Shown here: one piece after another, positions 1 to 64,000 of the stretch
Position numbering within the stretch: the stretch's first letter is position 1
Layout of the letters: each line of letters starts with the position of its first letter
Assembly: GCA_009838645.1 (NCBI GenBank)
Contig: VXRC01000017.1
Span: 1-64,000 of the forward strand
Direction: 5' to 3'
Source of the DNA: Gemmatimonadota bacterium
Lineage (GTDB): Bacteria; JAAXHH01
DNA: 64,000 bases
Translations under genes and position numbers: made by a program
The notes under the pieces: generated by a model
What the model was told of the DNA's origin: nothing
Seen by the model: only the letters and a program-made list of their open reading frames with translations
Databases searched by the model: none

Positions 1-158
1 GGCGAGAAAACCGTGACCCCGGACTCGGTCACCCAGGGCGCCATCTCCATGTTCGTTGGCGCGGGATTGATGCCAAGGTGATCCTGATACCATTTCGCAA
101 GTCCTTCCGGATCCTCTGCCCGAAAGAAGAACCCGCCGAATCCCTGAACTTTATGCAC
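1..158 (-). CDS. VOC (glyoxalase/bleomycin-resistance) family protein, 3' end outside window
   Basis: A GTG codon at 158 opens a frame that runs off the left edge. It reads VHKVQGFGGFFFRAEDPEGL followed by AKWYQDHLGI, which is the usual first beta-alpha unit of small vicinal-oxygen-chelate proteins (KV.G.GG.FFR..DPE.LA.WY..HLGI). An AGGAGG sequence lies at 168-173, nine bases before the GTG, and supports this start. Only 52 codons are visible, so the metal ligands and substrate cannot be judged. It follows the sulfite-oxidase-like gene on the same strand with a 48-base gap and is probably the last member of that transcript. The family covers lyases, dioxygenases and resistance proteins, so no reaction is proposed. 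Confidence 0.75.
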   Translation of the reverse strand, partial: MHKVQGFGGFFFRAEDPEGLAKWYQDHLGINPAPTNMEMAPWVTESGVTVFS

Positions 159-206
159 GCTTCGTACCCTCCTGGCAATGTGGGAAAGAACACCAGTAGA
201 TCAGGT

Positions 207-1502
207 TCACTCCACGTAAACAGCAATTCGGTGCATGGCATTGTTCAAATAGCCGTCGGGATTCCACGCGATGGCGTGGGGCTGACTAACGCCGCGCGAA
301 TCCGTCGCCCTGGCCCAGACTTCGAAATACCCCTCCTGCGGGAATGAAACCTCCGCCCGCCAGTTCTGCCAGGCGTAGGCGTTCACCGGATCATCCAGCG
401 TTGCGGGCATCCAGGTCGCCCCGAAGTCGCTCGACAGGTCCACCGAGTCGACGCGCCCCTCGCCCGTCCAGGCATGACCGCGCACTTCAACCGAGCCTTC
501 CGTTGTCCGGTGTCCCGTCGCGGGATGAGTGATCAGCGACTTCACCGGCATGCGCTCGATGATGCGGAATTCCTTTTCGTCCACGGTCTCTCCGGGCGCG
601 ATCCCCCGGTCTGGCAAGCGGTATGAGGTCCCGGTCATCTTGGGACCGTCGTGTACCTGGTCCCGAACCTCAACGCGGATGAGCCACTTCTGGGAACAGG
701 AACCGGGCCAACCGGGGACGATCAGCCGCAGCGGGCCGCCGTTCATCGGGTGGATCGGCTGGCCGTTCTGGGCGAAGGCGACGAGATTGTGCGGGTCCGT
801 GGCCTTGTCGATCGGAACCCCGCGGGAGATGGGAAGCCCGGCCGAAGCGCCGGACAGATGGGTATCGGCGCCGTAGTGGGCGGTGTAGACGGCATCGGGC
901 CGTACACTGGCGGCTGCCAGGACGTCAGACAACCGCACGCCCGTCCATTCCGAGCAGGCCACCGCGCCGTAGGTCCACTGTTCGCCCTTCGTCTTCGGGT
1001 CGAAGAAAGCCCGTCCGTTGCCCGCGCATTCCAGGGCCAGCGCGCGGGTTACGACTTCGAAGCGCGCTCCTAGATCATCGAGACCGAGCGTCAACGGGTG
1101 GTCGACCAGGCCATCGATCGCCAGTGTCCAGCGCGATGCGTCCAGGTCCTCGGGCATCAGCCCGTTGTTACGGACGAAGTGTCTTTCGGTGGGCGTAATG
1201 GCATCATCGAGGAAGTGCGGCGGGGTCTCCGCGCACATGGGCCGGTCATTGAGGACCGTGAGGCCGTCTTTGCCTGGAATGACCCCTTCGGCAGCCAGGG
1301 CCACGGGAATGAAGTGGGCGGGGATGTTGCGGTGGAAGGGGATCGCGGCGCCGACCAGCGCGCCCATGGCCGCCAGGCCTGCGTTCTTCAGGAATCCGCG
1401 CCGATCGGAATACGTGCGGCGTCCGAACAACAACCGGTCGGCCTCGTCGGGGTCTTCCCGGTAGAGTGTGTTAAGCCGCTTGATCGAAGGATCGTCGCCC
1501 AT
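207..1502 (-). CDS. Molybdopterin-dependent sulfite oxidase-like protein, Tat-exported
   Basis: This 431-residue protein matches the sulfite oxidase/SoxC/YedY superfamily. The N-terminus has a twin-arginine type signal (DRRGFLK near residues 34-40, then a hydrophobic stretch), so periplasmic location is likely. The molybdenum-ligand motif LECAGNGR is present with the cysteine near residue 159, followed by the oxidoreductase core (HPMNGGPLRLIVPGWPG) and a C-terminal Mo-co dimerisation domain (VEVRGHAWTG, WARATDSRG). Family members oxidise sulfite, or reduce sulfoxides, with a molybdopterin cofactor. No cytochrome subunit gene is adjacent; the upstream genes are two Rieske proteins, which could be electron partners (inference). 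The substrate remains open. Confidence 0.88.
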   Translation of the reverse strand: MGDDPSIKRLNTLYREDPDEADRLLFGRRTYSDRRGFLKNAGLAAMGALVGAAIPFHRNIPAHFIPVALAAEGVIPGKDGLTVLNDRPMCAETPPHFLDDAITPTERHFVRNNGLMPEDLDASRWTLAIDGLVDHPLTLGLDDLGARFEVVTRALALECAGNGRAFFDPKTKGEQWTYGAVACSEWTGVRLSDVLAAASVRPDAVYTAHYGADTHLSGASAGLPISRGVPIDKATDPHNLVAFAQNGQPIHPMNGGPLRLIVPGWPGSCSQKWLIRVEVRDQVHDGPKMTGTSYRLPDRGIAPGETVDEKEFRIIERMPVKSLITHPATGHRTTEGSVEVRGHAWTGEGRVDSVDLSSDFGATWMPATLDDPVNAYAWQNWRAEVSFPQEGYFEVWARATDSRGVSQPHAIAWNPDGYLNNAMHRIAVYVE

Positions 1503-1547
1503 GTCCGTGCACCTCGAAACCGATTCGACCCCTGCAATGGCGGTAGA

Positions 1548-3299
1548 CTACGACTCGTACAGATCCACCGCGGTCTGCCCCTTGGCGAACCGCAGGGCCG
1601 TCGCAGCGGCGGACTGGCTGCCCGTGGCGCGCCGGCTGTCGGTGGCCCAGCGTGCCAGACCGACCAGCAGCTGGTTGCGCGAGGGGTGATCCGCGCACAG
1701 GGTCCACTCGTCGAAGATCGTCCGCAGCGTGGAGAGGATGTTGCGGCCGTTGTCGTCCTTGAGGATCACCAGGCCGAGGCCGCGGAGCAGCGCGTCCCCC
1801 GAGTAGCCGGAGCGCAGGTAATCCCGGGTCTGCCTACCGATCTCCCTGATCTGGATCTTCTCGATGGACGAAAGGACGCTTTCGATCGCTTCGGACTCGT
1901 CCGCGCTCCCCGGCTGCAGACTGCCGCGGGACTCGGACAGGGGCCGGTGGGTGATGTTCAGCCACCGGTCGCCGTAGAACTGCCAGGCGACGTGATACAG
2001 GGCCTGGGCGGCGACCCGGGATCCGGCAAACCGCTGGGCCTTGCGCACCGCGGAGGCCATCATCATCTCCCGGACCAGTCCCCCCCAGCCGGGGTTCATG
2101 TTCACCGGCGTACGCGCCATGCGGTCCGCGGCGAGGATCACCATGGTCGTCACGATCCGATCGATGGATACACCATCTCTCAACGCCTGCGTGACCGCGC
2201 TGAAGGTCGGTCCGATTTCGCCGCTGACCAGGCCTTCGGCGAAGGCATCCTCATCGAACGCCACGGCGGAACCGCCGGCCTGTCCGTCTTCGAGGGCATC
2301 CAGCGTCGCCGTGTCGGCGATGAACCGGTCGATAGCCGACTGCCGGATCTCGTCGGGCAGTCCCCGCTCCTGGCCCAGGATCTTGGCCGACAGGTTGCAG
2401 ACCAGTTCCTCCGACTCGTCCCATCCGAACTCCTCGAGCACCTCCGCGATGTAGCCGATGTTGAGCAGGTTGTTCGAATTGCCCAGGAAATGGGGCGCCA
2501 TGGCGCATTCGAAGAGCAGCGGAAGGATCTCGTGGTCATGTCCGCCCATCCGCCGGGCGGTGATCAGGCACTTCTCGATGCCTTCCCATTTCTTGTCTTT
2601 CGAAAATACCCGGATCCAGCCTTCGAGTTTCTCCCAGGTAACCGGGTCGGGCAGCCGCTGGATGCTCGGCCGGTCCCCGGCGCGGCCCGACAACCCGTGG
2701 GCGGCGAAGGTCAGCGGGATGATCCGGTCGTCGCTCTCGTACTGACGGGCTACCTTGATCCCGTTGACAAAATCCGAAACCTCTCCGCCGCCGTCGTTGG
2801 CCCCCCGCTCCGTAGCGATGTGCCGGCCGCCGTGACGGATGATGAGGTTGAGCGTGTCCCGCTCGGACACGCCCCGCGCCAGCATGATGGCGACGGCCTT
2901 GGATATGGTCCACTGGTCCGTGGAATAGAGCCCTTCCTTCAGCAGCAGTAAATGGGCGTCAGACCGTTTCGATCCGCCGTCTCCCACACTAACGTATACG
3001 TCGCCGTTTCGCTCTTCAACCGGGAAGGTCTCCAGGTCGTCGCACCCGCCGGTGAAACAGCCGCCCCCGCCGAGGTCGTAGCTCCATCCGTGCCAGTCGC
3101 AGGTCAGCACGCCGTTGCGGACGCGCCCCCGGGTCAGCGGGTAGCCCATGTGGGGACACTGGTTGTCCGTGGCGTAGATCGACCCGTTGTGCCGGAAGAG
3201 GGCGATGCTCCGGCCCTCCACTTTCACGGCCTTGGGCTTGCCGTCCACCACCTCGTCCGCACCTGCCACCTTCACGTAGCCATTCTGTTCAGTTGACAT
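1548..3299 (-). CDS. Rieske [2Fe-2S] protein with large unrecognised helical C-terminal domain (copy 2)
   Basis: The first ~110 of 583 residues form a Rieske ferredoxin domain with the cluster ligands in CPHMGYPLTRG (C-x-H) and CDWHGWSYDL (C-x2-H). The remaining ~470 residues are mostly alpha-helical and I do not recognise the family. Conserved stretches shared with the neighbouring paralogue include RHGGRH, MARTPVN, AWQFYGDRWLNI and HPSRNQLLVGLARWATD. A GGAGAGG site precedes the ATG. It lies between its 598-residue paralogue and the sulfite-oxidase-like gene on one strand, which suggests joint expression and a redox role. Rieske oxygenases have a different catalytic domain with a 2-His-1-carboxylate iron site; that fold is not evident here. 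Confidence 0.8.
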   Translation of the reverse strand: MSTEQNGYVKVAGADEVVDGKPKAVKVEGRSIALFRHNGSIYATDNQCPHMGYPLTRGRVRNGVLTCDWHGWSYDLGGGGCFTGGCDDLETFPVEERNGDVYVSVGDGGSKRSDAHLLLLKEGLYSTDQWTISKAVAIMLARGVSERDTLNLIIRHGGRHIATERGANDGGGEVSDFVNGIKVARQYESDDRIIPLTFAAHGLSGRAGDRPSIQRLPDPVTWEKLEGWIRVFSKDKKWEGIEKCLITARRMGGHDHEILPLLFECAMAPHFLGNSNNLLNIGYIAEVLEEFGWDESEELVCNLSAKILGQERGLPDEIRQSAIDRFIADTATLDALEDGQAGGSAVAFDEDAFAEGLVSGEIGPTFSAVTQALRDGVSIDRIVTTMVILAADRMARTPVNMNPGWGGLVREMMMASAVRKAQRFAGSRVAAQALYHVAWQFYGDRWLNITHRPLSESRGSLQPGSADESEAIESVLSSIEKIQIREIGRQTRDYLRSGYSGDALLRGLGLVILKDDNGRNILSTLRTIFDEWTLCADHPSRNQLLVGLARWATDSRRATGSQSAAATALRFAKGQTAVDLYES

Positions 3300-3382
3300 G
3301 ACTGATTACCTCTCCGATGTTTCGCGTATTTTTTTGTCAGAAGATCCGCGTCTGCAGTCCGTTATCTGTAGTCCGGAGATCC

Positions 3383-5179
3383 CTAGTCGTCGAACACTTC
3401 GACCGTCGTCCGTCCTTCCGAGAACCGCATGGCCGTGTTGATGGATGCCATGCTGTTCTTGTTCAGGCGCACGTCCGTCGCGTACCTGGCCAGCCCCACC
3501 AGGAGCTGGTACCGGGACGGGTGACCCGATCCGCGGGCGGCGTCCGCGCCGCCTGCGTCCGCGCCGCCTGCGCCCGCGCCGCTCGTGCCTTCCCATTCAT
3601 TGAAGGTGACGCGCAGCGTGGGCAGCAGCTCCATGTTGGTATCGTCCCACAGGATGGCCCGGCCGATTTCCCTGAGCAGCTCCGAACCGTCGAAGCCGCT
3701 GTTCAGGTAACCCACCACCTGGTCGCCCACCCCGTGGATATCCAGCGACTTGATGGCATGGACGATGCGCTCCGAAGCGGAGACCCCGTCCGGCGCGTCC
3801 GAAGCATGATCCGGAAGGGGTTCGTCGAGGGCGCGGGAGGGAATGTTGATCCAGCGGTTGTCGAAGATCTGCCAGGCCGCGTGGAAGAGGCCCTTCGCCG
3901 CGGCCGCGGGACCGCCGTAAACGAGGACGTGCCGCAGGGAGGCCGCCAGGTTGTACTCGGTGGACAGGGAACCCCATCCGGCGTCGACGTTCACGGGCGT
4001 GCGGGCCATGCGGTCCGCCGCGAGCAGGACGAAGGTCGTGATGAGGCGCTCGATGGCCACGCCTTCCCGCAGGGTCTTGGCCACGGCTTCGAAAGCGCGT
4101 TCGACGTCCACGCTCAGCAGGGCGTCCACGAAGGCGTTCTCGTCGTAGTCGGTGCGGGTGTTCGCCCCGTAATCCCGGGATTCGAGTTCAGGCGCGAGGC
4201 CTTCGAGCAGGCGCACTGCGTCCCGGTGAAAACGCTCCGGCTCGTCCCGTCCCCGCCCGACCATCTTGGCGCCGAGGTTGCAGACCAGTTCGGACGCCTC
4301 GCCCCATCCGAAGGTATCCACCACCCGGGCGAGGTCCCCCAGGTTGGCCACGTTCCGGGCGAAGCCCAGGAAATACGGAGCCACGGCGCATTCGAACAGC
4401 AGCTTGAAGATGTGCTCTTCCTGGCCGTTTTCGCGGGCCGTGTGCAGGCACCGTTCGATCCTGAAATCCTGCATGTTGCGGGAGAACATGCGCACCCAGC
4501 CGTCGATCTGATCCCAGCTCACGGGCGGCGGCAGCGTGATGACCTCGAGCCGTTCAGACGCCCGCCCCGACGCTGCGCGACCGGCCAGCGACAGGGCCAT
4601 CAGGCGGTCCTCCCCGTCGTACCTACGGCCGACTTCGAGGCCGGAGACCAGGAGGGAAACGATGTCGCCGCCCCCGCCCGCGCCCTGCTCCGACGCCACG
4701 TGACGGCCCAGGTGCCGCAGGACCAACTGCACGATGTCGTGTTCCGAAACGCCGCCGGACAGCAGCAGGGCGGTGGCCTTGGAGATCGTCCACGAATCCC
4801 CGCTCAGGAGTCCCTCCCAGAGCAGCTGCAAGTGCTGGTCGCGGCGCCGGTAGGTCGCGTCCCCGGCCTGAACCCACAGTTCGTCCCCGCGGATGTCGAC
4901 CGGGAAGGTCTCCAGGTCGTCGCATTCGTAGTTGAAGCAACCGCCGCCTTCGAGATCGAAGCTGCGTCCGTGCCAGTCGCAGGTCAGGACGCCGTCCTTC
5001 ACCACCCCGCGCGTCAGTGGAAATCCCATGTGGGGACACTGGTTGTCCGTGGCATGGATGCGTCCATCCACGTTGAACAGGGCGACGCTGCGCCCTTCGC
5101 TGATCTTGACGGCGCGGGATTCGCCGGGCGGCACGTCCGCGAGGGAACCTACCCGGATCCAGCCGTTTCCTGCGCTCAT
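3383..5179 (-). CDS. Rieske [2Fe-2S] protein with large unrecognised helical C-terminal domain (copy 1)
   Basis: This 598-residue paralogue of the downstream gene has the same layout: an N-terminal Rieske domain (CPHMGFPLTRG and CDWHGRSFDL supply the two Cys and two His ligands) and a ~480-residue helical domain of unknown function. Shared blocks are RHLGRHVASEQ, MARTPVNVDAGWGSL, HAAWQIFDNRWINI and HPSRYQLLVGLARYATD. A Gly/Ala/Asp-rich insertion, encoded by three 15-bp tandem repeats at 3540-3584, sits before the HPSR block and is absent from the paralogue. The start ATG follows a GGAAAGG-like site. Co-orientation with the second copy and the sulfite-oxidase-like gene suggests a shared redox process. 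Two tandem copies imply duplication and possibly a heterodimer. Confidence 0.8.
   Translation of the reverse strand: MSAGNGWIRVGSLADVPPGESRAVKISEGRSVALFNVDGRIHATDNQCPHMGFPLTRGVVKDGVLTCDWHGRSFDLEGGGCFNYECDDLETFPVDIRGDELWVQAGDATYRRRDQHLQLLWEGLLSGDSWTISKATALLLSGGVSEHDIVQLVLRHLGRHVASEQGAGGGGDIVSLLVSGLEVGRRYDGEDRLMALSLAGRAASGRASERLEVITLPPPVSWDQIDGWVRMFSRNMQDFRIERCLHTARENGQEEHIFKLLFECAVAPYFLGFARNVANLGDLARVVDTFGWGEASELVCNLGAKMVGRGRDEPERFHRDAVRLLEGLAPELESRDYGANTRTDYDENAFVDALLSVDVERAFEAVAKTLREGVAIERLITTFVLLAADRMARTPVNVDAGWGSLSTEYNLAASLRHVLVYGGPAAAAKGLFHAAWQIFDNRWINIPSRALDEPLPDHASDAPDGVSASERIVHAIKSLDIHGVGDQVVGYLNSGFDGSELLREIGRAILWDDTNMELLPTLRVTFNEWEGTSGAGAGGADAGGADAARGSGHPSRYQLLVGLARYATDVRLNKNSMASINTAMRFSEGRTTVEVFDD
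3540..3584. repeat. Three 15-bp tandem repeats inside the Rieske paralogue
   Basis: Units of the form gcgtccgcgccgcct occur three times, the last one diverged. On the coding strand they give a GGADA-type pentapeptide series. The unit length preserves the reading frame. Confidence 0.85.
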
Positions 5180-5284
5180 TTGAACCTTTCCTTTCTTTCA
5201 GGTGTTTTCAATTGTGGCCTTTCAGTTATCATATGTTGCCGGCCTGCGGTCCTGAATCCGACGCTCCCGCGAGCATCCGGGCCG

Positions 5285-8047
5285 CTAGTGGGCTTCCAGC
5301 CAGTTCGCGCCGATGCCGATTTCCACTTCGATGGGCACGGTCATGGGCAGCGCGCCCCGCATGCATTCCTCGATCAGGCCGGGCACGGTGTCCTGTTCCG
5401 ATTTATGCAGGTCGAAGACGAGTTCGTCATGCACCTGCAGCAGCATCCGCGTGCGGCACGCCTGCTTTTTCAACTCGTTGTGAATCCGCGTCATGGCCAG
5501 CTTGATCAGGTCGGCCGCCGTGCCCTGGATGCGGGAATTGATGGCGACGCGCTCCTCGGCGCGCTTGGTGGTGTTGTTCCGGGAATTGATGTCCCGCAGG
5601 TACCGGCGCCGGCCCGTCATGGTCTCGACGAATCCGTTCTCCTCCGCGAACTTGACCGTTTCGTCCATATACTTGCGCGTCCCCGGATACTTCGCGAAGT
5701 ACTGGTCGATCAATTCCTGGCCCTGACCCCGCGGGATGTTGAGCCGTTCGGCCAGCCCGAAGGCGGAGATGCCGTAGATAATCCCGAAATTCACGGTCTT
5801 GGCGCGCCGGCGCATCTCGTCGGTCACGCCGTCGTAGTCCACGTCGTAGATCTTCATGGCCGTCGCCGAGTGGATGTCCTCGTGCTGGATGAAGGTCTCC
5901 ATCATGCCCTCGTCACGGCTGAGCTCGGCCGCGATGCGCAGTTCGATCTGGGAATAGTCCGCGGCCATCAGGAGGTAGTTGTCGTCCCGCGGCACGAAGG
6001 CCTTCCTGATCTGCCGGCCCATCTCCGTACGGACCGGGATGGTCTGCAGGTTGGGCCCGTGGGACTGGATCCGGCCGGTGGCGATCACGGCCTGTTCGTA
6101 GGAGGTATGCACGCGCCCGGTCTGCTGGAACACGGCGTGGGGCAGCTGGCTGACGTATACGGAATTGAGCTTGGTGCACATCCGGTAGTGGAGAATCTGT
6201 TCCACGATCTCGTGCTTGGGCGCAAGCCGGCGCAGTATGGCTTCCGCCGTCGAATACTGGCCGGTCTTGGCCGTGCGCTTGGCGTTGGGATCGATTTTCA
6301 GCTTGTCGAAGAGGATGTGCCCGAGTTGCTTGGCCGAATTGAAGTCCACGGATTCCCCGGCCAGTTCGGTGATCCGGTCCGAAGACCGCTGTATCTCTTC
6401 ATCGAGCAGGCTAGAAAGGTGCTCGAGCTGCCCCACGTCCATCCGCACGCCTTCGTGCTCCATTTCCACGAGAGCGGGCACGAGGGGGCACTCGATGTCC
6501 GTGAAGACGGTATCCTGGTTCATCTCGCCGATCCGGGGCCGCAGGAGTTCGGCCAGCTGCAGCGTGATATCCGCGTCCTCGGCCGCGTATTCCACGACCT
6601 TTTCCAGCGGCGCATCCTTCAGCGTGCCCTGATCCTCGCCCTTCTCGCCGATGAGCGTGGTGATGGAGATCGGCGTGTAGCCCAGGAGGGCCTGGGAGAG
6701 GTAATCCATGGTGCGGCGCAGGTCCGGCACGGTCACGTAGGCCGCCAGCATCGTGTCGAAGATGCGGCAGGACACGGTGATCCCGTGCCACCGCAGCACG
6801 GAAAGGTCGAACTTGATGTTGTGCCCGATGAGCTCCCTGCCGGTATCGTCGAAGAGGGACTGGAACTCGCCGGCGACCCTCAGTACCTGCTTCCGTCCGT
6901 CGGGCATGGGCACGTAGTAGCCGATATGCGGCTTGATCGAGAAGGCAAAACCCAGGATTTCGCAGGTCTTGGGATCCAGGCTCGTCGTTTCCATGTCGAA
7001 ACAGAAGGAAGACGCACGGGAAAGCTCGTCGATAAGTGCCGCGCGGGCTTCTGCGGTGTCAACGCAACGGTAGTCGTGCTCCACCTCCGCGATCGTCTTC
7101 AACTGGTCGTCGGAAAACAGGTCTTCCTGGCTGCCGGCGACGGTCAGCCGGGGGGCCGCCGAGAAATCGTCCCCGAAGAGCCGCTTGCCCAGGGTATTGA
7201 ACTCCAGCTCGACGAACAGCTTCTTGAGTTCCTCCTCCTTACGTTCCTTGACGGTCAGCGCGTCCGGGGTGACGTCCAACGGCACGTCCCGCTCGATGGT
7301 GACCAGGCTCTTCGACAACACGGCCATGTCCCGGTTATCCTCGATGCGCTCTTTCTGCTTTCCCTTCAATTCGTGGGTGTTTTCCAGCAGGTTCTCTACG
7401 GACCCGAACTGGGCGATGAGCTTCTGCGCGGTCTTTTCGCCGACCCCCGGGACGCCGGGCACGTTGTCGCTGGTATCCCCCATGAGTCCGAGCACGTCGA
7501 TCACCTGGTCGACCCGCTCGATTCCCCATTTCTCCAGCACCTCGGCCACGCCCATGGTTTCGAAGTTGTCCCCGGTGTTCCCGGGTTTGCAGATGTAGGA
7601 CTGCTCGGAAACGAGTTGCGCGTAGTCCTTGTCCGGCGTGACCATGAAGGTGGTGAAACCCGCTTCGTCGGCCTGCTTCGCCAGGGTCCCGATCACGTCG
7701 TCGGCCTCCCAGCCCGGGACGCGGATCACCGGGATGTTGAACCCTTCGATCAGCCGGAACAGGTAGGGCAGCGCGATGCTCAGGTCTTCGGGCATGGCGT
7801 CCCGCTGCGCCTTGTACTCGGGATACTGCTCGTGACGGTGGGTCGGTTCGGGCGTATCGAACACCGCGGCGATGTGGGTGGGCCTGTTCTTGTTCAGGAT
7901 GCCGAGGATGGTATTGGCGATGGCGAACACCATGGATACGTTCATTCCCGTCGAAGTCATCCTCGGATTACGGATCAATCCGAAATGACCGCGATAGGCC
8001 AGTGCCATCCCGTCCAGCAGGAACAGGGTCTTCTGGGCCTCAGTCAT
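5285..8047 (-). CDS. polA: DNA polymerase I
   Basis: This 920-residue protein has all three PolA modules. The N-terminal 5'-3' exonuclease has AVFDTPEPTHRHEQYPEYKA and EADDVIGTLA plus the H3TH region (GDTSDNVPGVPGVGEKTA). The 3'-5' exonuclease keeps its acidic residues (FDMETTSLDP, GHNIKFDL), so proofreading is probably active. The polymerase has motif A (MAADYSQIELRIAAELS), motif B (RRRAKTVNFGIIYG) and motif C (LLQVHDELVFDL). It acts in Okazaki-fragment processing and repair. The length is normal for full-length bacterial PolA. It lies 105 bases upstream of the Rieske pair on the same strand; no functional link is expected. Confidence 0.98.
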   Translation of the reverse strand: MTEAQKTLFLLDGMALAYRGHFGLIRNPRMTSTGMNVSMVFAIANTILGILNKNRPTHIAAVFDTPEPTHRHEQYPEYKAQRDAMPEDLSIALPYLFRLIEGFNIPVIRVPGWEADDVIGTLAKQADEAGFTTFMVTPDKDYAQLVSEQSYICKPGNTGDNFETMGVAEVLEKWGIERVDQVIDVLGLMGDTSDNVPGVPGVGEKTAQKLIAQFGSVENLLENTHELKGKQKERIEDNRDMAVLSKSLVTIERDVPLDVTPDALTVKERKEEELKKLFVELEFNTLGKRLFGDDFSAAPRLTVAGSQEDLFSDDQLKTIAEVEHDYRCVDTAEARAALIDELSRASSFCFDMETTSLDPKTCEILGFAFSIKPHIGYYVPMPDGRKQVLRVAGEFQSLFDDTGRELIGHNIKFDLSVLRWHGITVSCRIFDTMLAAYVTVPDLRRTMDYLSQALLGYTPISITTLIGEKGEDQGTLKDAPLEKVVEYAAEDADITLQLAELLRPRIGEMNQDTVFTDIECPLVPALVEMEHEGVRMDVGQLEHLSSLLDEEIQRSSDRITELAGESVDFNSAKQLGHILFDKLKIDPNAKRTAKTGQYSTAEAILRRLAPKHEIVEQILHYRMCTKLNSVYVSQLPHAVFQQTGRVHTSYEQAVIATGRIQSHGPNLQTIPVRTEMGRQIRKAFVPRDDNYLLMAADYSQIELRIAAELSRDEGMMETFIQHEDIHSATAMKIYDVDYDGVTDEMRRRAKTVNFGIIYGISAFGLAERLNIPRGQGQELIDQYFAKYPGTRKYMDETVKFAEENGFVETMTGRRRYLRDINSRNNTTKRAEERVAINSRIQGTAADLIKLAMTRIHNELKKQACRTRMLLQVHDELVFDLHKSEQDTVPGLIEECMRGALPMTVPIEVEIGIGANWLEAH

Positions 8048-8160
8048 AGGTGGTACGCTCCGGCTTCAAGGGAACCGGGCGGGGATGGACGGCCCGGGAC
8101 GAGACAGGACGGCCCGTGTAGATCCCGTGCATCTCTCTTCGACCCGCGGTTCCGGCCTGA

Positions 8161-8192
8161 TGCAGTGTGCTTTCATTGCAGTGTGCTTTCAT
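8161..8192. repeat. Exact 16-bp tandem duplication upstream of polA
   Basis: The unit tgcagtgtgctttcat occurs twice back to back between the amidohydrolase stop and the polA start. On the minus strand the copies lie just downstream of a possible -10 box and would form part of the polA leader. Confidence 0.9.
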
Positions 8193-8217
8193 TATAGCGC
8201 GGTAAACTGATTTTACC
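8191..8217 (-). promoter_or_regulatory. Possible polA promoter with small palindrome
   Basis: On the minus strand TATAAT (8196-8191) follows a GGTAAA-5-TTTACC inverted repeat (8201-8217). No good -35 hexamer is visible at 17 bases, so the palindrome may instead be an activator or repressor site. Low confidence. Confidence 0.35.
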
Positions 8218-8228
8218 ATTGAATAACG

Positions 8229-9209
8229 CTATTCCTTCAAAAGTCCTGCCGCGTTCCGGCCGACGATGCGCCGCCTGGCCGCTTCATCCAACCCCAGTTC
8301 ATCGATGGTCCGCAGCCCCAGGCCGACGTCGGCGATCTGCTGGGGGAAGTCGGAACCGAACATCACCCGGTCGATACCGGCGAAGTCGATTGTAAGGCGA
8401 AGCGCTCCGCTGTCCGGCATCCCCGCGGACTCATAGTACATGCGCTTCAGGTACTCCGACGGCGGTCGGTCCAGTTTCTCTCGAGCCTCGGGGTAGGAAC
8501 GGTAGGCCTGGTCGATCCGGCCCGCGAGAAAGGGGATGGTGCCGCCCAGGTTACCCAGCACGACCTTCAGGTCCGGGAAGGCCGCCATCGTTCCACTGAA
8601 TACCAGGTGCAGGGCGGCCACCGACGTGTCGAAAGGGAACCCGGCCATGGGCGTCAGCCTGTACGCCGCGTAAACGTCATGGGCATGTGGCGTGGTGGGA
8701 TGTACGAAGAGCGGCAGGTCCAGGGAAGAGGCCGCCTCATAGAGTTCTTGAAACTCATGGGCGCCCAGTGACAGGCCGTTGATATTTGAAAACAGCATGC
8801 CGCCCCGCAGGTTCAGCGACTCCGCGGTGCGGAGCAGTTCCGCCGCCGAAGCGGCCGGGTCTTGCAATGGAAGGACCGCCAGGGCGGACAGCCGTCCTGG
8901 ATGGCGCGCTACGGTCTCGGCCAGGGCCTCGTTCACGATCCGGGCGAGGCGGCGGCCGGCATCCGGTTCCTCGACGTGCAGTCCGGGGATCGAAAAACTG
9001 AGCAGCTGCCGGTCCACCCCGTGACGGTCCATATGCTCTATCACGCGATCCGCGTCGAAATGACCCGGCGCGATCATGCTGTAATCGCCATCCAGCTTCA
9101 GCAGGCGATTGCCGGCGGCATCCCTGACCATCACTGCCTGGTATCCTCCCTGTTCGATCTCATCGAGGTAGGCGGAGGTATAGAAATGGGTGTGGAAATC
9201 GAATACCAA
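8229..9209 (-). CDS. Amidohydrolase family protein (amidohydrolase_2, ACMSD-like)
   Basis: This 326-residue TIM-barrel metal-dependent hydrolase or decarboxylase has the family's metal-binding motifs: the HxH of FDFHTHF at the N-terminus, the histidine in LPLFVHPTTPH, and the C-terminal aspartate in RVMFGSDFPQQ. Members of this branch include aminocarboxymuconate-semialdehyde decarboxylase and related ring-acid decarboxylases. The start is a TTG at 9209, five bases after GGAGGG, and there is no better ATG. The adjacent class V aminotransferase is divergent. The substrate cannot be read from sequence. Confidence 0.85.
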   Translation of the reverse strand: MVFDFHTHFYTSAYLDEIEQGGYQAVMVRDAAGNRLLKLDGDYSMIAPGHFDADRVIEHMDRHGVDRQLLSFSIPGLHVEEPDAGRRLARIVNEALAETVARHPGRLSALAVLPLQDPAASAAELLRTAESLNLRGGMLFSNINGLSLGAHEFQELYEAASSLDLPLFVHPTTPHAHDVYAAYRLTPMAGFPFDTSVAALHLVFSGTMAAFPDLKVVLGNLGGTIPFLAGRIDQAYRSYPEAREKLDRPPSEYLKRMYYESAGMPDSGALRLTIDFAGIDRVMFGSDFPQQIADVGLGLRTIDELGLDEAARRRIVGRNAAGLLKE

Positions 9210-9247
9210 ACGGACCCTCCAGCGGTTGTACCGGGCGTTCCATCAGC

Positions 9248-9271
9248 GCGCGGCCGATTGCGCGGCCGATT
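9248..9271. repeat. Two 12-bp tandem repeats in a divergent promoter region
   Basis: The unit gcgcggccgatt occurs twice in tandem between the divergent amidohydrolase (starts 9209) and aminotransferase (starts 9437). It may be a regulator site or chance expansion. Confidence 0.7.
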
Positions 9272-9436
9272 CACGGGAATCTACATAATATAGCCCGTTT
9301 TACAACAATAACAACGCCGGAGGTGACGCACGGTAACGACCTCCCGAATTCCCTGTACAAAAACAGCGCAGGCGGATATCTTGGCAGTCGAATTCGCGAC
9401 CGACCGAAACCGCGGCAATTTCAACTGGAGACGGTG

Positions 9437-10630
9437 ATGCTGATAGATCCTTCCGAGTTCATTGGAACCCAGGGAATAACCCACCTGTGTACCGGCGGCG
9501 AGTCGCCCATGCTGAAGACCCATGGCGACGCTGTTCACCGATTCTTCGAGGACAAGCTTTTGGGAGAAGAAGGACGCAGGCGCCTGGAATTGGTTTCCTC
9601 GAGATGCAAGGAAAAAGTCGGGCGGCTGTTTGGCGTACAGCCCGACGATATCGGTTTCCTGACCTCTACTTCCGAAGGCATCAATCTGCTGGTCTACGCC
9701 CTCGACTGGAAACCCGGCGACAACGTGGTAGTGGCCGACGTGGAGTTCCCTTCGGACGTATTGCCGTGGACTCTGTTGAAGGACCGCGGCGTGGAACTTC
9801 GGATCGTGGAAAACAATAACTGGCACACGGACTTGGAAGATCTTGATCAAGCGATAGATGAAAACACCAGGGTGGTTAATGTCAGCCATGTCAGCTATTT
9901 CACCGGCCAACGCCTTCCCCTTCCCGAGCTTGCCGATATCGTACACCGCAAGAACGCCCAACTCTGTCTCGACGTCACCCATTCCGCGGGCGTCGTTCCG
10001 GTCGAAGCGCAGTACGCGGACTTCGTCGTATCCAGCTGCTACAAATGGCTCATGGCCGTGCACGGGGTCGGTATCTTCTACTGGAACCGGGAACGCGTAC
10101 CCGAGTTGAACCCGCCATTCGTCGGCTGGCATACGCCGGCCTACCTGCCCGACTGGAAGGATCCCTCCGCGTACATTCCCCGGGAGGATGCCAGCCGGTT
10201 CACGCCGGGCAACGAAACCTGGATCGGAGTGTACATCCTGGACAACGCCCTGGACTGCCTGCTGGGCATCGGGATCGACCGCATCGAGGAGCACGTGCTA
10301 CACCTGAGCACCCGCGTGTGGGACGGCCTGTCGGACCTGGGCTGGGAGGTCATCACGCCCCGGGCGGAAGCGGAACGAGCCGGAAACGTCTGCTTTACCG
10401 CGGCGGACGTCAACGCGGTAACCCATGCCCTGGAGGATCAGAACATATTGATCTTCGGCGCCTATGGCGGCGTGGGCAGGGCCCGTGTGTCCACCCATTT
10501 CTACAATACGGACCGTGACGTGGACCGGTTCCTCGAAGTGATGCGGGAGATTCCGGTGACCCGTCCGGCGTCGACCCCCGGCAGAGACTTCAGTAAAGCG
10601 GGCGGGGTGGCGGCCGAAAGCCAGGGCTGA
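9437..10630 (+). CDS. Class V aminotransferase / cysteine-desulfurase-like PLP enzyme
   Basis: A 397-residue PLP enzyme of fold type I, class V. Visible landmarks are FLTSTSEGINLLVYAL (cofactor phosphate region), LCLDVTHSAG with the aspartate that binds the pyridine nitrogen, and the Schiff-base lysine in SSCYKWLM. The longest frame opens at 9323, but I prefer ATG 9437: the first 38 residues look non-coding, GGAG precedes 9437, and homology-like sequence begins there. Relatives include isopenicillin-N epimerase-like enzymes, kynureninase and cysteine desulfurases; no catalytic-loop cysteine is obvious. It lies 16 bases upstream of the acyl-CoA dehydrogenase gene and may be the first gene of that operon. 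Confidence 0.85.
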   Translation: MLIDPSEFIGTQGITHLCTGGESPMLKTHGDAVHRFFEDKLLGEEGRRRLELVSSRCKEKVGRLFGVQPDDIGFLTSTSEGINLLVYALDWKPGDNVVVADVEFPSDVLPWTLLKDRGVELRIVENNNWHTDLEDLDQAIDENTRVVNVSHVSYFTGQRLPLPELADIVHRKNAQLCLDVTHSAGVVPVEAQYADFVVSSCYKWLMAVHGVGIFYWNRERVPELNPPFVGWHTPAYLPDWKDPSAYIPREDASRFTPGNETWIGVYILDNALDCLLGIGIDRIEEHVLHLSTRVWDGLSDLGWEVITPRAEAERAGNVCFTAADVNAVTHALEDQNILIFGAYGGVGRARVSTHFYNTDRDVDRFLEVMREIPVTRPASTPGRDFSKAGGVAAESQG

Positions 10631-10646
10631 ATAACCAGGTCTGAAT

Positions 10647-11849
10647 ATGGAATTCGAGTTAAGCGAAGAACACCAGATGGTCGAACGGATGGTCTATGAT
10701 TTCGCCCGCAACGAGATCCTGCCCTCCATCCGGGAGCACGATCGAAACGGAACTTTCCCCCACGACCTGCTGCCCAAAATGGCGGCGCAGGGATTCATGG
10801 GCATCTGCCTCCCGGTTCGCTACGAAGGGGCCGGCATGGACTTCATCTCCCTCGGCCTGCTGGCGGAAGGCCTGGAATGGGCCGACTCTTCCGTACGGGA
10901 GACGATCGCGGTCCACCTCGGCCTGCACGCCCTGCCCATCTTCCAATGGGGCACCGAAGAACAGAAGGAACGGTTCCTGCCGCCCCTGGCCACCGGCGAA
11001 AACATCGCCTGTTTCGGACTGACCGAACCCGGCGCGGGTTCGGACGTGGCCGCCATGGGCAGCCGGGCCCGGAAGGAAGGCGACACCTACCTGGTCAGCG
11101 GCGAGAAGATGTGGATCACGCTGTCCGACGTGGCGGACCGCTTTCTCGTTTTCGCGAAGACGAACCAGGAGGAAGGCACGCGAGGCATCACCGCCTTCCT
11201 GCTCGAACGCGGGTGGGAAGGTCTGACCACCGGCACGATCAAGGGCAAGATGGGGGTGCGGGCCAGCAACACGGGCTGGATCAACATGGACCAGGTCCCC
11301 GTGCCCGAGTCCCACCGGCTGGGAGAAGAGGGCGAAGGATTCAAGATTGCCATGTCCTGTCTCGACAATGCCCGCTATACCGTGGCGGCTGGCGCCGTAG
11401 GCCTGATGAAATACTGCCTGGAAGCGTCCGTGTCGTACGCCCGGCAGCGCCGGACCTTCGGCCAGCCGATCGGCGACCATCAACTCGTCAAGCAACTCAT
11501 CGCCCAGATGAAGCAGCGCGTCGACCTGGGTGAACTGGCGGTGCGCAAGGTCGGATGGCTAAAGAACCGGGGAACGCGGAACACCCGGGAGACTAGCATG
11601 GCCAAGTGGTACTGCACGGAGTCGGCCTTCACCACGGCCAGCGACGCGGTGCAGGTCCACGGCGCCTACGGATACTCCGACGAATACGACGTGGAACGAC
11701 ATCTGCGCAACAGCAAGAGCGCGGTAATCTACGAGGGCACGTCGCAGATCCACCAACTCATGCAGGCGGACTACGAGTTCGGCAACCGGACGGACCGCCC
11801 GCTCCGGTGCGAGATGCCCGCTTACGATCCGGATTACTGGCAGAACTGA
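10647..11849 (+). CDS. Acyl-CoA dehydrogenase
   Basis: A 400-residue FAD flavoenzyme of the acyl-CoA dehydrogenase family. It has the N-terminal helical domain, the FAD-binding [14 protein letters not shown] and [12 protein letters not shown] segments, [16 protein letters not shown], and the C-terminal [12 protein letters not shown] block that carries the usual catalytic glutamate of short/branched-chain dehydrogenases. It oxidises an acyl-CoA to the enoyl-CoA and passes electrons to ETF. The genes for ETF beta, ETF alpha and an ETF:quinone oxidoreductase follow directly, so the electron path is encoded in the same cluster. Chain specificity is not predictable here. Confidence 0.95.
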
Positions 11850-11910
11850 CCGCTGACCGTATGCGGCCGCGACGAACGCCGACCGTATGCGGCCATGCTG
11901 TCATGTCGAA

Positions 11911-11946
11911 GTACACAACGAGGTAGAGGTACACAGCGAGGTAACG
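11911..11946. repeat. 18-bp tandem repeat carrying the etfB ribosome-binding site
   Basis: Two 18-bp units (gtacacaacgaggtagag and gtacacagcgaggtaacg) lie directly before the etfB TTG start; each contains GAGG, and the second is correctly spaced. Just upstream, gaccgtatgcggcc occurs at 11855-11868 and again at 11881-11894. Confidence 0.85.
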
Positions 11947-11951
11947 GTTCC

Positions 11952-12743
11952 TTGAACATCATCGCCCTGGTGAAGCAGACGCCCGATACGGCGCAGTTGT
12001 CCGCCTCCATGGACGGCCTCAAGCTGTCCGCCGAGGGCGGACCCCGTATCGTCAACCCCTGGGACGAGTACACGTTGGAAACGGCCATACAAGCCCGGGA
12101 GGAGCACGGCGGCGAGGTGACCGCGCTGTGCCTGGGGCCTCCCGAAGCGGCCGACGCGTTGAAGACCGCGCTGGCCATGGGCGTGGACGAAGCCGTCCTG
12201 GTATCGGACCCGGCCATGGCGGATAGCGACAGCCTCACGTCGGCGCGTATCCTGGTTGCGGCCATCCGCAAAATCGGTGCCTTCGACCTGATCGTTGGGG
12301 GCCGGGCGGCGATCGACGGCAATACGGCCGCGACGGCCGTGCAGGTCGCGGCCCTGCTCGATGTACCGCTCGTTTCCTATGTGGCTGAGCTCCGGAACCT
12401 GGACCCGTCGAACGGGACCATCTCGGCGGTCAGATTACTCGAGAAAGCGCGGGAGACGGTCACCAGCCGGCTTCCGGCCCTGATCTCGGTCGTCAAGGAG
12501 ATCAACGAACCCCGGTATCCGAGCCTCATCGGCATACGCAAGGCGGCCCGGACCAGCATTCCCGTATGGCGTTGCGAGGATCTCGGTCTCGATGCGTCGG
12601 GCGTGGGCGCCGGGGCCTCGGGGGTCGAATGGCGGACGGCCCTTCCTCCCGTGCGGGAAGCGCACATCGAAATGATCGATGGCGGCCCCGAAGACGCGGC
12701 CAGGACCCTGGTGGACCGGTTGATGGAAGAAAAGGTCATTTAG
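11952..12743 (+). CDS. etfB: Electron transfer flavoprotein beta subunit
   Basis: EtfB signature features are NIIALVKQTPDTAQL at the N-terminus, RIVNPWDEYTLETAIQ, the alternating domain with TALCLGPPEAADALKTALAM, GVDEAVLVSD, and GGRAAIDGNTAATAVQVA followed by the C-terminal arm. The longest frame starts at 11895, but the family sequence begins at the TTG at 11952, which sits ten bases after GAGG. That gives 263 residues, the normal EtfB length. With EtfA it forms the FAD/AMP heterodimer that shuttles electrons from acyl-CoA dehydrogenase to the membrane. It is separated from etfA by 17 bases. Confidence 0.95.
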   Translation: MNIIALVKQTPDTAQLSASMDGLKLSAEGGPRIVNPWDEYTLETAIQAREEHGGEVTALCLGPPEAADALKTALAMGVDEAVLVSDPAMADSDSLTSARILVAAIRKIGAFDLIVGGRAAIDGNTAATAVQVAALLDVPLVSYVAELRNLDPSNGTISAVRLLEKARETVTSRLPALISVVKEINEPRYPSLIGIRKAARTSIPVWRCEDLGLDASGVGAGASGVEWRTALPPVREAHIEMIDGGPEDAARTLVDRLMEEKVI

Positions 12744-12760
12744 GCGGGAAAATCGAACGG

Positions 12761-13747
12761 ATGGCAAGCAACTTACTCGTATGGATTGAACTGGTGGACG
12801 GGCAGGCGGACCCGATCGCATGGCAGGCGATGGCCGCTGCGGGCAAAGTCGCCGGCGAAATCGGCGGTTCCCTGACCGCCGCCGTGTTCGGTGACGGTGT
12901 CGACGAGATCGCCCGGCAGGCCGTCGAGGCCGGCGCGGACCGCGTGTACACCGTCGATGATCCTTCACTGGGCCGCTACCGCGTGGAGCCCTACGCGAAG
13001 CTCCTGGCGCGGATCCTGGAGAACGAACCGCCTTCCGTGGTCCTGATGGGGGCGAGTACGGCCGGCCTGGAGCTTTCGGCCTACGTCGCCGCCCTCGCCG
13101 GTGCGGGCCTGGCGCCGGACTGCACCGACCTGCTTGTGGAAGGCGATAGGTTGGCCGCGGTCCGCCCCGCGCTGGTCGGCAACCTGATATCCACCGTGAC
13201 GTTCCGGGGCACCGGGCATCGTTTCATCACGGTGCGGCGCAATATCTTCCAGCCGGCGGATCCGGATCCGTCCCGGTCCGGGGAGATCATCGAGGTGCCT
13301 GCCGTGCTGTCCGAGGACGAGATCCCCACCAGCGTGACGTCCGTGGAGACCGCGGACAGCACCGTCAGCCTGACCGAAGCAAGCATCATCGTATCGGGCG
13401 GCCGCGGCGTGGGCGGACCGGAGGGTTTCCAGCCCGTTCGCGAACTGGCGGACGCCCTGGGCGGCGCCCTCGGCGCCAGCCGGGCCGCGGTGGACGCCGG
13501 GTGGATACCCTATGCCCACCAGGTCGGCCAGACCGGAAAGACGGTACAGCCCGACCTGTACATCGCCTGCGGGATTTCCGGCGCGATACAGCACCTGGCG
13601 GGCATGAAGAACGCCCGCGTGATCGTGGCCATCAACAAAGACGCCGACGTGCCGCTGTACAAGTACGCCCACTACGGCATCGCCGGCGACCTCTTCAGTT
13701 ACCTGCCCGCCATCGCGGAAGAAGTGAAGAAACGGCTGGGCCGATAG
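12761..13747 (+). CDS. etfA: Electron transfer flavoprotein alpha subunit
   Basis: This 328-residue EtfA has the C-terminal FAD-binding domain motifs [60 protein letters not shown] and [21 protein letters not shown] 12761 is chosen because EtfA homology ([14 protein letters not shown]) begins there; the longer frame upstream overlaps etfB and looks spurious. FAD is bound by this subunit, and electrons are passed from acyl-CoA dehydrogenase to the membrane oxidoreductase encoded next. Confidence 0.95.
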
Positions 13748-13804
13748 CCCGGACACCGTGCATCGCGTCTTCCTTCGGCGGCACATCGGGATTGCGGGAC
13801 GCCG

Positions 13805-15850
13805 ATGCTTTCTCCGTACGAAAAGATCCTCTTCGCCCTCCTTGCGGCCGTCTCGCTGTACCTCGCGTCCGTCACCTTCAGGCGCATGACAGGGACGATT
13901 ATGCGGGGCCAGGGCCGCCTTGCCTGGGATGGTCTTCCGGGCCGGCTGTGGACCGGAGTCAAGGCCCTGGCCGGCCAAAACAACATGATCCGCAACCGGC
14001 CGCTGGTTTCCCTCGCGCACACCGGGATTGCGTGGGGATTCATCCTCTACATGGCGGTCAACCTGGTGGACGTGCTGGAAGGCATGTTAACCGGTTTCGT
14101 TTTTCTGGAGGAGGGGGCCGCCGGTCAGGTCTATCGCCTGCTCGTCGATCTCATGACCCTGGCCGCGCTGGCGGGTATGGCCGCCCTGCTCATCCGCAGG
14201 TTCATCGTGAAATCCACGGACCTCGCCATCGCGCCCAACGTCAAGCTGCACCCCCGGGCAGCCGGCGGCATCCGGCGGGATTCCCTGATCGTGGGGCTTT
14301 TCATCCTCGGCCACGTCGGTTTCAGGCTCGTGGGTGCATCCTTCGACATCGCACTGCGCGGACCGGACCCCTGGCAGCCGGTCGCGGCGCTGGCAGCCGG
14401 TCTCTGGTCGGGCCTGGAACCTTCCGTGCTGACCTTCGGCCTGCACGCCAGCTGGTGGATCGCCATCGGGCTGGTACTGGTATTCCTGCCCTGGTTCCCC
14501 TTTTCAAAACACGCCCATCTGTTCATGGGCCCCTTCAACCTGATGACCACCCCGGAACGGACCGGTCCGGGCGCGCTGGATGCCCTGGATTTCGAAGACG
14601 AGACCATCGAGCAGTTCGGCGCGGGCCGGATCACCGACCTGGACCGGACCCAGATTGCGGACGCCTTCGCCTGCATCATGTGCAACCGGTGCCAGGACGC
14701 CTGTCCGGCCTATGCCACGGGCAAGGAACTGTCTCCCGCGGCCCTGGAGGTGAACAAGCGGTATCACCTTCGCGACCACATGACATCTCTGGCGGCGGGC
14801 GGAGAAGACACGGAACCGATGCTGGGCTACGCCATGAGCGAGAGCGCTCTCTGGGCCTGCACGGCCTGCGGCGCCTGCACGGAGGCCTGCCCCGTCGGCA
14901 ACGAACCCATGTTCGATATCCTCGCCATGCGCCGGAACCAGGTGCTCATGGAGAGCGCATTTCCTAACGAACTGAAAGGCGCCTTCACCGGTATCGAGCG
15001 GAACGGGAACCCCTGGCAGATGGCCGGCGACCGGATGGAATGGGCCGAATCCCTGGACTTCAAGGTGCCGACCGTCGCGGAGAAACCGGACTACGACGTG
15101 CTGTTCTGGGTCGGCTGCGCCGGCGCTTTCGACCCCGGCGCCCGGGACACGGCCCGGGCCATCGCCACGGTCCTGCACCGGGCGGGGGTGGACTTCGCCG
15201 TGCTGGGAAACGACGAATCCTGTACGGGAGATCTGGCGCGAAGGGCCGGAAACGAGTATCTTTTCAGTATAGCCGCCGAAGGGAACATCGAGACGTTGAA
15301 CGCCGCGGGCGCCGACCAGGCCGGCCGGAAGCGCATCGTCACGGGTTGCCCCCACTGCCTGCATACCCTCGGAAACGAGTACGGCGCGCTGGGCGGCCGT
15401 TTCGAGGTCCTGCACCACACGCAACTCATCGGTGAGTTGTCGAAGGCGGGCAGGCTCGCGATGCCGGGGCGTGACGAAACGCGCACCACCTATCACGATC
15501 CGTGTTACCTGGGCCGTCACGGCGGAGAATACGAAGCGCCCCGCCAGGCGTTGGCGGCAGCCCGGCCTTCCCTGGTGGAAATGGCCCGAAGCAGGAACCG
15601 GTCTTTCTGCTGCGGCGCGGGCGGCGCACAGGTCTGGAAAGAAGAAGAGGAAGGCAGGGAGGCGGTCAGCGACAACCGCTTCCGGGAAGCCCGGGAAACC
15701 GGGGCCGACACCCTGGCCGTGGGCTGTCCCTTCTGCGCCAGGATGATGAACGACGCCAACAAGCGGGCCGGCGAACCCATGCGGGTCCGGGATATCGCCG
15801 AAATCGTGGCGGAATCCATTCAAGACGAGCAGGGAGCGAACGCACCATGA
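13805..15850 (+). CDS. Membrane Fe-S oxidoreductase, ETF:(mena)quinone oxidoreductase of the EMO/EtfD type
   Basis: The 681-residue protein has three parts: an N-terminal cytochrome-b/NarI-like region with about five to six membrane helices (residues 1-240), a central pair of [4Fe-4S] motifs (CIMCNRCQDACPAYA and CTACGACTEACPVGNEP, about 285-365), and a C-terminal HdrD-like region with two CCG-type motifs (DPCYLGRHGGEY with CCGAGGAQ, and VGCPFCARM). This architecture is that of the membrane heterodisulfide-reductase-like proteins that reoxidise ETF with menaquinone. Its place directly after etfBA fits that role. Its stop overlaps the korA start by ATGA, so translation is probably coupled. Confidence 0.9.
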   Translation: MLSPYEKILFALLAAVSLYLASVTFRRMTGTIMRGQGRLAWDGLPGRLWTGVKALAGQNNMIRNRPLVSLAHTGIAWGFILYMAVNLVDVLEGMLTGFVFLEEGAAGQVYRLLVDLMTLAALAGMAALLIRRFIVKSTDLAIAPNVKLHPRAAGGIRRDSLIVGLFILGHVGFRLVGASFDIALRGPDPWQPVAALAAGLWSGLEPSVLTFGLHASWWIAIGLVLVFLPWFPFSKHAHLFMGPFNLMTTPERTGPGALDALDFEDETIEQFGAGRITDLDRTQIADAFACIMCNRCQDACPAYATGKELSPAALEVNKRYHLRDHMTSLAAGGEDTEPMLGYAMSESALWACTACGACTEACPVGNEPMFDILAMRRNQVLMESAFPNELKGAFTGIERNGNPWQMAGDRMEWAESLDFKVPTVAEKPDYDVLFWVGCAGAFDPGARDTARAIATVLHRAGVDFAVLGNDESCTGDLARRAGNEYLFSIAAEGNIETLNAAGADQAGRKRIVTGCPHCLHTLGNEYGALGGRFEVLHHTQLIGELSKAGRLAMPGRDETRTTYHDPCYLGRHGGEYEAPRQALAAARPSLVEMARSRNRSFCCGAGGAQVWKEEEEGREAVSDNRFREARETGADTLAVGCPFCARMMNDANKRAGEPMRVRDIAEIVAESIQDEQGANAP

Positions 15851-16980
15851 CGACCGTTAGCGAACGCATGGTCTTCCTGGACGGATCCAGGCTGATCATC
15901 GAGGCGATGGCCCGGGCCGGCGCGGGCGCCTACATCGGATATCCCATCACGCCCGTCAACTGGCTCTTCGCGGGCGCCAAGCAGCGCATCCCCATCGCCC
16001 TCGAGGCGCCGGACGAGATCACGGCGCTGCAATGGGCCGCCGGATTCTCCTCATCGGGCGTGTTCCCCGTCACGGCCTCCGCTTTTCCCGGTTTCGCCCT
16101 GATGATCGAATCGATCAACATGTCCTTCATGATGGAACTGCCCATGGTCATCATTCTCGCCCAGCGACTGGGACCGAGCACCGGGTCGGCCACGACGGGC
16201 GGCCAGGGGGACCTGCTCCTGCTCCGGGGATGCATCTCGGGCGGGTATTCGCTTCCGGTTTTCTGCCCTTCGAACCTGAACGACTGCTGGGACATGGCCG
16301 CGGCCAGCGTGCACACGGCGGTAAACCTCCGCACCCCGGTCGTATTGCTGACCTCGAAGGAAATGGTCATGACCAACCAGAACCTGGACATTTCCGGCCT
16401 GAAGGAAATCGAGCGCGCGGAACGCCACATGCACGAAGGGAACGGGGAATACAAGACCTACGGGGCAAATGGCAACCTGGCGCCGCCCTTTCTGCCCCTG
16501 GGCAACGACCTGCACCAGGTCCGGTTGAATTCATCGACGCACGACATGGAAGGCATCACGCAGAAGAACAGTCCCGAGGCCCTCGGCAATACCGAGCGGC
16601 TCAAGGACAAGGTCGAACAGAACCTCGATGACTATACTTATTACGACCATGATCGGGACGAAAGCGCCGATACGGTCATCCTGACCTACGGCATCTCGGC
16701 GGAGGCCGCCAGGGAGGCCGTCGTCCTGCTGAGAGCGGGCGGCGAATCCGTATCGCTCCTGGTCATGAAGACATTGCTGCCCGTACCGCCTCGCATCTAC
16801 GAACTGCTCGCGAAATACCGGCACGTCGTCGTCGTCGAGGAGAACATCGTCGGCCTGCTGCGGGAACTGCTCTACGGTAACCATCAGCACGACCGGGTCC
16901 ACGGCGTCAACAAAATCGGCCACATGATCACCCCGCAGGAGATCTCGGAAGGAGTAAGGCAATGCAGGAAACCATCCTGA
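15847..16980 (+). CDS. 2-oxoacid:ferredoxin oxidoreductase subunit alpha
   Basis: A 377-residue alpha subunit with the pyrimidine-binding domain I (GAGAYIGYPITPVNWL, EITALQWAAGFSSSG) and transketolase-like domain II (TVILTYGISAEAAREAV, LLVMKTLLPVPP). The enzyme oxidatively decarboxylates a 2-oxoacid to acyl-CoA and reduces ferredoxin using thiamine diphosphate supplied by the beta subunit. Unlike many two-gene enzymes of this class, the gamma domain is not at its N-terminus; it is fused to beta. The start codon overlaps the preceding stop (ATGA). The 2-oxoacid (2-oxoglutarate, branched-chain or aryl) is not determined by sequence alone. Confidence 0.9.
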   Translation: MTTVSERMVFLDGSRLIIEAMARAGAGAYIGYPITPVNWLFAGAKQRIPIALEAPDEITALQWAAGFSSSGVFPVTASAFPGFALMIESINMSFMMELPMVIILAQRLGPSTGSATTGGQGDLLLLRGCISGGYSLPVFCPSNLNDCWDMAAASVHTAVNLRTPVVLLTSKEMVMTNQNLDISGLKEIERAERHMHEGNGEYKTYGANGNLAPPFLPLGNDLHQVRLNSSTHDMEGITQKNSPEALGNTERLKDKVEQNLDDYTYYDHDRDESADTVILTYGISAEAAREAVVLLRAGGESVSLLVMKTLLPVPPRIYELLAKYRHVVVVEENIVGLLRELLYGNHQHDRVHGVNKIGHMITPQEISEGVRQCRKPS

Positions 16981-18296
16981 ACGACCTGAAAATGCCCTAC
17001 TGCCCGGGCTGTGGTCATACCGTTGCCAACAAGTCCATGAGCAAGGCCCTGGCGGACATGGACGTACATCCCCTCGACGTCATCGTGGTGAGCGACATCG
17101 GCTGCACGGGACTCGTGGACCCGCTGCTGACCTGTCATACCATCCACGGGCTCCACGGCCGGGCGGTCGCTCTGGCCATGGGTATCCGCATGGGACTCGA
17201 GCATCCGGACAAGAAGATCATCGCCCTGCAGGGAGACGGCGGCGCCACGATCGGACTGCAGCACCTGCTCGAGGCGGCCCGGCACAACCTGGACCTCACC
17301 CTCGTCGTGCAGAACAACATGGTCTACGGCATGACGGGCGGCCAGACCAGCGGGCTGTCCTCCACCGAGTTCAAGGAACCTGACCGGCCCGAGTCGGCCG
17401 TGCCGGGGTACGACATCTGCGCGCTGGCCCACAACGCCGGCGCGGCCTACACCGCGCGGACGTTTATCGGCAAGGATACGGCCGAACTTTGGAAGGAGGC
17501 CCTTTCCACGCCGGGGTTCTCGCTGATCGAGATCGTTGAAATGTGCCCGGCGTACGGTATGCGGAAGGTCCAGGAACTCCACGATACGGCGGACTACGAA
17601 AGTGTGGTGACGAGGAACACGCGCGCGGTCGGCTTGCCGCACAAGATGTCCGGCCGCTCCCTCCTGGATGGTTTGAAACCGATCGAACACACCTGCGAGG
17701 CGCCGCTCGACGGCCGGCTGGAAATCATCGTAGCGGGGTCGGCCGGCGAGGCCATCCAGTCCGCGGGAGACCTGCTCTCCACGGCGGGCATTACCGCCGG
17801 CCTTTCCGCCACCAAAAAGGGCGACTATCCCATCACCATCGGAACCGGGTTCTCCGTGGCGGAGGTGATCCTTTCCCGGCAGCCGATCCACTACACCGGG
17901 ATCGACTGTCCCCACATTATGATCGTCATATCGCAGGACGGACTGGACAAGGTGCGGTCCCGCATCGGCGAACACACCCTGGTGATCGCGGACACGAAAC
18001 TCGGCCCCGAGCTTGCGGGGCTGGCCAGACCGAACGGTGCCGCCAGACCGAACGGTGCCGCCGGGCCGAACGGTACGCCGGGTCCGAACGGTGCGAATGG
18101 TCCGAACGGTCCGTCCAACCTGGTGACCCGCGACTTCAGAAAGACGGGCGGTTTAAAAGGCGCCGCCCTGGCCGCCATCGCCCACTGGCTCCAGGACAAC
18201 GGGTTTCTGCCCATCGAAGCCCTTATCGAAGCCGCCGGCCGCCACAAGCACGGCGACAAGATGAAGGTCATCATCGACAAGGCCATCGCGGCCTAG
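16962..18296 (+). CDS. 2-oxoacid:ferredoxin oxidoreductase, beta-gamma fusion
   Basis: Residues 1-~245 are a thiamine-diphosphate-binding beta subunit (MPYCPGCGH at the N-terminus, ALQGDGGATIGLQHLLEA and NNMVYGMTGGQTS for ThDP and Mg). Residues ~250-444 are a gamma domain (IIVAGSAGEAIQSAGDLL, LSATKKGDYPI, GFSVAEVILS, MIVISQDGLDKV). Gamma is normally separate or joined to alpha, so this order is unusual. Inside gamma, between VIADTKLGPE and VTRDFRKTGG, sits a 30-residue PNG repeat encoded by five 18-bp units. It overlaps korA by 19 bases. With the alpha subunit it would make acyl-CoA for the nearby dehydrogenase (inference). Confidence 0.88.
   Translation: MQETILNDLKMPYCPGCGHTVANKSMSKALADMDVHPLDVIVVSDIGCTGLVDPLLTCHTIHGLHGRAVALAMGIRMGLEHPDKKIIALQGDGGATIGLQHLLEAARHNLDLTLVVQNNMVYGMTGGQTSGLSSTEFKEPDRPESAVPGYDICALAHNAGAAYTARTFIGKDTAELWKEALSTPGFSLIEIVEMCPAYGMRKVQELHDTADYESVVTRNTRAVGLPHKMSGRSLLDGLKPIEHTCEAPLDGRLEIIVAGSAGEAIQSAGDLLSTAGITAGLSATKKGDYPITIGTGFSVAEVILSRQPIHYTGIDCPHIMIVISQDGLDKVRSRIGEHTLVIADTKLGPELAGLARPNGAARPNGAAGPNGTPGPNGANGPNGPSNLVTRDFRKTGGLKGAALAAIAHWLQDNGFLPIEALIEAAGRHKHGDKMKVIIDKAIAA
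18024..18113. repeat. Five 18-bp tandem repeats in the gamma domain
   Basis: Five units built on ccgaacggt, the first two identical, encode ARPNGA, ARPNGA, AGPNGT, PGPNGA and NGPNGP. The frame is kept. The block lies within a folded domain rather than between domains. Confidence 0.92.
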
Positions 18297-18331
18297 CGGC
18301 AATTACTTACCCAGGACACCGGTAATCCTCT

Positions 18332-19681
18332 TTGCGCATCGTCTTCTTCGATATCGACAGTCTGAGGCCCGACCACCTGGGTTGCTACGGTTATGGCCGG
18401 CCAACCTCCCCCGCCATCGACGAGATCGCCGCGCAGGGCATGCGTTTCGACCGGTACTACTGCGCGGACTCTCCCTGCATGCCGTCGAGGCACGGATGGA
18501 TCACCGGCCGTTTCGGGATCAACAACGGCGTGGTGACCCACGGCGGTCCCGCCTCGAAGCTGCATATCCTGGAACAGCGGTACGGCGGGCCCGACGAGCG
18601 GAACCAGCTGGTCCAGAGAAGACTGCGCCAGCACGTCTACGACACGGTCTGCTTCTCTAATTTCCCCACCCGGCACTGCGCGACCTGGTTCGGGCTGGGT
18701 TGGTCGGAGTTCCATTCGCCCAACCTGAAGACGGGATCGGAGACGGCGGACGAAGTCAACGAGGCCGTGCTTCGCTGGATCGCCGCGAACGGCGGCCGGG
18801 ACGATTTCCTGCTGTACATCAACTACTGGGACCCGCACCGGGTCTACGAAGCGCCCCGCGACGGGTTCGACCGCATGGCGGCCCAACCGCCGGCGGTGGA
18901 CTGGCCCGACGAAGAAGCGATACGCGGCCACCAGGATATCGACGGATGGTTTACCGCGTCCCACCTCTTTCCCGGGGACCGGCCGAGCCCCACGGCGAAC
19001 ATGCCGGACGCCATCCGGAACACGGACGACCTGAATCACATGGTGACCGGGTATGACGCGGAAATCCGCTACTCCGACCATCACGTTCAGCAGGTGCTGG
19101 ACGCCCTGGGCGACCTGAACGACACCGCGGTCATCATCTCGGCGGATCACGGCGAAGCCATGGGGGAGCACGGCATCTACGGCGATCACGTCTGCGCCGA
19201 TGAGTGCATACACCGGATTCCGCTAATCATCAAGTGGCCTGGGGTGACGCCAATCGGGTCCTCCTGCGGCGATCTGCTATACAACGTGGATCTCAGCGCC
19301 ACCCTGATCGACCTGGTCGGCGGGGAAGTGCCGGAATACTATGACGGACGGTCCTTCGCGGAGGGACTCGCCACCGGACAGTGCCGCCTGCACGACTACC
19401 TGGTCTGGGGCCACGGGCTGTACACGCTGCAGCGTGCGGTGCGGACGCCCGACCACCTCATGATCAGGACTTACGACGACTTCGGATACCGGTTCGACCC
19501 GGTGGCCCTGTACGACATGCGGAACGACCCGTACCAGACGCAGAACCTGGCCGATCACCAACCGGAAATCCTGCACAGGATGGATCACTATCTGTCGGAA
19601 TGGCTGCACGAACAGCGGGTCAAGCCCTACGCCATCCCCGATCCCATGGAGGTCGTGTGGCAGGAACGCCAAACTCCGTAA
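18332..19681 (+). CDS. Sulfatase (formylglycine-dependent, Cys type)
   Basis: The 449-residue protein has sulfatase landmarks: FFDIDSLRPDHLGCYGY with metal-binding acids at the N-terminus, CMPSR (C-x-P-x-R, the site converted to formylglycine) in ADSPCMPSRHGWITGRF, and ISADHGEAMGEHG with the second metal-site Asp-His. The start is a TTG at 18332, directly before the first strand; upstream sequence is short and there is no ATG alternative. No signal peptide is visible, so action may be cytoplasmic. The final codons overlap the next gene, a DUF6785/6784 membrane protein. No dedicated maturase gene is nearby. Confidence 0.9.
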   Translation: MRIVFFDIDSLRPDHLGCYGYGRPTSPAIDEIAAQGMRFDRYYCADSPCMPSRHGWITGRFGINNGVVTHGGPASKLHILEQRYGGPDERNQLVQRRLRQHVYDTVCFSNFPTRHCATWFGLGWSEFHSPNLKTGSETADEVNEAVLRWIAANGGRDDFLLYINYWDPHRVYEAPRDGFDRMAAQPPAVDWPDEEAIRGHQDIDGWFTASHLFPGDRPSPTANMPDAIRNTDDLNHMVTGYDAEIRYSDHHVQQVLDALGDLNDTAVIISADHGEAMGEHGIYGDHVCADECIHRIPLIIKWPGVTPIGSSCGDLLYNVDLSATLIDLVGGEVPEYYDGRSFAEGLATGQCRLHDYLVWGHGLYTLQRAVRTPDHLMIRTYDDFGYRFDPVALYDMRNDPYQTQNLADHQPEILHRMDHYLSEWLHEQRVKPYAIPDPMEVVWQERQTP

Positions 19682-21609
19682 TCACGTCGCGGTCCCTCGC
19701 CACGGGCCTCGTCCTGGCCATCGTCCTCAACCTCTGGGTGACCTACGGGACCTATATCCTGCACTCGTCCCGCATGTCGGTGGCCCACCTGCCCATCTCC
19801 GCCCTGGCCCTGTTTCTGCTCGTCGTATTCGTATACAATCCCTTCGTCCGGGGCATCGCCCAAAGGGCCGCCTTCACCGGCCGCGAACTGGCGCTGATCT
19901 TCTGCATCCTGCTCATTTCGAGCCTTATACCCGGCAAGGCCTTCGTTTCGTACTTCCTGACCATCATTTCGACGCCCTTTTATTTCGCCCAGCCCGAGAA
20001 CCAGTGGGTGGAGCTGTTCCACCCCTATCTTCCGGGATGGCTCGTGGCGAGCAACCAGAACAACGCCATGGGATGGTTCTACGAAGGATTGCCTCCGGGC
20101 GGGACCATACCCTGGTCGCCCTGGATCATACCCGTTGCCTGGTGGATGAGCTTCTTCGTCGCGATATTCGTCGTCGGCGCCTGCGTGGCGACCATATTCC
20201 GGAAACAGTGGGTGGATTACGAGCGGCTCACCTTTCCGCTGGTACAGGTCCCCCGGGAGCTCATTGCCGGGGACCAGTCGCCCGGCCGCTGGCCGAACCT
20301 GGTCTACGACCGCCTCTTCCAGATCGGATTCGGCCTCGCGCTGGCCGTCGCGGTCTGGAACATCTTCTCCTTCGCCCTGGTCGTACCGCAGCTGCCCGTG
20401 GGCACCTTCTTGGAGACGCCGCTCCAGCTGAGCCCGATGTTCCCCTCCATCCCCCTGCGCATCAGCCCCTACATGCTCTGCTTCGGGTATTTCATCAACA
20501 TCGACATCCTCCTGAGCATCTGGGTCTTCTTCATGCTGGGTCTCTTCGAGATCGGCGCGCTGAATTTCATCGGGCTCAACACGGCCAGCAGCGGTCCCGG
20601 CGGCAGCGGCGGCGTCAACGCCCAGTTCTTCGGCGGGTTCCTCGTGTACGTGGGGTACAGCCTCTGGACCGCGCGTCGGCACCTGGAGGGGGTGTTCAGA
20701 AAAGCGTTCGGACGTGATGCCGGGAATGAAGTCGGACCGGACGATTCGAAGGAGCTCGTATCATACCGGACCGCCGTGATCGGGTTGCTGCTGGGATCCG
20801 CCTTCATCTGCGCCTGGCTTTACCAGTCCGGTCTGTCTCTGCCGGTCATGGCCGTGTTCCTGGCCTTCCTGTTCATTCTCTACTTCGGCACCACGAAGGT
20901 CATCGCGGAAACGGGCGTGGTGTTTCTCGACCTGCCCGTGAACGCCCACCAGATCACGGTGCTGTCCCTGGGATCTGGAAATGTGCCGGGACCGAGCCTC
21001 ACGTCACTGGGCCTGGCGAGCGCCTACGCGCGGAACTGGCGCGGACTGGGGATGGGATCGGTCGTGCTGGCCGACCGCCTGACCGATGGCTTCTGGCCGC
21101 GGAAGAAGGGGCTGCTGCTCGTGCTCACCGCCACCTTCCTGGTGAGCATGGTCACGGCGCTGGCTTACTCGATCCAGTCGGGATATGCGATCGGGGCGTA
21201 CAACTTCGGAGGCGGGGCGTTCACCAATCTGAACACACACTACTATGAAGAGATCGTGACCTGGATGAAGAACCCGCTGTCCCTGGGGCAGAACGAGCCC
21301 TGGTTCATGGCGGCGGGCGCGGTGATCTTCCTGGCCCTGCTGAAACTCAGGCACTGGCTGGTCTGGTGGCCCCTCGCCCCGGTGGGATTCGCCATCTGCT
21401 TCGCCAGCAATATCCGGGACTCGATCCTGTCCGTCTTCCTCGCCTGGCTCGTCAAGTTCATCCTGCTGAAGGTCGGCACGAACGCATACCGCACGGGCCA
21501 GCGGTTCTTCCTGGGCGTGCTGCTAGGATACACCCTGGGCATCGTCCTGTCCTTCATCGCCGATGCCCTGTTCTATCCCGGACAGGGCCACATGATGCAC
21601 GACTGGTAG
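19657..21609 (+). CDS. DUF6785/DUF6784-type polytopic membrane protein
   Basis: This 650-residue protein has about 14 predicted membrane helices, with long hydrophobic runs throughout (LVLAIVLNLWVTYGTYIL, ALFLLVVFVY, LIFCILLISSLIPG and others). Conserved-looking loops include YFAQPENQW, GGTIPWSPW, QWVDYERLTFPLVQVP and the mid-protein NAHQITVLSLGSG. I recognise it as the DUF6785 (N-terminal) plus DUF6784 (C-terminal) pair common in polysaccharide- and phytane-scavenging environmental bacteria; the function is unknown, possibly transport. The proposed start is GTG 19657, four bases after GGAGG, inside the end of the sulfatase gene. The longer frame upstream is a shadow of the sulfatase gene. 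Confidence 0.8.
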   Translation: MAGTPNSVITSRSLATGLVLAIVLNLWVTYGTYILHSSRMSVAHLPISALALFLLVVFVYNPFVRGIAQRAAFTGRELALIFCILLISSLIPGKAFVSYFLTIISTPFYFAQPENQWVELFHPYLPGWLVASNQNNAMGWFYEGLPPGGTIPWSPWIIPVAWWMSFFVAIFVVGACVATIFRKQWVDYERLTFPLVQVPRELIAGDQSPGRWPNLVYDRLFQIGFGLALAVAVWNIFSFALVVPQLPVGTFLETPLQLSPMFPSIPLRISPYMLCFGYFINIDILLSIWVFFMLGLFEIGALNFIGLNTASSGPGGSGGVNAQFFGGFLVYVGYSLWTARRHLEGVFRKAFGRDAGNEVGPDDSKELVSYRTAVIGLLLGSAFICAWLYQSGLSLPVMAVFLAFLFILYFGTTKVIAETGVVFLDLPVNAHQITVLSLGSGNVPGPSLTSLGLASAYARNWRGLGMGSVVLADRLTDGFWPRKKGLLLVLTATFLVSMVTALAYSIQSGYAIGAYNFGGGAFTNLNTHYYEEIVTWMKNPLSLGQNEPWFMAAGAVIFLALLKLRHWLVWWPLAPVGFAICFASNIRDSILSVFLAWLVKFILLKVGTNAYRTGQRFFLGVLLGYTLGIVLSFIADALFYPGQGHMMHDW

Positions 21610-21626
21610 CAGGCGGTTACCGGCCG

Positions 21627-23027
21627 CTAGTACGTACTCTTCGCCGTCGTCAGGGGACACCACCGCGAGGCCTGCAGCCAGTGCAGCAGCGTGCGCAGTG
21701 CCTCCGGCGTGCCGATCTGTTCAAGGGCGATGGCGGCCTGGCCCTGCACGTACCGGTTTTCATCGTAGCACGCGTCCGCGAGATGCGGAATGGCCGTCTG
21801 GGCCTCGTCCCCGAACCGGGCCAGCGCGTAGGCGCTCCTGGAACGCACCTGCTCGTCCTCGTCCTTCATCATGCCGACCAGCGCGGGAACGGACGCATCC
21901 GCGGCCAGCTTGATCTGGCCCAGGGCATCGGCCACGTTTTGGCGGACAAAGGGCGACGGGTCGTCTGTCAGATCTGCCAGGCGCCCCGCAACCGAAGGGT
22001 TGTGGTGCCGGATGTCTCCGAGGGCGTAGACCGCGTAGCCCCGGACGCGTTCGTTTCCGTGTCCGAGCAGGGAGACCAGCGGTTCGACGGCCGCGGCGCC
22101 CAGCGCGCCGAGCCCGTAGCACGCTTCCCGCCGGACTTCGTCCTGTTCGTGCTGAATCGCCTCGAGGAGATGCGGAAGCGCGGCCTCACCGCACTCCGCC
22201 AGGGTATAGGCCGCGTGCAGGCGCTTCTGTTCGAGTTCGTGGGTCAGATCGCCGGCGAGCGCTTCGACGTGTTCCGCGCCTTCCCGCCGGGTCCCGGCCG
22301 ACCAGTTTCCGGCAAGCCAGTGCCACATGTTCCGCCACATGGCGCTCCGGGGATCTTCCGACAGGTTTCCGAGGTCGATATCATCGCATTGCCGGTTCCA
22401 CCACGGGCGCTCGGGCTCCGACATCCGCGTGAACTGGAACTTCATCATGTACCGGACCTTGTCCGTCTGGTTCGGAAACGCCCGGTGCCATAGATCGAAG
22501 TGTATGATGGTAACGGTTCCCGCCTTGCCGCTTGCGGGGAACCCGTCGGGGACGGACCCGTTCCCGCCGACCGTCTCCTCGCGGGACTCGACGTAGTGGC
22601 TGCCCGGTATCACCCCCGTCGGACCGATTTCCACCGGGGTGTCCTGGGGATAGTACATGGCCATGATCCAGCGCGGATGGTGGTCCCGCACCTTGGTATA
22701 TCCCCAGTAGCTGTCCTTGTGCCAGGCGCCTCCCCGGCTGTTCGGCGGGTTCACGTGCGGGTGGCGGTGGGCGTGCATGACGTAGTCCGGTCCAAGCAGG
22801 CTCGTCAGCGCGCCCTGCACCCTGGGATCGTCGTAGACCTGTTGGATCTCGGGCACACGAGGCAGCAGGTTGTTTCCCGGATTCCCGTCTTCGTCGATGA
22901 TCGCCTTCGTTTTCTCGTATATGTCATCATGCAGCGCGGCCGGCTTTTCCACGCTGATCACGTGATAGCCGTTCACGATGAAGTCGCGCATGGCGTCATC
23001 GTCGAAAAGGTAGGTTCTGTCCACCAT
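21627..23027 (-). CDS. Phytanoyl-CoA dioxygenase-family protein fused to HEAT repeats
   Basis: Residues 1-~240 are an Fe(II)/2-oxoglutarate PhyH-type oxygenase: AWHKDSYWGY supplies His-x-Asp, HFDLWHRAFPNQTDKVRYMM supplies the distal His and the 2OG-binding Arg. Residues ~260-450 form about six HEAT/PBS-lyase-like repeats (for example EVRREACYGLGALGAAAVEP and QVRSRSAYALARFGDEAQTA). PhyH enzymes hydroxylate small molecules; HEAT repeats generally mediate protein contacts, so the fusion suggests a macromolecular partner or scaffold (inference). It is convergent with the DUF6785/6784 gene, 17 bases away. The extension beyond a simple PhyH protein is clear. Confidence 0.88.
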   Translation of the reverse strand: MVDRTYLFDDDAMRDFIVNGYHVISVEKPAALHDDIYEKTKAIIDEDGNPGNNLLPRVPEIQQVYDDPRVQGALTSLLGPDYVMHAHRHPHVNPPNSRGGAWHKDSYWGYTKVRDHHPRWIMAMYYPQDTPVEIGPTGVIPGSHYVESREETVGGNGSVPDGFPASGKAGTVTIIHFDLWHRAFPNQTDKVRYMMKFQFTRMSEPERPWWNRQCDDIDLGNLSEDPRSAMWRNMWHWLAGNWSAGTRREGAEHVEALAGDLTHELEQKRLHAAYTLAECGEAALPHLLEAIQHEQDEVRREACYGLGALGAAAVEPLVSLLGHGNERVRGYAVYALGDIRHHNPSVAGRLADLTDDPSPFVRQNVADALGQIKLAADASVPALVGMMKDEDEQVRSRSAYALARFGDEAQTAIPHLADACYDENRYVQGQAAIALEQIGTPEALRTLLHWLQASRWCPLTTAKSTY

Positions 23028-23158
23028 GAGTCACTGCTCCTTTTTAGTATGGCTCCCTTTGGCATGGCGGCCGGCCAGGACGGTCGCCATCCACGATGGT
23101 CGACATGACGGGCCCCACACGGTTCGTTCGAGTCGCGATAGCGACCAGATGCAATCTT

Positions 23159-23896
23159 TCATCCATCAGTGAAGCAGACCGACATATCTTCAAGAAACGC
23201 TTCAGGTTCCACGGGTTTAAACCGGTTCTCGAACCACGGCCGGGAGGTCATTTCCGTGTCGCCAAGCTTCTCCACGCTTCCACGAGGCAGACGTTCCAGG
23301 CTCTCCCTGATGACGTCCGCGGCAGACCCCGATGCCCGGACTTCCAGGTTCCCATCCTCGCAGTCGTAAAACCAGACGGATTTCAGCCTTCCGCTCAACA
23401 GTCTGTACGCATAATGCGAAAGCGGTTCATCCACGGTACCGGGTTTGAATGAAGCCGGCCAGAACAGGCGGTTGACCTGGAGGCGGAATGCCGTCTCGAG
23501 CATGCCGGCCGGCGTCGCCGGACAGAGATGCCAGTTGGTTTCCGGCCAGACGTCAAGCCATCCCCAGGCACTTCCCATCTCCGGGATGGAGAGGTCCCGG
23601 TCACCGCTTCGCGTGTGAACGCGCCCATCCCGTCCCCCGATGAACACGTGATGCTGGGGATAATTGAAGAACTCGCTCCCTTGCAACCGGAGGCAGTCGT
23701 AGAACCCGGTCGCCAGGCCGAGGACGGCGCCGGCCAACCCGAACACGCCGTCTTCCAACCGGGGTGAGACCAGTCCCACGCGGTCCTGCGGATGGTAATC
23801 GGGATACGCTTCGGAAAAGGACAGGACTTCCGACTTCGAATCCTGCCGCCGGCGATAGAAGAAGTTCGATTGCGTTATGCGTTCGCTGGTATGCAA
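23159..23896 (-). CDS. Hypothetical protein, unrecognised family
   Basis: A 245-residue frame beginning with a TTG codon (LHTSERITQSNFFYRRRQ). The composition is normal for a soluble globular protein, with many Trp and aromatic residues (EFFNYPQHHVFIGG, AWGWLDVWPETNWHLCPATP, NRLFWPASFK). I see no catalytic motif and cannot place it in a family. Coding is supported by length, by a balanced amino-acid composition and by the absence of a better frame opposite. The ribosome-binding site is weak, so the start is uncertain. It lies between the PhyH-HEAT gene and dCMP deaminase, all on the minus strand, with over 100 bases on each side, so operon membership is doubtful. Confidence 0.6.
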   Translation of the reverse strand: MHTSERITQSNFFYRRRQDSKSEVLSFSEAYPDYHPQDRVGLVSPRLEDGVFGLAGAVLGLATGFYDCLRLQGSEFFNYPQHHVFIGGRDGRVHTRSGDRDLSIPEMGSAWGWLDVWPETNWHLCPATPAGMLETAFRLQVNRLFWPASFKPGTVDEPLSHYAYRLLSGRLKSVWFYDCEDGNLEVRASGSAADVIRESLERLPRGSVEKLGDTEMTSRPWFENRFKPVEPEAFLEDMSVCFTDG

Positions 23897-23997
23897 AACA
23901 TCACCCGTTTCGCACGTATGATGTTCCTTATTGATTCGCCGCGTAATTACCGGACTAGCCGGCTGCGCGTCAAGCAGAATATCCCAGGCTCATGCGG

Positions 23998-24495
23998 TTA
24001 CGGGACCGAGTCCACGACGGTTTCCGGATGCTCGTCCAGCTTCAATTCGACCATCTCGATACCGGATTCCTCCACCAGCCAGTCATACACCTTTTCGACG
24101 GACTTCGTGTAGGCGTACTCCTCTGCGTAGACCACCCGGCGAATCCCCGCCTGGATGGACTTTTTAAGACAGCCCAGGCAGGGCTTGTTGGTCGTGTAGA
24201 GCGTGGCGCCGCTCGTCGACGACCCGTGGCGCGCGGCGAAGACGATGGCGTTTTCCTCGGCGTGTATGCAGACGCATTCGTCGAGGTTCGCGCCGGACGG
24301 CCCGTCCGAGTTGCATCGCTTGCATCCGCCGTCGAAGCAGTTGGGTATGCCCATGGGGGTGCCGTTGTAGCCCGTGCTGGTGATGATCTTTTCGTTCACG
24401 ATCACGGCGCCGATGTGCCGGCGAATGCAGTTCGATCGCGCCGAAACGGCATAGGCGATGCGCAGGAAATACTCGTCCCAGGAGATTCTATCCAT
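23998..24495 (-). CDS. comEB: dCMP deaminase family protein
   Basis: A 165-residue zinc-dependent cytidine/deoxycytidylate deaminase. The catalytic motif is HAEENAIVFAA (His ligand and the proton-shuttling Glu), and the second metal site is PCLGCLKKSIQAG. An N-terminal CNxIRRHIGAVIV-type strand and the Cys-rich GGCKRCN insertion typical of dCMP deaminase are present. It converts dCMP to dUMP for thymidylate synthesis. The ATG follows the TGA of the AI-2E transporter gene with no gap, and a GGAGC site lies within that gene's end, so the two are probably translated from one message. Confidence 0.92.
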   Translation of the reverse strand: MDRISWDEYFLRIAYAVSARSNCIRRHIGAVIVNEKIITSTGYNGTPMGIPNCFDGGCKRCNSDGPSGANLDECVCIHAEENAIVFAARHGSSTSGATLYTTNKPCLGCLKKSIQAGIRRVVYAEEYAYTKSVEKVYDWLVEESGIEMVELKLDEHPETVVDSVP

Positions 24496-25605
24496 TCACT
24501 GCTCCTTCACCGGTTGAGATCCCTTCAGAAACCGTTTGTAGTACGAGTGGGCAAGGAACGTCACCGGCAGCGCGATCAGCAGCCCCAGGATACCCAGCAG
24601 TTTTCCCCAGATGGACAGGGAAAGGAGGATCACGGCCGGGTTGAACCCGGTTGCCTTGCCCATAATTCTGGGCACCAGGATGGCGTCCTGGATGACCTGT
24701 ACGACGGCGAACACGGCCAGGACGAGGACGAGCATGATCCAGATGCTCTCGCCGGCGCCCAGGGCTCCGACAATCGCGAAAAGCACCGCCGGGATGAGGC
24801 CCACGACCTGCAGGTAGGGCACCATGTTGAGCAGCCCGATGAAAAGGCCCAGCAAAATCCCCATGGGCAGGCCGATCAGCCAGAAGCCCAGCGCGAAGAG
24901 CAGTCCGACGATGAAGGCGATGAGGGCCTGGGCGCGGAAATAGACCCGCATGGCCCTCGTAAAGTCGGATACGACGTCGAGTACGACCTGCCGGTACTGG
25001 TCGGGGATCAGTTCCTTCCAGCCTTCGGAGATCTCGTCGAAGTCCAACAGGATGAAAACCAGGTAGAGCAGGATGACGATGACGACCGCGAGCCCGATGA
25101 TGAAGCTGATGGTGCCTGAGAATACCCCCCAGATGCCGGGCAGGACCTGTTGAAAGAACAGCCGGATGTTTTCGAAGTTCAGCAGCTGGACCAGTTCTTC
25201 AAACCGGACCAGGTCCGCGATGTATATCCTGATTTCCTCCGGAACATAGTCCTGCAGTCTCGCCTGCCACTGGTCCGCGTCCACCAGCCCGGAGAGCAGC
25301 CGCTGCATCTGCGCGACTTCGGACACGACCATCGGGATCAGGAGGGAAAGGAACAGGACCACGGCGGCGAGGATGATCGTCAGGCTCAGCAGTACGGAGA
25401 CGATTCGTTGCTTGAAGGGCAGTTTCCGTTGCAGCCAGGAAGTCAGGGGATTGATCAGGTAGGCGAGCAGCAGTGCGACGGCAAAGGGTATGAGCACGTC
25501 GCTCAGATAAGCGACAAGGGTGATCAACAGCCAGATCACGCCCACGGCGATTGCGATGCGGACTACGCGGTCGAAGGTAATGGGGCTTTCGGACAGCATG
25601 AGCAT
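24496..25605 (-). CDS. AI-2E family transporter (PerM-like)
   Basis: A 369-residue membrane protein of the AI-2E/PerM family with about eight helices. Characteristic features are the N-terminal paired helices (VAYLSDVLIPFAVALLLAYLINPL), a soluble mid-region, and the C-terminal GLLNMVPYLQVVGLIPAVLF and PRIMGKATGFNPAVILLSLS segments. Family members export small molecules or ions; autoinducer-2 export is shown only for some. Two possible Met starts lie six bases apart at 25605 and 25599. The stop codon abuts the dCMP deaminase start. Confidence 0.9.
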   Translation of the reverse strand: MLMLSESPITFDRVVRIAIAVGVIWLLITLVAYLSDVLIPFAVALLLAYLINPLTSWLQRKLPFKQRIVSVLLSLTIILAAVVLFLSLLIPMVVSEVAQMQRLLSGLVDADQWQARLQDYVPEEIRIYIADLVRFEELVQLLNFENIRLFFQQVLPGIWGVFSGTISFIIGLAVVIVILLYLVFILLDFDEISEGWKELIPDQYRQVVLDVVSDFTRAMRVYFRAQALIAFIVGLLFALGFWLIGLPMGILLGLFIGLLNMVPYLQVVGLIPAVLFAIVGALGAGESIWIMLVLVLAVFAVVQVIQDAILVPRIMGKATGFNPAVILLSLSIWGKLLGILGLLIALPVTFLAHSYYKRFLKGSQPVKEQ

Positions 25606-25703
25606 GACCCGGGATGGAACACCGATCTTGACGAAAACGCCGTGTAATCAAGTAGGCGCGGTGATGGCGGATGTCAAGCAAATACAGGACGACGGACAAT
25701 CTC

Positions 25704-25733
25704 TTGACCTGCCTTCGCCGGCGGGCCTATATT
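25704..25733 (+). promoter_or_regulatory. Sigma-70-like promoter for the peptide-binding protein gene
   Basis: TTGACC at 25704-25709 and TATATT at 25728-25733 are separated by 18 bases, about 50 bases upstream of the ATG at 25786. Spacing and hexamers fit a housekeeping promoter. Confidence 0.55.
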
Positions 25734-25785
25734 GACCGCTCATCGACGGTACAGACGACTCAGAATCAGCTAACCCCGGAATCCC

Positions 25786-27438
25786 ATGCACAAGGTACTT
25801 TCCGTACTTTCCGTCCTGCTGCTGGCCGCGGCCATCCTGGCGCCGGCCGGTGTTTCCCATGCCCAGTACACGAATTCCGTCGGCGTCGCGCTTCCGGCCG
25901 ACGCGGCGCCGCCCGACCGGCAGGTATTCCGGGTGATGAGCCCGGAACCGCGCAGCCTCGACATCCAGATCAATCTGTACGACGGGGAATCCACGCTCCT
26001 CCCCTTCGAGACCCTGCTCATCCGGGACGAACTCTGGCAGCCCATTCCAGGCGCCGCCACCCACTATGACGTCTCCGACGACGCCATGGAATGGACGTTC
26101 CACCTGCGGCCCGGCGCCCGGTGGAGCGACGGCAGGCCCGTAACGGCCCACGACTTCGTCTTTGCTTTCAGACGGATGCTGGATCCGGCCAACGCCAATC
26201 CCTACGCCTTCTTCTACTACGACATAAGGAACGCGAAGGCCATCAGCCTCGGAGAGATCACCGACCTGACCCGGCTCGGGGTCCGCGCCGTCGACGATCT
26301 CACACTCCAGGTGGAAATGGAGCGCGGCGCGCCCCATTTCCCCCACGTGGTATCCTTCGGACTGGCGTACCCGGCGCCGCGCTGGGCCGTGGAAAAACAC
26401 GGACGGAAGTGGACCGAGGTCGACAATATCGTGTCGAACTCCGGTTTCAGGATGGCCGAGTGGGCCACGGGCAGCCACATGACCTTCGTCCCCGATCCCA
26501 TGTACAACGGCCCCCACAAGCCCCTGCTGGAAAAGGTCATCCATCCATTCCGCTACGCGGCGGCACAGACCGTCCTGGCCTATGAGAACAACGAGGTGGA
26601 CGTGGAGACGGTCGATATCAACGACATGGACCGGATAGAACGGCATCCCGTACTGAGCCGGGAACTCGTGAAGACGCCGGGAAGAACGACCTGGTACCTG
26701 TTCTTCAAGGTAGCGGAGCCGCCCTTCGACGACATCCGCGTGAGAGAAGCCTTCGCCCGGGCGCTGGACCGGGACGCGATTTGCCGGGTCGTCCTCAGGG
26801 GCGCGGCGGCGCCGGCCTATTCCATGATGCCGCCCGACTTCAAGGAATACAACGGCGACGCGATGAAACCGTACCAGGCATTCGATCCGGCCCGCGCGAA
26901 GGCGCTGATGCGTGAGGCCGGCTATCCGAACGGCAGGGGGTTTCCGAGACAGGAAATGTGGTTGCGCGCGCCGACGCCGTCCATGAAGATGGCCGGCGAG
27001 GCCATTCAAAGCATGCTGATGGAACACCTGGGGGTCAACGTCACCGTTCGTACGCTCGACCGGACGGCCTACATGAGCAAGCTGTACAACTGGGAAATGG
27101 ACTTCGGCTTTCTCCGGTTCGTCGCCGATTACATGGATCCACGCAACATGCTCGACATGACGTGGCACTCCCAGCCGAAAGGCGCGGGACGGCACGACTG
27201 GGCACGGCCCGAATTCGACGCGCTGGTCGAGAGAGCCGGGGCCGCACTGGACCCGGCCATGCGAACGGACCTCTACAGGCAGGCGGAGGAGATACTCGTG
27301 GGGGACTACGCCGCCGCCTTCGTCTTCCATCCCCTGACGCTTCAGCTCCGCAAGTCCAGCCTCAAGGGCTATTCCAGGGATTACGACGGGATCGTGGGCG
27401 CCCTCATGTATTCCCGGCTATACAAGACACGGGAGTAG
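25786..27438 (+). CDS. Peptide/oligopeptide ABC transporter substrate-binding protein (SBP family 5)
   Basis: A 550-residue exported protein. The signal peptide (MHKVLSVLSVLLLAAAILAP, cleavage probably after SHA) is followed by TNSVGVALPADAAPPDRQVF and the family-5 core: WTFHLRPGARWSDGRPVTAHDFVFAFRR, ENNEVDVETVDINDMDRIE, and PPFDDIRVREAFARALDRDAI. The fold binds peptides or similar ligands in the periplasm. No permease or ATPase genes lie nearby, so it must use a transporter encoded elsewhere or act alone. It is a paralogue of the proteins at 43421 and 46446 and shares their unusual TNS-G...PDAAP...QV segment after the signal. Confidence 0.92.
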   Translation: MHKVLSVLSVLLLAAAILAPAGVSHAQYTNSVGVALPADAAPPDRQVFRVMSPEPRSLDIQINLYDGESTLLPFETLLIRDELWQPIPGAATHYDVSDDAMEWTFHLRPGARWSDGRPVTAHDFVFAFRRMLDPANANPYAFFYYDIRNAKAISLGEITDLTRLGVRAVDDLTLQVEMERGAPHFPHVVSFGLAYPAPRWAVEKHGRKWTEVDNIVSNSGFRMAEWATGSHMTFVPDPMYNGPHKPLLEKVIHPFRYAAAQTVLAYENNEVDVETVDINDMDRIERHPVLSRELVKTPGRTTWYLFFKVAEPPFDDIRVREAFARALDRDAICRVVLRGAAAPAYSMMPPDFKEYNGDAMKPYQAFDPARAKALMREAGYPNGRGFPRQEMWLRAPTPSMKMAGEAIQSMLMEHLGVNVTVRTLDRTAYMSKLYNWEMDFGFLRFVADYMDPRNMLDMTWHSQPKGAGRHDWARPEFDALVERAGAALDPAMRTDLYRQAEEILVGDYAAAFVFHPLTLQLRKSSLKGYSRDYDGIVGALMYSRLYKTRE

Positions 27439-27468
27439 GGGAGAGTAACACCGAATACCGTTCACCGT

Positions 27469-28359
27469 TCAGACCGAGGGAACCGGACAGGCGACCCGCA
27501 ACGCGCCGGGCACCGCGATGATCTCCGCGGGAGTCTCGCCTGCGGGCTCGCCGTCGGCGAACAGTACGACCGGCCGCTCCGTTTCCATGCTCAGACGGCC
27601 CGTCCTGTAGGAAAAGATGTCGGGGTGGGTCAGGTGTCCGCCCCAGTATACCCGGGGAAACACGCGCAGGATGCGGCCCGCGCTCATCATGCGAACGAGG
27701 CAGATGTCGAGGGCACCGTCCACCGGGCTGGCGTTCGGCACGATCCTGATCCCGCCGCCGTACGTGCTGGTATTCCCGGTGGCCGCGAGCAGGACCGTCT
27801 GGTCGATGGTGCCGAAGTCTCCGGTCATGCGCAGGGCCACGCCGCGATAGACGCGAAGCATGCGCGCCAGGCCCCAGAGATAGGCCGCCGTGCCCTTGAA
27901 CGGAACCTGCCCTTCGTACACCAGCCTGGCCACCTCCGAATCGAATCCCAGCGTCACCACCGTCGCGAAGTACCGGTCGTTCACCTTGCCCAGGTCGAAG
28001 GGACGGACATAGCCCTGCTGCAGGACGGATGCGGCCTTTTCGGGCGGGGACGGTATCTCCATCGCCCGGGCGAAATCGTTGCCGCGTCCGCAGGGCAGGA
28101 TGCCGAGCGCGACGTCCGTTCCGGCCAGCCCGTTCACCACCTCGTGGACGGTTCCGTCGCCCCCGCAGGCGGCCACGCAGGCATACCCCTCCTGCACCGC
28201 TTCCGCCGCGAATGCTTCCGCCTCGCCCCGGGCCGAGGTAGGGCGGATCTCGACGTCCGCATGGTTTGCGGCCAACAGGTCCCGCACCCGCTCCGCGTAT
28301 CTCATACCGCGTCCGCTGCCCGATGTCGGGTTCGCGACGATAAGCGTCTTACCGGTCAT
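27469..28359 (-). CDS. Diacylglycerol kinase-family lipid kinase (YegS/DagK-like)
   Basis: A 296-residue soluble lipid kinase. NPTSGSGRG at the N-terminus and the nucleotide-binding GGDGT at residues 66-70 (CGGDGTVHEVVNGLAG) are diagnostic, followed by LPCGRGNDFARAM and FGTIDQTVLLAATGNTSTYGGG, then a C-terminal beta-sandwich. It phosphorylates diacylglycerol or a related lipid such as phosphatidylglycerol or ceramide; the precise lipid is not predictable. It converges with the peptide-binding protein gene 30 bases away. Confidence 0.93.
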   Translation of the reverse strand: MTGKTLIVANPTSGSGRGMRYAERVRDLLAANHADVEIRPTSARGEAEAFAAEAVQEGYACVAACGGDGTVHEVVNGLAGTDVALGILPCGRGNDFARAMEIPSPPEKAASVLQQGYVRPFDLGKVNDRYFATVVTLGFDSEVARLVYEGQVPFKGTAAYLWGLARMLRVYRGVALRMTGDFGTIDQTVLLAATGNTSTYGGGIRIVPNASPVDGALDICLVRMMSAGRILRVFPRVYWGGHLTHPDIFSYRTGRLSMETERPVVLFADGEPAGETPAEIIAVPGALRVACPVPSV

Positions 28360-28420
28360 TTACTTTCTCCAGACGAAGTCGACTGCGCCGACCCCGCGCG
28401 CGGCGCAACACATCCCTGGA

Positions 28421-28483
28421 CCCGGATGCGCCCGGCCGGAGCCCGGAAGCGCCCGGCCGGAGCCTGGTAGCGCCCGTCGGGTC
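28421..28483. repeat. Three 21-bp tandem repeats between the lipid kinase and SDR genes
   Basis: Units begin cccggatgcgcccggccgga, with the second nearly identical and the third diverged, in the 284-bp spacer between divergent genes. Apart from the repeat I see no gene in this spacer. Confidence 0.85.
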
Positions 28484-28643
28484 CCCGGACCGAACATCTT
28501 GACAGGGGCAGGCCCCCGTCCTAAGATAGTGGGCTGGCCGGACAAAGCCAATGCAACCCACCGGATTGAAGGTCGCAAGGACGTATATCGCGCAAGGACC
28601 TACACCGAACAAGATCGAAATCGTCCATCATCCGGACCACGGT

Positions 28644-29429
28644 ATGACTGACTACAGAAGGCTCTTCGATTTGACCGGCCGAAACGCGCTGGTCGTCGGC
28701 GGCGGTAGCGGCATCGGCCGCAGTTCGGCCCGGTGCCTGGCCCAGTTCGGCGCCCACGTGGTCTGCGCGGACGTGCGGCAGGTGGCGGCAGAATCCGTCC
28801 TGGCGGAGATTCGCAAGGACGGCGGCTCGGCCGAAGCGGTAACGCTGGACATGCGAGATACGGGTCAAATTCAGCGCGTGCTCGACCGGATTGCTCCCCC
28901 GGACGTCCTCGTCAGCACGCCCGGCGTCAACATACGCAAACCGCTCCTCGAGTACACCGACGAGGAGTACGACCGGGTCGTCGACCTCAACCTGAAAGGC
29001 ACCTTCCGCCTGGTGCGCGAAGTCGCCCGGTCCATGTCCGAGAAGAGCGGGGGCAGTATCATCGTCTTCTCGAGTATTCGATCACAGGTCGTAGAGCCCG
29101 GCCAGGGCGTCTACGCCGCGACTAAGTCCGGCGTGGTGCTCATGATCCGCGCGCTGGCGGCCGAACTCGCCGACCGGGGCGTGCGGGCCAACGCCATTGC
29201 CCCGGGCGTGGTGGACACACCGCTGACCGCCCAGATCAAGCAGCATCCGGAGTGGTACGGCGCGTACGCCGACAAGACGATGCTCCGGCGATGGGCCAGG
29301 CCCGAAGAAATCGCGGGTGCCGTCCTCTACCTGGCTTCGGACGCCAGTTCCTACACCACCGGTTCCGTCATGTTCGTCGACGGAGGGTGGACGGCGGCGG
29401 ACGGCCGCTTCGATCCCTTCGGGGGCTGA
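28644..29429 (+). CDS. Short-chain dehydrogenase/reductase (classical SDR)
   Basis: A 261-residue Rossmann-fold oxidoreductase. The cofactor motif is a GGGSGIGRSSA variant of TGxxxGIG, DMRD contributes the adenine site, the catalytic Ser is in IIVFSSIRSQ, and the Tyr-Lys pair is YAATK. The C-terminal block NAIAPGVVDTPL and SYTTGSVMFVDGG is typical of ketoacyl-reductase-like SDRs. The acidic residue after strand 2 (CADV) suggests NAD preference. The longest frame begins at 28551, but homology begins at ATG 28644. It is followed by an AEC transporter in the same direction. Confidence 0.92.
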   Translation: MTDYRRLFDLTGRNALVVGGGSGIGRSSARCLAQFGAHVVCADVRQVAAESVLAEIRKDGGSAEAVTLDMRDTGQIQRVLDRIAPPDVLVSTPGVNIRKPLLEYTDEEYDRVVDLNLKGTFRLVREVARSMSEKSGGSIIVFSSIRSQVVEPGQGVYAATKSGVVLMIRALAAELADRGVRANAIAPGVVDTPLTAQIKQHPEWYGAYADKTMLRRWARPEEIAGAVLYLASDASSYTTGSVMFVDGGWTAADGRFDPFGG

Positions 29430-29483
29430 CAGCCGTACAACGCACCCACGCTAGTTCATCCGAATCCCATCCCCGGCGACCCG

Positions 29484-30389
29484 ATGCCATTCCTGAACAT
29501 CCTGCTCGACATCATCGCCCCGATTTTCGTCCTCATCTCCCTCGGCTACCTGTTTCAGAAGAAATGGCATTTCGACATGCAGGCCCTGACGCGGGTCCTG
29601 CTGTACCTGGTCATGCCCGCGACCCTCGTCGTATCCCTTACCCAGTCCGAACTCTCCGCCGATTTCGTCTGGGACACGAGCGTGTTCTGCCTGCTCATGC
29701 TGGTCGCGCTCTATGTCTTGAGCCTGGCCGGCTCCCTGATCATGCGGTACCGGAAGGACATGAAGCAGGCCTTCAGCCTGTCGGTCATGTACTACAACAG
29801 CGGCAATTACGGCTTTCCGGCCAGCGAACTGGCCTTTCCCACGCTGGGCCTGGCCGTGCAGTCCATCGTCCTGGCCGTCCAGAACTTTCTCGTGTTCACC
29901 CTGGGGCTGTTCTTCGTCTCGGTCGGCCACATTTCAGCCCGGAAGGCGTTCCTGCAGTCCTTCAAGATGCCTTTCGTATACGCGCTGATCCTGGCCTTCG
30001 CCATCCGGAACTTCGGCCTGCAACTCCCCGGCTTCGTCTGGCTTCCCATCGAATACCTGGCCGAGGCGCTCGTTCCCATGGCCCTGGTCACCCTGGGCAT
30101 GCAGCTGGCCCGGACCCGCATCACGCAGGCGTGGCAGGCCAGCCTGGCCTCCCTGGTATGCCGCCTGGTGATTTCCCCTCTGATCGGCTACGGACTCGTG
30201 CTTCTGCTGGACATCGATCCCAGGATCGCCCCGATCCTGGTGGTGTCCACCAGCTATCCCACCGCGATCAACACCGTGCTGATCGCCCTGGAATTCGGCA
30301 GCAGGGAGGACTTCGCGGCCAACGCCGTGTTCCTGTCCACTGTCTGCAGCATCTTCACGGTCGCGGTGGTGATCTTCCTGGTCAGGTGA
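29484..30389 (+). CDS. AEC (auxin efflux carrier) family transporter
   Basis: A 301-residue integral membrane protein with about ten helices. N-terminal features (LDIIAPIFVLISLGYLFQKK), the YYNSGNYGFPASELAFP loop and the C-terminal LVVSTSYPTAINTVLIALEFG match bacterial AEC proteins. These are secondary carriers for organic acids such as malate or for other anions. It lies 54 bases after the SDR gene and may be co-transcribed, perhaps moving that enzyme's substrate or product (inference). Confidence 0.88.
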   Translation: MPFLNILLDIIAPIFVLISLGYLFQKKWHFDMQALTRVLLYLVMPATLVVSLTQSELSADFVWDTSVFCLLMLVALYVLSLAGSLIMRYRKDMKQAFSLSVMYYNSGNYGFPASELAFPTLGLAVQSIVLAVQNFLVFTLGLFFVSVGHISARKAFLQSFKMPFVYALILAFAIRNFGLQLPGFVWLPIEYLAEALVPMALVTLGMQLARTRITQAWQASLASLVCRLVISPLIGYGLVLLLDIDPRIAPILVVSTSYPTAINTVLIALEFGSREDFAANAVFLSTVCSIFTVAVVIFLVR

Positions 30390-30439
30390 GTGCCGGCCGG
30401 GCCGGTGAGCACGCCGGCCGGTCGTAGGATGTCTCCGCC

Positions 30440-31897
30440 TCAGACGTATCCGTCGCGGTCGCCGTACACCCGGGCGCCCTTGCTGACGGCCGTTGAGAGA
30501 GCACCCAGCGGTTTGTCGGACCCCGGGTACCGGTCATCGTGGGACGTGCCGTTCTCGAGCTTGAGCACGCCGCGGGGACACACGGCCGAGCAGACCCCGC
30601 ATCCCACGCAGGAAGACCGGACGATGTTCTCTCCGCGCTCGGCGTAGGCCCGCACGTCGATCCCCATTTCGCAATAGGTGGTGCAGTTGCCGCAGGACAT
30701 GCACTGGCCGCCGTTGGTCGTGATGCGGAAGCGGGAGAAGAAGCGCTGGATGATACCGAGCACCGCGGCCATCGGGCAGCCGAAACGGCACCAGACCCGG
30801 TTTCCGAGGACGGGATAGAACCCCACGCCGATGACGCCCGCGAAGACCGCGCCGATGTAGAAACCGTACCATTGCTGCAGTGGGGCGGAAATGCTGCTCA
30901 GCGCGCCTTCGGACGTGCTGCTCACCCAGAGCACGGCCGTCGTCAGGATGATCAGCAGGAGCACGGCATAGATGATCGCCCGTTCGATCTTCCACGACAC
31001 GGTCGACTTGGGCGTCAGGTGCCGCCAGGGATCGCCGAGGGTCTCGGCGAGTCCGCCGCATCCGCATACCCATGAGCAATACCACCGCTTGCCGTAGTAA
31101 TAGGTCAGCACAGGCGTGGCGATGAAGGAGCAGACCGCGCCCCAGAACACCATGAAAGAGCCCAGGGCGCCCGGACTGTTGACGAGGTAGTCCACGGTGC
31201 CGGGGAACAGGTAGTCGTACTTCAGCGGCCAGAAGTAGCTGAAATAGAACTCCGGTTCGTTCAGGGCGCGGAGTAAATGGGGCAGTATGAAGGCCAGCAC
31301 CAATTGAAAGAACATGACCGAAATGGTCCGGATGATGTGGTAGCGGTTGTGGCGGTACCGCATGAACATGCGGAAACCGAAGAGCACCACGGCCATGGTG
31401 TAGAGAAACCCGTAGAGAAACCACTGGTTCGCCGGTTGCCCCGACAGGACCAGCGAGAGCGGCTCGACGAGCGCGATGGCGCGCGCCAGGTATTCGGGCC
31501 ACCAATACAGCACGACGTAGAATCCGGTGAGCGCGATGCCCAGCGCCCAGGCGATCGCGCCGCGGTGCGTGGTGTTTCCGAACATGATACCGTCGTGCTT
31601 GATACCGGGCACGGTGTCCTTGTAGGCGAACCAGGCGTAACCGATCGTACCGGCCGACAACAGGCCGAAGGAGAGCAGGAAGGGCGTCCAGGCGCCGGCG
31701 AGGGGCATACTGCCGAGCAGGGAGACGGCGAGTGCGAGGAAACCCAGTCCGATCACGCCGGCGGAGACCATCAGGCCCGGGTTCCTGGGCGCCTCGGCCG
31801 CGGAGGCGGGTTCACCGAATCCGTCGGCCTCTTCGTCGTAGAAGTACGCGATGGTCTCCGGGTCGATCAACGTCGTTCCAGCGGGCGGTGTGCTCAT
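30440..31897 (-). CDS. Polytopic membrane protein with NapH-like [4Fe-4S] ferredoxin domains
   Basis: A 485-residue protein with about eight membrane helices and cysteine clusters. The middle loop has WCRFGCPMAAVLG and an earlier YCSWVCGCGGLAE of the NapH/NosR/CcoG type, and the C-terminus has two [4Fe-4S] motifs (CMSCGNCTTYCEMG and CVGCGVCSAVCPRG). This layout moves electrons across or along the membrane, often from quinol. A longer frame begins at 32029, but the preferred start is ATG 31897, preceded by AGGAGC and overlapping the TGA of the FAD oxidoreductase by ATGA. The two probably act as partners. Confidence 0.85.
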   Translation of the reverse strand: MSTPPAGTTLIDPETIAYFYDEEADGFGEPASAAEAPRNPGLMVSAGVIGLGFLALAVSLLGSMPLAGAWTPFLLSFGLLSAGTIGYAWFAYKDTVPGIKHDGIMFGNTTHRGAIAWALGIALTGFYVVLYWWPEYLARAIALVEPLSLVLSGQPANQWFLYGFLYTMAVVLFGFRMFMRYRHNRYHIIRTISVMFFQLVLAFILPHLLRALNEPEFYFSYFWPLKYDYLFPGTVDYLVNSPGALGSFMVFWGAVCSFIATPVLTYYYGKRWYCSWVCGCGGLAETLGDPWRHLTPKSTVSWKIERAIIYAVLLLIILTTAVLWVSSTSEGALSSISAPLQQWYGFYIGAVFAGVIGVGFYPVLGNRVWCRFGCPMAAVLGIIQRFFSRFRITTNGGQCMSCGNCTTYCEMGIDVRAYAERGENIVRSSCVGCGVCSAVCPRGVLKLENGTSHDDRYPGSDKPLGALSTAVSKGARVYGDRDGYV

Positions 31898-33168
31898 GCG
31901 AGTTGCTCCTTTAACGAGCGAACGATTTCCGTCTCGTGGCGGACGAAAAATTCCGGATCGAAGTTGGCTTCTTCCAGGTGGTCCAGGACGTACTCCACGG
32001 TGCGCCGCTCGGCGATCCAGCGTTCGCACACCTCGTGGCGGGCGCGTATTCCCATGAAATTGAAGGCCTTGATGCAGCCGTCGACGCCGACGACGCGGAC
32101 GGCGTGGCGGTGGGAGGGATGTTCCCAGTACAGGTGCTGCTCGCCGGGCTGTGGTGTGCTCAGTATCATGCCGTAGGTCTGGTATTCCAGGTCGAAGAAC
32201 TTGGCCGAATTGAACCAGATCCCCGGATCGTATGCCGTATCCTCCCCGGCCAGCACCTCACCGGCCGCCTTGCCCTGTTTCTTTCCCGTATACCAGACCT
32301 GCTGGATCAGGTTGCGGCCTCCGTTCCGGCTGACGATTTCCGCGCAGTCTCCGGCGGCGTAGATGTCGGGGATATTGGTGCGGAAGGAATGGTCGACGAG
32401 GACGCCCCGGCCGGTTTCGATGGGGGTCGACTTGACCAGGTCCGTATTGGGCGATACGCCCGGCGTCAGGCCGACGAGCTGGCAGTCGATCCGGTCGTCG
32501 AACTCGGTGACGACCGCTTCGACCCTGCCCGAGCCGTCGTCCACGATCTCCTTCAGGTTGGTCTCCCGGATCAGGCCGATGCCCTGCTCCTCGATCAACC
32601 GGTTGATCATGCCCGACTCCTCCATGGGCAGGATGTTGCACCAGTAGGACGACTCGCGGATGAGAAAGGTGACGTGGATGTGCCTCGAATGGAGCATCTC
32701 GGCCAGTTCGATGCCGATCAGCCCGCCGCCGACGATGACCGCTTGACGGGCCTGCTCCGCGTTCTTGTAGAGCTGGCGCAGGTCTTTCAGGTTGTACAGG
32801 CCCTGAACGCCCTCGAGGTCCTGCCCCAGCCAGCCAAACTTGTTGGACTTGGCGCCGGTGGCGATCAACAATCGGTCATAGGGCAGCCGACCGTTCCGGT
32901 GCAGCACCAGCTGCTTGTCCTCGATATCGATGCCGGTGACCCAGTCCCTGACGAGGTCCAGGCGCTGGTCGCGCCAGAAACGGTCCTCGAAGGGTTTCGT
33001 CGCCTCGTAGGTCATGTGCCCCATGAAGATGTACATGAGGGCGGGGCGGGAGTAGTGGAAGGCCGATTCACCCGATACCAGCGTGATCTTCCAGTCCGGC
33101 TGAAGCTGCCTGAGCCGCGTGGCGGCCGTTACGCCGGTTACGCCGTTCCCAACGATCACGGTGTGCAA
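31894..33168 (-). CDS. FAD-dependent NAD(P)/ferredoxin-type oxidoreductase
   Basis: A 424-residue pyridine-nucleotide-disulfide oxidoreductase-like flavoprotein. The FAD Rossmann motif is VIVGNGVTGVTAATRL, the NAD(P) motif is AVIVGGGLIGIELAEM, and the C-terminal FAD aspartate is in DIYAAGDCAEIV. The family includes nitrite reductase, rubredoxin and ferredoxin reductases; no redox-active CxxxxC pair is seen. I place the start at TTG 33168, seven bases after GGAGG, because the FAD motif begins five residues later and the upstream 22 codons look spurious. It is 13 bases after the 2OG oxygenase gene and four bases overlap the Fe-S membrane gene. Confidence 0.85.
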   Translation of the reverse strand: MHTVIVGNGVTGVTAATRLRQLQPDWKITLVSGESAFHYSRPALMYIFMGHMTYEATKPFEDRFWRDQRLDLVRDWVTGIDIEDKQLVLHRNGRLPYDRLLIATGAKSNKFGWLGQDLEGVQGLYNLKDLRQLYKNAEQARQAVIVGGGLIGIELAEMLHSRHIHVTFLIRESSYWCNILPMEESGMINRLIEEQGIGLIRETNLKEIVDDGSGRVEAVVTEFDDRIDCQLVGLTPGVSPNTDLVKSTPIETGRGVLVDHSFRTNIPDIYAAGDCAEIVSRNGGRNLIQQVWYTGKKQGKAAGEVLAGEDTAYDPGIWFNSAKFFDLEYQTYGMILSTPQPGEQHLYWEHPSHRHAVRVVGVDGCIKAFNFMGIRARHEVCERWIAERRTVEYVLDHLEEANFDPEFFVRHETEIVRSLKEQLA

Positions 33169-33181
33169 TGGTCCACCTCCG

Positions 33182-33982
33182 TCAGGCCGTTCGCCCATAG
33201 AACAGTTTCTGTACCTCCCGGCTGTTGCGGACATTGGGCCGGTCCTTATAGCAGAACGCGGCGACGTACCGGGTTACCGGACCCTCGACGGGAGTCACCC
33301 GGTGCATGGACCGGTAGCCAACGAAGAGGATGAGCGTGCCGGGTTTCACCGCGAGCGTACGAATGTCGGGGTAGCTGCCACGCAGCACCTGGTCCACGAT
33401 CTCGTAGCCGTCTCCGTCCGCGGGACGTACGTCCGGGGCGTACTCGAAAACACCGCCCGCTTCGGGCGCCTGCAGCATCAGGGTGGTCGTCGCCTCGGAT
33501 TCGTCGAAGTGCCAGCCGTGATTCTGGCCCTCTCGCATCACGTTTACGGTCAGCGCGGCCAGCGGGTCCGCCATCCGGTAGTAGTGCTCCTTGTCGAGTA
33601 CATCGGCGACAAAGGACAGAAGCGGATCCCAGGCGTACAGCCGGGGCAGACCGTCGGAGGGGCGGAACTGGTCGAAGGCGACCGAATCCAGCTCCGTGGC
33701 CTGGGGCCTCCGCCGCGGGTGGTCGGGCGGAAAGGCGTCGTCGTGTTCTTCCAGGTAGACGTTATGGGGTCTTCGGCACGGAAAGGCGTCCGGGGCGGCG
33801 CGGTCCACCTCGGCCACCATGCGCACCCGCGCTTCCTCCGTGACGAAGCCGGGCAGCAGGCAGGCGCTCTGGGCCGCCAGGTCGTCCCTGCACTTGGCGA
33901 CCAGCGTGCGGTATGCGGCCGATCCGGGCTGGTGAATAGGGTAGGTCGTCGAGTCGATGAAGTCCAGCGCCGAATCGTTCAC
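33182..33982 (-). CDS. 2-oxoglutarate/Fe(II)-dependent oxygenase (HxD...H type)
   Basis: A 266-residue cupin-fold oxygenase. NHGWHFDESEATTTLMLQ provides the His-x-Asp iron ligands, and MHRVTPVEGPVTRYVAAF supplies the distal His and the 2OG-binding Arg. The overall pattern (HNVYLEEHDD, DPLAALTVNVMREG) resembles the amino-acid hydroxylase/halogenase group that includes BesD/HalD; retention of Asp points to hydroxylation rather than halogenation. The start is GTG 33982. It is the first gene of an operon with the FAD oxidoreductase and Fe-S membrane protein. The substrate is unknown. Confidence 0.8.
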   Translation of the reverse strand: MNDSALDFIDSTTYPIHQPGSAAYRTLVAKCRDDLAAQSACLLPGFVTEEARVRMVAEVDRAAPDAFPCRRPHNVYLEEHDDAFPPDHPRRRPQATELDSVAFDQFRPSDGLPRLYAWDPLLSFVADVLDKEHYYRMADPLAALTVNVMREGQNHGWHFDESEATTTLMLQAPEAGGVFEYAPDVRPADGDGYEIVDQVLRGSYPDIRTLAVKPGTLILFVGYRSMHRVTPVEGPVTRYVAAFCYKDRPNVRNSREVQKLFYGRTA

Positions 33983-34030
33983 CTCGGGGTTCCTTTCCGC
34001 TTTGCGGTCTCGCCCGGTTGCGTCCGCCCG

Positions 34031-34070
34031 TGCCTGGCCGTGCCTGGTCGTGCCTGGCCGTGCCTGAACC
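34031..34070. repeat. Four 10-bp tandem repeats in a divergent intergenic region
   Basis: Units tgcctggccg, tgcctggtcg, tgcctggccg and tgcctgaacc lie between the 2OG oxygenase start (33982) and the APC permease start (34211). They may affect promoter spacing for either gene. Confidence 0.85.
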
Positions 34071-34210
34071 TGCCCAGTCAGTCCCGCCTTGACTTCGGCG
34101 GGCCGTACCGGTAAAATGGACGTTCGTTTTCGACTTCTCTATGCCTGTGCCGGCGATAACCGCACCTGCCGGATGCGGCTGCCCGGCGGAACGACTTCTA
34201 CCCTCAATAT

Positions 34211-35632
34211 ATGGCAATTCCGAGCGAGCAAAAAGAAAAGACTGGCCTGGTCCGCCAGCTTGGCCTTTTCGACACGACGATGATCATCATCGGCATCGTG
34301 ATCGGATCGGGGATCTTCCTCACGACCGGCCTGATGGCCCGGGGCATACCATCCGCGTCGCTCATTCTCCTGGCCTGGCTGTTCGGCGGCCTGCACGCCC
34401 TAGCCGGCGCGCTGGCCTACGGTGAACTCGGAGCCGCCATGCCCCGTGCAGGCGGCCAGTACGTGTACCTCCGGGAAGCCTACGGCCCGTTCTGCGGATT
34501 CCTGTTCGGCTGGGTATCTTTCACCATGTACCTGACGGGCATCATCGCCGCCCTTGGCGTGGGATTCGCCGAATACGCGGGCTACTTCATCCCCGCGATC
34601 GGGATGACCAAGGTATTCTTCGAAACCGAAATCGCTCTGCCCGGCTGGACCTTTCCGTACGCCCTTTCCGCCGGGCACCTCTCCGCGCTCTTCCTCGTCC
34701 TCCTGCTCACGGTGGTGAACTACCGCGGCGTAAACTTCAGCAAGTACATCACAAACGTTTCCTCGGTGATCAAGGTCGCCGCGCTAGGGTTGTTCATCCT
34801 GTTCGGGCTTTGGACAGGGTCCGATCAGCCGATCGACTTTCGAATCAACGCGCAGGGGATCGACTTCGGGCAGTTGGTGGTCGCCTTCGGCGTCGCCCTG
34901 ATCGCCGTGTCCTGGGCCTTTGCCGGCTGGGAGGAGGTCACCTTCGTCGCCGGCGAAGTCAGGCAGCCCGGACGGAATCTGCCGCGGGCCCTCGTCATGG
35001 GCACCGCGACCGTCACCATCGTCTACCTGCTGGTGAACTACATCTACCTGAAAGCTTTACCGGTGGGGGAAATGGCCGGGGTCGTCCGGGTAGGGGAAGC
35101 GGCCGCCAACGTGCTCTTCGGTGAAACCGGCGCCGTACTGCTGTCGGCCGCCGTCATCGTGTCCATCGTCGGCGCGCTGAACGCCACCGTCCTGGTGGGC
35201 CCCCGCGTCTATTTCGCCATGGCGAGGGACGGGCTGTTCTTCAGGCGGGCGGGATCGGTCCATCCCAGGTTCCGCACGCCGGGGCCGGCGGTGGTGTTTC
35301 AGGCGGCCTGGGCCTGCGTGCTCACCCTGAGTGGCACCTTCGAAGACCTGATCACCTTCGTCACCTTCGCCAATCTAATGCTGTGGATCGCCGGCGCCGC
35401 CGCGGTATTCACGCTTCGCAGGAAACGGCCCGACCTGCCCAGGCCCTACCGCGCCTGGGGCTACCCGGTCGTCCCCCTGCTGTTCATCGCCGGTTCCGCC
35501 GGTATTCTCGCCAACATGCTCTTCGAGACGCCCGTCGAATCCATCGCGGGTCTCGCGCTGACCGCCCTGGGTGTCCCCGCCTACCTGTTCCTGCGACGTC
35601 GCACGCCTGCGCCGTCAGCAACAGACAGCTAG
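34211..35632 (+). CDS. APC family amino-acid permease
   Basis: A 473-residue permease with about 12 membrane helices. The APC consensus is clear: IIIGIVIGSGIFLTTGL at helix 1, LAYGELGAAMPRAGGQYVYL (helix 2 to 3), and VSWAFAGWEEVTFVAGEVR near helix 6. It is probably a secondary transporter of an amino acid or polyamine. It is monocistronic by appearance; the neighbouring AbgT gene is convergent. Specificity cannot be assigned. Confidence 0.92.
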   Translation: MAIPSEQKEKTGLVRQLGLFDTTMIIIGIVIGSGIFLTTGLMARGIPSASLILLAWLFGGLHALAGALAYGELGAAMPRAGGQYVYLREAYGPFCGFLFGWVSFTMYLTGIIAALGVGFAEYAGYFIPAIGMTKVFFETEIALPGWTFPYALSAGHLSALFLVLLLTVVNYRGVNFSKYITNVSSVIKVAALGLFILFGLWTGSDQPIDFRINAQGIDFGQLVVAFGVALIAVSWAFAGWEEVTFVAGEVRQPGRNLPRALVMGTATVTIVYLLVNYIYLKALPVGEMAGVVRVGEAAANVLFGETGAVLLSAAVIVSIVGALNATVLVGPRVYFAMARDGLFFRRAGSVHPRFRTPGPAVVFQAAWACVLTLSGTFEDLITFVTFANLMLWIAGAAAVFTLRRKRPDLPRPYRAWGYPVVPLLFIAGSAGILANMLFETPVESIAGLALTALGVPAYLFLRRRTPAPSATDS

Positions 35633-35728
35633 GCCGGTCCGTCCGTGACTGGCTGGCCTGCGGGCGTCAATCGTGTTCTCCTGTCAGACAGGTCTGCCTC
35701 GACTGGGTTTCCTCGACTGGACCGCCAA

Positions 35729-37387
35729 TCAGGGTATGTAGACCAGTCCGCCCGCGGGTCCGAGGGGGATGCCCATCGCCATCCAGGCCACGAGGAGAAC
35801 CGTCCAGATGACGGCGAATACCACAGTGTAGGGAAGCATCGTGGTGATCAGCGTCCCCATGCCCCCCCTGGGCACGAACTGGCGCATGAAGACCAAGATG
35901 ATCACCAGGTAGGGGTTCAGGGGCGTGATGATGTTGCTTACGGAGTCGCCGATCCGGTAGGCCGCCTGTGTCAGCTCGGGACTGATGCCCACCATCATGA
36001 ACATGGGGATGAAGATCGGCGCGAATAGGGCGTACTTGGCGGACATGGAGCCAATCAGCAAATTGAACGCCAGCGTGACGAGGATAAAGGCGATCATCAG
36101 CATCCACGCCGGCATCTGCGCCTGGCCGAGGGCCTGGCCGCCGGCCATCGCCAGCATCTGGCCGAGTCCCGAATACTGGAAGTAGGCGATGAACTGGGCG
36201 GCGAAGAAGGCCAGGACGATGATCGGGGCCATGGTGGCGATCGTTTCGATGAGCAGCCGGGCCGCGTCCTTGTCGCTCTTGATAGCGCCTACCGAGATCC
36301 CGTACACGATGCCGGGCAGGATGAAACAGAAAAGCAGCAGGGGTACGATGGCCTCCACCCACCGGTCGAACAGACTGCCGGTGCCGTGCAGCGGAGCGCC
36401 GGGCCACAGGATCATGAACACGATGGCCGAAAGTACCGCCAGGAACGCCAGGGACGCCCGGGCCATGCCCCGCTTCTCCACGGCGGTCAGGGCGTGTTCT
36501 TCCGGACCGTCAGACGACGCGGGCGCGGGGCCGCCTTCCTCGGGCGGCTTGCCCGCCAGGCGCCGCTCGACGAACCAGGCCGTGACGAGCCATCCCGCCA
36601 GGGTCATGACGACCGTCGACACGATCATGAAATACCAGTTGCACGTGGCAGCGACCTGGTAGGCCGCGTCGATCGTCTGCGCCCCGGCCGTGGACAGGCC
36701 GGCCAGCAGTGGATCCAGGCCCGTCACGAAAAGGTTGGCGTTGAATCCCGCGGACACCCCCGCGAATACGGCGGCAAGTCCGGCCAGCGGCGACCGGCCA
36801 ACCGCCTTGTACAGCGCGGCCGCGAGGGGTGGAAGTATGACGTATCCGGCGTCGAGCGTCATGGACGACATGATGCCGATGAAGACCATGGCCGGGGTCA
36901 GCAACCGGCCCGGGACCGCCAGCATGAACGCCTTGAGCAGGGCGCCGATCATGCCTGTCCGCTCCGCCACGCCGATGCCCAGCATCCCGACCAGCACGAC
37001 GCCGAGAGGCGGAAACCGCATGAAGTTCTCCACCATGTTGGCCACGACCCAGAAGAGCCCGTCTCGGGAAAGCAGGCTGGTGGACCTGAAAGTCTCCCCC
37101 GTCTCGTGCCATTCCACGCCGGTCGAACCGTCGGGCAGGACCACCTGTTCCGGCAGGCGCTGGACCACGGTCCACTGGCCGCGGGCCGCGATGTCGGAGA
37201 GGACGATGATGAACAGTGCGCCGATCAGGAAGAGCGTCGCGGGATCCGGCAGGCGGTTCCCGACCCGCTCGATGGCGTCGAGGAATCCGCCTGTAGGTGC
37301 AGCGCCCGCGGGTGTCGCTCCCGCCGGTGCTGCGCCCGCGGGTGCCGGTTGCTGCTGCGGGGGTGGTTGCCGATTATCGGTATTCAT
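35729..37387 (-). CDS. AbgT family transporter
   Basis: A 552-residue protein with about 12 helices. AbgT features are present: FLDAIERVGNRLPDPATLF after a low-complexity N-terminus, GVAERTGMIGALLKAF, PAMVFIGIMSSMTLDAGYVILPPLAA, FVTGLDPLLAGLSTAGAQ and SNIITPLNPYLVII. E. coli AbgT imports p-aminobenzoyl-glutamate; other members export sulfonamides. Residues ~10-34 are Pro/Ala/Gly-rich, produced by 15-bp tandem repeats at 37296-37340. The upstream leader has 18-bp repeats. It is convergent with the APC permease. Confidence 0.92.
   Translation of the reverse strand: MNTDNRQPPPQQQPAPAGAAPAGATPAGAAPTGGFLDAIERVGNRLPDPATLFLIGALFIIVLSDIAARGQWTVVQRLPEQVVLPDGSTGVEWHETGETFRSTSLLSRDGLFWVVANMVENFMRFPPLGVVLVGMLGIGVAERTGMIGALLKAFMLAVPGRLLTPAMVFIGIMSSMTLDAGYVILPPLAAALYKAVGRSPLAGLAAVFAGVSAGFNANLFVTGLDPLLAGLSTAGAQTIDAAYQVAATCNWYFMIVSTVVMTLAGWLVTAWFVERRLAGKPPEEGGPAPASSDGPEEHALTAVEKRGMARASLAFLAVLSAIVFMILWPGAPLHGTGSLFDRWVEAIVPLLLFCFILPGIVYGISVGAIKSDKDAARLLIETIATMAPIIVLAFFAAQFIAYFQYSGLGQMLAMAGGQALGQAQMPAWMLMIAFILVTLAFNLLIGSMSAKYALFAPIFIPMFMMVGISPELTQAAYRIGDSVSNIITPLNPYLVIILVFMRQFVPRGGMGTLITTMLPYTVVFAVIWTVLLVAWMAMGIPLGPAGGLVYIP
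37296..37340. repeat. 15-bp tandem repeats in the AbgT N-terminus
   Basis: Three units of ggtgcagcgcccgcg type (the last followed by a partial copy) encode PAGAA/PAGAT pentapeptides at the cytoplasmic N-terminus. The frame is preserved. Confidence 0.85.
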
Positions 37388-37429
37388 GGCCCTTCCGTGG
37401 CGTTTATTGTGGCGAGAGGTACCGCCGAG

Positions 37430-37483
37430 GCGGGAGGCGCCGCCGTCGCGGGAGGCGCCGCCGTCGCGGGAGGCGCCGCCATC
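37430..37483. repeat. Three 18-bp tandem repeats upstream of AbgT
   Basis: The unit gcgggaggcgccgccgtc occurs three times (the third with one change) between the TIGR01777 stop (37506) and the AbgT start (37387). GC-rich; potentially structured in the leader. Confidence 0.9.
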
Positions 37484-37505
37484 ATGGTGATTCGGTCCGG
37501 CCTGC

Positions 37506-38423
37506 TCAGTGCGCGGATCTCGAAGACTTCGCCCGCAACAGGTCGTTCAGCGCAGCCTCCAGGTCCCCTTGTTCGAACTGGAAACCCGATTCCAAAAGCT
37601 GTTCGGGTACGACACGCGCGCTCGAGAGCAGCAGGTCGCTTCCCATTTGGCCGAACAACAGGCGGACGGCGAAGGCGGGTACCGAAAAAGGGGTCGGACG
37701 ATGCAGCACCCGGCCCAGCGTCCGGGTAAATTCCGCGTTGGTGACGGGTTGCGGAGAAACCGCGTTCACGGGACCGGCCAGCACATCCGACTCCAGGGCG
37801 TAACGGATGACGGAAACCAGGTCGTCCCGGGTGATCCAGTTCATGTACTGGCGCCCGTCCCCGACCTTTCCGCCCAAAGCCAGCCGGAAGGGCGCACGCA
37901 TGGCGGCCAGCGCGCCACCCTCCGGGGTCAGCACCATGCCGATGCGAAGGTTGACGACGCGGATCCCGGCGTCTCGGGCCGGTTCCGTCGCCGCTTCCCA
38001 CTTCCGGCTCACCGTCGGCAGAAACCCGTCCCCCGGCGGCGACGCCTCCCCGAGCGGTTCGTCGCCTCGGTGGCCGTAATAACCGGTGGCCGACGCGCAC
38101 ACCAGGACCGAAGGCGGCGACGCCATCCCGGCGAGAAACGTGCACAGGTTGCGTGTGGGGCCGACGCGGCTGTCCCGGATCCGAGCCTTCTTGGCCTCGG
38201 TCCACCGTCCCAGGATCGACTCGCCCGCCAGATGGACAATGGCGTCAATGGAACCGGATTCGTCCCATTCAAAGACGCCTTCCGAGGTGGACCAATAGAC
38301 CGCCTTGTCGCCGGCCAGGTCCCTGGACCGGACCATGCGAAGGACGCGATGGCCCCGCTGCTCGAGGCAGGGGATCAGCCGGCGGCCGATCAACCCCGAT
38401 CCGCCGGTAACGAGTGTGGTCAT
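37506..38423 (-). CDS. TIGR01777 family epimerase (YfcH-like)
   Basis: A 305-residue NAD(P)-binding extended SDR. TTLVTGGSGLIGRRLIPCLE is the Rossmann motif, with AIVHLAGESILGRWTEAKK and SATGYYGHRGDEPL characteristic of the TIGR01777 family; C-terminal helices follow. A possible start at 38462 adds 13 residues, but the family sequence begins at ATG 38423. The activity is unknown; some members are linked to cell division or are fused to an SRPBCC domain. Here an SRPBCC gene lies just divergent, supporting that link. Confidence 0.9.
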   Translation of the reverse strand: MTTLVTGGSGLIGRRLIPCLEQRGHRVLRMVRSRDLAGDKAVYWSTSEGVFEWDESGSIDAIVHLAGESILGRWTEAKKARIRDSRVGPTRNLCTFLAGMASPPSVLVCASATGYYGHRGDEPLGEASPPGDGFLPTVSRKWEAATEPARDAGIRVVNLRIGMVLTPEGGALAAMRAPFRLALGGKVGDGRQYMNWITRDDLVSVIRYALESDVLAGPVNAVSPQPVTNAEFTRTLGRVLHRPTPFSVPAFAVRLLFGQMGSDLLLSSARVVPEQLLESGFQFEQGDLEAALNDLLRAKSSRSAH

Positions 38424-38655
38424 AGTGTGGCGAAAGTTAAAACCGGCACGGCAAGGTGTCAAGGCCGGGGAGACCGCCCGACCTGGCTGCCCGGCCTCCC
38501 AGCCCGGCTAATGTGGTTTGACTCGCTTCGACGATTCCCGTAGTATCCAGATAGCGCGGTTGCGTTCCGTGCCGGTCGCCCGTAGACGCCATGGACCGGC
38601 CGCGCCTTGACTGCATTGACAGGAAGGGAAACCCGGACTGGAGCGCTGAATTCCC

Positions 38656-39123
38656 ATGCACGTCTACCGGTTGCATCGCACGCAGATCCTGCCCGTATCC
38701 CTGGATGCCGCCTGGGATTTCCTGTGCCGGCCCGAGCACCTGCGCGACCTGACCTCTCCGGGTGTCCGGCTGACCGTGACTTCCGATCTCCCGGACCGCA
38801 TGTACCCGGGTCTCCTCATCACGTACCGGCTCGGACTCTACTCGATGTTCTACTTTAACTGGGTCACGGAAATCACTCAGGCAGAACCACTTAGCTACTT
38901 TATTGATGAACAGCGATCGGGTCCGTACAGGTTCTGGCACCATGAACACCGGCTGCGTTCCGTGGAGGGCGGAGTGGAAATGGATGACCTGGTCCATTAT
39001 GCCTTGCCATTTGGTGTGCTGGGCCGTATGGTACATGCGGCGATCGTGAAGAACCAGCTCAACGCCATTTTCGACTACCGGCGCGAAGCCCTCGCCGATA
39101 GATTCGGTACTCCCGTTCGCTGA
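38656..39123 (+). CDS. SRPBCC family protein (polyketide cyclase-like)
   Basis: A 155-residue protein with the START/Bet v 1-like fold pattern. The N-terminal strand LHRTQILPVSLDAAWDFLCR, the turn LRDLTSPGVRLTV, and the C-terminal helix with IVKNQLNAIFDYRREALADRFG are typical. It resembles the SRPBCC domains fused to TIGR01777 epimerases, whose stand-alone gene lies 232 bases away on the opposite strand. It may bind a small hydrophobic ligand. The ligand cannot be deduced. Confidence 0.82.
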   Translation: MHVYRLHRTQILPVSLDAAWDFLCRPEHLRDLTSPGVRLTVTSDLPDRMYPGLLITYRLGLYSMFYFNWVTEITQAEPLSYFIDEQRSGPYRFWHHEHRLRSVEGGVEMDDLVHYALPFGVLGRMVHAAIVKNQLNAIFDYRREALADRFGTPVR

Positions 39124-39183
39124 GGGTTCATACGTTCCCAACGACCAACACAGACTGACTTCTCTCCGTAAATCCCCGGTACC

Positions 39184-40515
39184 ATGAACGACCTCATTAT
39201 CGTACTTCTGCTGGTCGCGTTCAACGGCTTCTTCGTAGCCGCGGAATTCGCCCTGGTCAAGATCCGGATGGCCGAAATCGAGGTCATGGTCCAGGATGGA
39301 AGCCGAATCGCGCAGACCGTCCGGAATATACTGCAGAACCTGGACACCTATCTTTCCTCGTGCCAGCTGGGGGTAACGCTTGGAAGCCTGGGCCTGGGCT
39401 GGTTCAGCGAACGGACGGTGGCCGCCCTGCTGGAACCGCTCGTGCTGTCACTGGGTTTTTCCGCGGCGACCGCCCATCTCATCGCGATCCCGCTCGCTCT
39501 CGTGGTGATGACTTTCCTGCTCATCACGGCCGGCGAGCTCGTGCCCAAGTTCGTCGCCCTGCAGAAGTACCGGCAGGTGGCGCTGGTCATCGGCATTCCC
39601 CTCGTCGTGTTCTACCGGGTGTTCAGGCCCTTCATCTGGCTGCTGAACGTAAGCGCGAATCTCATGCTTAGATGCCTGGGCATCCGGGTGATCGACGCGC
39701 ACGGGGAATCGTTCACCGAATCGGAACTGCGCATCGCCCTGGTCAGCATGGTGGCCGGCGGGCACGTCTCCCGTCGGGAACGCCGGATCATGGAAAACGT
39801 GCTCGACCTCGAGGAAAAGGTGGCCCGGCGCTACATGCTACCCCGCAACCAGATCGTGTTCGTGAACCAGAACGACCCCACCGAAGAGAAACTGCGCGTC
39901 GTGGCCGAATCCGGACACACGCGCTTCCCGCTCTGTGACGAGGATCTGGACCAGATCATCGGGATCATTCACGTCAAGGACCTCATGAAGGGCCTTTACG
40001 ACGAAGACCAGTTCGCCTCCCTGGAAAGTATCGCCCGCGAACCGCTGTTCCTGCCCGAGACCATCCGCCTCGACGCGCTGCTCCTGGAGTTCCAGCGGCG
40101 CAATTCCGTACTGGCCGTCCTGGTGGACGAGTTCGGAACGGTTTCCGGGATGATCACGCTGGAGAACGTACTGGAAGAACTGGTGGGCCCGATTCAGGAT
40201 GAATTCGACAGCGAAGCGCCGCTTATCGTGCGGACGGGACCTCACCGGTTCGAGGTCGATGCCAGTTGCCCCGTCGACCAGGTCGTCCGCGCCTGCGGCC
40301 TGGAACTGCCCGATGAACTGACTTCGGATACCACGGGCGGGGTCATGACCGAACTGCTCGGCCACATCCCCAGGCAGGGAGAACAGGTCCGCGCCGGCAC
40401 ACACCTGATGACGGCGCTGCGCGTGGAGCCGACCCGCGTCCAGCGGCTCAGGATCGACCGCATGGCCGGCATGCCCGATGCGGCGGATGCGAATGCGGGA
40501 AACGGTCAGGGGTAA
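39184..40515 (+). CDS. CNNM/HlyC-CorC family membrane protein (DUF21, CBS pair, CorC_HlyC domain)
   Basis: A 443-residue protein: N-terminal DUF21 region of about four helices (residues 1-190, FFVAAEFALVKIRM at the start and LITAGELVPKFVALQ), two CBS domains (about 205-335, MLPRNQIVFV, DQIIGIIHVKDLM), and a C-terminal CorC/HlyC domain (VDASCPVDQVV, TTGGVMTELLGHIPRQG). Members act in magnesium or cobalt homeostasis; the family name hemolysin C is historical. It is followed by an aldo/keto reductase on the opposite strand, with stop codons only three bases apart. Confidence 0.92.
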   Translation: MNDLIIVLLLVAFNGFFVAAEFALVKIRMAEIEVMVQDGSRIAQTVRNILQNLDTYLSSCQLGVTLGSLGLGWFSERTVAALLEPLVLSLGFSAATAHLIAIPLALVVMTFLLITAGELVPKFVALQKYRQVALVIGIPLVVFYRVFRPFIWLLNVSANLMLRCLGIRVIDAHGESFTESELRIALVSMVAGGHVSRRERRIMENVLDLEEKVARRYMLPRNQIVFVNQNDPTEEKLRVVAESGHTRFPLCDEDLDQIIGIIHVKDLMKGLYDEDQFASLESIAREPLFLPETIRLDALLLEFQRRNSVLAVLVDEFGTVSGMITLENVLEELVGPIQDEFDSEAPLIVRTGPHRFEVDASCPVDQVVRACGLELPDELTSDTTGGVMTELLGHIPRQGEQVRAGTHLMTALRVEPTRVQRLRIDRMAGMPDAADANAGNGQG

Positions 40516-40518
40516 GCG

Positions 40519-41499
40519 CTACTCAACCCGGCCGAGCCGGTCCGGAGAGGAAGCCTCGTCCAGTCTGCTTCGCATCTCGGGGGGCAGTTGCCAACCCGCT
40601 CCGCCGCAAACCTCTTCCACGTGTTCCGGCAGGTCCGGCCCCGTCATGGCGGCCGTCACCTCGGGATGGTCCAGGATCCACGCGAAGGCGACCTGCGCGG
40701 GGGTTCTACCGAGTTCCGCGGCCACGTCGATCAAGGTGGCGACGAGATCATCGACGGCCGGGGTCATGATCTTCCTGAACCGATCGACGTCCTTCGCCCA
40801 GGCCGAACCCGCGGGGGGATCCTCGCCCCGTCTGCACCGGCCCGTAAGCAGGCCGACGGCGATTGGGCTGTACGTCATCATCCCCAGTCCATGCCGGCGG
40901 CACCGGTCGAGCAGTTCGGTCTCCACGCCGGTTCGATGGATCAGGTTGTACTGGTTCTGCAGGCATACCGGCGACGCGAAGCCGTGCCGGTCGGCCACCC
41001 ACAGCGCTTCGACGACCTGGGCGGCCGTGTAATTGCACATGCCGACATACCGGGCCTTGCCCTGCCTCACCACGTCGTTCATGGCGTCCAGGGTCTCGTC
41101 CAGGGGCGTGTCGGGATCGAAGTGGTGCAGGAGATAGAGATCGATATGATCCAGCCCCAGGCGCTTCAGCGAACGGTCGATCTCCCGCATGATATGGTAG
41201 CGGGAGGTGCCCTTGTCGTTCGGCCCCGGTCCGATCTCGCTCCAGACCTTGCTGGTGATCACCAGGTTGTCCCGCTTGTCCTTCATGGCGGCCAGGGCCT
41301 TGCCCAGCACTTCCTCGCACCTGCCTCCGAAGTAGAAGTTCGCGCAGTCGATGAAGTTGATCCCGAGATCCACCGCGGTTTCGATCGTGCGTATGCAGGT
41401 TTTCTCGTCCGTCCGGCCGGCCCAGAAGCCCCGGAACGCCGTACCGAGACAAATGGGGGACACGCGCACGCCGTAGCGGCCGAGTTGCCGGTATTCCAT
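40519..41499 (-). CDS. Aldo/keto reductase
   Basis: A 326-residue TIM-barrel NADPH-dependent oxidoreductase. The catalytic tetrad is visible: Asp and Tyr in NFIDCANFYFGG, Lys in LVITSKVW, His in LYLLHHFDPDTP. C-terminal features (VAFAWILDHPEVTAAMTG) match the AKR cofactor pocket. It reduces aldehydes or ketones; the substrate is not evident. A 423-bp spacer separates its start from the divergent amidohydrolase. Confidence 0.92.
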   Translation of the reverse strand: MEYRQLGRYGVRVSPICLGTAFRGFWAGRTDEKTCIRTIETAVDLGINFIDCANFYFGGRCEEVLGKALAAMKDKRDNLVITSKVWSEIGPGPNDKGTSRYHIMREIDRSLKRLGLDHIDLYLLHHFDPDTPLDETLDAMNDVVRQGKARYVGMCNYTAAQVVEALWVADRHGFASPVCLQNQYNLIHRTGVETELLDRCRRHGLGMMTYSPIAVGLLTGRCRRGEDPPAGSAWAKDVDRFRKIMTPAVDDLVATLIDVAAELGRTPAQVAFAWILDHPEVTAAMTGPDLPEHVEEVCGGAGWQLPPEMRSRLDEASSPDRLGRVE

Positions 41500-41922
41500 G
41501 AGTTCCTCTCCGTTTTCGGACGCGGCTGAAGGCCGGAACGCCCCGGTTGCACCGCAGGCGCATGTGTCGCAGGAATGAAACGGTATGGCAATGTAGCGTC
41601 TCGCCGATAAATAAAAAGCACTATCTTAATCACGTCGTCCTGGTGCTCCGACCGCCCAGGTCCCGAGACCCCTATCCGGCAGCCCCTGGTCCCGCGGTCC
41701 GTTCGAACCGGAACGTCCGGTGCTGTCATGAGCGCTCCCGCAGATCGGGTTACGCGGCGTCCGGCCAGCGTGCGGACCGCATGATCAACTTGACAGGACC
41801 CCGGGGCGGCGTATCTATGGCAGTAACACGTTTCCCGGATTTTCGCCGGGTTCGATTTTCGCCGGGATCGATTTTCGCCGAGATCGATCTCCTACGGGTT
41901 CCCGACGAACTGCCACCAGATC
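41500..41922. other. Spacer between divergent aldo/keto reductase and amidohydrolase genes
   Basis: No gene is convincing in this 423-bp gap. It contains an AT-rich segment (around 41605-41635) that could hold promoters and, near the plus-strand gene, three 16-bp tandem repeats at 41838-41885. Confidence 0.6.
41838..41885. repeat. Three 16-bp tandem repeats upstream of the amidohydrolase
   Basis: The unit gattttcgccgggttc and two variants occur consecutively, ending 37 bases before the amidohydrolase ATG, so they lie in its leader or promoter. Confidence 0.92.
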
Positions 41923-43032
41923 ATGACTGAAACCGAATCGAAAGCCCCATCGCCCATCGGTCTCATCGACTGCGACCTGCACCACGGGGTCGTGGAAATC
42001 GATGATCTCTTCCCCTTTCTCCCCAGCCATTACGTGGAATATGTGAAGGATTTCGGGTCCATGATGCCCGGCCTAGTGTATACCAATCTCCCCAAGGGCG
42101 GCTGCCGGGCCGAACTCTGGGAACACACCGAAACCCATCCCAGCAGCAACATCGAACTGGCCCGCAGGCACCATCTCGATGAATACGGCATTGACGTCGC
42201 CCTGTTGACCGGAGTAACGGTGTACGGCGCGGCCGTCCACCCGGACGCCGACTTCGGCGCCGCCATGTGCCGGGCTTTCAATGACTGGACCCTGGAGACC
42301 TGGATCAAGTCGGACGGGCGATTCCGGGCATCGGTGGCCATCGCGCCGTCCGATCCGAAGCAGGCGGCCGCGGAGATCCGACGCATCGGCGGTCGTCCCG
42401 AGGTGCTCCAGGTCATCATGCCCGCCGGGGGGCGCATGCCTTTCGGGAACCGGTTCTACGACCCGATTTACGAAGCTGCGCAGGAATGCCGGCTTCCCAT
42501 GTGCGTGCACTTCGGCGTAGAGGGCGCCGGCTTTGCCAATGCGCCCACGGCCGCCGGATATCCCTCCTACTACCTGGAGATGCGCATGGCCCGGCCCCAG
42601 ATCGCCATGGCGCATGTATCGAGCCTGATCTGCGAAGGCACGTTCGAGAAATTCCCCGGTCTGAGATTCCTGTTCATCGAACACGACACCTTCTGGGTGC
42701 CCGGCCTCATGTGGCACATGGACGCCGACTGGAAGGCGGTCCGCGACTACACGCCGTGGGTCAAGCGGCCGCCCAGCGAATATATCCGGGACCACGTAAG
42801 GTTCGGATGCCAGCCCATGGAACAGCCGCCGACCCGGAAGGACCTCAGGACCTTCCTCGACTGGCTGCATGCGGATGAGATCCTGGTCTATGCGAGCGAC
42901 TATCCCCACTGGGACTGGGAGTCACCGGATTCGGTACTGCCCGGCGTGGATGCGGAGTTGAAGCGGCGGGTGTTCGTGGAGACGGCCCGGGAACTGTACG
43001 GCCTGGACGAAAACGGAAACCCCAGCGAATGA
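41923..43032 (+). CDS. Amidohydrolase family protein (amidohydrolase_2)
   Basis: A 369-residue metal-dependent hydrolase/decarboxylase of the TIM-barrel superfamily. The N-terminal LIDCDLHHGV replaces the usual HxH with D-x-H, as seen in some decarboxylase-like members. Other parts are AAQECRLPMCVHFG, RFLFIEHDTFWVPG and the C-terminal LVYASDYPHWDWESP, where Asp and His are likely ligands. Its last four bases overlap the start of a Rieske protein gene (ATGA), and that gene overlaps the peptide-binding protein gene, so the three are translationally coupled. The substrate may be an aromatic or cyclic acid (inference). Confidence 0.85.
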   Translation: MTETESKAPSPIGLIDCDLHHGVVEIDDLFPFLPSHYVEYVKDFGSMMPGLVYTNLPKGGCRAELWEHTETHPSSNIELARRHHLDEYGIDVALLTGVTVYGAAVHPDADFGAAMCRAFNDWTLETWIKSDGRFRASVAIAPSDPKQAAAEIRRIGGRPEVLQVIMPAGGRMPFGNRFYDPIYEAAQECRLPMCVHFGVEGAGFANAPTAAGYPSYYLEMRMARPQIAMAHVSSLICEGTFEKFPGLRFLFIEHDTFWVPGLMWHMDADWKAVRDYTPWVKRPPSEYIRDHVRFGCQPMEQPPTRKDLRTFLDWLHADEILVYASDYPHWDWESPDSVLPGVDAELKRRVFVETARELYGLDENGNPSE

Positions 43033-43424
43033 GCCGCCGTTACGTGGTATCCGCCGTGGATGACTTTCCGCCGGGTGAACGGCGCATCGTCCCCGCGGGC
43101 GGGCGCGGCGGGATCGGCGTGTTCAACGTCGGCGGCCGGTATTACGCCCTGCGGAACCGTTGTCCGCACAAGGGCGGTCCGCTCTGCCTCGGCCGCCTGA
43201 GGCCCCATGTAACGGCGGATGAGGTATACTCGGTCGAACATCACGAGAAGCAGGTCCTGAAGTGCGCCTGGCACCAGTGGGAGTTCGACCTGGCAACCGG
43301 CCAGGCGCTTTACGATCCTCGCATGCGTGTCAAGACCTACCGGGTGGAGATCGAAGCGGATAAAGTGGTCCTGTACCTGGATGGACCGGAATCGCCTGCG
43401 AGGGAAGAAGGGAACATCCCGTGA
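43029..43424 (+). CDS. Rieske [2Fe-2S] ferredoxin-like protein
   Basis: A 131-residue single-domain Rieske protein. Cluster ligands are in CPHKGGPLCLGRL (C-x-H) and CAWHQWEFDLATG (C-x2-H), spaced by an insertion that is somewhat longer than usual. It probably serves as an electron carrier for an oxygenase or as a subunit of one, but no oxygenase alpha subunit is adjacent; the partner here is an amidohydrolase-family protein. Both ends overlap neighbours (ATGA and GTGA). Confidence 0.9.
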   Translation: MSRRYVVSAVDDFPPGERRIVPAGGRGGIGVFNVGGRYYALRNRCPHKGGPLCLGRLRPHVTADEVYSVEHHEKQVLKCAWHQWEFDLATGQALYDPRMRVKTYRVEIEADKVVLYLDGPESPAREEGNIP

Positions 43425-45175
43425 CGGTCCGGTTTGCCATTGCGCTCCTCTCCGCGGCATTGATTGGCTGCACGGCGGCATTAGCCTGGCCGGACGCGGA
43501 TCCGCCCGCGCCCTTCACCAATTCCATCGGCATTCCGATGCCGCCCGACGCGGCCCCGCCCGAGTACCAGGTCTTCACCAGTTTCAAGGCCGAGAACCGC
43601 TACCTGGACATGGCCACCTCTCACTACCAGGTGATCGGACACGACTACGCCCTGGTCAACGAACCGCTGGTACGCATGGACCGGGACTACAACCTGCTGC
43701 CGGCGGCCGCGACCCGTTGGGAGGTGTCCGGGGACGGGCTCACCTGGACGTTTCACCTCCAACCCGACCTGATCTTCGCCGATGGCTATCCCCTTACCGC
43801 TTACGACTTCGAGGACACCTTCAAACGGTGGGCGGACCCTGCCACGGGATTCGATCTCGAGTGGTACTATCGGTCGATCAGGAACTGGGGAAGCGTCGTT
43901 GCCGGCAGGCTGCCCCTCGATTCGCTGGGGGTCAGCGCGCTGGACGATCACACCGTCGCGTTTACGACCGACGATCCCACACCCTACCTGCCCCTGATCC
44001 TGACCTTCAGCTGGGTGACGCCCTCGCACCTGTTCGAGAAACACGGTCCGGGCTGGTCGACCCGTCCGGAGACGCTGCTGGGCAGCGGTCCCTTCAGGCT
44101 GGTGGAGTGGTCGAAGCTGGACCGGATCGTGATGGTACCGAATCCACACTACCGGGGGCCCCACAAACCCTACCTGGAAAAGGTGGTCTCGAAGCTCTTC
44201 AACGCCGCGGTACCCCCGCCGATGCTGTCGTCCTACGAGGCCGGCGCGGTGGACCACGCGACCCTGTCGAACCAGGCGGAAATCAACCGCGTTAAGCACG
44301 ATGCAGGGCTCAGGGACCAGCTCGTCACCTATTCGGCCTTCGGGACCACCTACCTGATGATGGACACCTTCAAGGCCCCCTTCGACGATCTCCGGGTGCG
44401 GCAGGCCTTCAGCCACGCCATCGATACCGAAGCGCTGGTGGAGTCCGCCCTGCTGGGGGTCGCCGTACCCGCGGTGTCCATGCTGCCTGAAGGGTTCCCC
44501 GCGGCCAGTACCGGGGCACTCGCGCCGGTTCAGCGGTACGACCCGGACCTGGCGCGACGGCTGCTCGCGGAAGCCGGCTATCCGGAGGGCAGGGGGTTTC
44601 CCCGGACCGTGATGTGGATCAGGGGGACCAATCTACAGGGGGGACAGGCGCCCCAGGCGGTGCAGGCCATGCTGAAGCGCAATCTGAACCTGGATATCGG
44701 CGTGCAGAACACCGAGGCCAAACTGTTCATGGAAACCATGTACCAGGGAGACATCGCCTTCGCCATGATCCCCTACGGGTACGACTACATGGATCCCAGC
44801 AATCTGCTCGGTATCTGGCTTTCCACGGGCCGCCATGCCTGGTTCAACCAGCGCTTCGAATCCGTCATGGCGGAAGCTAATCACCTGATCGGCAACCCGG
44901 AAAGACGTTTAGCGCTCTACGAGGAGGCCGAACGCATCGTGGTCGAGGACGTGGCCGGCGTGTTCCTGTGGCACAGTCAGCACAACGAGCTGTGGAAGCC
45001 TTATCTTCGCACCGAAGCCCTCGAGCGGAACGAGCGGGGTGGTTACGCGATTCGTGTCGACAAGCATCTCAATCTGTCGACGACGTTGTACGTCACGGAG
45101 GAGGCCGTTCGGGACGGGTCCGACGGGGATCGGGGCAAGGGACTCTGGCACTGGTTGTTCGGACCCGGCCGTTAA
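43421..45175 (+). CDS. Peptide ABC transporter substrate-binding protein, probable lipoprotein (SBP family 5)
   Basis: A 584-residue exported binding protein. The N-terminus has a lipobox-like LIGC within a short hydrophobic signal, so lipid anchoring is likely. TNSIGIPMPPDAAPPEYQVF repeats the segment shared with the other two family members. Core motifs are WTFHLQPDLIFADGYPLTAYDF, ATLSNQAEINRVKH and PFDDLRVRQAFSHAIDTEAL. The start is GTG 43421, overlapping the Rieske stop codon. No permease genes follow; the next gene, a class V aminotransferase, is on the other strand four bases away. Confidence 0.9.
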   Translation: MTVRFAIALLSAALIGCTAALAWPDADPPAPFTNSIGIPMPPDAAPPEYQVFTSFKAENRYLDMATSHYQVIGHDYALVNEPLVRMDRDYNLLPAAATRWEVSGDGLTWTFHLQPDLIFADGYPLTAYDFEDTFKRWADPATGFDLEWYYRSIRNWGSVVAGRLPLDSLGVSALDDHTVAFTTDDPTPYLPLILTFSWVTPSHLFEKHGPGWSTRPETLLGSGPFRLVEWSKLDRIVMVPNPHYRGPHKPYLEKVVSKLFNAAVPPPMLSSYEAGAVDHATLSNQAEINRVKHDAGLRDQLVTYSAFGTTYLMMDTFKAPFDDLRVRQAFSHAIDTEALVESALLGVAVPAVSMLPEGFPAASTGALAPVQRYDPDLARRLLAEAGYPEGRGFPRTVMWIRGTNLQGGQAPQAVQAMLKRNLNLDIGVQNTEAKLFMETMYQGDIAFAMIPYGYDYMDPSNLLGIWLSTGRHAWFNQRFESVMAEANHLIGNPERRLALYEEAERIVVEDVAGVFLWHSQHNELWKPYLRTEALERNERGGYAIRVDKHLNLSTTLYVTEEAVRDGSDGDRGKGLWHWLFGPGR

Positions 45176-45179
45176 AGGC

Positions 45180-46424
45180 TTAGGATCGCTCGAAAACCTC
45201 CCGGGCTGCCGCCACGCCCGCGCCTTCTTCCACCGCCCATCCCATCCGGTCCAGGGTCTGCTCCAGCGCCGAGATCGTACGCAGCACGTGCCCGGGTACG
45301 GCCATGAAGCCCATGGTGCCGATCCGGGCGAGGCTGCTGAGCGCGATCCCGTGTTCTTCGAAGAGGATCCGATTCAACGCGGTCGCGTCGAGGTGGTCCG
45401 GCAGTGCGATGCGCGTCGCCACCGGTGCGGCCGACGCCTCCGTCGCGGCCACGATCCCGAGTCCCAGGGCCCGCAATGCCGCGTGCACCGCCCTGGAGGC
45501 GACGTACTGGCGGCGGTAAACCCGGTCCGGCCCCTCGTCCATGATGGCCTTCAGCGAGGCGTGCAGCCCCGCGACCAGGGTGTATGACGCATGGGGGCCA
45601 TGGACGGGCCAGTCCCTGGGATGGGGTTGTCGCGCACGTGGGACGCCGCCCTTTTCGACCGCGCCGTACCCCATCGCGGCCCCTCCTTCCATGCCGTAGC
45701 GCCGCCAGGAGTGGAGATCGAGGCACATGGCCCGCGGCGCGCTGCGAAGGTTTTCGATCTTGTCCCAGGCTTTTTCGCTGGCCGCCACGATCGCGAGGCC
45801 CTGGGGCGCGTTCAGGCACTTCTGGGTCGTGGTGACCATCAGGTCGATGCCCCATTCGTCGACGCGCACCTCGACCCCTCCAAAGGACGAAACGCAGTCC
45901 ACCATGTAGATCATATCGGGGAACTCGTCCTTCAACATGCGCCCGACGGCCTCGATGGGATTCAGCGTGCCGGTCGTGGTTTCGCAATGGACCAGCGCGA
46001 CCTGCCTGATTTCCGGGTCCTCGAGAAGGTGCCCGCGGATCGTTTCCGGGTCGACCGACTGTCCTTCCTCGAGGGCGATCTCGGTCGTGTCCCCGCCCGC
46101 GAACCTGGCCAGTTCCGTAAGCAGCCGCCCGAAGACGCCGGTCTGTACCGTCAGCACGCGGTCGCCGGACTCCACGGTGCCGAGCATGGCCGCTTCCAGG
46201 CCGTACACGGCGGATCCCGGTATGAGCATGGGACCGTTCCCCGTGTGCATCAGTTCTTTAAGCATGAGGCAGGTTTCTTTTTCGATCTCGGGGTAATGGG
46301 AATAGTAGACCGGTTCCACGAGCTGCTCCCCGATGGCCGCGAGGCAGGCGGGCGAAAGGGGCGTCTGCCCGCAACTCATGTTGATGCGCTGTTCCGTCTG
46401 AACGGCGGCTTGTTCTCCGGTCAT
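45180..46424 (-). CDS. Class V aminotransferase (alanine-glyoxylate / serine-pyruvate type)
   Basis: A 414-residue PLP enzyme. Landmarks are INMSCGQTPLSPACLAAIG at the N-terminus, YMVDCVSSFGGVEV with the pyridine-nitrogen Asp, the Schiff-base lysine in TTTQKCLNAPQG, and a C-terminal domain ending near FEVF. The motif set is close to alanine-glyoxylate or serine-pyruvate aminotransferases. A GAGGAGG site precedes the ATG. It lies 21 bases downstream of the third peptide-binding protein gene on the same strand, so one transcript is likely. Substrates are inferred from family only. Confidence 0.9.
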   Translation of the reverse strand: MTGEQAAVQTEQRINMSCGQTPLSPACLAAIGEQLVEPVYYSHYPEIEKETCLMLKELMHTGNGPMLIPGSAVYGLEAAMLGTVESGDRVLTVQTGVFGRLLTELARFAGGDTTEIALEEGQSVDPETIRGHLLEDPEIRQVALVHCETTTGTLNPIEAVGRMLKDEFPDMIYMVDCVSSFGGVEVRVDEWGIDLMVTTTQKCLNAPQGLAIVAASEKAWDKIENLRSAPRAMCLDLHSWRRYGMEGGAAMGYGAVEKGGVPRARQPHPRDWPVHGPHASYTLVAGLHASLKAIMDEGPDRVYRRQYVASRAVHAALRALGLGIVAATEASAAPVATRIALPDHLDATALNRILFEEHGIALSSLARIGTMGFMAVPGHVLRTISALEQTLDRMGWAVEEGAGVAAAREVFERS

Positions 46425-46445
46425 ATCGGGCCTCCTCGCCTGTCC

Positions 46446-48176
46446 TCAGTGCTCACCGATGTAGACCTCGGTCCACATCAAGCTACCGACCGTGCCGTCG
46501 GGCCGCTTCGAGTACCCCTTCAACCAGGGCTTGCGCAGGCCGTAACCGATCGGATGGTATACGAATGCCCCGCCGTAGTCGGACACCAGGACCCGTTCGG
46601 CCTGTCTGTACATCTTCGTGCGCCTGGCGGGATCGGTTTCCCCGATTGCCCGGTCCACGAGATCGTCGAAGGCGGGATTCGTCCAGTCCTGGCGTTGCGC
46701 TCCCCGCGGCCGGGAATGCCAGGTCATGTCCAGCATATTCCTCGGGTCCAGGTAGTCCGCGCCCCAGGCGATGAATCCGAGGGGAATCCGCCAGTCGAAA
46801 AGGGCGCTCATGTAGGAACCCATGTCGGCGCTGCGGAAGGTGATGTTCACCCCGATATGATTACTCGACATCCCCTGGATCGCCTCGGCGATGCGGCGGG
46901 TGATGGGATTGGGCGCCCGCAGCCAAGTTTCGACGGTCGGGAATCCCCTTCCACGCGGGTAACCGGCCTCGGCCATGAGCTGCCTGGCCCGGTCCGGATC
47001 ATAGCCCTGCAACGGTTCATATTCCGGCCCCGCGTAGGCATCGAACCCGGGTGGTATCATGGAGTAGGCCGGGATGCCCGCGCCCTGGAGAATCACGCGG
47101 CAGATCGACTCGCGGTCGATGATCCGGGCAAATGCTTCCCTCACCCGAATGTCATTGAAGGGCGGTTCCAGGGTCCTGAAAATGAAGTACCAGGTCTGGT
47201 AACTCGGCGAACGGACGATCTCCTTGCCGAGCCGGGGGTCGCTCTGGATGCGCTGAAGCTCCGCCAGGTCGACCGCTTCCATGTCCACTTCGTCGTTCTC
47301 GTAGGGCAGGATATTGGCCGCCGCGGGCTCCCGGAACAGTTGGACGACCTGTTCCAGATAGGGTTTGTGGGGACCGTTGTACATGGGATCCGGCACGTAC
47401 TTGATATGGCTGCCGGAGATCCACTCGGCCATCTTGAAGCCGCTGTTGGTAACGATCTTGCCCTGCTCGGTCCATTTGCGGCCGTACTTCTCCACCGCCC
47501 AGCGCGGCGCGGGGAAGGTGTCCGGAAAGGATATGATGTACAGCAGGTAGGGCGTCGGCTGTTCGGTCTCGATGACCAGGGTCAGGTCGTCCAGCGCACG
47601 GACGCCCAGTTGCGCCAAGTCCTCGATCTGCCCCTGGTTGATCGCCCGGGCATTCTTGAAGTCGTAGTAGAAATTCGCGTAGATGTTCGCCGACGCGGGA
47701 TCGATGTTCCGCCGGAAGGTATACACGAAGTCGTGGGCGGTGACCGGTCGTCCGTCGCTCCACCGGGCGCCGGGACGCAGATAAAAGGTCCAGGACAGGC
47801 CGTCCTCGGACCGTTCGTAGCGCTCGGCGGCCCCCGGGACGGGCTGCATGAACTCATCGCGCCACATCAGCATTTCGAAGGGCCTCATCACCAGCCCCTC
47901 GTCATCATATGGATGGATGCCGGAGTCGATGCTGCGCGGCTCCATGTTCATCACGCGGAGGACCTGCCGGGACAGGGGAGCGGCATCGGGCGGCATGACC
48001 TTGCCCACCGAGTTCGTCAGCTGGTTCTGACCGGGCTGGCCGGACTGGCCGGGCTGACCGGGCTGGCCGGGCTGACCGGGCTGACCGGGCTGACCGGGCT
48101 GACCGGAGGATAGGGAGACGACGGCCAGGGTCGCCAGGCCGGCGATCAGGGGGACCAATAGACGCACCGGACACAT
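46446..48176 (-). CDS. Peptide ABC transporter substrate-binding protein with Gly-Gln-Pro linker (SBP family 5)
   Basis: Preferred start ATG 48176 gives a 576-residue protein: a signal (CPVRLLVPLIAGLATLAVV), then a Gly-Gln-Pro repeat segment, then TNSVGKVMPPDAAPLSRQVL and the family-5 core (WTFYLRPGARWSDGRPVTAHDF, ENDEVDMEAVDLAELQRIQ, PFNDIRVREAFARIIDRESI). A longer frame starts at 48254, but that stretch overlaps the attL copy and has no ribosome-binding site I trust. Without nearby permeases it is an orphan binding protein. The GQP linker probably extends the binding domain from the membrane (inference). Confidence 0.88.
   Translation of the reverse strand: MCPVRLLVPLIAGLATLAVVSLSSGQPGQPGQPGQPGQPGQPGQSGQPGQNQLTNSVGKVMPPDAAPLSRQVLRVMNMEPRSIDSGIHPYDDEGLVMRPFEMLMWRDEFMQPVPGAAERYERSEDGLSWTFYLRPGARWSDGRPVTAHDFVYTFRRNIDPASANIYANFYYDFKNARAINQGQIEDLAQLGVRALDDLTLVIETEQPTPYLLYIISFPDTFPAPRWAVEKYGRKWTEQGKIVTNSGFKMAEWISGSHIKYVPDPMYNGPHKPYLEQVVQLFREPAAANILPYENDEVDMEAVDLAELQRIQSDPRLGKEIVRSPSYQTWYFIFRTLEPPFNDIRVREAFARIIDRESICRVILQGAGIPAYSMIPPGFDAYAGPEYEPLQGYDPDRARQLMAEAGYPRGRGFPTVETWLRAPNPITRRIAEAIQGMSSNHIGVNITFRSADMGSYMSALFDWRIPLGFIAWGADYLDPRNMLDMTWHSRPRGAQRQDWTNPAFDDLVDRAIGETDPARRTKMYRQAERVLVSDYGGAFVYHPIGYGLRKPWLKGYSKRPDGTVGSLMWTEVYIGEH
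48027..48107. repeat. Nine 9-bp tandem repeats encoding Gly-Gln-Pro
   Basis: Units ctgaccggg or ctggccggg occur nine times in a row. On the coding strand they yield repeated Gly-Gln-Pro (one Gly-Gln-Ser) after the signal peptide. Confidence 0.95.
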
Positions 48177-48231
48177 AGGACGCCTTCCGGATGACGTGGA
48201 CGGATATGTAAATCGTGATTTGAGGTTGGAA

Positions 48232-48252
48232 TGCCGAAGCGCGGATTCGAAC
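48232..48252. repeat. attL: 21-bp copy of the tRNA-Leu 3' end
   Basis: It begins tgccgaagcgcgg and ends attcgaac; it is identical to 53109-53129. It marks the left boundary of the element. Confidence 0.95.
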
Positions 48253-48395
48253 AACTCCCGTAACCCGCTTTTGCCCTTTAGGTTACGTTTCTCGATAATA
48301 AACTTTTATAACGTTCGTTAATCCATGCTACGGCGAAGGCACTGTATTTGTAATGTAAAATCCCAGGCGGCATGGGGCAACCCTGAAAAAAGATG

Positions 48396-48456
48396 TTGAC
48401 TTGTCCATATTGTCATATTATTATGGACAGCAAGGACATCATGGACAATCAGGACA
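48396..48456 (+). promoter_or_regulatory. Strong promoter with palindrome and phased GGACA repeats
   Basis: TTGACT (48396-48401), a 17-base spacer and TATTAT (48419-48424) form a strong sigma-70-type promoter. An inverted repeat TGTCCATA (48402-48409) and TATGGACA (48422-48429) covers spacer and -10. GGACA recurs at 48425, 48434, 48443 and 48452, exactly nine bases apart. The promoter faces the 118-residue regulator-like gene and may be autoregulated (inference). Confidence 0.8.
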
Positions 48457-48479
48457 GACCCATATCAGGAGGAGATATC

Positions 48480-48836
48480 ATGGTACGGGAACAGCTTGTC
48501 ACCATCGACGCGGCTTCGTATCTGGTTGCTCGAGGCCGTGACGCGATTATCAAAGCTATGCAACGCGACCGAATCAAGAACGAGCATACGTTGAGAATCG
48601 GCGAAACATCGAAGGTAACGTTGCTGCCACTTTTTGAGGTCCTGAATTACTGGGCTGAGCAAGGCGTTCATAACTGGTTCAAGAGACGGTTAGAGGACAT
48701 CAAATGTACGAGTTTTGTTGTCACGACTGAAGAAGGCGAGTGGGAAATCTTTCCGGGTCAAATCGATATCTACTCCGCAGACATCCTGAGGGAAAGGCTC
48801 GAAAAAATGCGGGAGGCCGACAGTGAATCAAAGTGA
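48480..48836 (+). CDS. Small HTH-like protein, first gene of the element
   Basis: A 118-residue protein starting at ATG 48480, seven bases after AGGAGG; a longer frame at 48393 would run through the promoter. The N-terminal half (VTIDAASYLVARGRDAIIKAM, then QRDRIKNEHTLRIGETSKV) reads like an excisionase or MerR-type winged helix-turn-helix, but the match is loose. The C-terminal half (SFVVTTEEGEWEIFPGQIDI) is unrecognised. Located directly after a promoter with palindromic and phased repeats, it is a candidate autoregulator. It overlaps the AlpA-like gene by 14 bases. Confidence 0.65.
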   Translation: MVREQLVTIDAASYLVARGRDAIIKAMQRDRIKNEHTLRIGETSKVTLLPLFEVLNYWAEQGVHNWFKRRLEDIKCTSFVVTTEEGEWEIFPGQIDIYSADILRERLEKMREADSESK

Positions 48837-49005
48837 CCGGTTGCTTACGAGGGCTCAGGTCCAGGATCGCCTCGCTATTTCGCGGAGCACGTTGCTTCGC
48901 TGGGTAGAATCCGGCCGATTTCCAAAGCCGGTCAGACTCGGCGAGCGGAGCCTCCGATGGTACGAGGACGAGATCACGTCCTGGATCGACCGCCGAGGGT
49001 CGTAA
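48823..49005 (+). CDS. AlpA family phage-type regulator / excisionase-like protein
   Basis: A 60-residue protein with an AlpA-type helix-turn-helix: LLTRAQVQDRLAISRSTLLR, then WVESGRFPKPVRLGERSLRW and a C-terminal EDEITSWIDRR tail, the canonical AlpA sequence. The start is GTG 48823, preceded by GGGAGG. AlpA proteins activate excision or regulate integrase expression in P4-like elements, which fits its place within this tRNA-inserted element. It overlaps the preceding gene by 14 bases, so translation is likely coupled. Confidence 0.88.
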   Translation: MNQSDRLLTRAQVQDRLAISRSTLLRWVESGRFPKPVRLGERSLRWYEDEITSWIDRRGS

Positions 49006-49412
49006 GACGAAGTTTAGTAAGTGCAGTTCTGGCCATCCGGTGTCGGTGATCCGCGAGAGCTGGGCGTGCACGCGGGGCGGACGGCGGGCAGGTGGTCTTG
49101 ATCGAAGCCGATACCGTGAGGCGCTGAATTCGGCAGCCGCAGGCGAAGCAGGGAGCGGCAGCGGCGGGCCGGGAGGTCTCCGTCCAAGAGTCCCTGACCC
49201 CACAGGCAGACCATAAACTCGTCGTGTGGGGGCGTTCCGTCACTTGCATCTCGGAACGCGGATCCACCACGCGCACACGCGCGAAAAAAGGCTGTTGCGT
49301 CCGTCTTCCATGAGCAAAGAACTGACTCCCTCTATATACACTACAGTCCTTAGAGGGCAGGCAAATTTCGTGAATCACCGATATTTACCGATTCGGTGAA
49401 AGGAGAGGTACC
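49006..49412. promoter_or_regulatory. 407-bp spacer with a 7-bp inverted repeat before the DUF3102-like gene
   Basis: I see no convincing gene in this gap; the minus-strand frames here look like shadows. Near its right end TCACCGA (49375-49381) and TCGGTGA (49393-49399) form an inverted repeat with an 11-base centre, directly before the AGGAGAGG and ATG of the next gene. It may be an operator. Confidence 0.5.
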
Positions 49413-50006
49413 ATGAGCAGCTTGACGAAGATGGGTGAGATTGACCAGGCCGTGGATCGGAGCCTCAATGAATTGCGAAGCCTAGGCCGTCGCGCCGTCA
49501 AGGAGACGTATACTCTCGGCGTCTGGCTCACGAAGGCAAAGCGGGAACTACCTCACGGCGAGTTTTGGAAGTGGCACGAAGCGAAGCGGCTCACAAAGGA
49601 CCTGTTGGTCCGGGCCATGAAGCTAGCTCGCCAACAAGAGTCGCAAATTGCGACTCTTGAAACGGTCCAAGCCGCCCTCGAGGGAGCACCGAAACGCCTG
49701 ACGACGGTGGACAAGGCGGAGATGGAAAAGGCTGCCGTTCGGACGGAGATCGATGAACTGAAACGCCAGATCGCAGAGGCGAAGAAGGAGATCGCCGTGA
49801 TGGAGGCCAGGAGGCCGGACCTCTACGAAAAGGCCTGTGCTGTGAGCGGGAAGGAGGAGGTAGACCGTAACCTGACCAAGCTCGATGATATGCAGAAACG
49901 CCTCCGCGAGTGCCAGGCCGCATCACTTGAGGAGGCGAAGGAATTGGCCATAAAGGAGGAGGGAGCAAACCTACGGCGGCAGATTCGGAAACTCAAAGCA
50001 GCATGA
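49413..50006 (+). CDS. DUF3102-like coiled-coil protein
   Basis: A 197-residue protein. The N-terminal third resembles DUF3102-type phage or island proteins (LGRRAVKETYTLGVWL, LPHGEFWKWHEA), and the rest is a strongly charged heptad-like coiled coil (KAAVRTEIDELKRQIAEAKK onward). AGGAGAGG lies a few bases before ATG 49413. The function is not known; DUF3102 proteins are common on phages and plasmids. Its stop overlaps an ATG of the next frame, but the next gene more likely starts 33 bases later. Confidence 0.7.
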   Translation: MSSLTKMGEIDQAVDRSLNELRSLGRRAVKETYTLGVWLTKAKRELPHGEFWKWHEAKRLTKDLLVRAMKLARQQESQIATLETVQAALEGAPKRLTTVDKAEMEKAAVRTEIDELKRQIAEAKKEIAVMEARRPDLYEKACAVSGKEEVDRNLTKLDDMQKRLRECQAASLEEAKELAIKEEGANLRRQIRKLKAA

Positions 50007-50035
50007 CCATCATCAACATCACAAGGAGGATCAAG

Positions 50036-50311
50036 ATGCGACTTTCATGGATTGAAGAAAACGGCAATCGGCGTTACGATGATTTCGAGATCCGAGTAGA
50101 TCGAAATGAAACCAAAGCCTGGTTTCCGGAAAGCGATTCCGAACCTACGACTATAATCCGCAGTTACTATCGCTTGTTTCGCTGCATCAACCGCAGTCAG
50201 AGTATACCCTACACCCAGTATGAAAAGTACGCTTACCTGGTTGAGGAGATTACTGCGGAAGAGCGCGAACTATTCCGGAAATGGGTTGCGCAGGAAACAG
50301 AAGGAACGTAA
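50036..50311 (+). CDS. Small protein of unknown function
   Basis: A 91-residue protein beginning MRLSWIEENGNRRYDDF. Start ATG 50036 is preceded by AAGGAGG with seven bases spacing; the upstream ATG at 50003 would overlap the previous stop codon and has a poorer site. The protein is acidic and contains no motif I recognise. It is part of the plus-strand series of element genes with short spacing. Confidence 0.6.
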   Translation: MRLSWIEENGNRRYDDFEIRVDRNETKAWFPESDSEPTTIIRSYYRLFRCINRSQSIPYTQYEKYAYLVEEITAEERELFRKWVAQETEGT

Positions 50312-50345
50312 ACAACAACCCCTCTGAGCGTGGCGGAGCCGCAAG

Positions 50346-50654
50346 GTGCGCAAGTGCGCCGAACGCCAGACCGATATTTCGATGAGGCCGAATGCTGCGC
50401 GGTACTGCGAGGCATGCGCCTACGCCCGGCTATTACGGAGACAACGGACCGCCACTGTGAAATACCGTCAGACACGGCCCCGATTTGCATACTGCTCGGA
50501 GGATCAGTCCTTCGCCGACTGGCTGGACAGGCTGCTTTTCCAACGTCCCGTGCTGTCCCCTGACCTGAACCATGAGCAGGAAACTCGGCAGCCGTTCAAC
50601 TTTCCCGAATACCTGAGATACGTCAGGAAACTCCCTTATCCCGAAAGCCTTTAA
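50346..50654 (+). CDS. Small cysteine-containing protein, possible zinc-ribbon remnant
   Basis: A 102-residue frame starting at GTG 50346. The N-terminal segment KCAERQTDISMRPNAARYCE followed by ACAYARLLRRQR resembles the zinc-ribbon pattern of phage-type CxxC...CxxC proteins, except that the second cysteine of the first pair is replaced by Arg. No ribosome-binding site is obvious. The end overlaps the HEPN-like gene on the opposite strand by 32 bases (convergent). It may be real or decayed; a competing frame exists at 50330-50563. Confidence 0.45.
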   Translation: MRKCAERQTDISMRPNAARYCEACAYARLLRRQRTATVKYRQTRPRFAYCSEDQSFADWLDRLLFQRPVLSPDLNHEQETRQPFNFPEYLRYVRKLPYPESL

Positions 50655-51462
50655 CTTCCCATTCAAAATCGCGAAAGAGCTCCATATACTTACTCCGAGT
50701 TTCACTGTCTAATCTGGATAGATCCACATTGAATCTATCAAAAACTGAATTGGCGCGTCTATAGAATGGCGTATTCGGATTAATTTCCGAATCGACATGC
50801 GAACCTATAGTTAGAAGGAGTTCGATCCTTAGCCTTTCGTGAGCTAGGAAATCACCTGCCCCTGATTGATACACCAACGTGTTGAGGAAGTGAGTACCTG
50901 GTTCCATCTTTGCCAAAACGTAGTAAATGACTATACAGATACGTTTTAAAGCATGCTTTACTTCTATGATATTCAACGGCTTTAGTGGACTTGCAGATTC
51001 ATATGGTATCGTGGTATCACGATCATGATGTGCGATACGCTTATCTCGATGTTGTCTGGCGTACTTGGCCTTCTTTTTAGCCTTCTTTACGAGTTCATCC
51101 AACTTTTTTACCCACTCGGGATCTCTGAATCTATCAGGTATTTCACGGTTCTGGTCATCTTTAATGCGAAGTGGAAGAATTCGAATAGACAAGCATTCAT
51201 GTCCCCCCATTGTCGGTCTATCAGTTAATCGTGTTATGAAAAGTATCAAACTATCTTGCATGATTTGCTGGATGAGTCCGAAAAACCTACCTCCAATTGC
51301 ATTTAACATGTTTACGTCTTTTGGATTGCCAAACAATACTCTGTATTCCTCAAATAGAACCTGAGCGTCGTGGTAGTCGCAATACAAGCCATAAAACTCA
51401 TCACCAACATCTGAACCCAGCACTTCTCTAAATCGATCTCTAGTTTCTTGTCCTGAAATCAC
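50623..51462 (-). CDS. HEPN/AbiU2-like protein, candidate RNase toxin or abortive-infection protein
   Basis: A 279-residue, highly charged, helical protein. It carries RQHRDKRIAHHDRDT near residue 140, with Arg and His separated by five residues (R-D-K-R-I-A-H), in the R-x4-6-H range of HEPN RNases and close to the AbiU2-type motif with surrounding charged helices. The start is GTG 51462, five bases after TTAGGAGG. That site overlaps the stop region of the integrase pseudogene, so both were one transcript. GC is low for this genome. Toxicity or anti-phage activity is inference; no antitoxin partner is evident. Confidence 0.65.
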   Translation of the reverse strand: MISGQETRDRFREVLGSDVGDEFYGLYCDYHDAQVLFEEYRVLFGNPKDVNMLNAIGGRFFGLIQQIMQDSLILFITRLTDRPTMGGHECLSIRILPLRIKDDQNREIPDRFRDPEWVKKLDELVKKAKKKAKYARQHRDKRIAHHDRDTTIPYESASPLKPLNIIEVKHALKRICIVIYYVLAKMEPGTHFLNTLVYQSGAGDFLAHERLRIELLLTIGSHVDSEINPNTPFYRRANSVFDRFNVDLSRLDSETRSKYMELFRDFEWEVKGFRDKGVS

Positions 51463-51463
51463 T

Positions 51464-52615
51464 TTAACCTCCTAAGAAATCATCCCACGTCTGCATTAGC
51501 GTGGTACGCTTCTACAGTAAATCGCTTCTCGAATAGGCCCGTTCGACTGCGTTACCTACTTATGAGCAAGTGCCATCTCGCACACATCGCGGGGTACATC
51601 CGTACACTAGGACGCCCAGGTCCTGAAGGATGTACGGAAGCCATGTACGGTCGTCCTTTCCCATAGACCGATCTGTTTCAATGCCTTAACCAGCGCCGCG
51701 CTTGTCATAGGCTGATGAGGGCTAACAGACGAAGGGGAATACCAGGCTGGAATCATTGCGAAGCGGTTTTGCCCGTTCAAGCACCGACAACGCGGATCGG
51801 GAAAGCGAAACGCGGTGTGGTTTGTCGGCCATCATCCGTTCTTTCGGGATCACCCAGATTGCCGTTTCAAGGTCGATCTCTCTCCACAGGGCGCCCCTTG
51901 CTTCAACGGTCCTTGAAGCCGTGTAAATCACGAACAGGATACACAGCTTCGACGGCAGGGACGATATCTCCGTTTCAATGGACTTCACCGCGGCGGGCAA
52001 TTCTCGGTAATCAATGGCCCGGTAGTTTTCCTTCACCTTTGGCATGGCGGGTAATGCGGTTTTGAATGGTTTGTCCGCGACGTTCTGCTGGACAAAACAA
52101 TGCTCCCTGCGCCAGTCCAGAATGGCACGGATTCGGCGCCGGACACGGCGACCGGTCTCCGGCTTGGAGGTCCAGATGGGTTTCAGGATTTCGAGCAGGT
52201 GGTCTTCGGTGATCCGGTCGACCGTAATGTTGCCTATCTTCGGGTAGGCGTACTTTTCAATAGCTTGAAGCCACATTTTTTCCGTATGGCGAGACTTCCA
52301 CGTGGGTTTCAGTGATTCGTAGGTATTGATTGCCGCATCTTTAAAGGTCAGCAACTGTGCCCGTTGTTTTTCGATAAGGGGATGTTTACCCTAACGGACC
52401 AGCCTTCGATTGTCCAGGGCCTGATCTCGAGCTTCGGAGAGGGTTACAACAGGGTAGGGACCGAGGCTCATGTTGACGCGGCGGCCGTCAACGACAATCC
52501 GCTGGACCCAGCTTTTTCTCCCAGTGTCTTTCACGCACAGGTATAACGTATCGTCGGCGCGAAAGAATCCGGGCTTCGAGATCGTCTTGCACTGTGCTGC
52601 GTTCAGTCTTCGCAT
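51464..52615 (-). pseudogene. P4-type tyrosine integrase, disrupted
   Basis: Reading minus-strand from 52615: an Arm/DUF4102 domain (LSEARDQAL), then a SAM-like core-binding domain and a catalytic domain. Disruptions are TAG at 52393-52391 in place of the usual Glu in VREGK, a one-base insertion near 51731-51737 after LVFP, TAG at 51609-51607 in WAS-CTDVP, a one-base deletion after ALAHK near 51560, and TAG at 51514-51512 in SDLL-KR. Stitching the frames restores a full integrase with the catalytic Arg, HGFR, ALAH and the AYSRSD tyrosine. The reconstructed stop TAA is at 51466-51464. Confidence 0.85.
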
Positions 52616-52627
52616 GTGTATATCCCC

Positions 52628-52906
52628 TTATGCCCCATACTGTCTGAATCCCCGGATCACCCAAGCCACTCCCATGCCGAAGAAGTACAGGAACAACCAG
52701 GCAATCACAAAAACCATGAACACCTTGATCCCCTCCCAGGGTCTGAATATCGGTGTCGGATCGCCCGTTTCAGGCTGGGTAAGTGATCGAATGACTTGAT
52801 CGAAGTCAACAACCCACATTTCATTATATCCCGCTACTGCGCCGATAATGATCCAGAATATGCCCAAAAATACCCATAACCGCTGCCAACCGTGAAGTTT
52901 CCTCAT
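52628..52906 (-). CDS. Small membrane protein, unknown
   Basis: A 92-residue protein with two probable membrane helices (LWVFLGIFWIIIGAVAGY and VFMVFVIAWLFLYFFGMG) and a polar loop between them. A longer frame starts at 52930, but the preferred ATG is 52906, preceded by AGGGGG. That site sits in the loop of an 8-bp hairpin (52908-52929). It lies between the integrase and tRNA-Leu. I do not recognise the family. Other possibilities are a superinfection-immunity-like or toxin-like small membrane protein; no direct evidence. Confidence 0.55.
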   Translation of the reverse strand: MRKLHGWQRLWVFLGIFWIIIGAVAGYNEMWVVDFDQVIRSLTQPETGDPTPIFRPWEGIKVFMVFVIAWLFLYFFGMGVAWVIRGFRQYGA

Positions 52907-52907
52907 G

Positions 52908-52929
52908 TGTACAAATCCCCCTTTGTACA
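52908..52929 (-). promoter_or_regulatory. Perfect 8-bp hairpin with Shine-Dalgarno in its loop
   Basis: TGTACAAA (52908-52915) and TTTGTACA (52922-52929) flank a six-base loop. On the minus strand the loop supplies the AGGGGG ribosome-binding site of the small membrane protein, so folding could influence its translation, or the palindrome could bind a protein. Confidence 0.6.
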
Positions 52930-53024
52930 AAAATAAAATCGGCGGACTCTAACCCGTCATTAACCTATTTATTATAACATATAAAACGGGATGTTATGAC
53001 ACATTGAGAAACCGAAAAATCCAC

Positions 53025-53063
53025 AAAAAAACGCCGGAACGCCTGTGGTGTAGGCTTCCGGCG
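53025..53063 (-). terminator. Rho-independent terminator downstream of tRNA-Leu
   Basis: CGCCGGAA at 53032-53039 pairs with TTCCGGCG at 53056-53063, with an inner GCCT/AGGC stem. A run of seven A (53025-53031) on the plus strand gives the T-tract on the minus strand. It would stop tRNA-Leu transcription before the element's genes. Confidence 0.8.
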
Positions 53064-53108
53064 GTACTCTATGAATCACTGTGGCATTTTATGGTTCGAT
53101 GCCGTAAG

Positions 53109-53192
53109 TGCCGAAGCGCGGATTCGAACCGCGACGGGATTTCTCCCACTGCCCCCTCAAGACAGCGTGTCTACCAATTCCACCACTTCGGC
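53109..53192 (-). tRNA. tRNA-Leu (GAG anticodon)
   Basis: On the minus strand an 84-base class II tRNA folds: acceptor GCCGAAG/CTTCGGC, anticodon stem CTGTC/GGCAG with loop TTGAGGG (anticodon GAG, codons CUC/CUU), a long variable arm with GGGA/TCCC stem, and T-arm CGCGG-TTCGAAT-CCGCG. No CCA is encoded. Its 3' part (53109-53129) is the attR copy of the element's 21-bp repeat. In E. coli a leucine tRNA with the same anticodon follows secG, as here. Confidence 0.95.
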
Positions 53193-53240
53193 GTCATGAC
53201 GACCGGCCGGCGGCTGGACCGCCTCGCAATGGTCGAATGA

Positions 53241-53612
53241 CTAAGGCGTGGACCCTGGATCCCCGGGAGCGGCGGGCAGGCCCGATCCCGCGTCGGGCAA
53301 TCCCTGGGCGGGGGATGCCTGCTGGTTTCTCAGGGCTTCATCCAGGATGATGCTTCGCGTGCCTTGCGAGTCGTCGGGCAACAGGTTCAGCCCGATGACG
53401 ATCAGCATGTACAGCGTCGCCAGCACGGTCGTCACCTTGCCCAGGAATGTCGCGGCGCCCCGGCCGCCGAACATCTGGCCGGCCATGCCGCTGGTAGGTC
53501 CGCCCGCGCCGAAAGCGCTGGACAGGCCACCGCCCTTTCCCGACTGCAGCAGGACGGACAGGATCAGAACGAGACAGACCAGCACATGCACTGCAACCAC
53601 GGTGGTAAACAC
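53241..53612 (-). CDS. secG: Preprotein translocase subunit SecG
   Basis: A 123-residue protein with two hydrophobic helices and the SecG signature: LVCLVLILSVLLQSGKGGGLSSAFG followed by a second helix (TTVLATLYMLIVIGLNLL). The C-terminal tail is Pro/Gly/Ala rich. It is part of SecYEG protein export. The start is GTG 53612 with AAGGATA upstream. It lies 45 bases after tpiA, upstream of tRNA-Leu, which is the order found in many bacteria. Confidence 0.93.
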   Translation of the reverse strand: MFTTVVAVHVLVCLVLILSVLLQSGKGGGLSSAFGAGGPTSGMAGQMFGGRGAATFLGKVTTVLATLYMLIVIGLNLLPDDSQGTRSIILDEALRNQQASPAQGLPDAGSGLPAAPGDPGSTP

Positions 53613-53656
53613 GGTATGTATCCTTCGAATGTCGACCGACGGCCGGTCGGGTTCTG

Positions 53657-54448
53657 CTAGCCGCCATTGATTCCCAGTCCGGCCCGGACGATGTCCTCGA
53701 AAGAGGAGGCGTCCAGGCTGGCACCACCCACGAGCGCACCGTCGATGTGCGGCCGGGCCATCAACGCGCCCACGTTATCAGGTTTGACGCTGCCTCCGTA
53801 TTGGATTCGGATTCGGCCGGCGAAGTCGTCGCCGAACAACCCCGCGATCACCTTCCTCAGGTGACCGTGCACCTGGTCTGCCTGATCGGGAGTAGCCACC
53901 TTGCCGGTTCCGATTGCCCAGACCGGTTCGTAAGCCAGGACGAGACCGTCGGGCGTCCCGGGATCCGTACCGGAAAGACCCGCTCGAACCTGTTCGCCGA
54001 CTACCTGCTCGGTACGGCCGGCATCCCGCTCTTCCAGCGTCTCGCCGACGCACAGGATCGGGGTGAGACCCGATGAAATCGCCGATCTCACTTTGCCGTT
54101 GACGGACTCGTTCGTTTCATCGAAATACATCCGTCTTTCGGAGTGCCCCAATATAACGTACCTGCACCCCGAAGTCAACAGCATTCTGGCCGACACTTCC
54201 CCCGTGTACGCGCCTTCCGGGGCGCCGTGCATGTGCTGAGCGCCCAGTGAAATGGAACTGCCGGACAGCTGCGTGGCCGCCACGGTCAGGTGGGTGAAAG
54301 GCGGGCACAATACCAGATCCGCGGCCAGGGCGAGCGATTCCGTGCGTTCCATCACCTCGGCGACCAGCGAAGCGCCTTCGACCAGGTCGGTATGCATTTT
54401 CCAATTGCCGGCGATGATCAACCGGCGCGCCGCCGTTTTCACAACCAC
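53657..54448 (-). CDS. tpiA: Triosephosphate isomerase
   Basis: A 263-residue TIM barrel. Key residues: catalytic Lys in AGNWKMH, His in YVILGHSERR, Glu in AYEPVWAIGTGKVAT, plus phosphate-binding YGGSVKPDN. It interconverts dihydroxyacetone phosphate and glyceraldehyde 3-phosphate. Two possible GTG starts (54448, 54442) lie together; a GGAG sequence favours 54442. It is 12 bases after phosphofructokinase and 45 before secG, a glycolytic block on one strand. Confidence 0.97.
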   Translation of the reverse strand: MVVKTAARRLIIAGNWKMHTDLVEGASLVAEVMERTESLALAADLVLCPPFTHLTVAATQLSGSSISLGAQHMHGAPEGAYTGEVSARMLLTSGCRYVILGHSERRMYFDETNESVNGKVRSAISSGLTPILCVGETLEERDAGRTEQVVGEQVRAGLSGTDPGTPDGLVLAYEPVWAIGTGKVATPDQADQVHGHLRKVIAGLFGDDFAGRIRIQYGGSVKPDNVGALMARPHIDGALVGGASLDASSFEDIVRAGLGINGG

Positions 54449-54460
54449 TCCGTTGGCAGG

Positions 54461-55492
54461 CTAACCAAAGAACACCTGGGCAATGTCATACAACTCCATG
54501 TCGACCGTGCGGATCCGGCCGGTCACTTCGGCCAGCGGCACGCTCTCGATCCTCGAGCCCTTCAACGCCACCATCTTGCCGAAATCCCCGTCGTGCACCA
54601 GGTCGGCCGCGGTTACACCGTACCTCGTCGCCAGGACGCGGTCGTAGGGCGTGGGCGATCCTCCGCGTTGAATGTACCCCAGGATGGTCACTCTGGTTTC
54701 AATGCCCGCCCGCCGTTCGATCTCGGCGCCGACCACTTCTCCGATACCGCCCAGCCGCACGTGACCGAATTCATCGACCTGATCGTCCTGGGTCACCTGG
54801 CCCGGAGTATCCTTCATCGTAAAACCCTCGGCGACCACGACGAGGCTGAACGTCTTGCCCCGGTCGATGCGCTGCTTGACGAGCGCGCAGACCTCGTCCA
54901 GGTCCATGGGGACCTCCGGGATCAGGATGCAGTCCGCCCCGCCGGCGATTCCCGACTTGATGGCGATCCACCCCGTATGCCGGCCCATCACCTCGATGAC
55001 CATCACCCGGTGGTGGGACTCCGCGGTGGTATGGAGACGGTCGATGGCGTCGGTGGCGATCGTGACCGCCGTATCGAAGCCGAAGGTCATGTCCGTCCCG
55101 ACGATGTCATTGTCGATCGTCTTCGGCAGGCCCACCATGGGAATACCCGCTTCGTTCAGCGCGGCCGCGGCGCCCAGGGTGTCCTCGCCGCCGATGGCGA
55201 CGACTGCATCCAGGCCCAGATCCCGGACGTTCTCCTTGATCCGGTCGATGTTGCCTTCGTCCTTCATCGGGTTGGTCCTGGAAGTGCCCAGGATGGTTCC
55301 GCCCCGGTGCAGTATGCCGGATACGGAGACCAGGCTGAGTGGACTGGTATCGTTGTTGATCAGTCCGGCCCATCCATTGCGTATGCCCAGGACCGTCGAG
55401 CCATAGGACTTGATCGACCGCCTGGTTACCGCCCGGATCGCGGCGTTCAAACCCGGGCAATCGCCGCCGCCCGTCAGGATACCGATATGCAT
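54461..55492 (-). CDS. 6-phosphofructokinase, PPi-dependent type by signature
   Basis: A 343-residue PfkA-family enzyme. Nucleotide and substrate motifs are GILTGGGDCPGLNAAIR, AIGGEDTLGAA and PKTIDNDIVGTDMTFG, with later EVMGRHTGWIA. Residue 104 is Asp (GGEDT) and 124 is Lys (PKTIDND); the same combination marks pyrophosphate-dependent enzymes, whereas ATP-dependent PfkA usually has Gly at both positions. I therefore favour PPi use, which would make the step reversible (inference from known residue signatures). It is adjacent to tpiA. Confidence 0.9.
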   Translation of the reverse strand: MHIGILTGGGDCPGLNAAIRAVTRRSIKSYGSTVLGIRNGWAGLINNDTSPLSLVSVSGILHRGGTILGTSRTNPMKDEGNIDRIKENVRDLGLDAVVAIGGEDTLGAAAALNEAGIPMVGLPKTIDNDIVGTDMTFGFDTAVTIATDAIDRLHTTAESHHRVMVIEVMGRHTGWIAIKSGIAGGADCILIPEVPMDLDEVCALVKQRIDRGKTFSLVVVAEGFTMKDTPGQVTQDDQVDEFGHVRLGGIGEVVGAEIERRAGIETRVTILGYIQRGGSPTPYDRVLATRYGVTAADLVHDGDFGKMVALKGSRIESVPLAEVTGRIRTVDMELYDIAQVFFG

Positions 55493-55569
55493 TTGAAGTC
55501 TTCTCTCCCGCGTGCAGGTGGTACGAAGGGGCCGGGTTGCCCGCGGCGCCGACAGTGAATCGGAGGGAC

Positions 55570-56298
55570 TCAGGCGCGCGCGACAGTCAGGGCGAACACC
55601 CTACCGGCGCCTGCCTGGAGCAGGGCCCGGGCACAGCTGTTTATCGTTGCCCCCGTAGTGAATATGTCGTCGACCAGCGATACCGTGGCGCCGTCCACCG
55701 CGTCGGACCGGGCCAATTCGAACACCCCTTCGACGTTGGCCATCCGCGCTTCGGGACTCAGCGAGGTCTGCGTCGGCGTGTTCCGGTTACGCCCAAGCAC
55801 GTCTTCCAGCACCGGAATGCCCGTTACGTCCGATATGCCCCGGGCGATGCACGCGCTCTGGTTGTAGCCCCTTTCCCGCCTTCTGAGCGGATGCAGGGGC
55901 ACTGGTAAAACGCCCGTAATATGCGGTATCCCCGGTTCCTGTTCAACCCTTTTTGCCAGCAGGGATCCCAGGAACCGGCCGATCCCGGGGCGGTTCCGGT
56001 ACTTGAGCAGGTGGATGAGATCCTGCAGAGGCCGGTTGAATACGAACGCGGAAAACGCGCCCTCGAAATAGAATGTGCGGCCCGGGCAGGCCGGACACGA
56101 GGCCACCGGGGTGCACAGCGGATGGCCGCATCGTTCGCAGTACGGCGCATCGATCGAAAGCAGTCCCGATCCGCAACCGTCGCACACGGCGCTACGTTCG
56201 TCGAAGATCCGGGCCTTGCAAAGGACACAGCACGGAGGATATGCCATGTCCAGTGCCGTGCGGCCTGCCGTGCGCAACGTATGGGCAAACAGGGCCAT
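55570..56298 (-). CDS. comF: ComF family protein
   Basis: A 242-residue protein with the N-terminal zinc-binding double-cysteine motifs (YPPCCVLCKARIF, CDGCGSGL, YCERCGHPLC, CPACPG) and a C-terminal phosphoribosyltransferase-like domain (VLPVPLHPLRRRERGYNQSA, VSLVDDIFTTGATINSCARAL). ComF proteins act in DNA uptake or salvage-related functions; the exact activity is not settled. Same strand as phosphofructokinase and lgt, with gaps of 77 and 342 bases. Natural competence cannot be inferred from it alone. Confidence 0.92.
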   Translation of the reverse strand: MALFAHTLRTAGRTALDMAYPPCCVLCKARIFDERSAVCDGCGSGLLSIDAPYCERCGHPLCTPVASCPACPGRTFYFEGAFSAFVFNRPLQDLIHLLKYRNRPGIGRFLGSLLAKRVEQEPGIPHITGVLPVPLHPLRRRERGYNQSACIARGISDVTGIPVLEDVLGRNRNTPTQTSLSPEARMANVEGVFELARSDAVDGATVSLVDDIFTTGATINSCARALLQAGAGRVFALTVARA

Positions 56299-56640
56299 AG
56301 GTATCTTCCAGACCGGCTAGTGCATGATATGAACGATAGACACCCGCGTGTGTGCACGCATTGAAACCTCCGGACCGGCCGGACCGGACCATGCCGGAGT
56401 CCGGCAGTCCTTCCCTGTTATCAGTATGAAACAGGCCGGGTGATACTCGAATTTTAAGCGTATTGGGACCGGAAGCATACGGCATGCATCGGCGCGGCCG
56501 CCGCGTAACGAACCAATACGCGCGACACGCCGGCCGGTCTGAAGGAATTACAGCAGCGCAATGAACGCACGGCCATCGCGCACGGGACCATCACCCGCGG
56601 CGGGCTACCGCGCACGGATCCATTACGCGCGATCGGACCG
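56299..56640. other. Spacer between comF and lgt, no gene recognised
   Basis: This 342-bp gap on the minus strand has imperfect inverted and GC-rich repeated motifs (such as ctccggaccggccgg and ccgcggcggg), but no convincing gene, terminator with T-tract, or promoter. Confidence 0.5.
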
Positions 56641-57474
56641 CTACCCGCGGCGGACCCGGCTTCGCGACGAGCGTTGCCGCGCACGGTTCCTGGCCAATCC
56701 CAGGAGGAGGAGTCCCAGGCCGCACAGGACGATGCTGATGCCCTGGTTCACGGACAGGGCCATCCCGCCCAGGCTGCCGAGGGTCATGCTCGATTCATAG
56801 TACCTGAAGAGATCGACTAAGAACCGGGTGACGGGTTCGGCGATCAGCAGCACGGCGAAGATGAATCCGTCGTATCTGGGCTTGCGGTCCAGCCACATCA
56901 ACAGGCCGAAAAGACCGAAGCCCAGCACCGCGTTGTAAAGCTGGGCGGGATGCAGGGGTACGTCCGGGTAGAACGAGCCCGCCGCGCTGAACGCCGGGAA
57001 GACGACACCCAGGGCGGACTCGGTGGGAAGTCCGAAACAGCAGCCGTTCATGTAACAGCCGACGCGGCTCACGCCGATACCGAGCGCGATACTCGGCGCA
57101 AAGGCGTCGCAGGCCCTCCAGATGGACAACCGGTTCACGCGCAGGTAGAGGATGGATACCAGGACCGCCGCGATGAACCCGCCGTACATGGTCAGGCCGG
57201 TCAGGCCGATCGAACCGGAGCTTTGAAAGGGACTGATGATGTCGAGGGGGTTCGCGCTGAACTCGTTCCAGTGGGGTATGACGTACATGATCCTGGCGCC
57301 GACGATGCCCGCGACCATGATGAGCAGGCTCATGTTGATCATCTGGTTCTGGTTCAGGCCACGCGCCCTGGACCGCCTCAGCGCCAGAAGAATGCCTGCG
57401 ATGAATGAAACGGCCAGTAACAGGCCATAGGTGCGTACGGTTAACGGACCGATCTCAAAAAGGATGGGATGCAT
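56641..57474 (-). CDS. lgt: Prolipoprotein diacylglyceryl transferase
   Basis: A 277-residue membrane enzyme with about seven helices. Family marks are HPILFEIGPLTVRTYGLLLA, GLTMYGGFIAAV, GVSRVGCYMNGCCFGLPT (the Lgt signature) and LHPAQLYNAVLGF. It attaches diacylglyceryl to the lipobox cysteine of prolipoproteins, which would include the lipoprotein-type peptide-binding protein at 43421. The neighbours are rodA and comF. Confidence 0.95.
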   Translation of the reverse strand: MHPILFEIGPLTVRTYGLLLAVSFIAGILLALRRSRARGLNQNQMINMSLLIMVAGIVGARIMYVIPHWNEFSANPLDIISPFQSSGSIGLTGLTMYGGFIAAVLVSILYLRVNRLSIWRACDAFAPSIALGIGVSRVGCYMNGCCFGLPTESALGVVFPAFSAAGSFYPDVPLHPAQLYNAVLGFGLFGLLMWLDRKPRYDGFIFAVLLIAEPVTRFLVDLFRYYESSMTLGSLGGMALSVNQGISIVLCGLGLLLLGLARNRARQRSSRSRVRRG

Positions 57475-57524
57475 GGACTTTCCTCGTTCGCGGCGGTAGC
57501 CGGCATTCAGGCGTGAAACCGCAT

Positions 57525-58742
57525 TCAGTAGTCAAATCGATGGCGCCAGACATTCAACAGCAGGCCGCACAGGATCAGGCTGGTCATCAGAAAGGAGCCG
57601 CCGTAGCTGAGAAAGGGCAGGGGTACGCCGGAGATCGGCAGCACACCGACGGCCATCCCCACGTTCATGATCACGTGAAAAGTAAAGACGGATACGCAGC
57701 CGGCCGCGAGCAGGCTCTGGTACCGGCTCTTGACGTTCATCGCGATGTAGATCCCGATAAGTATGAAGATGTAGTACAGGACGAGGACGGCCATCGAGCC
57801 GGCGAACCCGAATTCCTCGGCGATGACCGAGAAGATGAAGTCCGTGTGCTGCTCGGGCAGGAACGCAAGGCTGGTCTGGGATCCCTGCAGAAACCCGCGT
57901 CCGAACAATCCGCCCGATCCGATGGCGATCTTGGACTGGATGATCTGGTATCCCGCGCCCTTCGGATCGACCTGGGGATTCAGAAAGGTTTCGACGCGTT
58001 GTTGCTGGTAGTCGTGCAGCGAATCCCACAGGGGCTCCGCCCCCAGGCCCACGGCCAGGTGCGTGACGGTGAGGAATACGGTGACGAACCGGGGCGGCCA
58101 CATCAGGTACATGATGCCCGCCACGATCAGAATGAATACGGACCAGATAACCCAGTCGAACCCGCTCACGACGCTGATCACGACGCCGATCAGCGGGGAT
58201 ACCATGAGCAGCAGCTGGAGGACGCTCAACCCCGCCCAGAGCAGCACGCCGCAGAAGATCGCCCCGAAGACGATGGAGGTGCCCAGGTCGGGCTGAGACA
58301 GGATAAGGAAAACGGGTAACGCCACGATCGCGCCGCAGGTGGCCATGATCGAGGGCCGGTGTATGTTGGTCCGCAACTGGGAAAGATACTGCGCGAGCGC
58401 CATGATGACGGCGATCTTCGCCAGTTCGGAAGGTTGAATCCCGATGAAACCGAGTCTGATCCACCGGCTGGACCCTTTGACGGTTTCGGAAGCCAGCACG
58501 ACGACCAGCAGGATCATCACCACGACGAATACGGGAATGGTCATGGCCTGGAGGAAACGAATGGGCAAAACCGACGTGATGTACATCACCCCGATGCCGG
58601 CCACGAACCACATGGACTGCAGCATGTAACGGGACGTGCCCAGGCCGGTCTCGTCCCGCGTGGCGCTGTAGATCACGATGATGCCGATCACCGACAACAG
58701 GATGGATATGATGACGAGCGTGCGGCTTAAATGGGTTTCCAT
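57525..58742 (-). CDS. rodA: Rod shape-determining protein RodA
   Basis: A 405-residue SEDS-family protein with about ten helices. The conserved ends are RWIRLGFIGIQPSELAKIA, GSGGLFGRGFLQGSQT, LPEQHTDFIFSVIAEEFGF and GVPLPFLSYGGSFLMTSLIL. It polymerises peptidoglycan glycan strands with its partner PBP2, encoded directly upstream by 26 bases. The start ATG 58742 is the longest-frame start; upstream sequence does not suggest another. Confidence 0.95.
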   Translation of the reverse strand: METHLSRTLVIISILLSVIGIIVIYSATRDETGLGTSRYMLQSMWFVAGIGVMYITSVLPIRFLQAMTIPVFVVVMILLVVVLASETVKGSSRWIRLGFIGIQPSELAKIAVIMALAQYLSQLRTNIHRPSIMATCGAIVALPVFLILSQPDLGTSIVFGAIFCGVLLWAGLSVLQLLLMVSPLIGVVISVVSGFDWVIWSVFILIVAGIMYLMWPPRFVTVFLTVTHLAVGLGAEPLWDSLHDYQQQRVETFLNPQVDPKGAGYQIIQSKIAIGSGGLFGRGFLQGSQTSLAFLPEQHTDFIFSVIAEEFGFAGSMAVLVLYYIFILIGIYIAMNVKSRYQSLLAAGCVSVFTFHVIMNVGMAVGVLPISGVPLPFLSYGGSFLMTSLILCGLLLNVWRHRFDY

Positions 58743-58768
58743 GGTATTTCAGTCGTGTTCCCCGGGCG

Positions 58769-60589
58769 CTAAGGCGCAGCATCTACCGTGAATCCGGCGT
58801 CGACCAGGCCGGCGACAGGTATCGGTTCGAGGGAGAGCCAGGCGTCGACAACCTGCCGTACGACCGGCACGGCCGCGCCCGAAGGCGCGTTTTCCATGAT
58901 CGCCGCGACGGCGATACGCGGTGATTCGGCCGGAGCATACGCGACAAACCAGGAATGACTCTCGCCGTGCGGGTTTTCGGCCGTGCCCGTCTTTCCCGCC
59001 AGTTGCGCGTAGGGCAGCCGCGCCGACCGCGCGGTCCCTTCATTGACCACGTTAATCAGGGATTCCCGGATCAGGCGCAGCGTTTCCGGGGAAACGGGCA
59101 GCGCGTCCCTGATGCTCGGCTCGCCGGTTTCCACCGTTTCTCCACGTGCCGACTCCGCCCGGTCGAGTATGTAGGGCCGGTAAAGCACACCGCCGTTGGC
59201 CACCGCGGCGGTCAACATCGCCATCTGCAGCGGCGTGACGAGCAGTTCACCCTGGCCGATCGCCAGGTTCAGGATCTTGCCGGGCGTCCACACGCGGTTT
59301 TCCGCCGGATCGTAGTAGTCCGTGTCCGGAACCAGGCCGCCCTGCTCGTCGCCCGCGTCGAAACCGGTCGGGGTCCCCAGGCCAAAGCCCCGGGCGTACA
59401 GGCTCCAGCGTTCCAGGCCCATCAGGTGTCCCACCTGGTAGAAGTAGACGTCACAGGAATGGGTCATGGCGTCCATGAACGCCATGGAACCGTGTCCGCT
59501 GGTCCAGCACCCGGCCCAGCGGTTTCCGAACCGGTAACCACGATTGCAGGAACGGAAAAGCGTGGACGGCGTGACCAGGTTCTCCTCCAGCGCGGCGGAG
59601 GCCGTTACGATCTTCATCGTGGAAGCCGGTGGATACTGTCCGTCCCGGGTCCGGTCCAACAGGGGCTTCAGGGGATGGTTGGCCAGCGAATCCCACACCT
59701 CCTGGGGAATCCGCTCCGTAAACAGGTTCGGGTCGAATCCGGGCCTGCTGACGATCGCGATGACCGCGCCCGTCATGGGATCCACCACCACCAGCGCGCC
59801 AGCCAGGCTGTCGGGAATCGCCTCTTCGGCGACGGCCTGAATCCGGGTGTCCAGCGTCAGATATACGTTGTTACCCGATTCCGGCAGCAGGGCCGGCATG
59901 CCGGGTAACGGTCCGAGTTCCTGGCCGCGTGCGTTCACTTCCATGAACTCCAGGCCGTTCTGGCCGCGGAGGTGATGCTCGAAGGCCTTTTCCACCCCCA
60001 TTTTCCCGATGATGTCGCCGGATCGGTATCCCGCTTCACTCAGATCCTCGAGTTCCTGTTGGTTGATTTCGGACACGTAACCGAGCACGTGGCTTGCCAG
60101 CTTGCCCGTGCCGTACGTCCGGCCGGGGGTTATCTGAACGAGTACGCCGGGCAGGTCCGGAAGATGCTCTTCGACCCGGCACGCGATTTCATAGGAAACG
60201 TTCCGCTGGACCGGCAGGGGATTGAACTTGTTCGCCGACGGATTGCGTAAACGCATTCGGATGGCCCGGGCTTCCCGCCCGGTGAGTTCTCCCAGGTAGT
60301 CCACGGTCTCGTCGGAAGTCTCGAAAGGGACGGCGGCGATGGTGTAGGATGGCCGGTTTTCCGCCAGGACGACTCCGTTGCGGTCCATGATCAGTCCACG
60401 CAACGCTTCGATCACGACCGGCCGTATCCGGTTCCGTTCCGAGTGCGCCCGGTACTCCTCGCCCGAAATGACCTGGAAATAAAACAGGCGAACGGCCAGC
60501 ACGAGAAAGAGCGCGGTCACGATGCCGATGAACAGGTACAACTGGTCCCTGTGGGTGGGGCTGTCATTCTGGGAAAAGCCAACGGACAT
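58769..60589 (-). CDS. mrdA: Penicillin-binding protein 2 (cell elongation transpeptidase)
   Basis: A 606-residue class B penicillin-binding protein. It has an N-terminal membrane anchor (LYLFIGIVTALFLVLAVRLF), a pedestal domain (RGLIMDRNGVVLAENRPSYTI), and the transpeptidase with STMK (the SxxK nucleophile motif), SCD in the SxN position and KTGTAE. It crosslinks peptidoglycan in the elongasome with RodA and MreC. It overlaps mreD by 26 bases. The name mrdA follows the E. coli usage for PBP2. Confidence 0.94.
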   Translation of the reverse strand: MSVGFSQNDSPTHRDQLYLFIGIVTALFLVLAVRLFYFQVISGEEYRAHSERNRIRPVVIEALRGLIMDRNGVVLAENRPSYTIAAVPFETSDETVDYLGELTGREARAIRMRLRNPSANKFNPLPVQRNVSYEIACRVEEHLPDLPGVLVQITPGRTYGTGKLASHVLGYVSEINQQELEDLSEAGYRSGDIIGKMGVEKAFEHHLRGQNGLEFMEVNARGQELGPLPGMPALLPESGNNVYLTLDTRIQAVAEEAIPDSLAGALVVVDPMTGAVIAIVSRPGFDPNLFTERIPQEVWDSLANHPLKPLLDRTRDGQYPPASTMKIVTASAALEENLVTPSTLFRSCNRGYRFGNRWAGCWTSGHGSMAFMDAMTHSCDVYFYQVGHLMGLERWSLYARGFGLGTPTGFDAGDEQGGLVPDTDYYDPAENRVWTPGKILNLAIGQGELLVTPLQMAMLTAAVANGGVLYRPYILDRAESARGETVETGEPSIRDALPVSPETLRLIRESLINVVNEGTARSARLPYAQLAGKTGTAENPHGESHSWFVAYAPAESPRIAVAAIMENAPSGAAVPVVRQVVDAWLSLEPIPVAGLVDAGFTVDAAP

Positions 60590-61064
60590 CGATCTGTCCC
60601 TGTCGAAAGGTCAATCCGATGATCAATAAAAGCGCCACGGAGATCGTGTAGAGCATCGTGGGCAGCGAAACCGTTCCCAGCAAAAAAACCGATTCGACCA
60701 GTTGGAACCGGGTAAACACCAGCCAGTACATGGCGGAATGGACGAAGCTGGCGGCCAGCAGCGTGAGCAGCAGGGTGGAGAGGCTGTCCCGGTAGAGCGT
60801 GTTTCCGGCTATGCCCACCCCGTACGCTACCAGCGTATTGCACAAGGCGTTGAGTCCCAGATGCTCGGGCGAACCGTTGAAATCCTCCAGCAGCCCGACG
60901 CTGAAGCCCAGGATGGTCCCCGCGAAGGCTCCCGATCCCATCGCGCCGTAGATCAACATCATCAATACGAAATCGGGCCGGATGCCCCGAATGGCGATCT
61001 CGTGTCCCCAGGTGCTGTCGACAACAAACGCCAGGAACAGTAGGATAGCGTGCTTTAGACGCAT
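60564..61064 (-). CDS. mreD: Rod shape-determining protein MreD
   Basis: A 166-residue protein with about five helices in MreD style (HAILLFLAFVVDSTWGHEIA, PDFVLMMLIYGAMGSG, FAGTILGFSVGLLEDFN, LLLTLLAASFVHSAMYWLVF). It is poorly conserved as a family, so identity rests on membrane topology plus synteny between mreC and PBP2. Its end overlaps mrdA by 26 bases, so translational coupling is likely. Confidence 0.85.
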   Translation of the reverse strand: MRLKHAILLFLAFVVDSTWGHEIAIRGIRPDFVLMMLIYGAMGSGAFAGTILGFSVGLLEDFNGSPEHLGLNALCNTLVAYGVGIAGNTLYRDSLSTLLLTLLAASFVHSAMYWLVFTRFQLVESVFLLGTVSLPTMLYTISVALLLIIGLTFRQGQIDVRWLFPE

Positions 61065-61104
61065 GGAAAAACCGGGTCATGTAACCGGCCTGGAATTGCC
61101 GAAG

Positions 61105-61920
61105 TCACTGGGTCAGTAGAGAATCTTCCGCGGCAGGCGTTTCTTCACCCGCGATCACGAACACCTCCTCCAGGCGATTCAGTTCCACCGCGGGCGTAAT
61201 TGAAACCTGCTTGAACAGTTTCCGGCTGTCCAGCGCGATCTGGCCGATGCTGCCCACAGGCAGACCGGACGGGAAGGTCCCCCCCAGGCCGGACGTCACC
61301 ACGCGGTCGCCGATTCGGACATCGGCCAGAAAGGGCAACTCCATGTATAACGCGTCATTTACATACCGAATGAGCCCCTGTTCCCGGCTTCGCTGGACCA
61401 GGCCGCTGATACGGCAGTTCCTGTCGGTCAGCAGTTGTACGTAGGACGAAGTCAGGCCGACTTCGATGATTCTACCGAGGACACCGTCTTCCATGACAAC
61501 GGCCATGTACTTCCGTATCTGCTCGGAACGGCCCACATCGATGACGATGGTGTTCAGTCTCTGGTCCGTGTTCCAGCCGATGACTTCGGCGGGAACATAG
61601 GTGTATCTGTTCTTCTCCTTCAGGCTGAGCAGCCCGCGAAGCCGCTGGTTTTCGTAACTGAGTTCCTCGAGGTCGGCCGCCTGCAACCGCCACTGCACGA
61701 GTTTCTGTCGCAGAAGCTGGTTCTCGGATTTGAGATTGAAATAGGATGGGATAAAGGCGAACGCTTCCTGGAACGGAGTCAGTACCATCAGCCAGACGGT
61801 ACGCGTGATACCCACCTGCCGCTGCGGAGCCGCCGTCAGCAGCAGGATCGATATGATCATGGCGAGGACGAAAGCGGTGTACTGGCGATGGTGGTAGAGA
61901 ATGTAGAAGAACCGGAACAT
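61105..61920 (-). CDS. mreC: Rod shape-determining protein MreC
   Basis: A 271-residue MreC: an N-terminal membrane helix, a coiled coil (LKSENQLLRQKLVQWRLQAA) and a two-lobe beta domain (YVPAEVIGWNTDQRL, VQLLTDRNCRISGLVQRSRE, VVTSGLGGTFPSGLPVGSIG). It links MreB to the cell-wall synthases. It follows mreB by one base and precedes mreD by 40 bases. Confidence 0.93.
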   Translation of the reverse strand: MFRFFYILYHHRQYTAFVLAMIISILLLTAAPQRQVGITRTVWLMVLTPFQEAFAFIPSYFNLKSENQLLRQKLVQWRLQAADLEELSYENQRLRGLLSLKEKNRYTYVPAEVIGWNTDQRLNTIVIDVGRSEQIRKYMAVVMEDGVLGRIIEVGLTSSYVQLLTDRNCRISGLVQRSREQGLIRYVNDALYMELPFLADVRIGDRVVTSGLGGTFPSGLPVGSIGQIALDSRKLFKQVSITPAVELNRLEEVFVIAGEETPAAEDSLLTQ

Positions 61921-61921
61921 G

Positions 61922-62956
61922 CTAGTCTTTCAGGACGCTCAGCATCGTCTCGAAAGCGGCGAAGTTCTCAATGATCTTCCCCGCTCCCCGGACTACCGAG
62001 GTCATGGGCTCGTCGTCGAGCCTTACCGGCAGCTTCGTCTCCTTCGTGATTTGCCTGTCCAGGCCAGGCAGCCGGGACCCGCCGCCGCTGATGATGATCC
62101 CGCGATCGATGATATCGGCCGCGAGTTCCGCCGGCGTCAATTCCAGGGTTTGCCTCACCGCCATGATCACGCCGTCGAGCGGTTGCGACAGTACCCTGCG
62201 GATCGCCAGGGAATCGACCACGACCGAACGGGGAATCCGGTCGATCAGGTCGAGCCCCTTTACCGTCATTTCCAGTTCCCGGTCGAACACGGGATAAGCC
62301 GAACCGAGTTTCCACTTGATCTGTTCGGCCATGTTGAAGCCGATTTGAAGGTTGCAGTCGTTCTTCATGTGGTTGATGATGGCTTCATCCATCTCATCGC
62401 CGCCGATTCGTACCGACTTTGCCGTCACGATGCCGCCGAGTGAGATCACGGCGATCTCCGAGGTCCCGCCGCCGATGTCGATGATCATGCTCCCCACCGG
62501 TTCTTCCACGGGCAGTGAACAGCCGATGGCGGCCGCCATGGGTTCGGAGATCAGCATCACTTCCTTGGCGCCGGCCCGCTCCGCCGAATCCCGGACCGCC
62601 CTCATCTCGACGTCGGTCACCCCCGAGGGGATACACGCCACGACGCGCGGCCGTATGAAGAACGAATTCTTGAGCACCTTGCGGATGAAGTACCGTATCA
62701 TGGCTTCCGTATACTCGAAGTCGGCGATCACGCCGTCGCGCAACGGCCGGTGCGCCTTGAGATCGGGAGGTTCCCTGCCGAGCATGACCTTGGCCTCGGC
62801 GCCGACGGCAACGACTTTACCGGTCTTGGTATTCACCGCCACGACGGAAGGTTCGTTGATGACGATGCCTCTGCCGCGCACGTAAACGAGCGTATTTGCC
62901 GTACCCAGATCGATGCCGATATCATTGGAAAAGAAGTCCGGCAGGGTAAAACGCAT
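61922..62956 (-). CDS. mreB: Rod shape-determining protein MreB
   Basis: A 344-residue actin-like ATPase. Motifs are NDIGIDLGTANTLVYVRGRG (phosphate 1), IIDIGGGTSEIAVISLGGIV (phosphate 2), and IIISGGGSRLPGLDRQIT (adenosine). The longest frame starts at 62986, but ATG 62956 follows AAGGAG with normal spacing and starts the family sequence MRFTLPDFFSNDI. It forms filaments that guide cylindrical wall synthesis, implying rod-shaped cells. Confidence 0.96.
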   Translation of the reverse strand: MRFTLPDFFSNDIGIDLGTANTLVYVRGRGIVINEPSVVAVNTKTGKVVAVGAEAKVMLGREPPDLKAHRPLRDGVIADFEYTEAMIRYFIRKVLKNSFFIRPRVVACIPSGVTDVEMRAVRDSAERAGAKEVMLISEPMAAAIGCSLPVEEPVGSMIIDIGGGTSEIAVISLGGIVTAKSVRIGGDEMDEAIINHMKNDCNLQIGFNMAEQIKWKLGSAYPVFDRELEMTVKGLDLIDRIPRSVVVDSLAIRRVLSQPLDGVIMAVRQTLELTPAELAADIIDRGIIISGGGSRLPGLDRQITKETKLPVRLDDEPMTSVVRGAGKIIENFAAFETMLSVLKD

Positions 62957-63016
62957 TTTTCGTCTCCTTGATTCCTGCAGAAACATCGAACGTACGCTAA
63001 GGCAACCGGCTTTATA

Positions 63017-63904
63017 TCAAGCCAATATCCGTTTCAATTCAGTCAGATGATGCAGAGGTACCTTCATGCCGCCAAGGCCGCAACGGTCCGCCCGGGGTCC
63101 ATGATAGTCCGAACCGCCGGTTGCCACCAGTCCGTGCTTCGCAGCCAGCTGCCCGTAGTAGCGCCGGGCCGTCCCGGAGTGGTCCGGATGGATGACCTCC
63201 AGGCCATCCAGGCCCGACTTTACGAAACCGGGGATCAATTCGTCCCTTCGAAGGGATCCCGGATGGGCAAGCACGGCCGCGCCGCCGGCTTCGTGGATCA
63301 CCCGAATCGCATCCTCGACGGCGAAAAAGACCTTGGGCAGGTACGCGGGGGCGTGGTTGCCCAGGTACCGTGTAAAGGCGTCCTGTATCGAAATGGCCTG
63401 GTTGCTTTCCACCAGCGCGCGGGCGATATGCGGCCTGCCGACACTGGTCTTTCCGTCCTTCGCATGGGCGATGACCGATTCCAGATCAAGCGGCACGCCC
63501 AGGTCGTTCAGCTTCCGAACGATGCCCTTCGCCCGGTGCAGCCGCTGCGACCTGAAGGTTTCCAGGTACGAAAGCAACGACCGGTTGCCGGGGTCGAAGA
63601 AGTAACCCAGGATATGCACATCGGAATCGCCATCCCGCGCACTGAGCTCGACACCGGGTACGATCTCCAGGTCCCTGGCCGATTCGTGCCGGGCCGATTC
63701 GTGCCTGGCCGATTCGCACCGGGCCGATTCGCGCCGGGCCGATTCGTGCCTGGCCCGCTCCACGCCGTCTACCGCGTCGTGGTCCGTAATCGCCAGTGCG
63801 CACAGGCCCGCCGCGCGGGCTTTCGACACGAGTTCCTCCGGGGTATCGACGCCGTCGGAACAGTCGCTGTGGGCGTGCAAATCAATATAGCACTCGACGC
63901 TCAT
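63017..63904 (-). CDS. PHP domain metal-dependent phosphoesterase with a pentapeptide-repeat insertion
   Basis: A 295-residue PHP-domain hydrolase. Metal ligands appear in YIDLHAHSDCSDG (HxH), ITDHDAVDG, PGVELSA, AVLAHPGS and GGSDYHG, the usual set for TrpH-type phosphoesterases that process nucleoside 3',5'-bisphosphates or RNA ends. Between DHDAVDG and PGVELSA, residues ~52-76 are a SARHE-type repeat from five 15-bp units; this helix is normally short. The start ATG 63904 overlaps the valS stop (ATGA). Whether the insertion affects activity is unknown. Confidence 0.88.
   Translation of the reverse strand: MSVECYIDLHAHSDCSDGVDTPEELVSKARAAGLCALAITDHDAVDGVERARHESARRESARCESARHESARHESARDLEIVPGVELSARDGDSDVHILGYFFDPGNRSLLSYLETFRSQRLHRAKGIVRKLNDLGVPLDLESVIAHAKDGKTSVGRPHIARALVESNQAISIQDAFTRYLGNHAPAYLPKVFFAVEDAIRVIHEAGGAAVLAHPGSLRRDELIPGFVKSGLDGLEVIHPDHSGTARRYYGQLAAKHGLVATGGSDYHGPRADRCGLGGMKVPLHHLTELKRILA
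63677..63751. repeat. Five 15-bp tandem repeats inside the PHP gene
   Basis: Five units of ggccgattcgtgccg type (variants ending in t or with cac/cgc) run without interruption and encode SARHE, SARRE, SARCE-type pentapeptides on the minus strand. The frame is preserved. Confidence 0.95.
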
Positions 63905-64000
63905 CCTGCACAAATCATTTCGAGATTCCGATTCAGCCGGCCGATCATGTCCTCGTAGTTGTTCTGCTTGTCCTTTTCCTTCTCGACGACATCCGCCGGC
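63901..64000 (-). CDS. valS: Valyl-tRNA synthetase, C-terminal end only
   Basis: The gene enters from the right edge; only the last 32 residues and the stop are inside. They read PADVVEKEKDKQNNYEDMIG then RLNRNLEMICAG, which is the conserved C-terminal coiled-coil tail of ValS (usually P.xVV.KE+.K...). The TGA at 63903-63901 overlaps the ATG of the PHP gene by the ATGA arrangement. Most of the enzyme lies outside the window. Confidence 0.8.
   Translation of the reverse strand, partial: PADVVEKEKDKQNNYEDMIGRLNRNLEMICAG

Follow-up and report, generated by a model that had tools for sequence, protein, structure and literature searches.

The window, a stretch of 64,000 nucleotides, carries two neighbouring genes for proteins with an N-terminal Rieske domain and a large second domain, next to a gene for a molybdenum enzyme of the sulfite-oxidase family. 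The question raised by this locus is what kind of enzyme the two proteins (A and B) represent, and whether they share a pathway with their neighbour. Both open reading frames were found to be intact (Table 1), and the products, 598 residues for A and 583 for B, display 45.6% identity by BLAST and 47% in the alignment, in line with their earlier description as tandem paralogues. Across the genus of the window, dN/dS was about 0.10 for A, 0.07-0.10 for B and 0.15-0.16 for the molybdenum gene; A and B are under strong purifying selection. A polA-like gene (assigned by eye), A, B and the molybdenum gene follow each other on one strand with gaps of 105, 83 and 45 bp, so co-transcription of the four genes is possible. 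A third, divergent paralogue, absent from the earlier note, was found in the window's own genome (G000:C23:12862-14586). Elsewhere in the window, a stand-alone Rieske ferredoxin gene (43029-43424) overlaps the end of the open reading frame 41923-43032 by 4 bp, and a phytanoyl-CoA dioxygenase (PhyH) domain is fused to HEAT repeats (21627-23027).

Table 1. Positions of the genes, domains, sequence blocks and aligned residues of the A/B locus in the window
Feature	Position	Strand	Basis or remark
Protein A, Rieske + helical domain, 598 aa	3383..5179	-	ORF, Rieske match, orthologues, dN/dS
Protein B, Rieske + helical domain, 583 aa	1548..3299	-	ORF, Rieske match, orthologues, dN/dS
polA-like gene (assigned by eye)	5285..8047	-	105 bp before A
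Sulfite-oxidase-family molybdenum enzyme with Tat signal	207..1502	-	PF00174 + PF03404, TIGR01409
Rieske [2Fe-2S] domain of A, residues 7-104, ligands C48, H50, C67, H70	4868..5161	-	same four ligands in 32/32 A sequences
Rieske [2Fe-2S] domain of B, residues 9-104, ligands C48, H50, C67, H70	2988..3275	-	same four ligands in 33/33 B sequences
Helical C-terminal domain of A, residues 110-598	3386..4852	-	no library match; homology to B
Helical C-terminal domain of B, residues 110-583, with internal duplication	1551..2972	-	AF2, half-vs-half profile, fold match
RHLGRH block of A (H156, H160), A/B-specific HxxxH	4700..4717	-	alignment
RHGGRH block of B (H156, H160), A/B-specific HxxxH	2820..2837	-	alignment
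MARTPVN block of A, residue 391	3989..4009	-	
MARTPVN block of B, residue 394	2100..2120	-	
HPSRYQLLVGLARYATD block of A (H553)	3473..3523	-	
HPSRNQLLVGLARWATD block of B (H538)	1638..1688	-	
A R275 in place of the first near-invariant family His ('GH'), column 268	4355..4357	-	
A T407 in place of the second near-invariant family His ('HxxTxANA'), column 432	3959..3961	-	
A E517 in place of the third near-invariant family His, column 590	3629..3631	-	
B N276 in place of the first near-invariant family His, column 268	2472..2474	-	
B R410 in place of the second near-invariant family His, column 432	2070..2072	-	
B N520 in place of the third near-invariant family His, column 590	1740..1742	-	

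The N-terminal Rieske domain was recognised in both proteins (PF00355, 73 and 64 bits). All of the 32 A, 33 B and 37 related C-type sequences compared have the four ligands, and this conservation shows a normal Rieske [2Fe-2S] centre in A as well as in B. A cysteine pair close to the second ligand loop (C81/C86) was invariant in 65/65 A/B sequences and, as a pair, absent from the C-type ones. A and B resemble Rieske ring-hydroxylating oxygenases in the position of this domain, in the CxH...CxxH ligand pattern and in the fusion to a second domain. In contrast to those enzymes, the second domain is all-helical in the model, and neither protein matched in Pfam the alpha-subunit catalytic domain with its mononuclear iron site. 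A standard ring-hydroxylating oxygenase was thereby ruled out, as the earlier note had held.

The second domain, of about 470 residues, gave no significant match in Pfam or NCBIfam, whether A and B, a 20-member alignment or 8 more distant relatives were used, and searching the PDB sequences with profiles of the domain returned chance matches only. Its description as unrecognised thus stands for Pfam, NCBIfam and PDB sequences. The motif blocks reported before (RHxGRH, MARTPVN and HPSR) were located in both A and B, at residues 155-160, 391/394 and 553/538. The AlphaFold2 model, built from 21 sequences, was all-helical, with a pLDDT of 82 at full length, and of 85 with a pTM of 0.88 for the domain alone. 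When the first half of the domain was compared with the second by profiles, an E value of 7.6e-7 was obtained (probability 92%, 185 columns), which shows the domain to be an internal duplication.

No match reached E 0.001 in a Foldseek search of the PDB with the helical-domain model. Of the best 50 matches listed, the only one that covered the whole length with a plausible TM score was 8yxs, deposited under the names 'non-heme iron dioxygenase' and 'Oxidoreductase AflY', and this match was weak (Foldseek probability 0.75, TM 0.41-0.43, E 0.74). The full-length model was uninformative on the helical domain, since Rieske matches dominated the result. A profile of bacterial questin oxidases retrieved 8yxs together with BTG13 (7y3w-y) and PaD (8z4q), which places 8yxs in the questin-oxidase group. 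In hhalign, distant relatives of the helical domain ran collinear with questin oxidases over 338 columns, at non-significant values (P 0.024-0.065, probability 2% or less). Read by eye, all four conserved His of these relatives coincided with questin-oxidase His, and the Lys of some relatives (HxxK motif) fell at the position of BTG13 K377, which we take to be a carboxylated Fe ligand. With the His masked, the alignment register was partly kept, at some but not all positions.

Direct membership in the questin oxidase family (PF14027) was rejected: the Pfam profile matched neither A, B, the relatives scanned nor anything in the window's own genome, and hhalign stayed short of significance whether 1, 8 or 10 questin sequences were used. 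The likeness to AflY, BTG13 and PaD lies in a weak, size-matched helical fold match and four collinear His, the iron-site set being collinear in the distant relatives and missing from A and B. The A/B-type proteins differ from questin oxidases in having no significant sequence match, a Rieske fusion and, in A and B, the lack of these conserved His. The weak fold match and the collinear His make it likely that the helical domain shares a fold with the non-haem iron oxygenases of the questin-oxidase/AflY/BTG13 type. Profile search and structure prediction, which the earlier note had named as its check, hence returned no known family at significance, and pointed, short of significance, to kinship with these iron dioxygenases. 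No report of a Rieske-questin fusion was found in a literature search.

Proteins of the same two-domain architecture were detected by tblastn on plasmids of Metabacillus, Priestia, Nostocales and haloarchaea, where they are annotated as 'Rieske' proteins, and relatives also occur in many other genomes. The helical domain of these 'Rieske (2Fe-2S) proteins' is 44-48% identical to that of the C-type paralogue in the window's genome. They differ from A/B in keeping the His/Lys set described below, in being single in the loci read and in a helical-domain identity of only about 20%. A search of 384 genomes gave matches in 30, of which 16 belong to the window's own phylum. A separate search of that phylum gave a match in 16/16 genomes, and in the phylum of genome G054, hereafter the second phylum and perhaps Poribacteria, matches were found in 76/85 genomes. 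The Rieske domain is absent from some relatives (L111-L115), of which one, L114:3504-5018, bears a Tat-like signal, so some form of the helical domain may be exported. In five haloarchaeal plasmids (L044, L045, L046, L048, L057) the C-type Rieske gene lies directly upstream of the ribonucleotide reductase alpha and beta genes, preceded in 4/5 by an AsnC-type regulator. The C-type paralogues of the window's genome and of G012 are divergent from a winged-helix (ArsR/SufR-like) regulator gene (L020:9824-10486, L055:4106-4729). Several related MAGs carry isolate codes (COS, RHO, IRC) that fit Coscinoderma, Rhopaloeides and Ircinia, sponges sampled in a study that lists Latescibacterota and Poribacteria among the symbionts and describes extensive lateral transfer (PMC8163846); we infer that these MAGs derive from it.

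In the tree, A and B together formed one clade (support 100, stem 2.39). Within it the separation of A from B occurs once, and with support values of 77 and 89 in the group table the split is moderately supported. The two proteins thus appear to have diverged once, before their spread through phyla. B adjoins A in nearly all loci read other than those cut by a contig end, and the pairing is near-obligate.

The molybdenum enzyme beside the pair was confirmed as a Tat-exported one (TIGR01409) with a molybdopterin domain (PF00174, E 4e-49) and a dimerisation domain (PF03404, E 2e-20). These two domains are shared with the sulfite dehydrogenases SorA and SorT. In an alignment with SorA over 350 residues, the positions that we take to be the Mo-ligand Cys and the active-site Arg, Arg and Tyr were kept. 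The enzyme differs from SorA/SorT in having Asn at what is presumably the active-site His of SorA, in staying below the NCBIfam equivalog cut-offs (243 of 600 and 192 of 570 bits) and in having no dedicated cytochrome gene seen adjacent.

Within the genus of the window the enzyme was present in 12/12 genomes, in 11/12 on the same contig as B and within about 5 kb of it; in the twelfth it lies on another contig. No orthologue was found in G012-G015, among which G014 carries A-B; for G014, a genome 83% complete in which the contig with A-B stops directly past B, the absence is uncertain. In the second phylum an orthologue with 44% identity follows the C-type paralogue and not A-B (24/34 within 1.2 kb and 28/34 within 5.5 kb, among the matches listed). 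The A-B pairs of that phylum have no molybdenum gene nearby in the loci read; in most of these loci an ankyrin-repeat gene (PF12796) separates A from B or immediately precedes A (L053:8535-9815, L080-L099). The gammaproteobacterial pairs read have neither gene. There are therefore two separate associations with the molybdenum enzyme, one of A-B in the genus and one of a different paralogue in the second phylum.

The conserved linkage expected by the earlier note accordingly held in the window's genus and, through the other paralogue, in the second phylum, and failed where A-B stands without the gene, namely in Gammaproteobacteria, G014 and the second phylum. A fixed pathway is thus not established, and of the proposed undescribed redox pathway the repeated association with the molybdenum enzyme survives. 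The proposed link to a VOC protein does not: the genes neighbouring the locus in the window are polA (by eye), Amidohydro_2, Aminotran_5 and acyl-CoA dehydrogenase, with no VOC protein near A/B. VOC/glyoxalase genes adjoin Rieske-helical genes in G014 (L052:3976-4332) and G013 (L056:2043-2357), and these proteins had no match in the window.

The neighbourhood could be an inherited linkage without functional meaning, with A-B serving an unrelated process, a reading compatible with any mechanism and one that we consider tentatively possible. The pairs without a molybdenum gene in Gammaproteobacteria, G014 and the second phylum suit it, and so does the apparent lack of export of A/B, in contrast to the exported molybdenum enzyme. 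The occurrence of the same molybdenum subfamily beside a different paralogue in the second phylum, mostly at close range, speaks against it. Because the Tat signal is on the molybdenum enzyme and no signal peptide was seen by eye in A or B, direct electron exchange between them is unlikely. If the linkage is functional, the exported enzyme would belong to the same pathway as A/B, which are probably cytoplasmic, without being their direct electron partner.

In order to compare residues, 33 relatives outside the A/B clade were aligned by column with 24 A/B sequences. Three His are near-invariant in the relatives, at columns 268 (33/33), 432 (27/33) and 590 (33/33), and a Lys occupies column 275 in all 28 Rieske-bearing relatives. 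The A/B sequences have varied residues in these columns; in a listing that covers 10-12 of 12 residues per group and column, His appears in 2 A sequences at column 268 and nowhere else. Conversely, A and B have residues in common that are rare in or absent from C-type proteins, including H116, E122, D128, E146, H156, H160, R210, C264/265, E347/350 and H553/538. It is evident from the alignment that A/B have lost the family's His set and gained new invariant residues, among them an HxxxH.

The loss of the family set, taken with the new invariant residues, makes a two-subunit Rieske oxidoreductase or oxygenase, with questin-oxidase-like domains and a rebuilt active site, the most likely identity of A-B, an assignment to which we give slightly less than an even chance. 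The disappearance of every near-invariant family His, in columns that vary within A/B, would also be expected if the helical domain were catalytically dead, A and B then carrying electrons or sensing redox state through their Rieske centres and the helical part being a protein-binding scaffold. A helical duplication would suit such a role, as would the ankyrin-repeat (protein-binding) gene at most second-phylum loci. A dead domain is nevertheless unlikely, as many new invariant polar residues (H156, H160, E122, E146, R210, H553/538) go beyond the needs of a bare scaffold and both copies are under strong constraint. Even less probable is that one subunit alone is catalytic, through a putative new metal or cofactor site around the HxxxH, with the other structural or serving electron entry: H156 in 65/65 and H160 in 63/65 A/B sequences, both rare in C-type, and the single divergence of A and B before their spread would agree with this, but both subunits have the same new His set, so no asymmetry is visible.

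Under the preferred reading of A-B as a rebuilt two-subunit enzyme, the two proteins would be halves of an almost always paired system, and a heteromer is probable. In the relatives outside the A/B clade, the His/Lys set would be expected to hold a catalytic metal, with the Rieske centre feeding electrons to it; in A/B, where this set has given way to the new one with its HxxxH, the active site would have been rebuilt. Speculatively, the molybdenum enzyme might oxidise sulfite released from an organosulfonate. More broadly, the family may represent a class of Rieske oxygenases with a duplicated questin-oxidase-like helical iron domain, widespread in bacteria and archaea and rebuilt in the obligate A/B pair; this wider proposal is more tentative than the assignment of A-B itself.

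To our knowledge, Rieske centres feed electrons to one oxygenase catalytic fold. If the proposal is true, Rieske-dependent chemistry would extend to a further, unrelated partner domain found in both bacteria and archaea, and proteins labelled only 'Rieske (2Fe-2S) protein' would gain a function. The change of active-site residues in the paired A/B branch is under strong constraint and accessible to direct tests, and the sulfite-oxidase-type neighbour suggests where the substrate of A/B may be sought.

Follow-up and report, generated by a model that had tools for sequence, protein, structure and literature searches.

Results

Between a peptide-type ABC substrate-binding protein gene and an intact tRNA-Leu(GAG) gene, the window, by which we mean the whole 64-kb stretch of DNA analysed, contains a 4.9-kb element with rightward genes at its left side, an AlpA-family gene among them, and with a HEPN gene of the AbiU2 family, the pieces of a P4-type tyrosine integrase and a small membrane protein gene on the other strand (Table 1). 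The AlpA, integrase and AbiU2 sequences all lie between two exact copies of the 21-mer TGCCGAAGCGCGGATTCGAAC, the only two in the window, which start 4,877 bp from each other; the right-hand one forms the 3' terminus of the tRNA gene, on the complement strand. The number of exact 21-bp matches expected by chance in 64 kb, counting both strands, is about 1e-7. The G+C content of the element is 0.512, versus 0.64 and 0.63 in its two flanks, and the only Rfam match above threshold was the tRNA itself (RF00005, at 53109-53192).

Table 1. Features of the tRNA-Leu(GAG) element and of its borders; positions are those of the window.
Feature	Position	Strand	Support
ABC substrate-binding protein gene, peptide-type, flanking host gene	46446-48176	-	55 bp from left repeat
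21-bp attachment repeat, distal side, displaced tRNA fragment	48232-48252		exact repeat
Predicted regulatory region: promoter-like site, inverted repeat and GGACA array	48396-48456	+	
118-aa protein, no family assigned	48480-48836	+	open frame
AlpA-family regulator/excisionase, 60 aa, overlaps preceding gene	48823-49005	+	PF05930 1.1e-14, above cut-off
197-aa protein, predicted long helices, no family assigned	49413-50006	+	
102-aa protein, overlaps 197-aa gene by 4 nt	50003-50311	+	open frame
HEPN AbiU2-family protein, 279 aa, intact	50623-51462	-	PF18734 3.4e-16
P4-type tyrosine integrase pseudogene	51464-52615	-	comparison with intact L060 integrase and frame table
Small predicted membrane protein, 93 aa, between tRNA and integrase	52628-52909	-	open frame
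tRNA-Leu(GAG), intact, integration target, regenerated by insertion	53108-53192	-	ARAGORN; Rfam RF00005; synteny in 10 congeners
21-bp attachment repeat, tRNA side (T-arm to tRNA 3' end)	53109-53129		exact match to 48232-48252

The rightward genes of the left side form a predicted operon, headed by a promoter-like site (TTGACT-17-TATTAT, 48396-48424), just after which come the inverted repeat TGTCCATA/TATGGACA and four GGACA motifs at 9-bp spacing (48425, 48434, 48443 and 48452). Such an array appeared in 0 of 20,000 shuffles, a figure to be read with the motif having been picked after it was seen; lying ahead of the alpA operon, it is possibly an operator or iteron array, and by itself the array (48425-48456) is not evidence of an origin. 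For the 118-aa protein we preferred the start at 48480 over the frame opening at 48393 because AGGAGG precedes the former; this protein showed no family above cut-off in Pfam, PADLOC, PHROG or NCBIfam and no relative in 15 other genomes of the phylum, in plasmids or in IMG/VR. The AlpA protein also matches the PHROG excisionase/regulator group, and the PADLOC call of mad1 for its gene was set aside as a regulator resemblance, the NCBIfam mad1 model scoring 16 bits against a cut-off of 80. After a gap of 407 bp follows the 197-aa protein, with weak similarity to PHROG 6146 and DUF3102, below cut-off in both cases, and with no relative in the 15 other phylum genomes, phages, plasmids or IMG/VR; the PADLOC calls of LmuB and PbeC for its gene reflect coiled-coil resemblance and were not accepted. 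The 102-aa protein matched no family in Pfam, PADLOC, PHROG or NCBIfam, and the 93-aa membrane protein had no relative in the 15 other phylum genomes.

The insertion itself was examined in the congeners, that is, in other genomes of the same genus of Candidatus Latescibacterota. The gene order pfkA-tpiA-secG is kept in 11 of them, and in the 10 whose contig reaches that far it is followed by tRNA-Leu(GAG), with a single copy of the 21-mer within the fetched stretch in each of these 10 readable congeners and with no match to any element protein at the tRNA-Leu site. The original prediction of a 4.9-kb element integrated at tRNA-Leu with exact 21-bp boundaries is therefore borne out by exact repeats and by the empty sites, with one 21-bp copy each, that it had proposed to look for in relatives (10/10), and the case that would have spoken against it, namely a relative with the element genes at this site and no repeat, was not found among the readable congeners.

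The left flank tells the same story. In nine congeners, a substrate-binding gene 61-70% identical to the one in Table 1 adjoins the tRNA across a short spacer, and L038, the tenth, has another substrate-binding gene there, behind a spacer of the same type. When the 55 nt past the left repeat (48177-48231) were compared with the sequence immediately beyond the tRNA in the empty congeners, identities of 67-84% were obtained, the best match being L040 with 84% over 55 nt, and for every congener this exceeded the best of 200 shuffles; the element-side bases at the tRNA copy gave 51-62%, which is the shuffle level. This pattern is the one expected of an element that went in between the tRNA and its neighbour, the substrate-binding gene. 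The insertion at the tRNA-Leu(GAG) 3' end is genuine and site-specific. The substrate-binding gene, now 4.9 kb away from the tRNA, may rely on a different promoter. Near its 5' end, a 9-bp tandem repeat (48027-48115 of the window) encodes a Gly-Gln-Pro-rich stretch after the signal peptide.

The integrase reads away from the tRNA, and its domains are found on consecutive pieces, namely the arm-binding (PF13356), central (PF22022) and catalytic (PF00589) domains. Called against the intact congeneric integrases L060 and L061 (379-415 aa), its lesions are three TAG codons, at 52391-52393, 51607-51609 and 51512-51514, and two frameshifts, near 51731-51739 and near 51560-51567. The conceptual protein retains 49% identity to L060 over its conceptual length (E 1e-127), and the catalytic segments HGFR and AYSRS are still recognisable, in different frames. 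Hence, of the P4-type integrase that had been predicted, the family domains are present but the gene is not intact. The housekeeping frames next to it are intact, and five lesions in 1.15 kb beside such frames make random assembly error an unlikely cause. Judged from its reading frames, the integrase is a multiply broken pseudogene; a broken integrase leaves the island unable to mobilise or excise by its own integrase, and the island is fixed unless another integrase acts in trans.

Directly behind the integrase stop begins the AbiU2 gene, with a GTG start (TAAAGTG) preceded by AGGAGG, so that its ribosome-binding site lies inside the end of the integrase sequence. The PF18734 match reaches 59.7 bits against a cut-off of 26.8, and the RX4-6H motif is present as R139-x5-H145, invariant in three congeneric homologues; the homologues, from two congeners (50% and 47-48% identity), lie in other neighbourhoods. 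The structure model, of low confidence (pLDDT 45), is all-helical. It stands alone, with no AbiU1, Sel1 or restriction gene as a neighbour. No model of PADLOC or NCBIfam recognises the gene, no relatives were found in IMG/VR, and the weak partial matches were to two plasmids of Xanthomonas (33% identity) and to an 11-kb phage record that carries no annotation (29%). Six abortive-infection families of Lactococcus, AbiU2 among them, have been described as HEPN domains, with a predicted RNase activity (PMC3710099), and the likeliest function of the protein, going by its HEPN family only, would be to cleave RNA as part of an abortive response against phage. The original prediction had also raised a defence-type island, and this idea keeps its plausibility through one AbiU2-family HEPN gene and goes no further, because that gene is the sole defence-like one and PADLOC does not recognise it.

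In the genus there are five AlpA matches above 45 bits, all near a P4-type integrase. Two of these loci (L061:3005-5390 and L063:6593-8777) have the order int-X-alpA directly beside tRNA-Met(CAT); their X proteins, neither of which has a Pfam family, share 63% identity over 122 aa, in L061 there is a 4-nt overlap of X with int, as with iolg of PICMI (PMC10803314), and the L063 integrase is also broken. No attachment repeat of at least 9 bp was found within 4 kb of these tRNA-Met siblings. In the congener G009, a 9.2-kb element (L060:1153-10420) is bounded by tRNA-Asn(GTT) and by a 12-bp repeat of the end of that tRNA, carrying genes for AlpA, an HNH protein, a terminase large subunit, an S78 prohead protease, a portal-like protein and a P4-type integrase, and it resembles a capsid-forming satellite or a prophage remnant; beside its integrase, a DUF6361 gene and a large SF2 helicase gene (L060:10605-16784) make up a possible defence system. 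At L065:1529-10615, adjoining two tRNA-Lys genes, an AbiU2 homologue stands beside an MNT nucleotidyltransferase, a C5 cytosine methylase, a Vsr-like gene and a GHKL ATPase, and this locus is likely a defence island. A 5.4-kb contig of the same assembly as the island (L064) has another integrase, 31% identical, together with AlpA, and is possibly contamination.

Discussion

Very probably, the locus is a degenerate small integrative tDNA island which was once inserted at tRNA-Leu(GAG), whose integrase has decayed and whose AbiU2 HEPN cargo is intact; perhaps it was once an AlpA-type satellite. In such a history, a tyrosine integrase would have recombined a 21-bp attP with the identical 3' end of tRNA-Leu(GAG), keeping the tRNA whole and displacing the 21-bp fragment by 4.9 kb, to the side of the substrate-binding gene that once abutted the tRNA, as the empty sites show. 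The recombinase, to judge by its type and position, would have been the island's own P4-type integrase, which later decayed through the three stop codons and the two frameshifts. By its family, AlpA may have served as excisionase or activator, the roles that AlpA has in PICI and in PICMI (for PICMI, PMC10803314). The AbiU2 gene has kept its open frame, ribosome-binding site and RX4-6H motif and, as a HEPN family member, might cleave RNA upon phage infection.

As for the origin of this cargo, the AbiU2 gene could have been acquired separately into an already resident island, since its G+C content is 0.411 versus 0.54 for the remaining genes, int and alpA included, and since other congeners carry AbiU2 near other genes and without the island's integrase. 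However, the gene is joined in register to the stop codon of int, and the TAAAGTG junction, together with the ribosome-binding site inside int, suggests an established int operon. We regard a composite origin as a possibility that is somewhat unlikely.

It is improbable, to a much greater degree, that we are dealing with a minimal, AlpA-regulated phage satellite similar to PICI or PICMI and still mobile with the aid of a helper phage and of an integrase in trans. The island's small size and its pairing of AlpA with a P4-type integrase at a tRNA would suit such an element, as would the int-X-alpA order kept in congeners with an intact integrase, X overlapping int by 4 nt as in the int-iolg-alpA of PICMI (PMC10803314), and the related integrase that one congener carries in an element alongside terminase, protease and portal genes, but the island's integrase is multiply broken, neither a primase nor a packaging-family gene was found in it with Pfam, PHROG and NCBIfam, and the only other P4-type integrase of its own genome is just 31% identical and sits on the 5.4-kb, possibly foreign, contig.

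Least credible of all is an active element whose integrase would work by TAG readthrough plus programmed frameshifting, or would seem broken through assembly errors. In its favour, each of the in-frame stops is a TAG, and the flanking frames are still conserved with the homologue. On the other side, the two frameshifts led us to reject readthrough, the ends of long frames show no clear avoidance of TAG (it terminates 19 of the 48 in the window, by the mechanical frame list), and for two of the three TAG codons the homologue has Glu, so that a single base change from GAG accounts for them.

Taken as a degenerate tDNA island, the locus gives a cleanly dated sequence of events for a phylum without cultured members, a precise tRNA insertion followed by the loss of the integrase, with the frame of a defence-like cargo still open, and exact boundaries with empty sites are now given for Latescibacterota. 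Among publications naming both Latescibacter and prophage, titles and abstract openings mention nothing on the mobile elements of this phylum. Our understanding of tRNA islands is unchanged by this one, and the side elements of the congeners, that is, the tRNA-Met mini-islands and the tRNA-Asn element, are more interesting than the tRNA-Leu island. We would even speculate, while holding it to be rather unlikely, that very small AlpA/P4-integrase islands at tRNA genes make up a lineage peculiar to Latescibacterota and may be satellites of helper phages yet to be recognised, the int-coupled gene being able to be an excision partner or a HEPN defence gene; the forms of this lineage would be int-X-alpA at tRNA-Met, int-AbiU2 at tRNA-Leu and the terminase- and portal-bearing one at tRNA-Asn.

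Comparison with Known Elements

Gram-negative PICIs are characterised by phage-dependent induction and packaging into phage particles, and have a replication module (pri/rep) and a conserved origin; in the island, no primase or other replication family was detected with Pfam, PHROG and NCBIfam. The PICMI family, in which anti-phage cargo is known, has int, alpA and primase colocalised next to fis (PMC10803314). Our island is similar to PICMI in being a small AlpA and integrase element with a gene directly behind int, but it is without the mandatory primase, it sits at tRNA-Leu and not at fis, its int is broken, its alpA is at the far end in the opposite orientation, and its host is not a Vibrio (PMC10803314); the absence of primase and fis places it outside the PICMI definition.

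P4-like satellites have seven components, of which at most two may be missing (PMC8628076). The island shares with them a P4-type integrase and an AlpA homologue, whereas none of alpha, psu, sid, delta and epsilon is here (PMC8628076). Neither primase nor packaging nor capsid genes were found between the repeats (Pfam, PHROG, NCBIfam), so that int, which is broken, and alpA are its only P4-like components, the rest having no family match. With just two such components, one of them broken, the island is not a P4-like satellite, and this suggestion of the original prediction, with the alpha primase, psu, sid, delta and epsilon missing and no packaging or capsid family between the repeats, is not supported.

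The closest likeness is to the tDNA islands of the Islander class (PMC4383910), given that the tRNA is intact, a 3' tRNA fragment lies downstream in the same orientation, a tyrosine-integrase sequence lies between them, the length is above 2 kb and the attachment site is of the T-stem/3'-end type. Unlike those islands, which have a 13.6-kb mode in length (PMC4383910), this one is far below it with 4.9 kb, and its integrase frame is broken where a putatively active, intact frame is asked for. What it does have is the displaced 3' fragment, the single-copy empty site and the tyrosine integrase sequence, the latter as a pseudogene. In summary, we place it outside the P4-like and PICMI families, as a degenerate tDNA island whose ancestor may have been an AlpA-type satellite.
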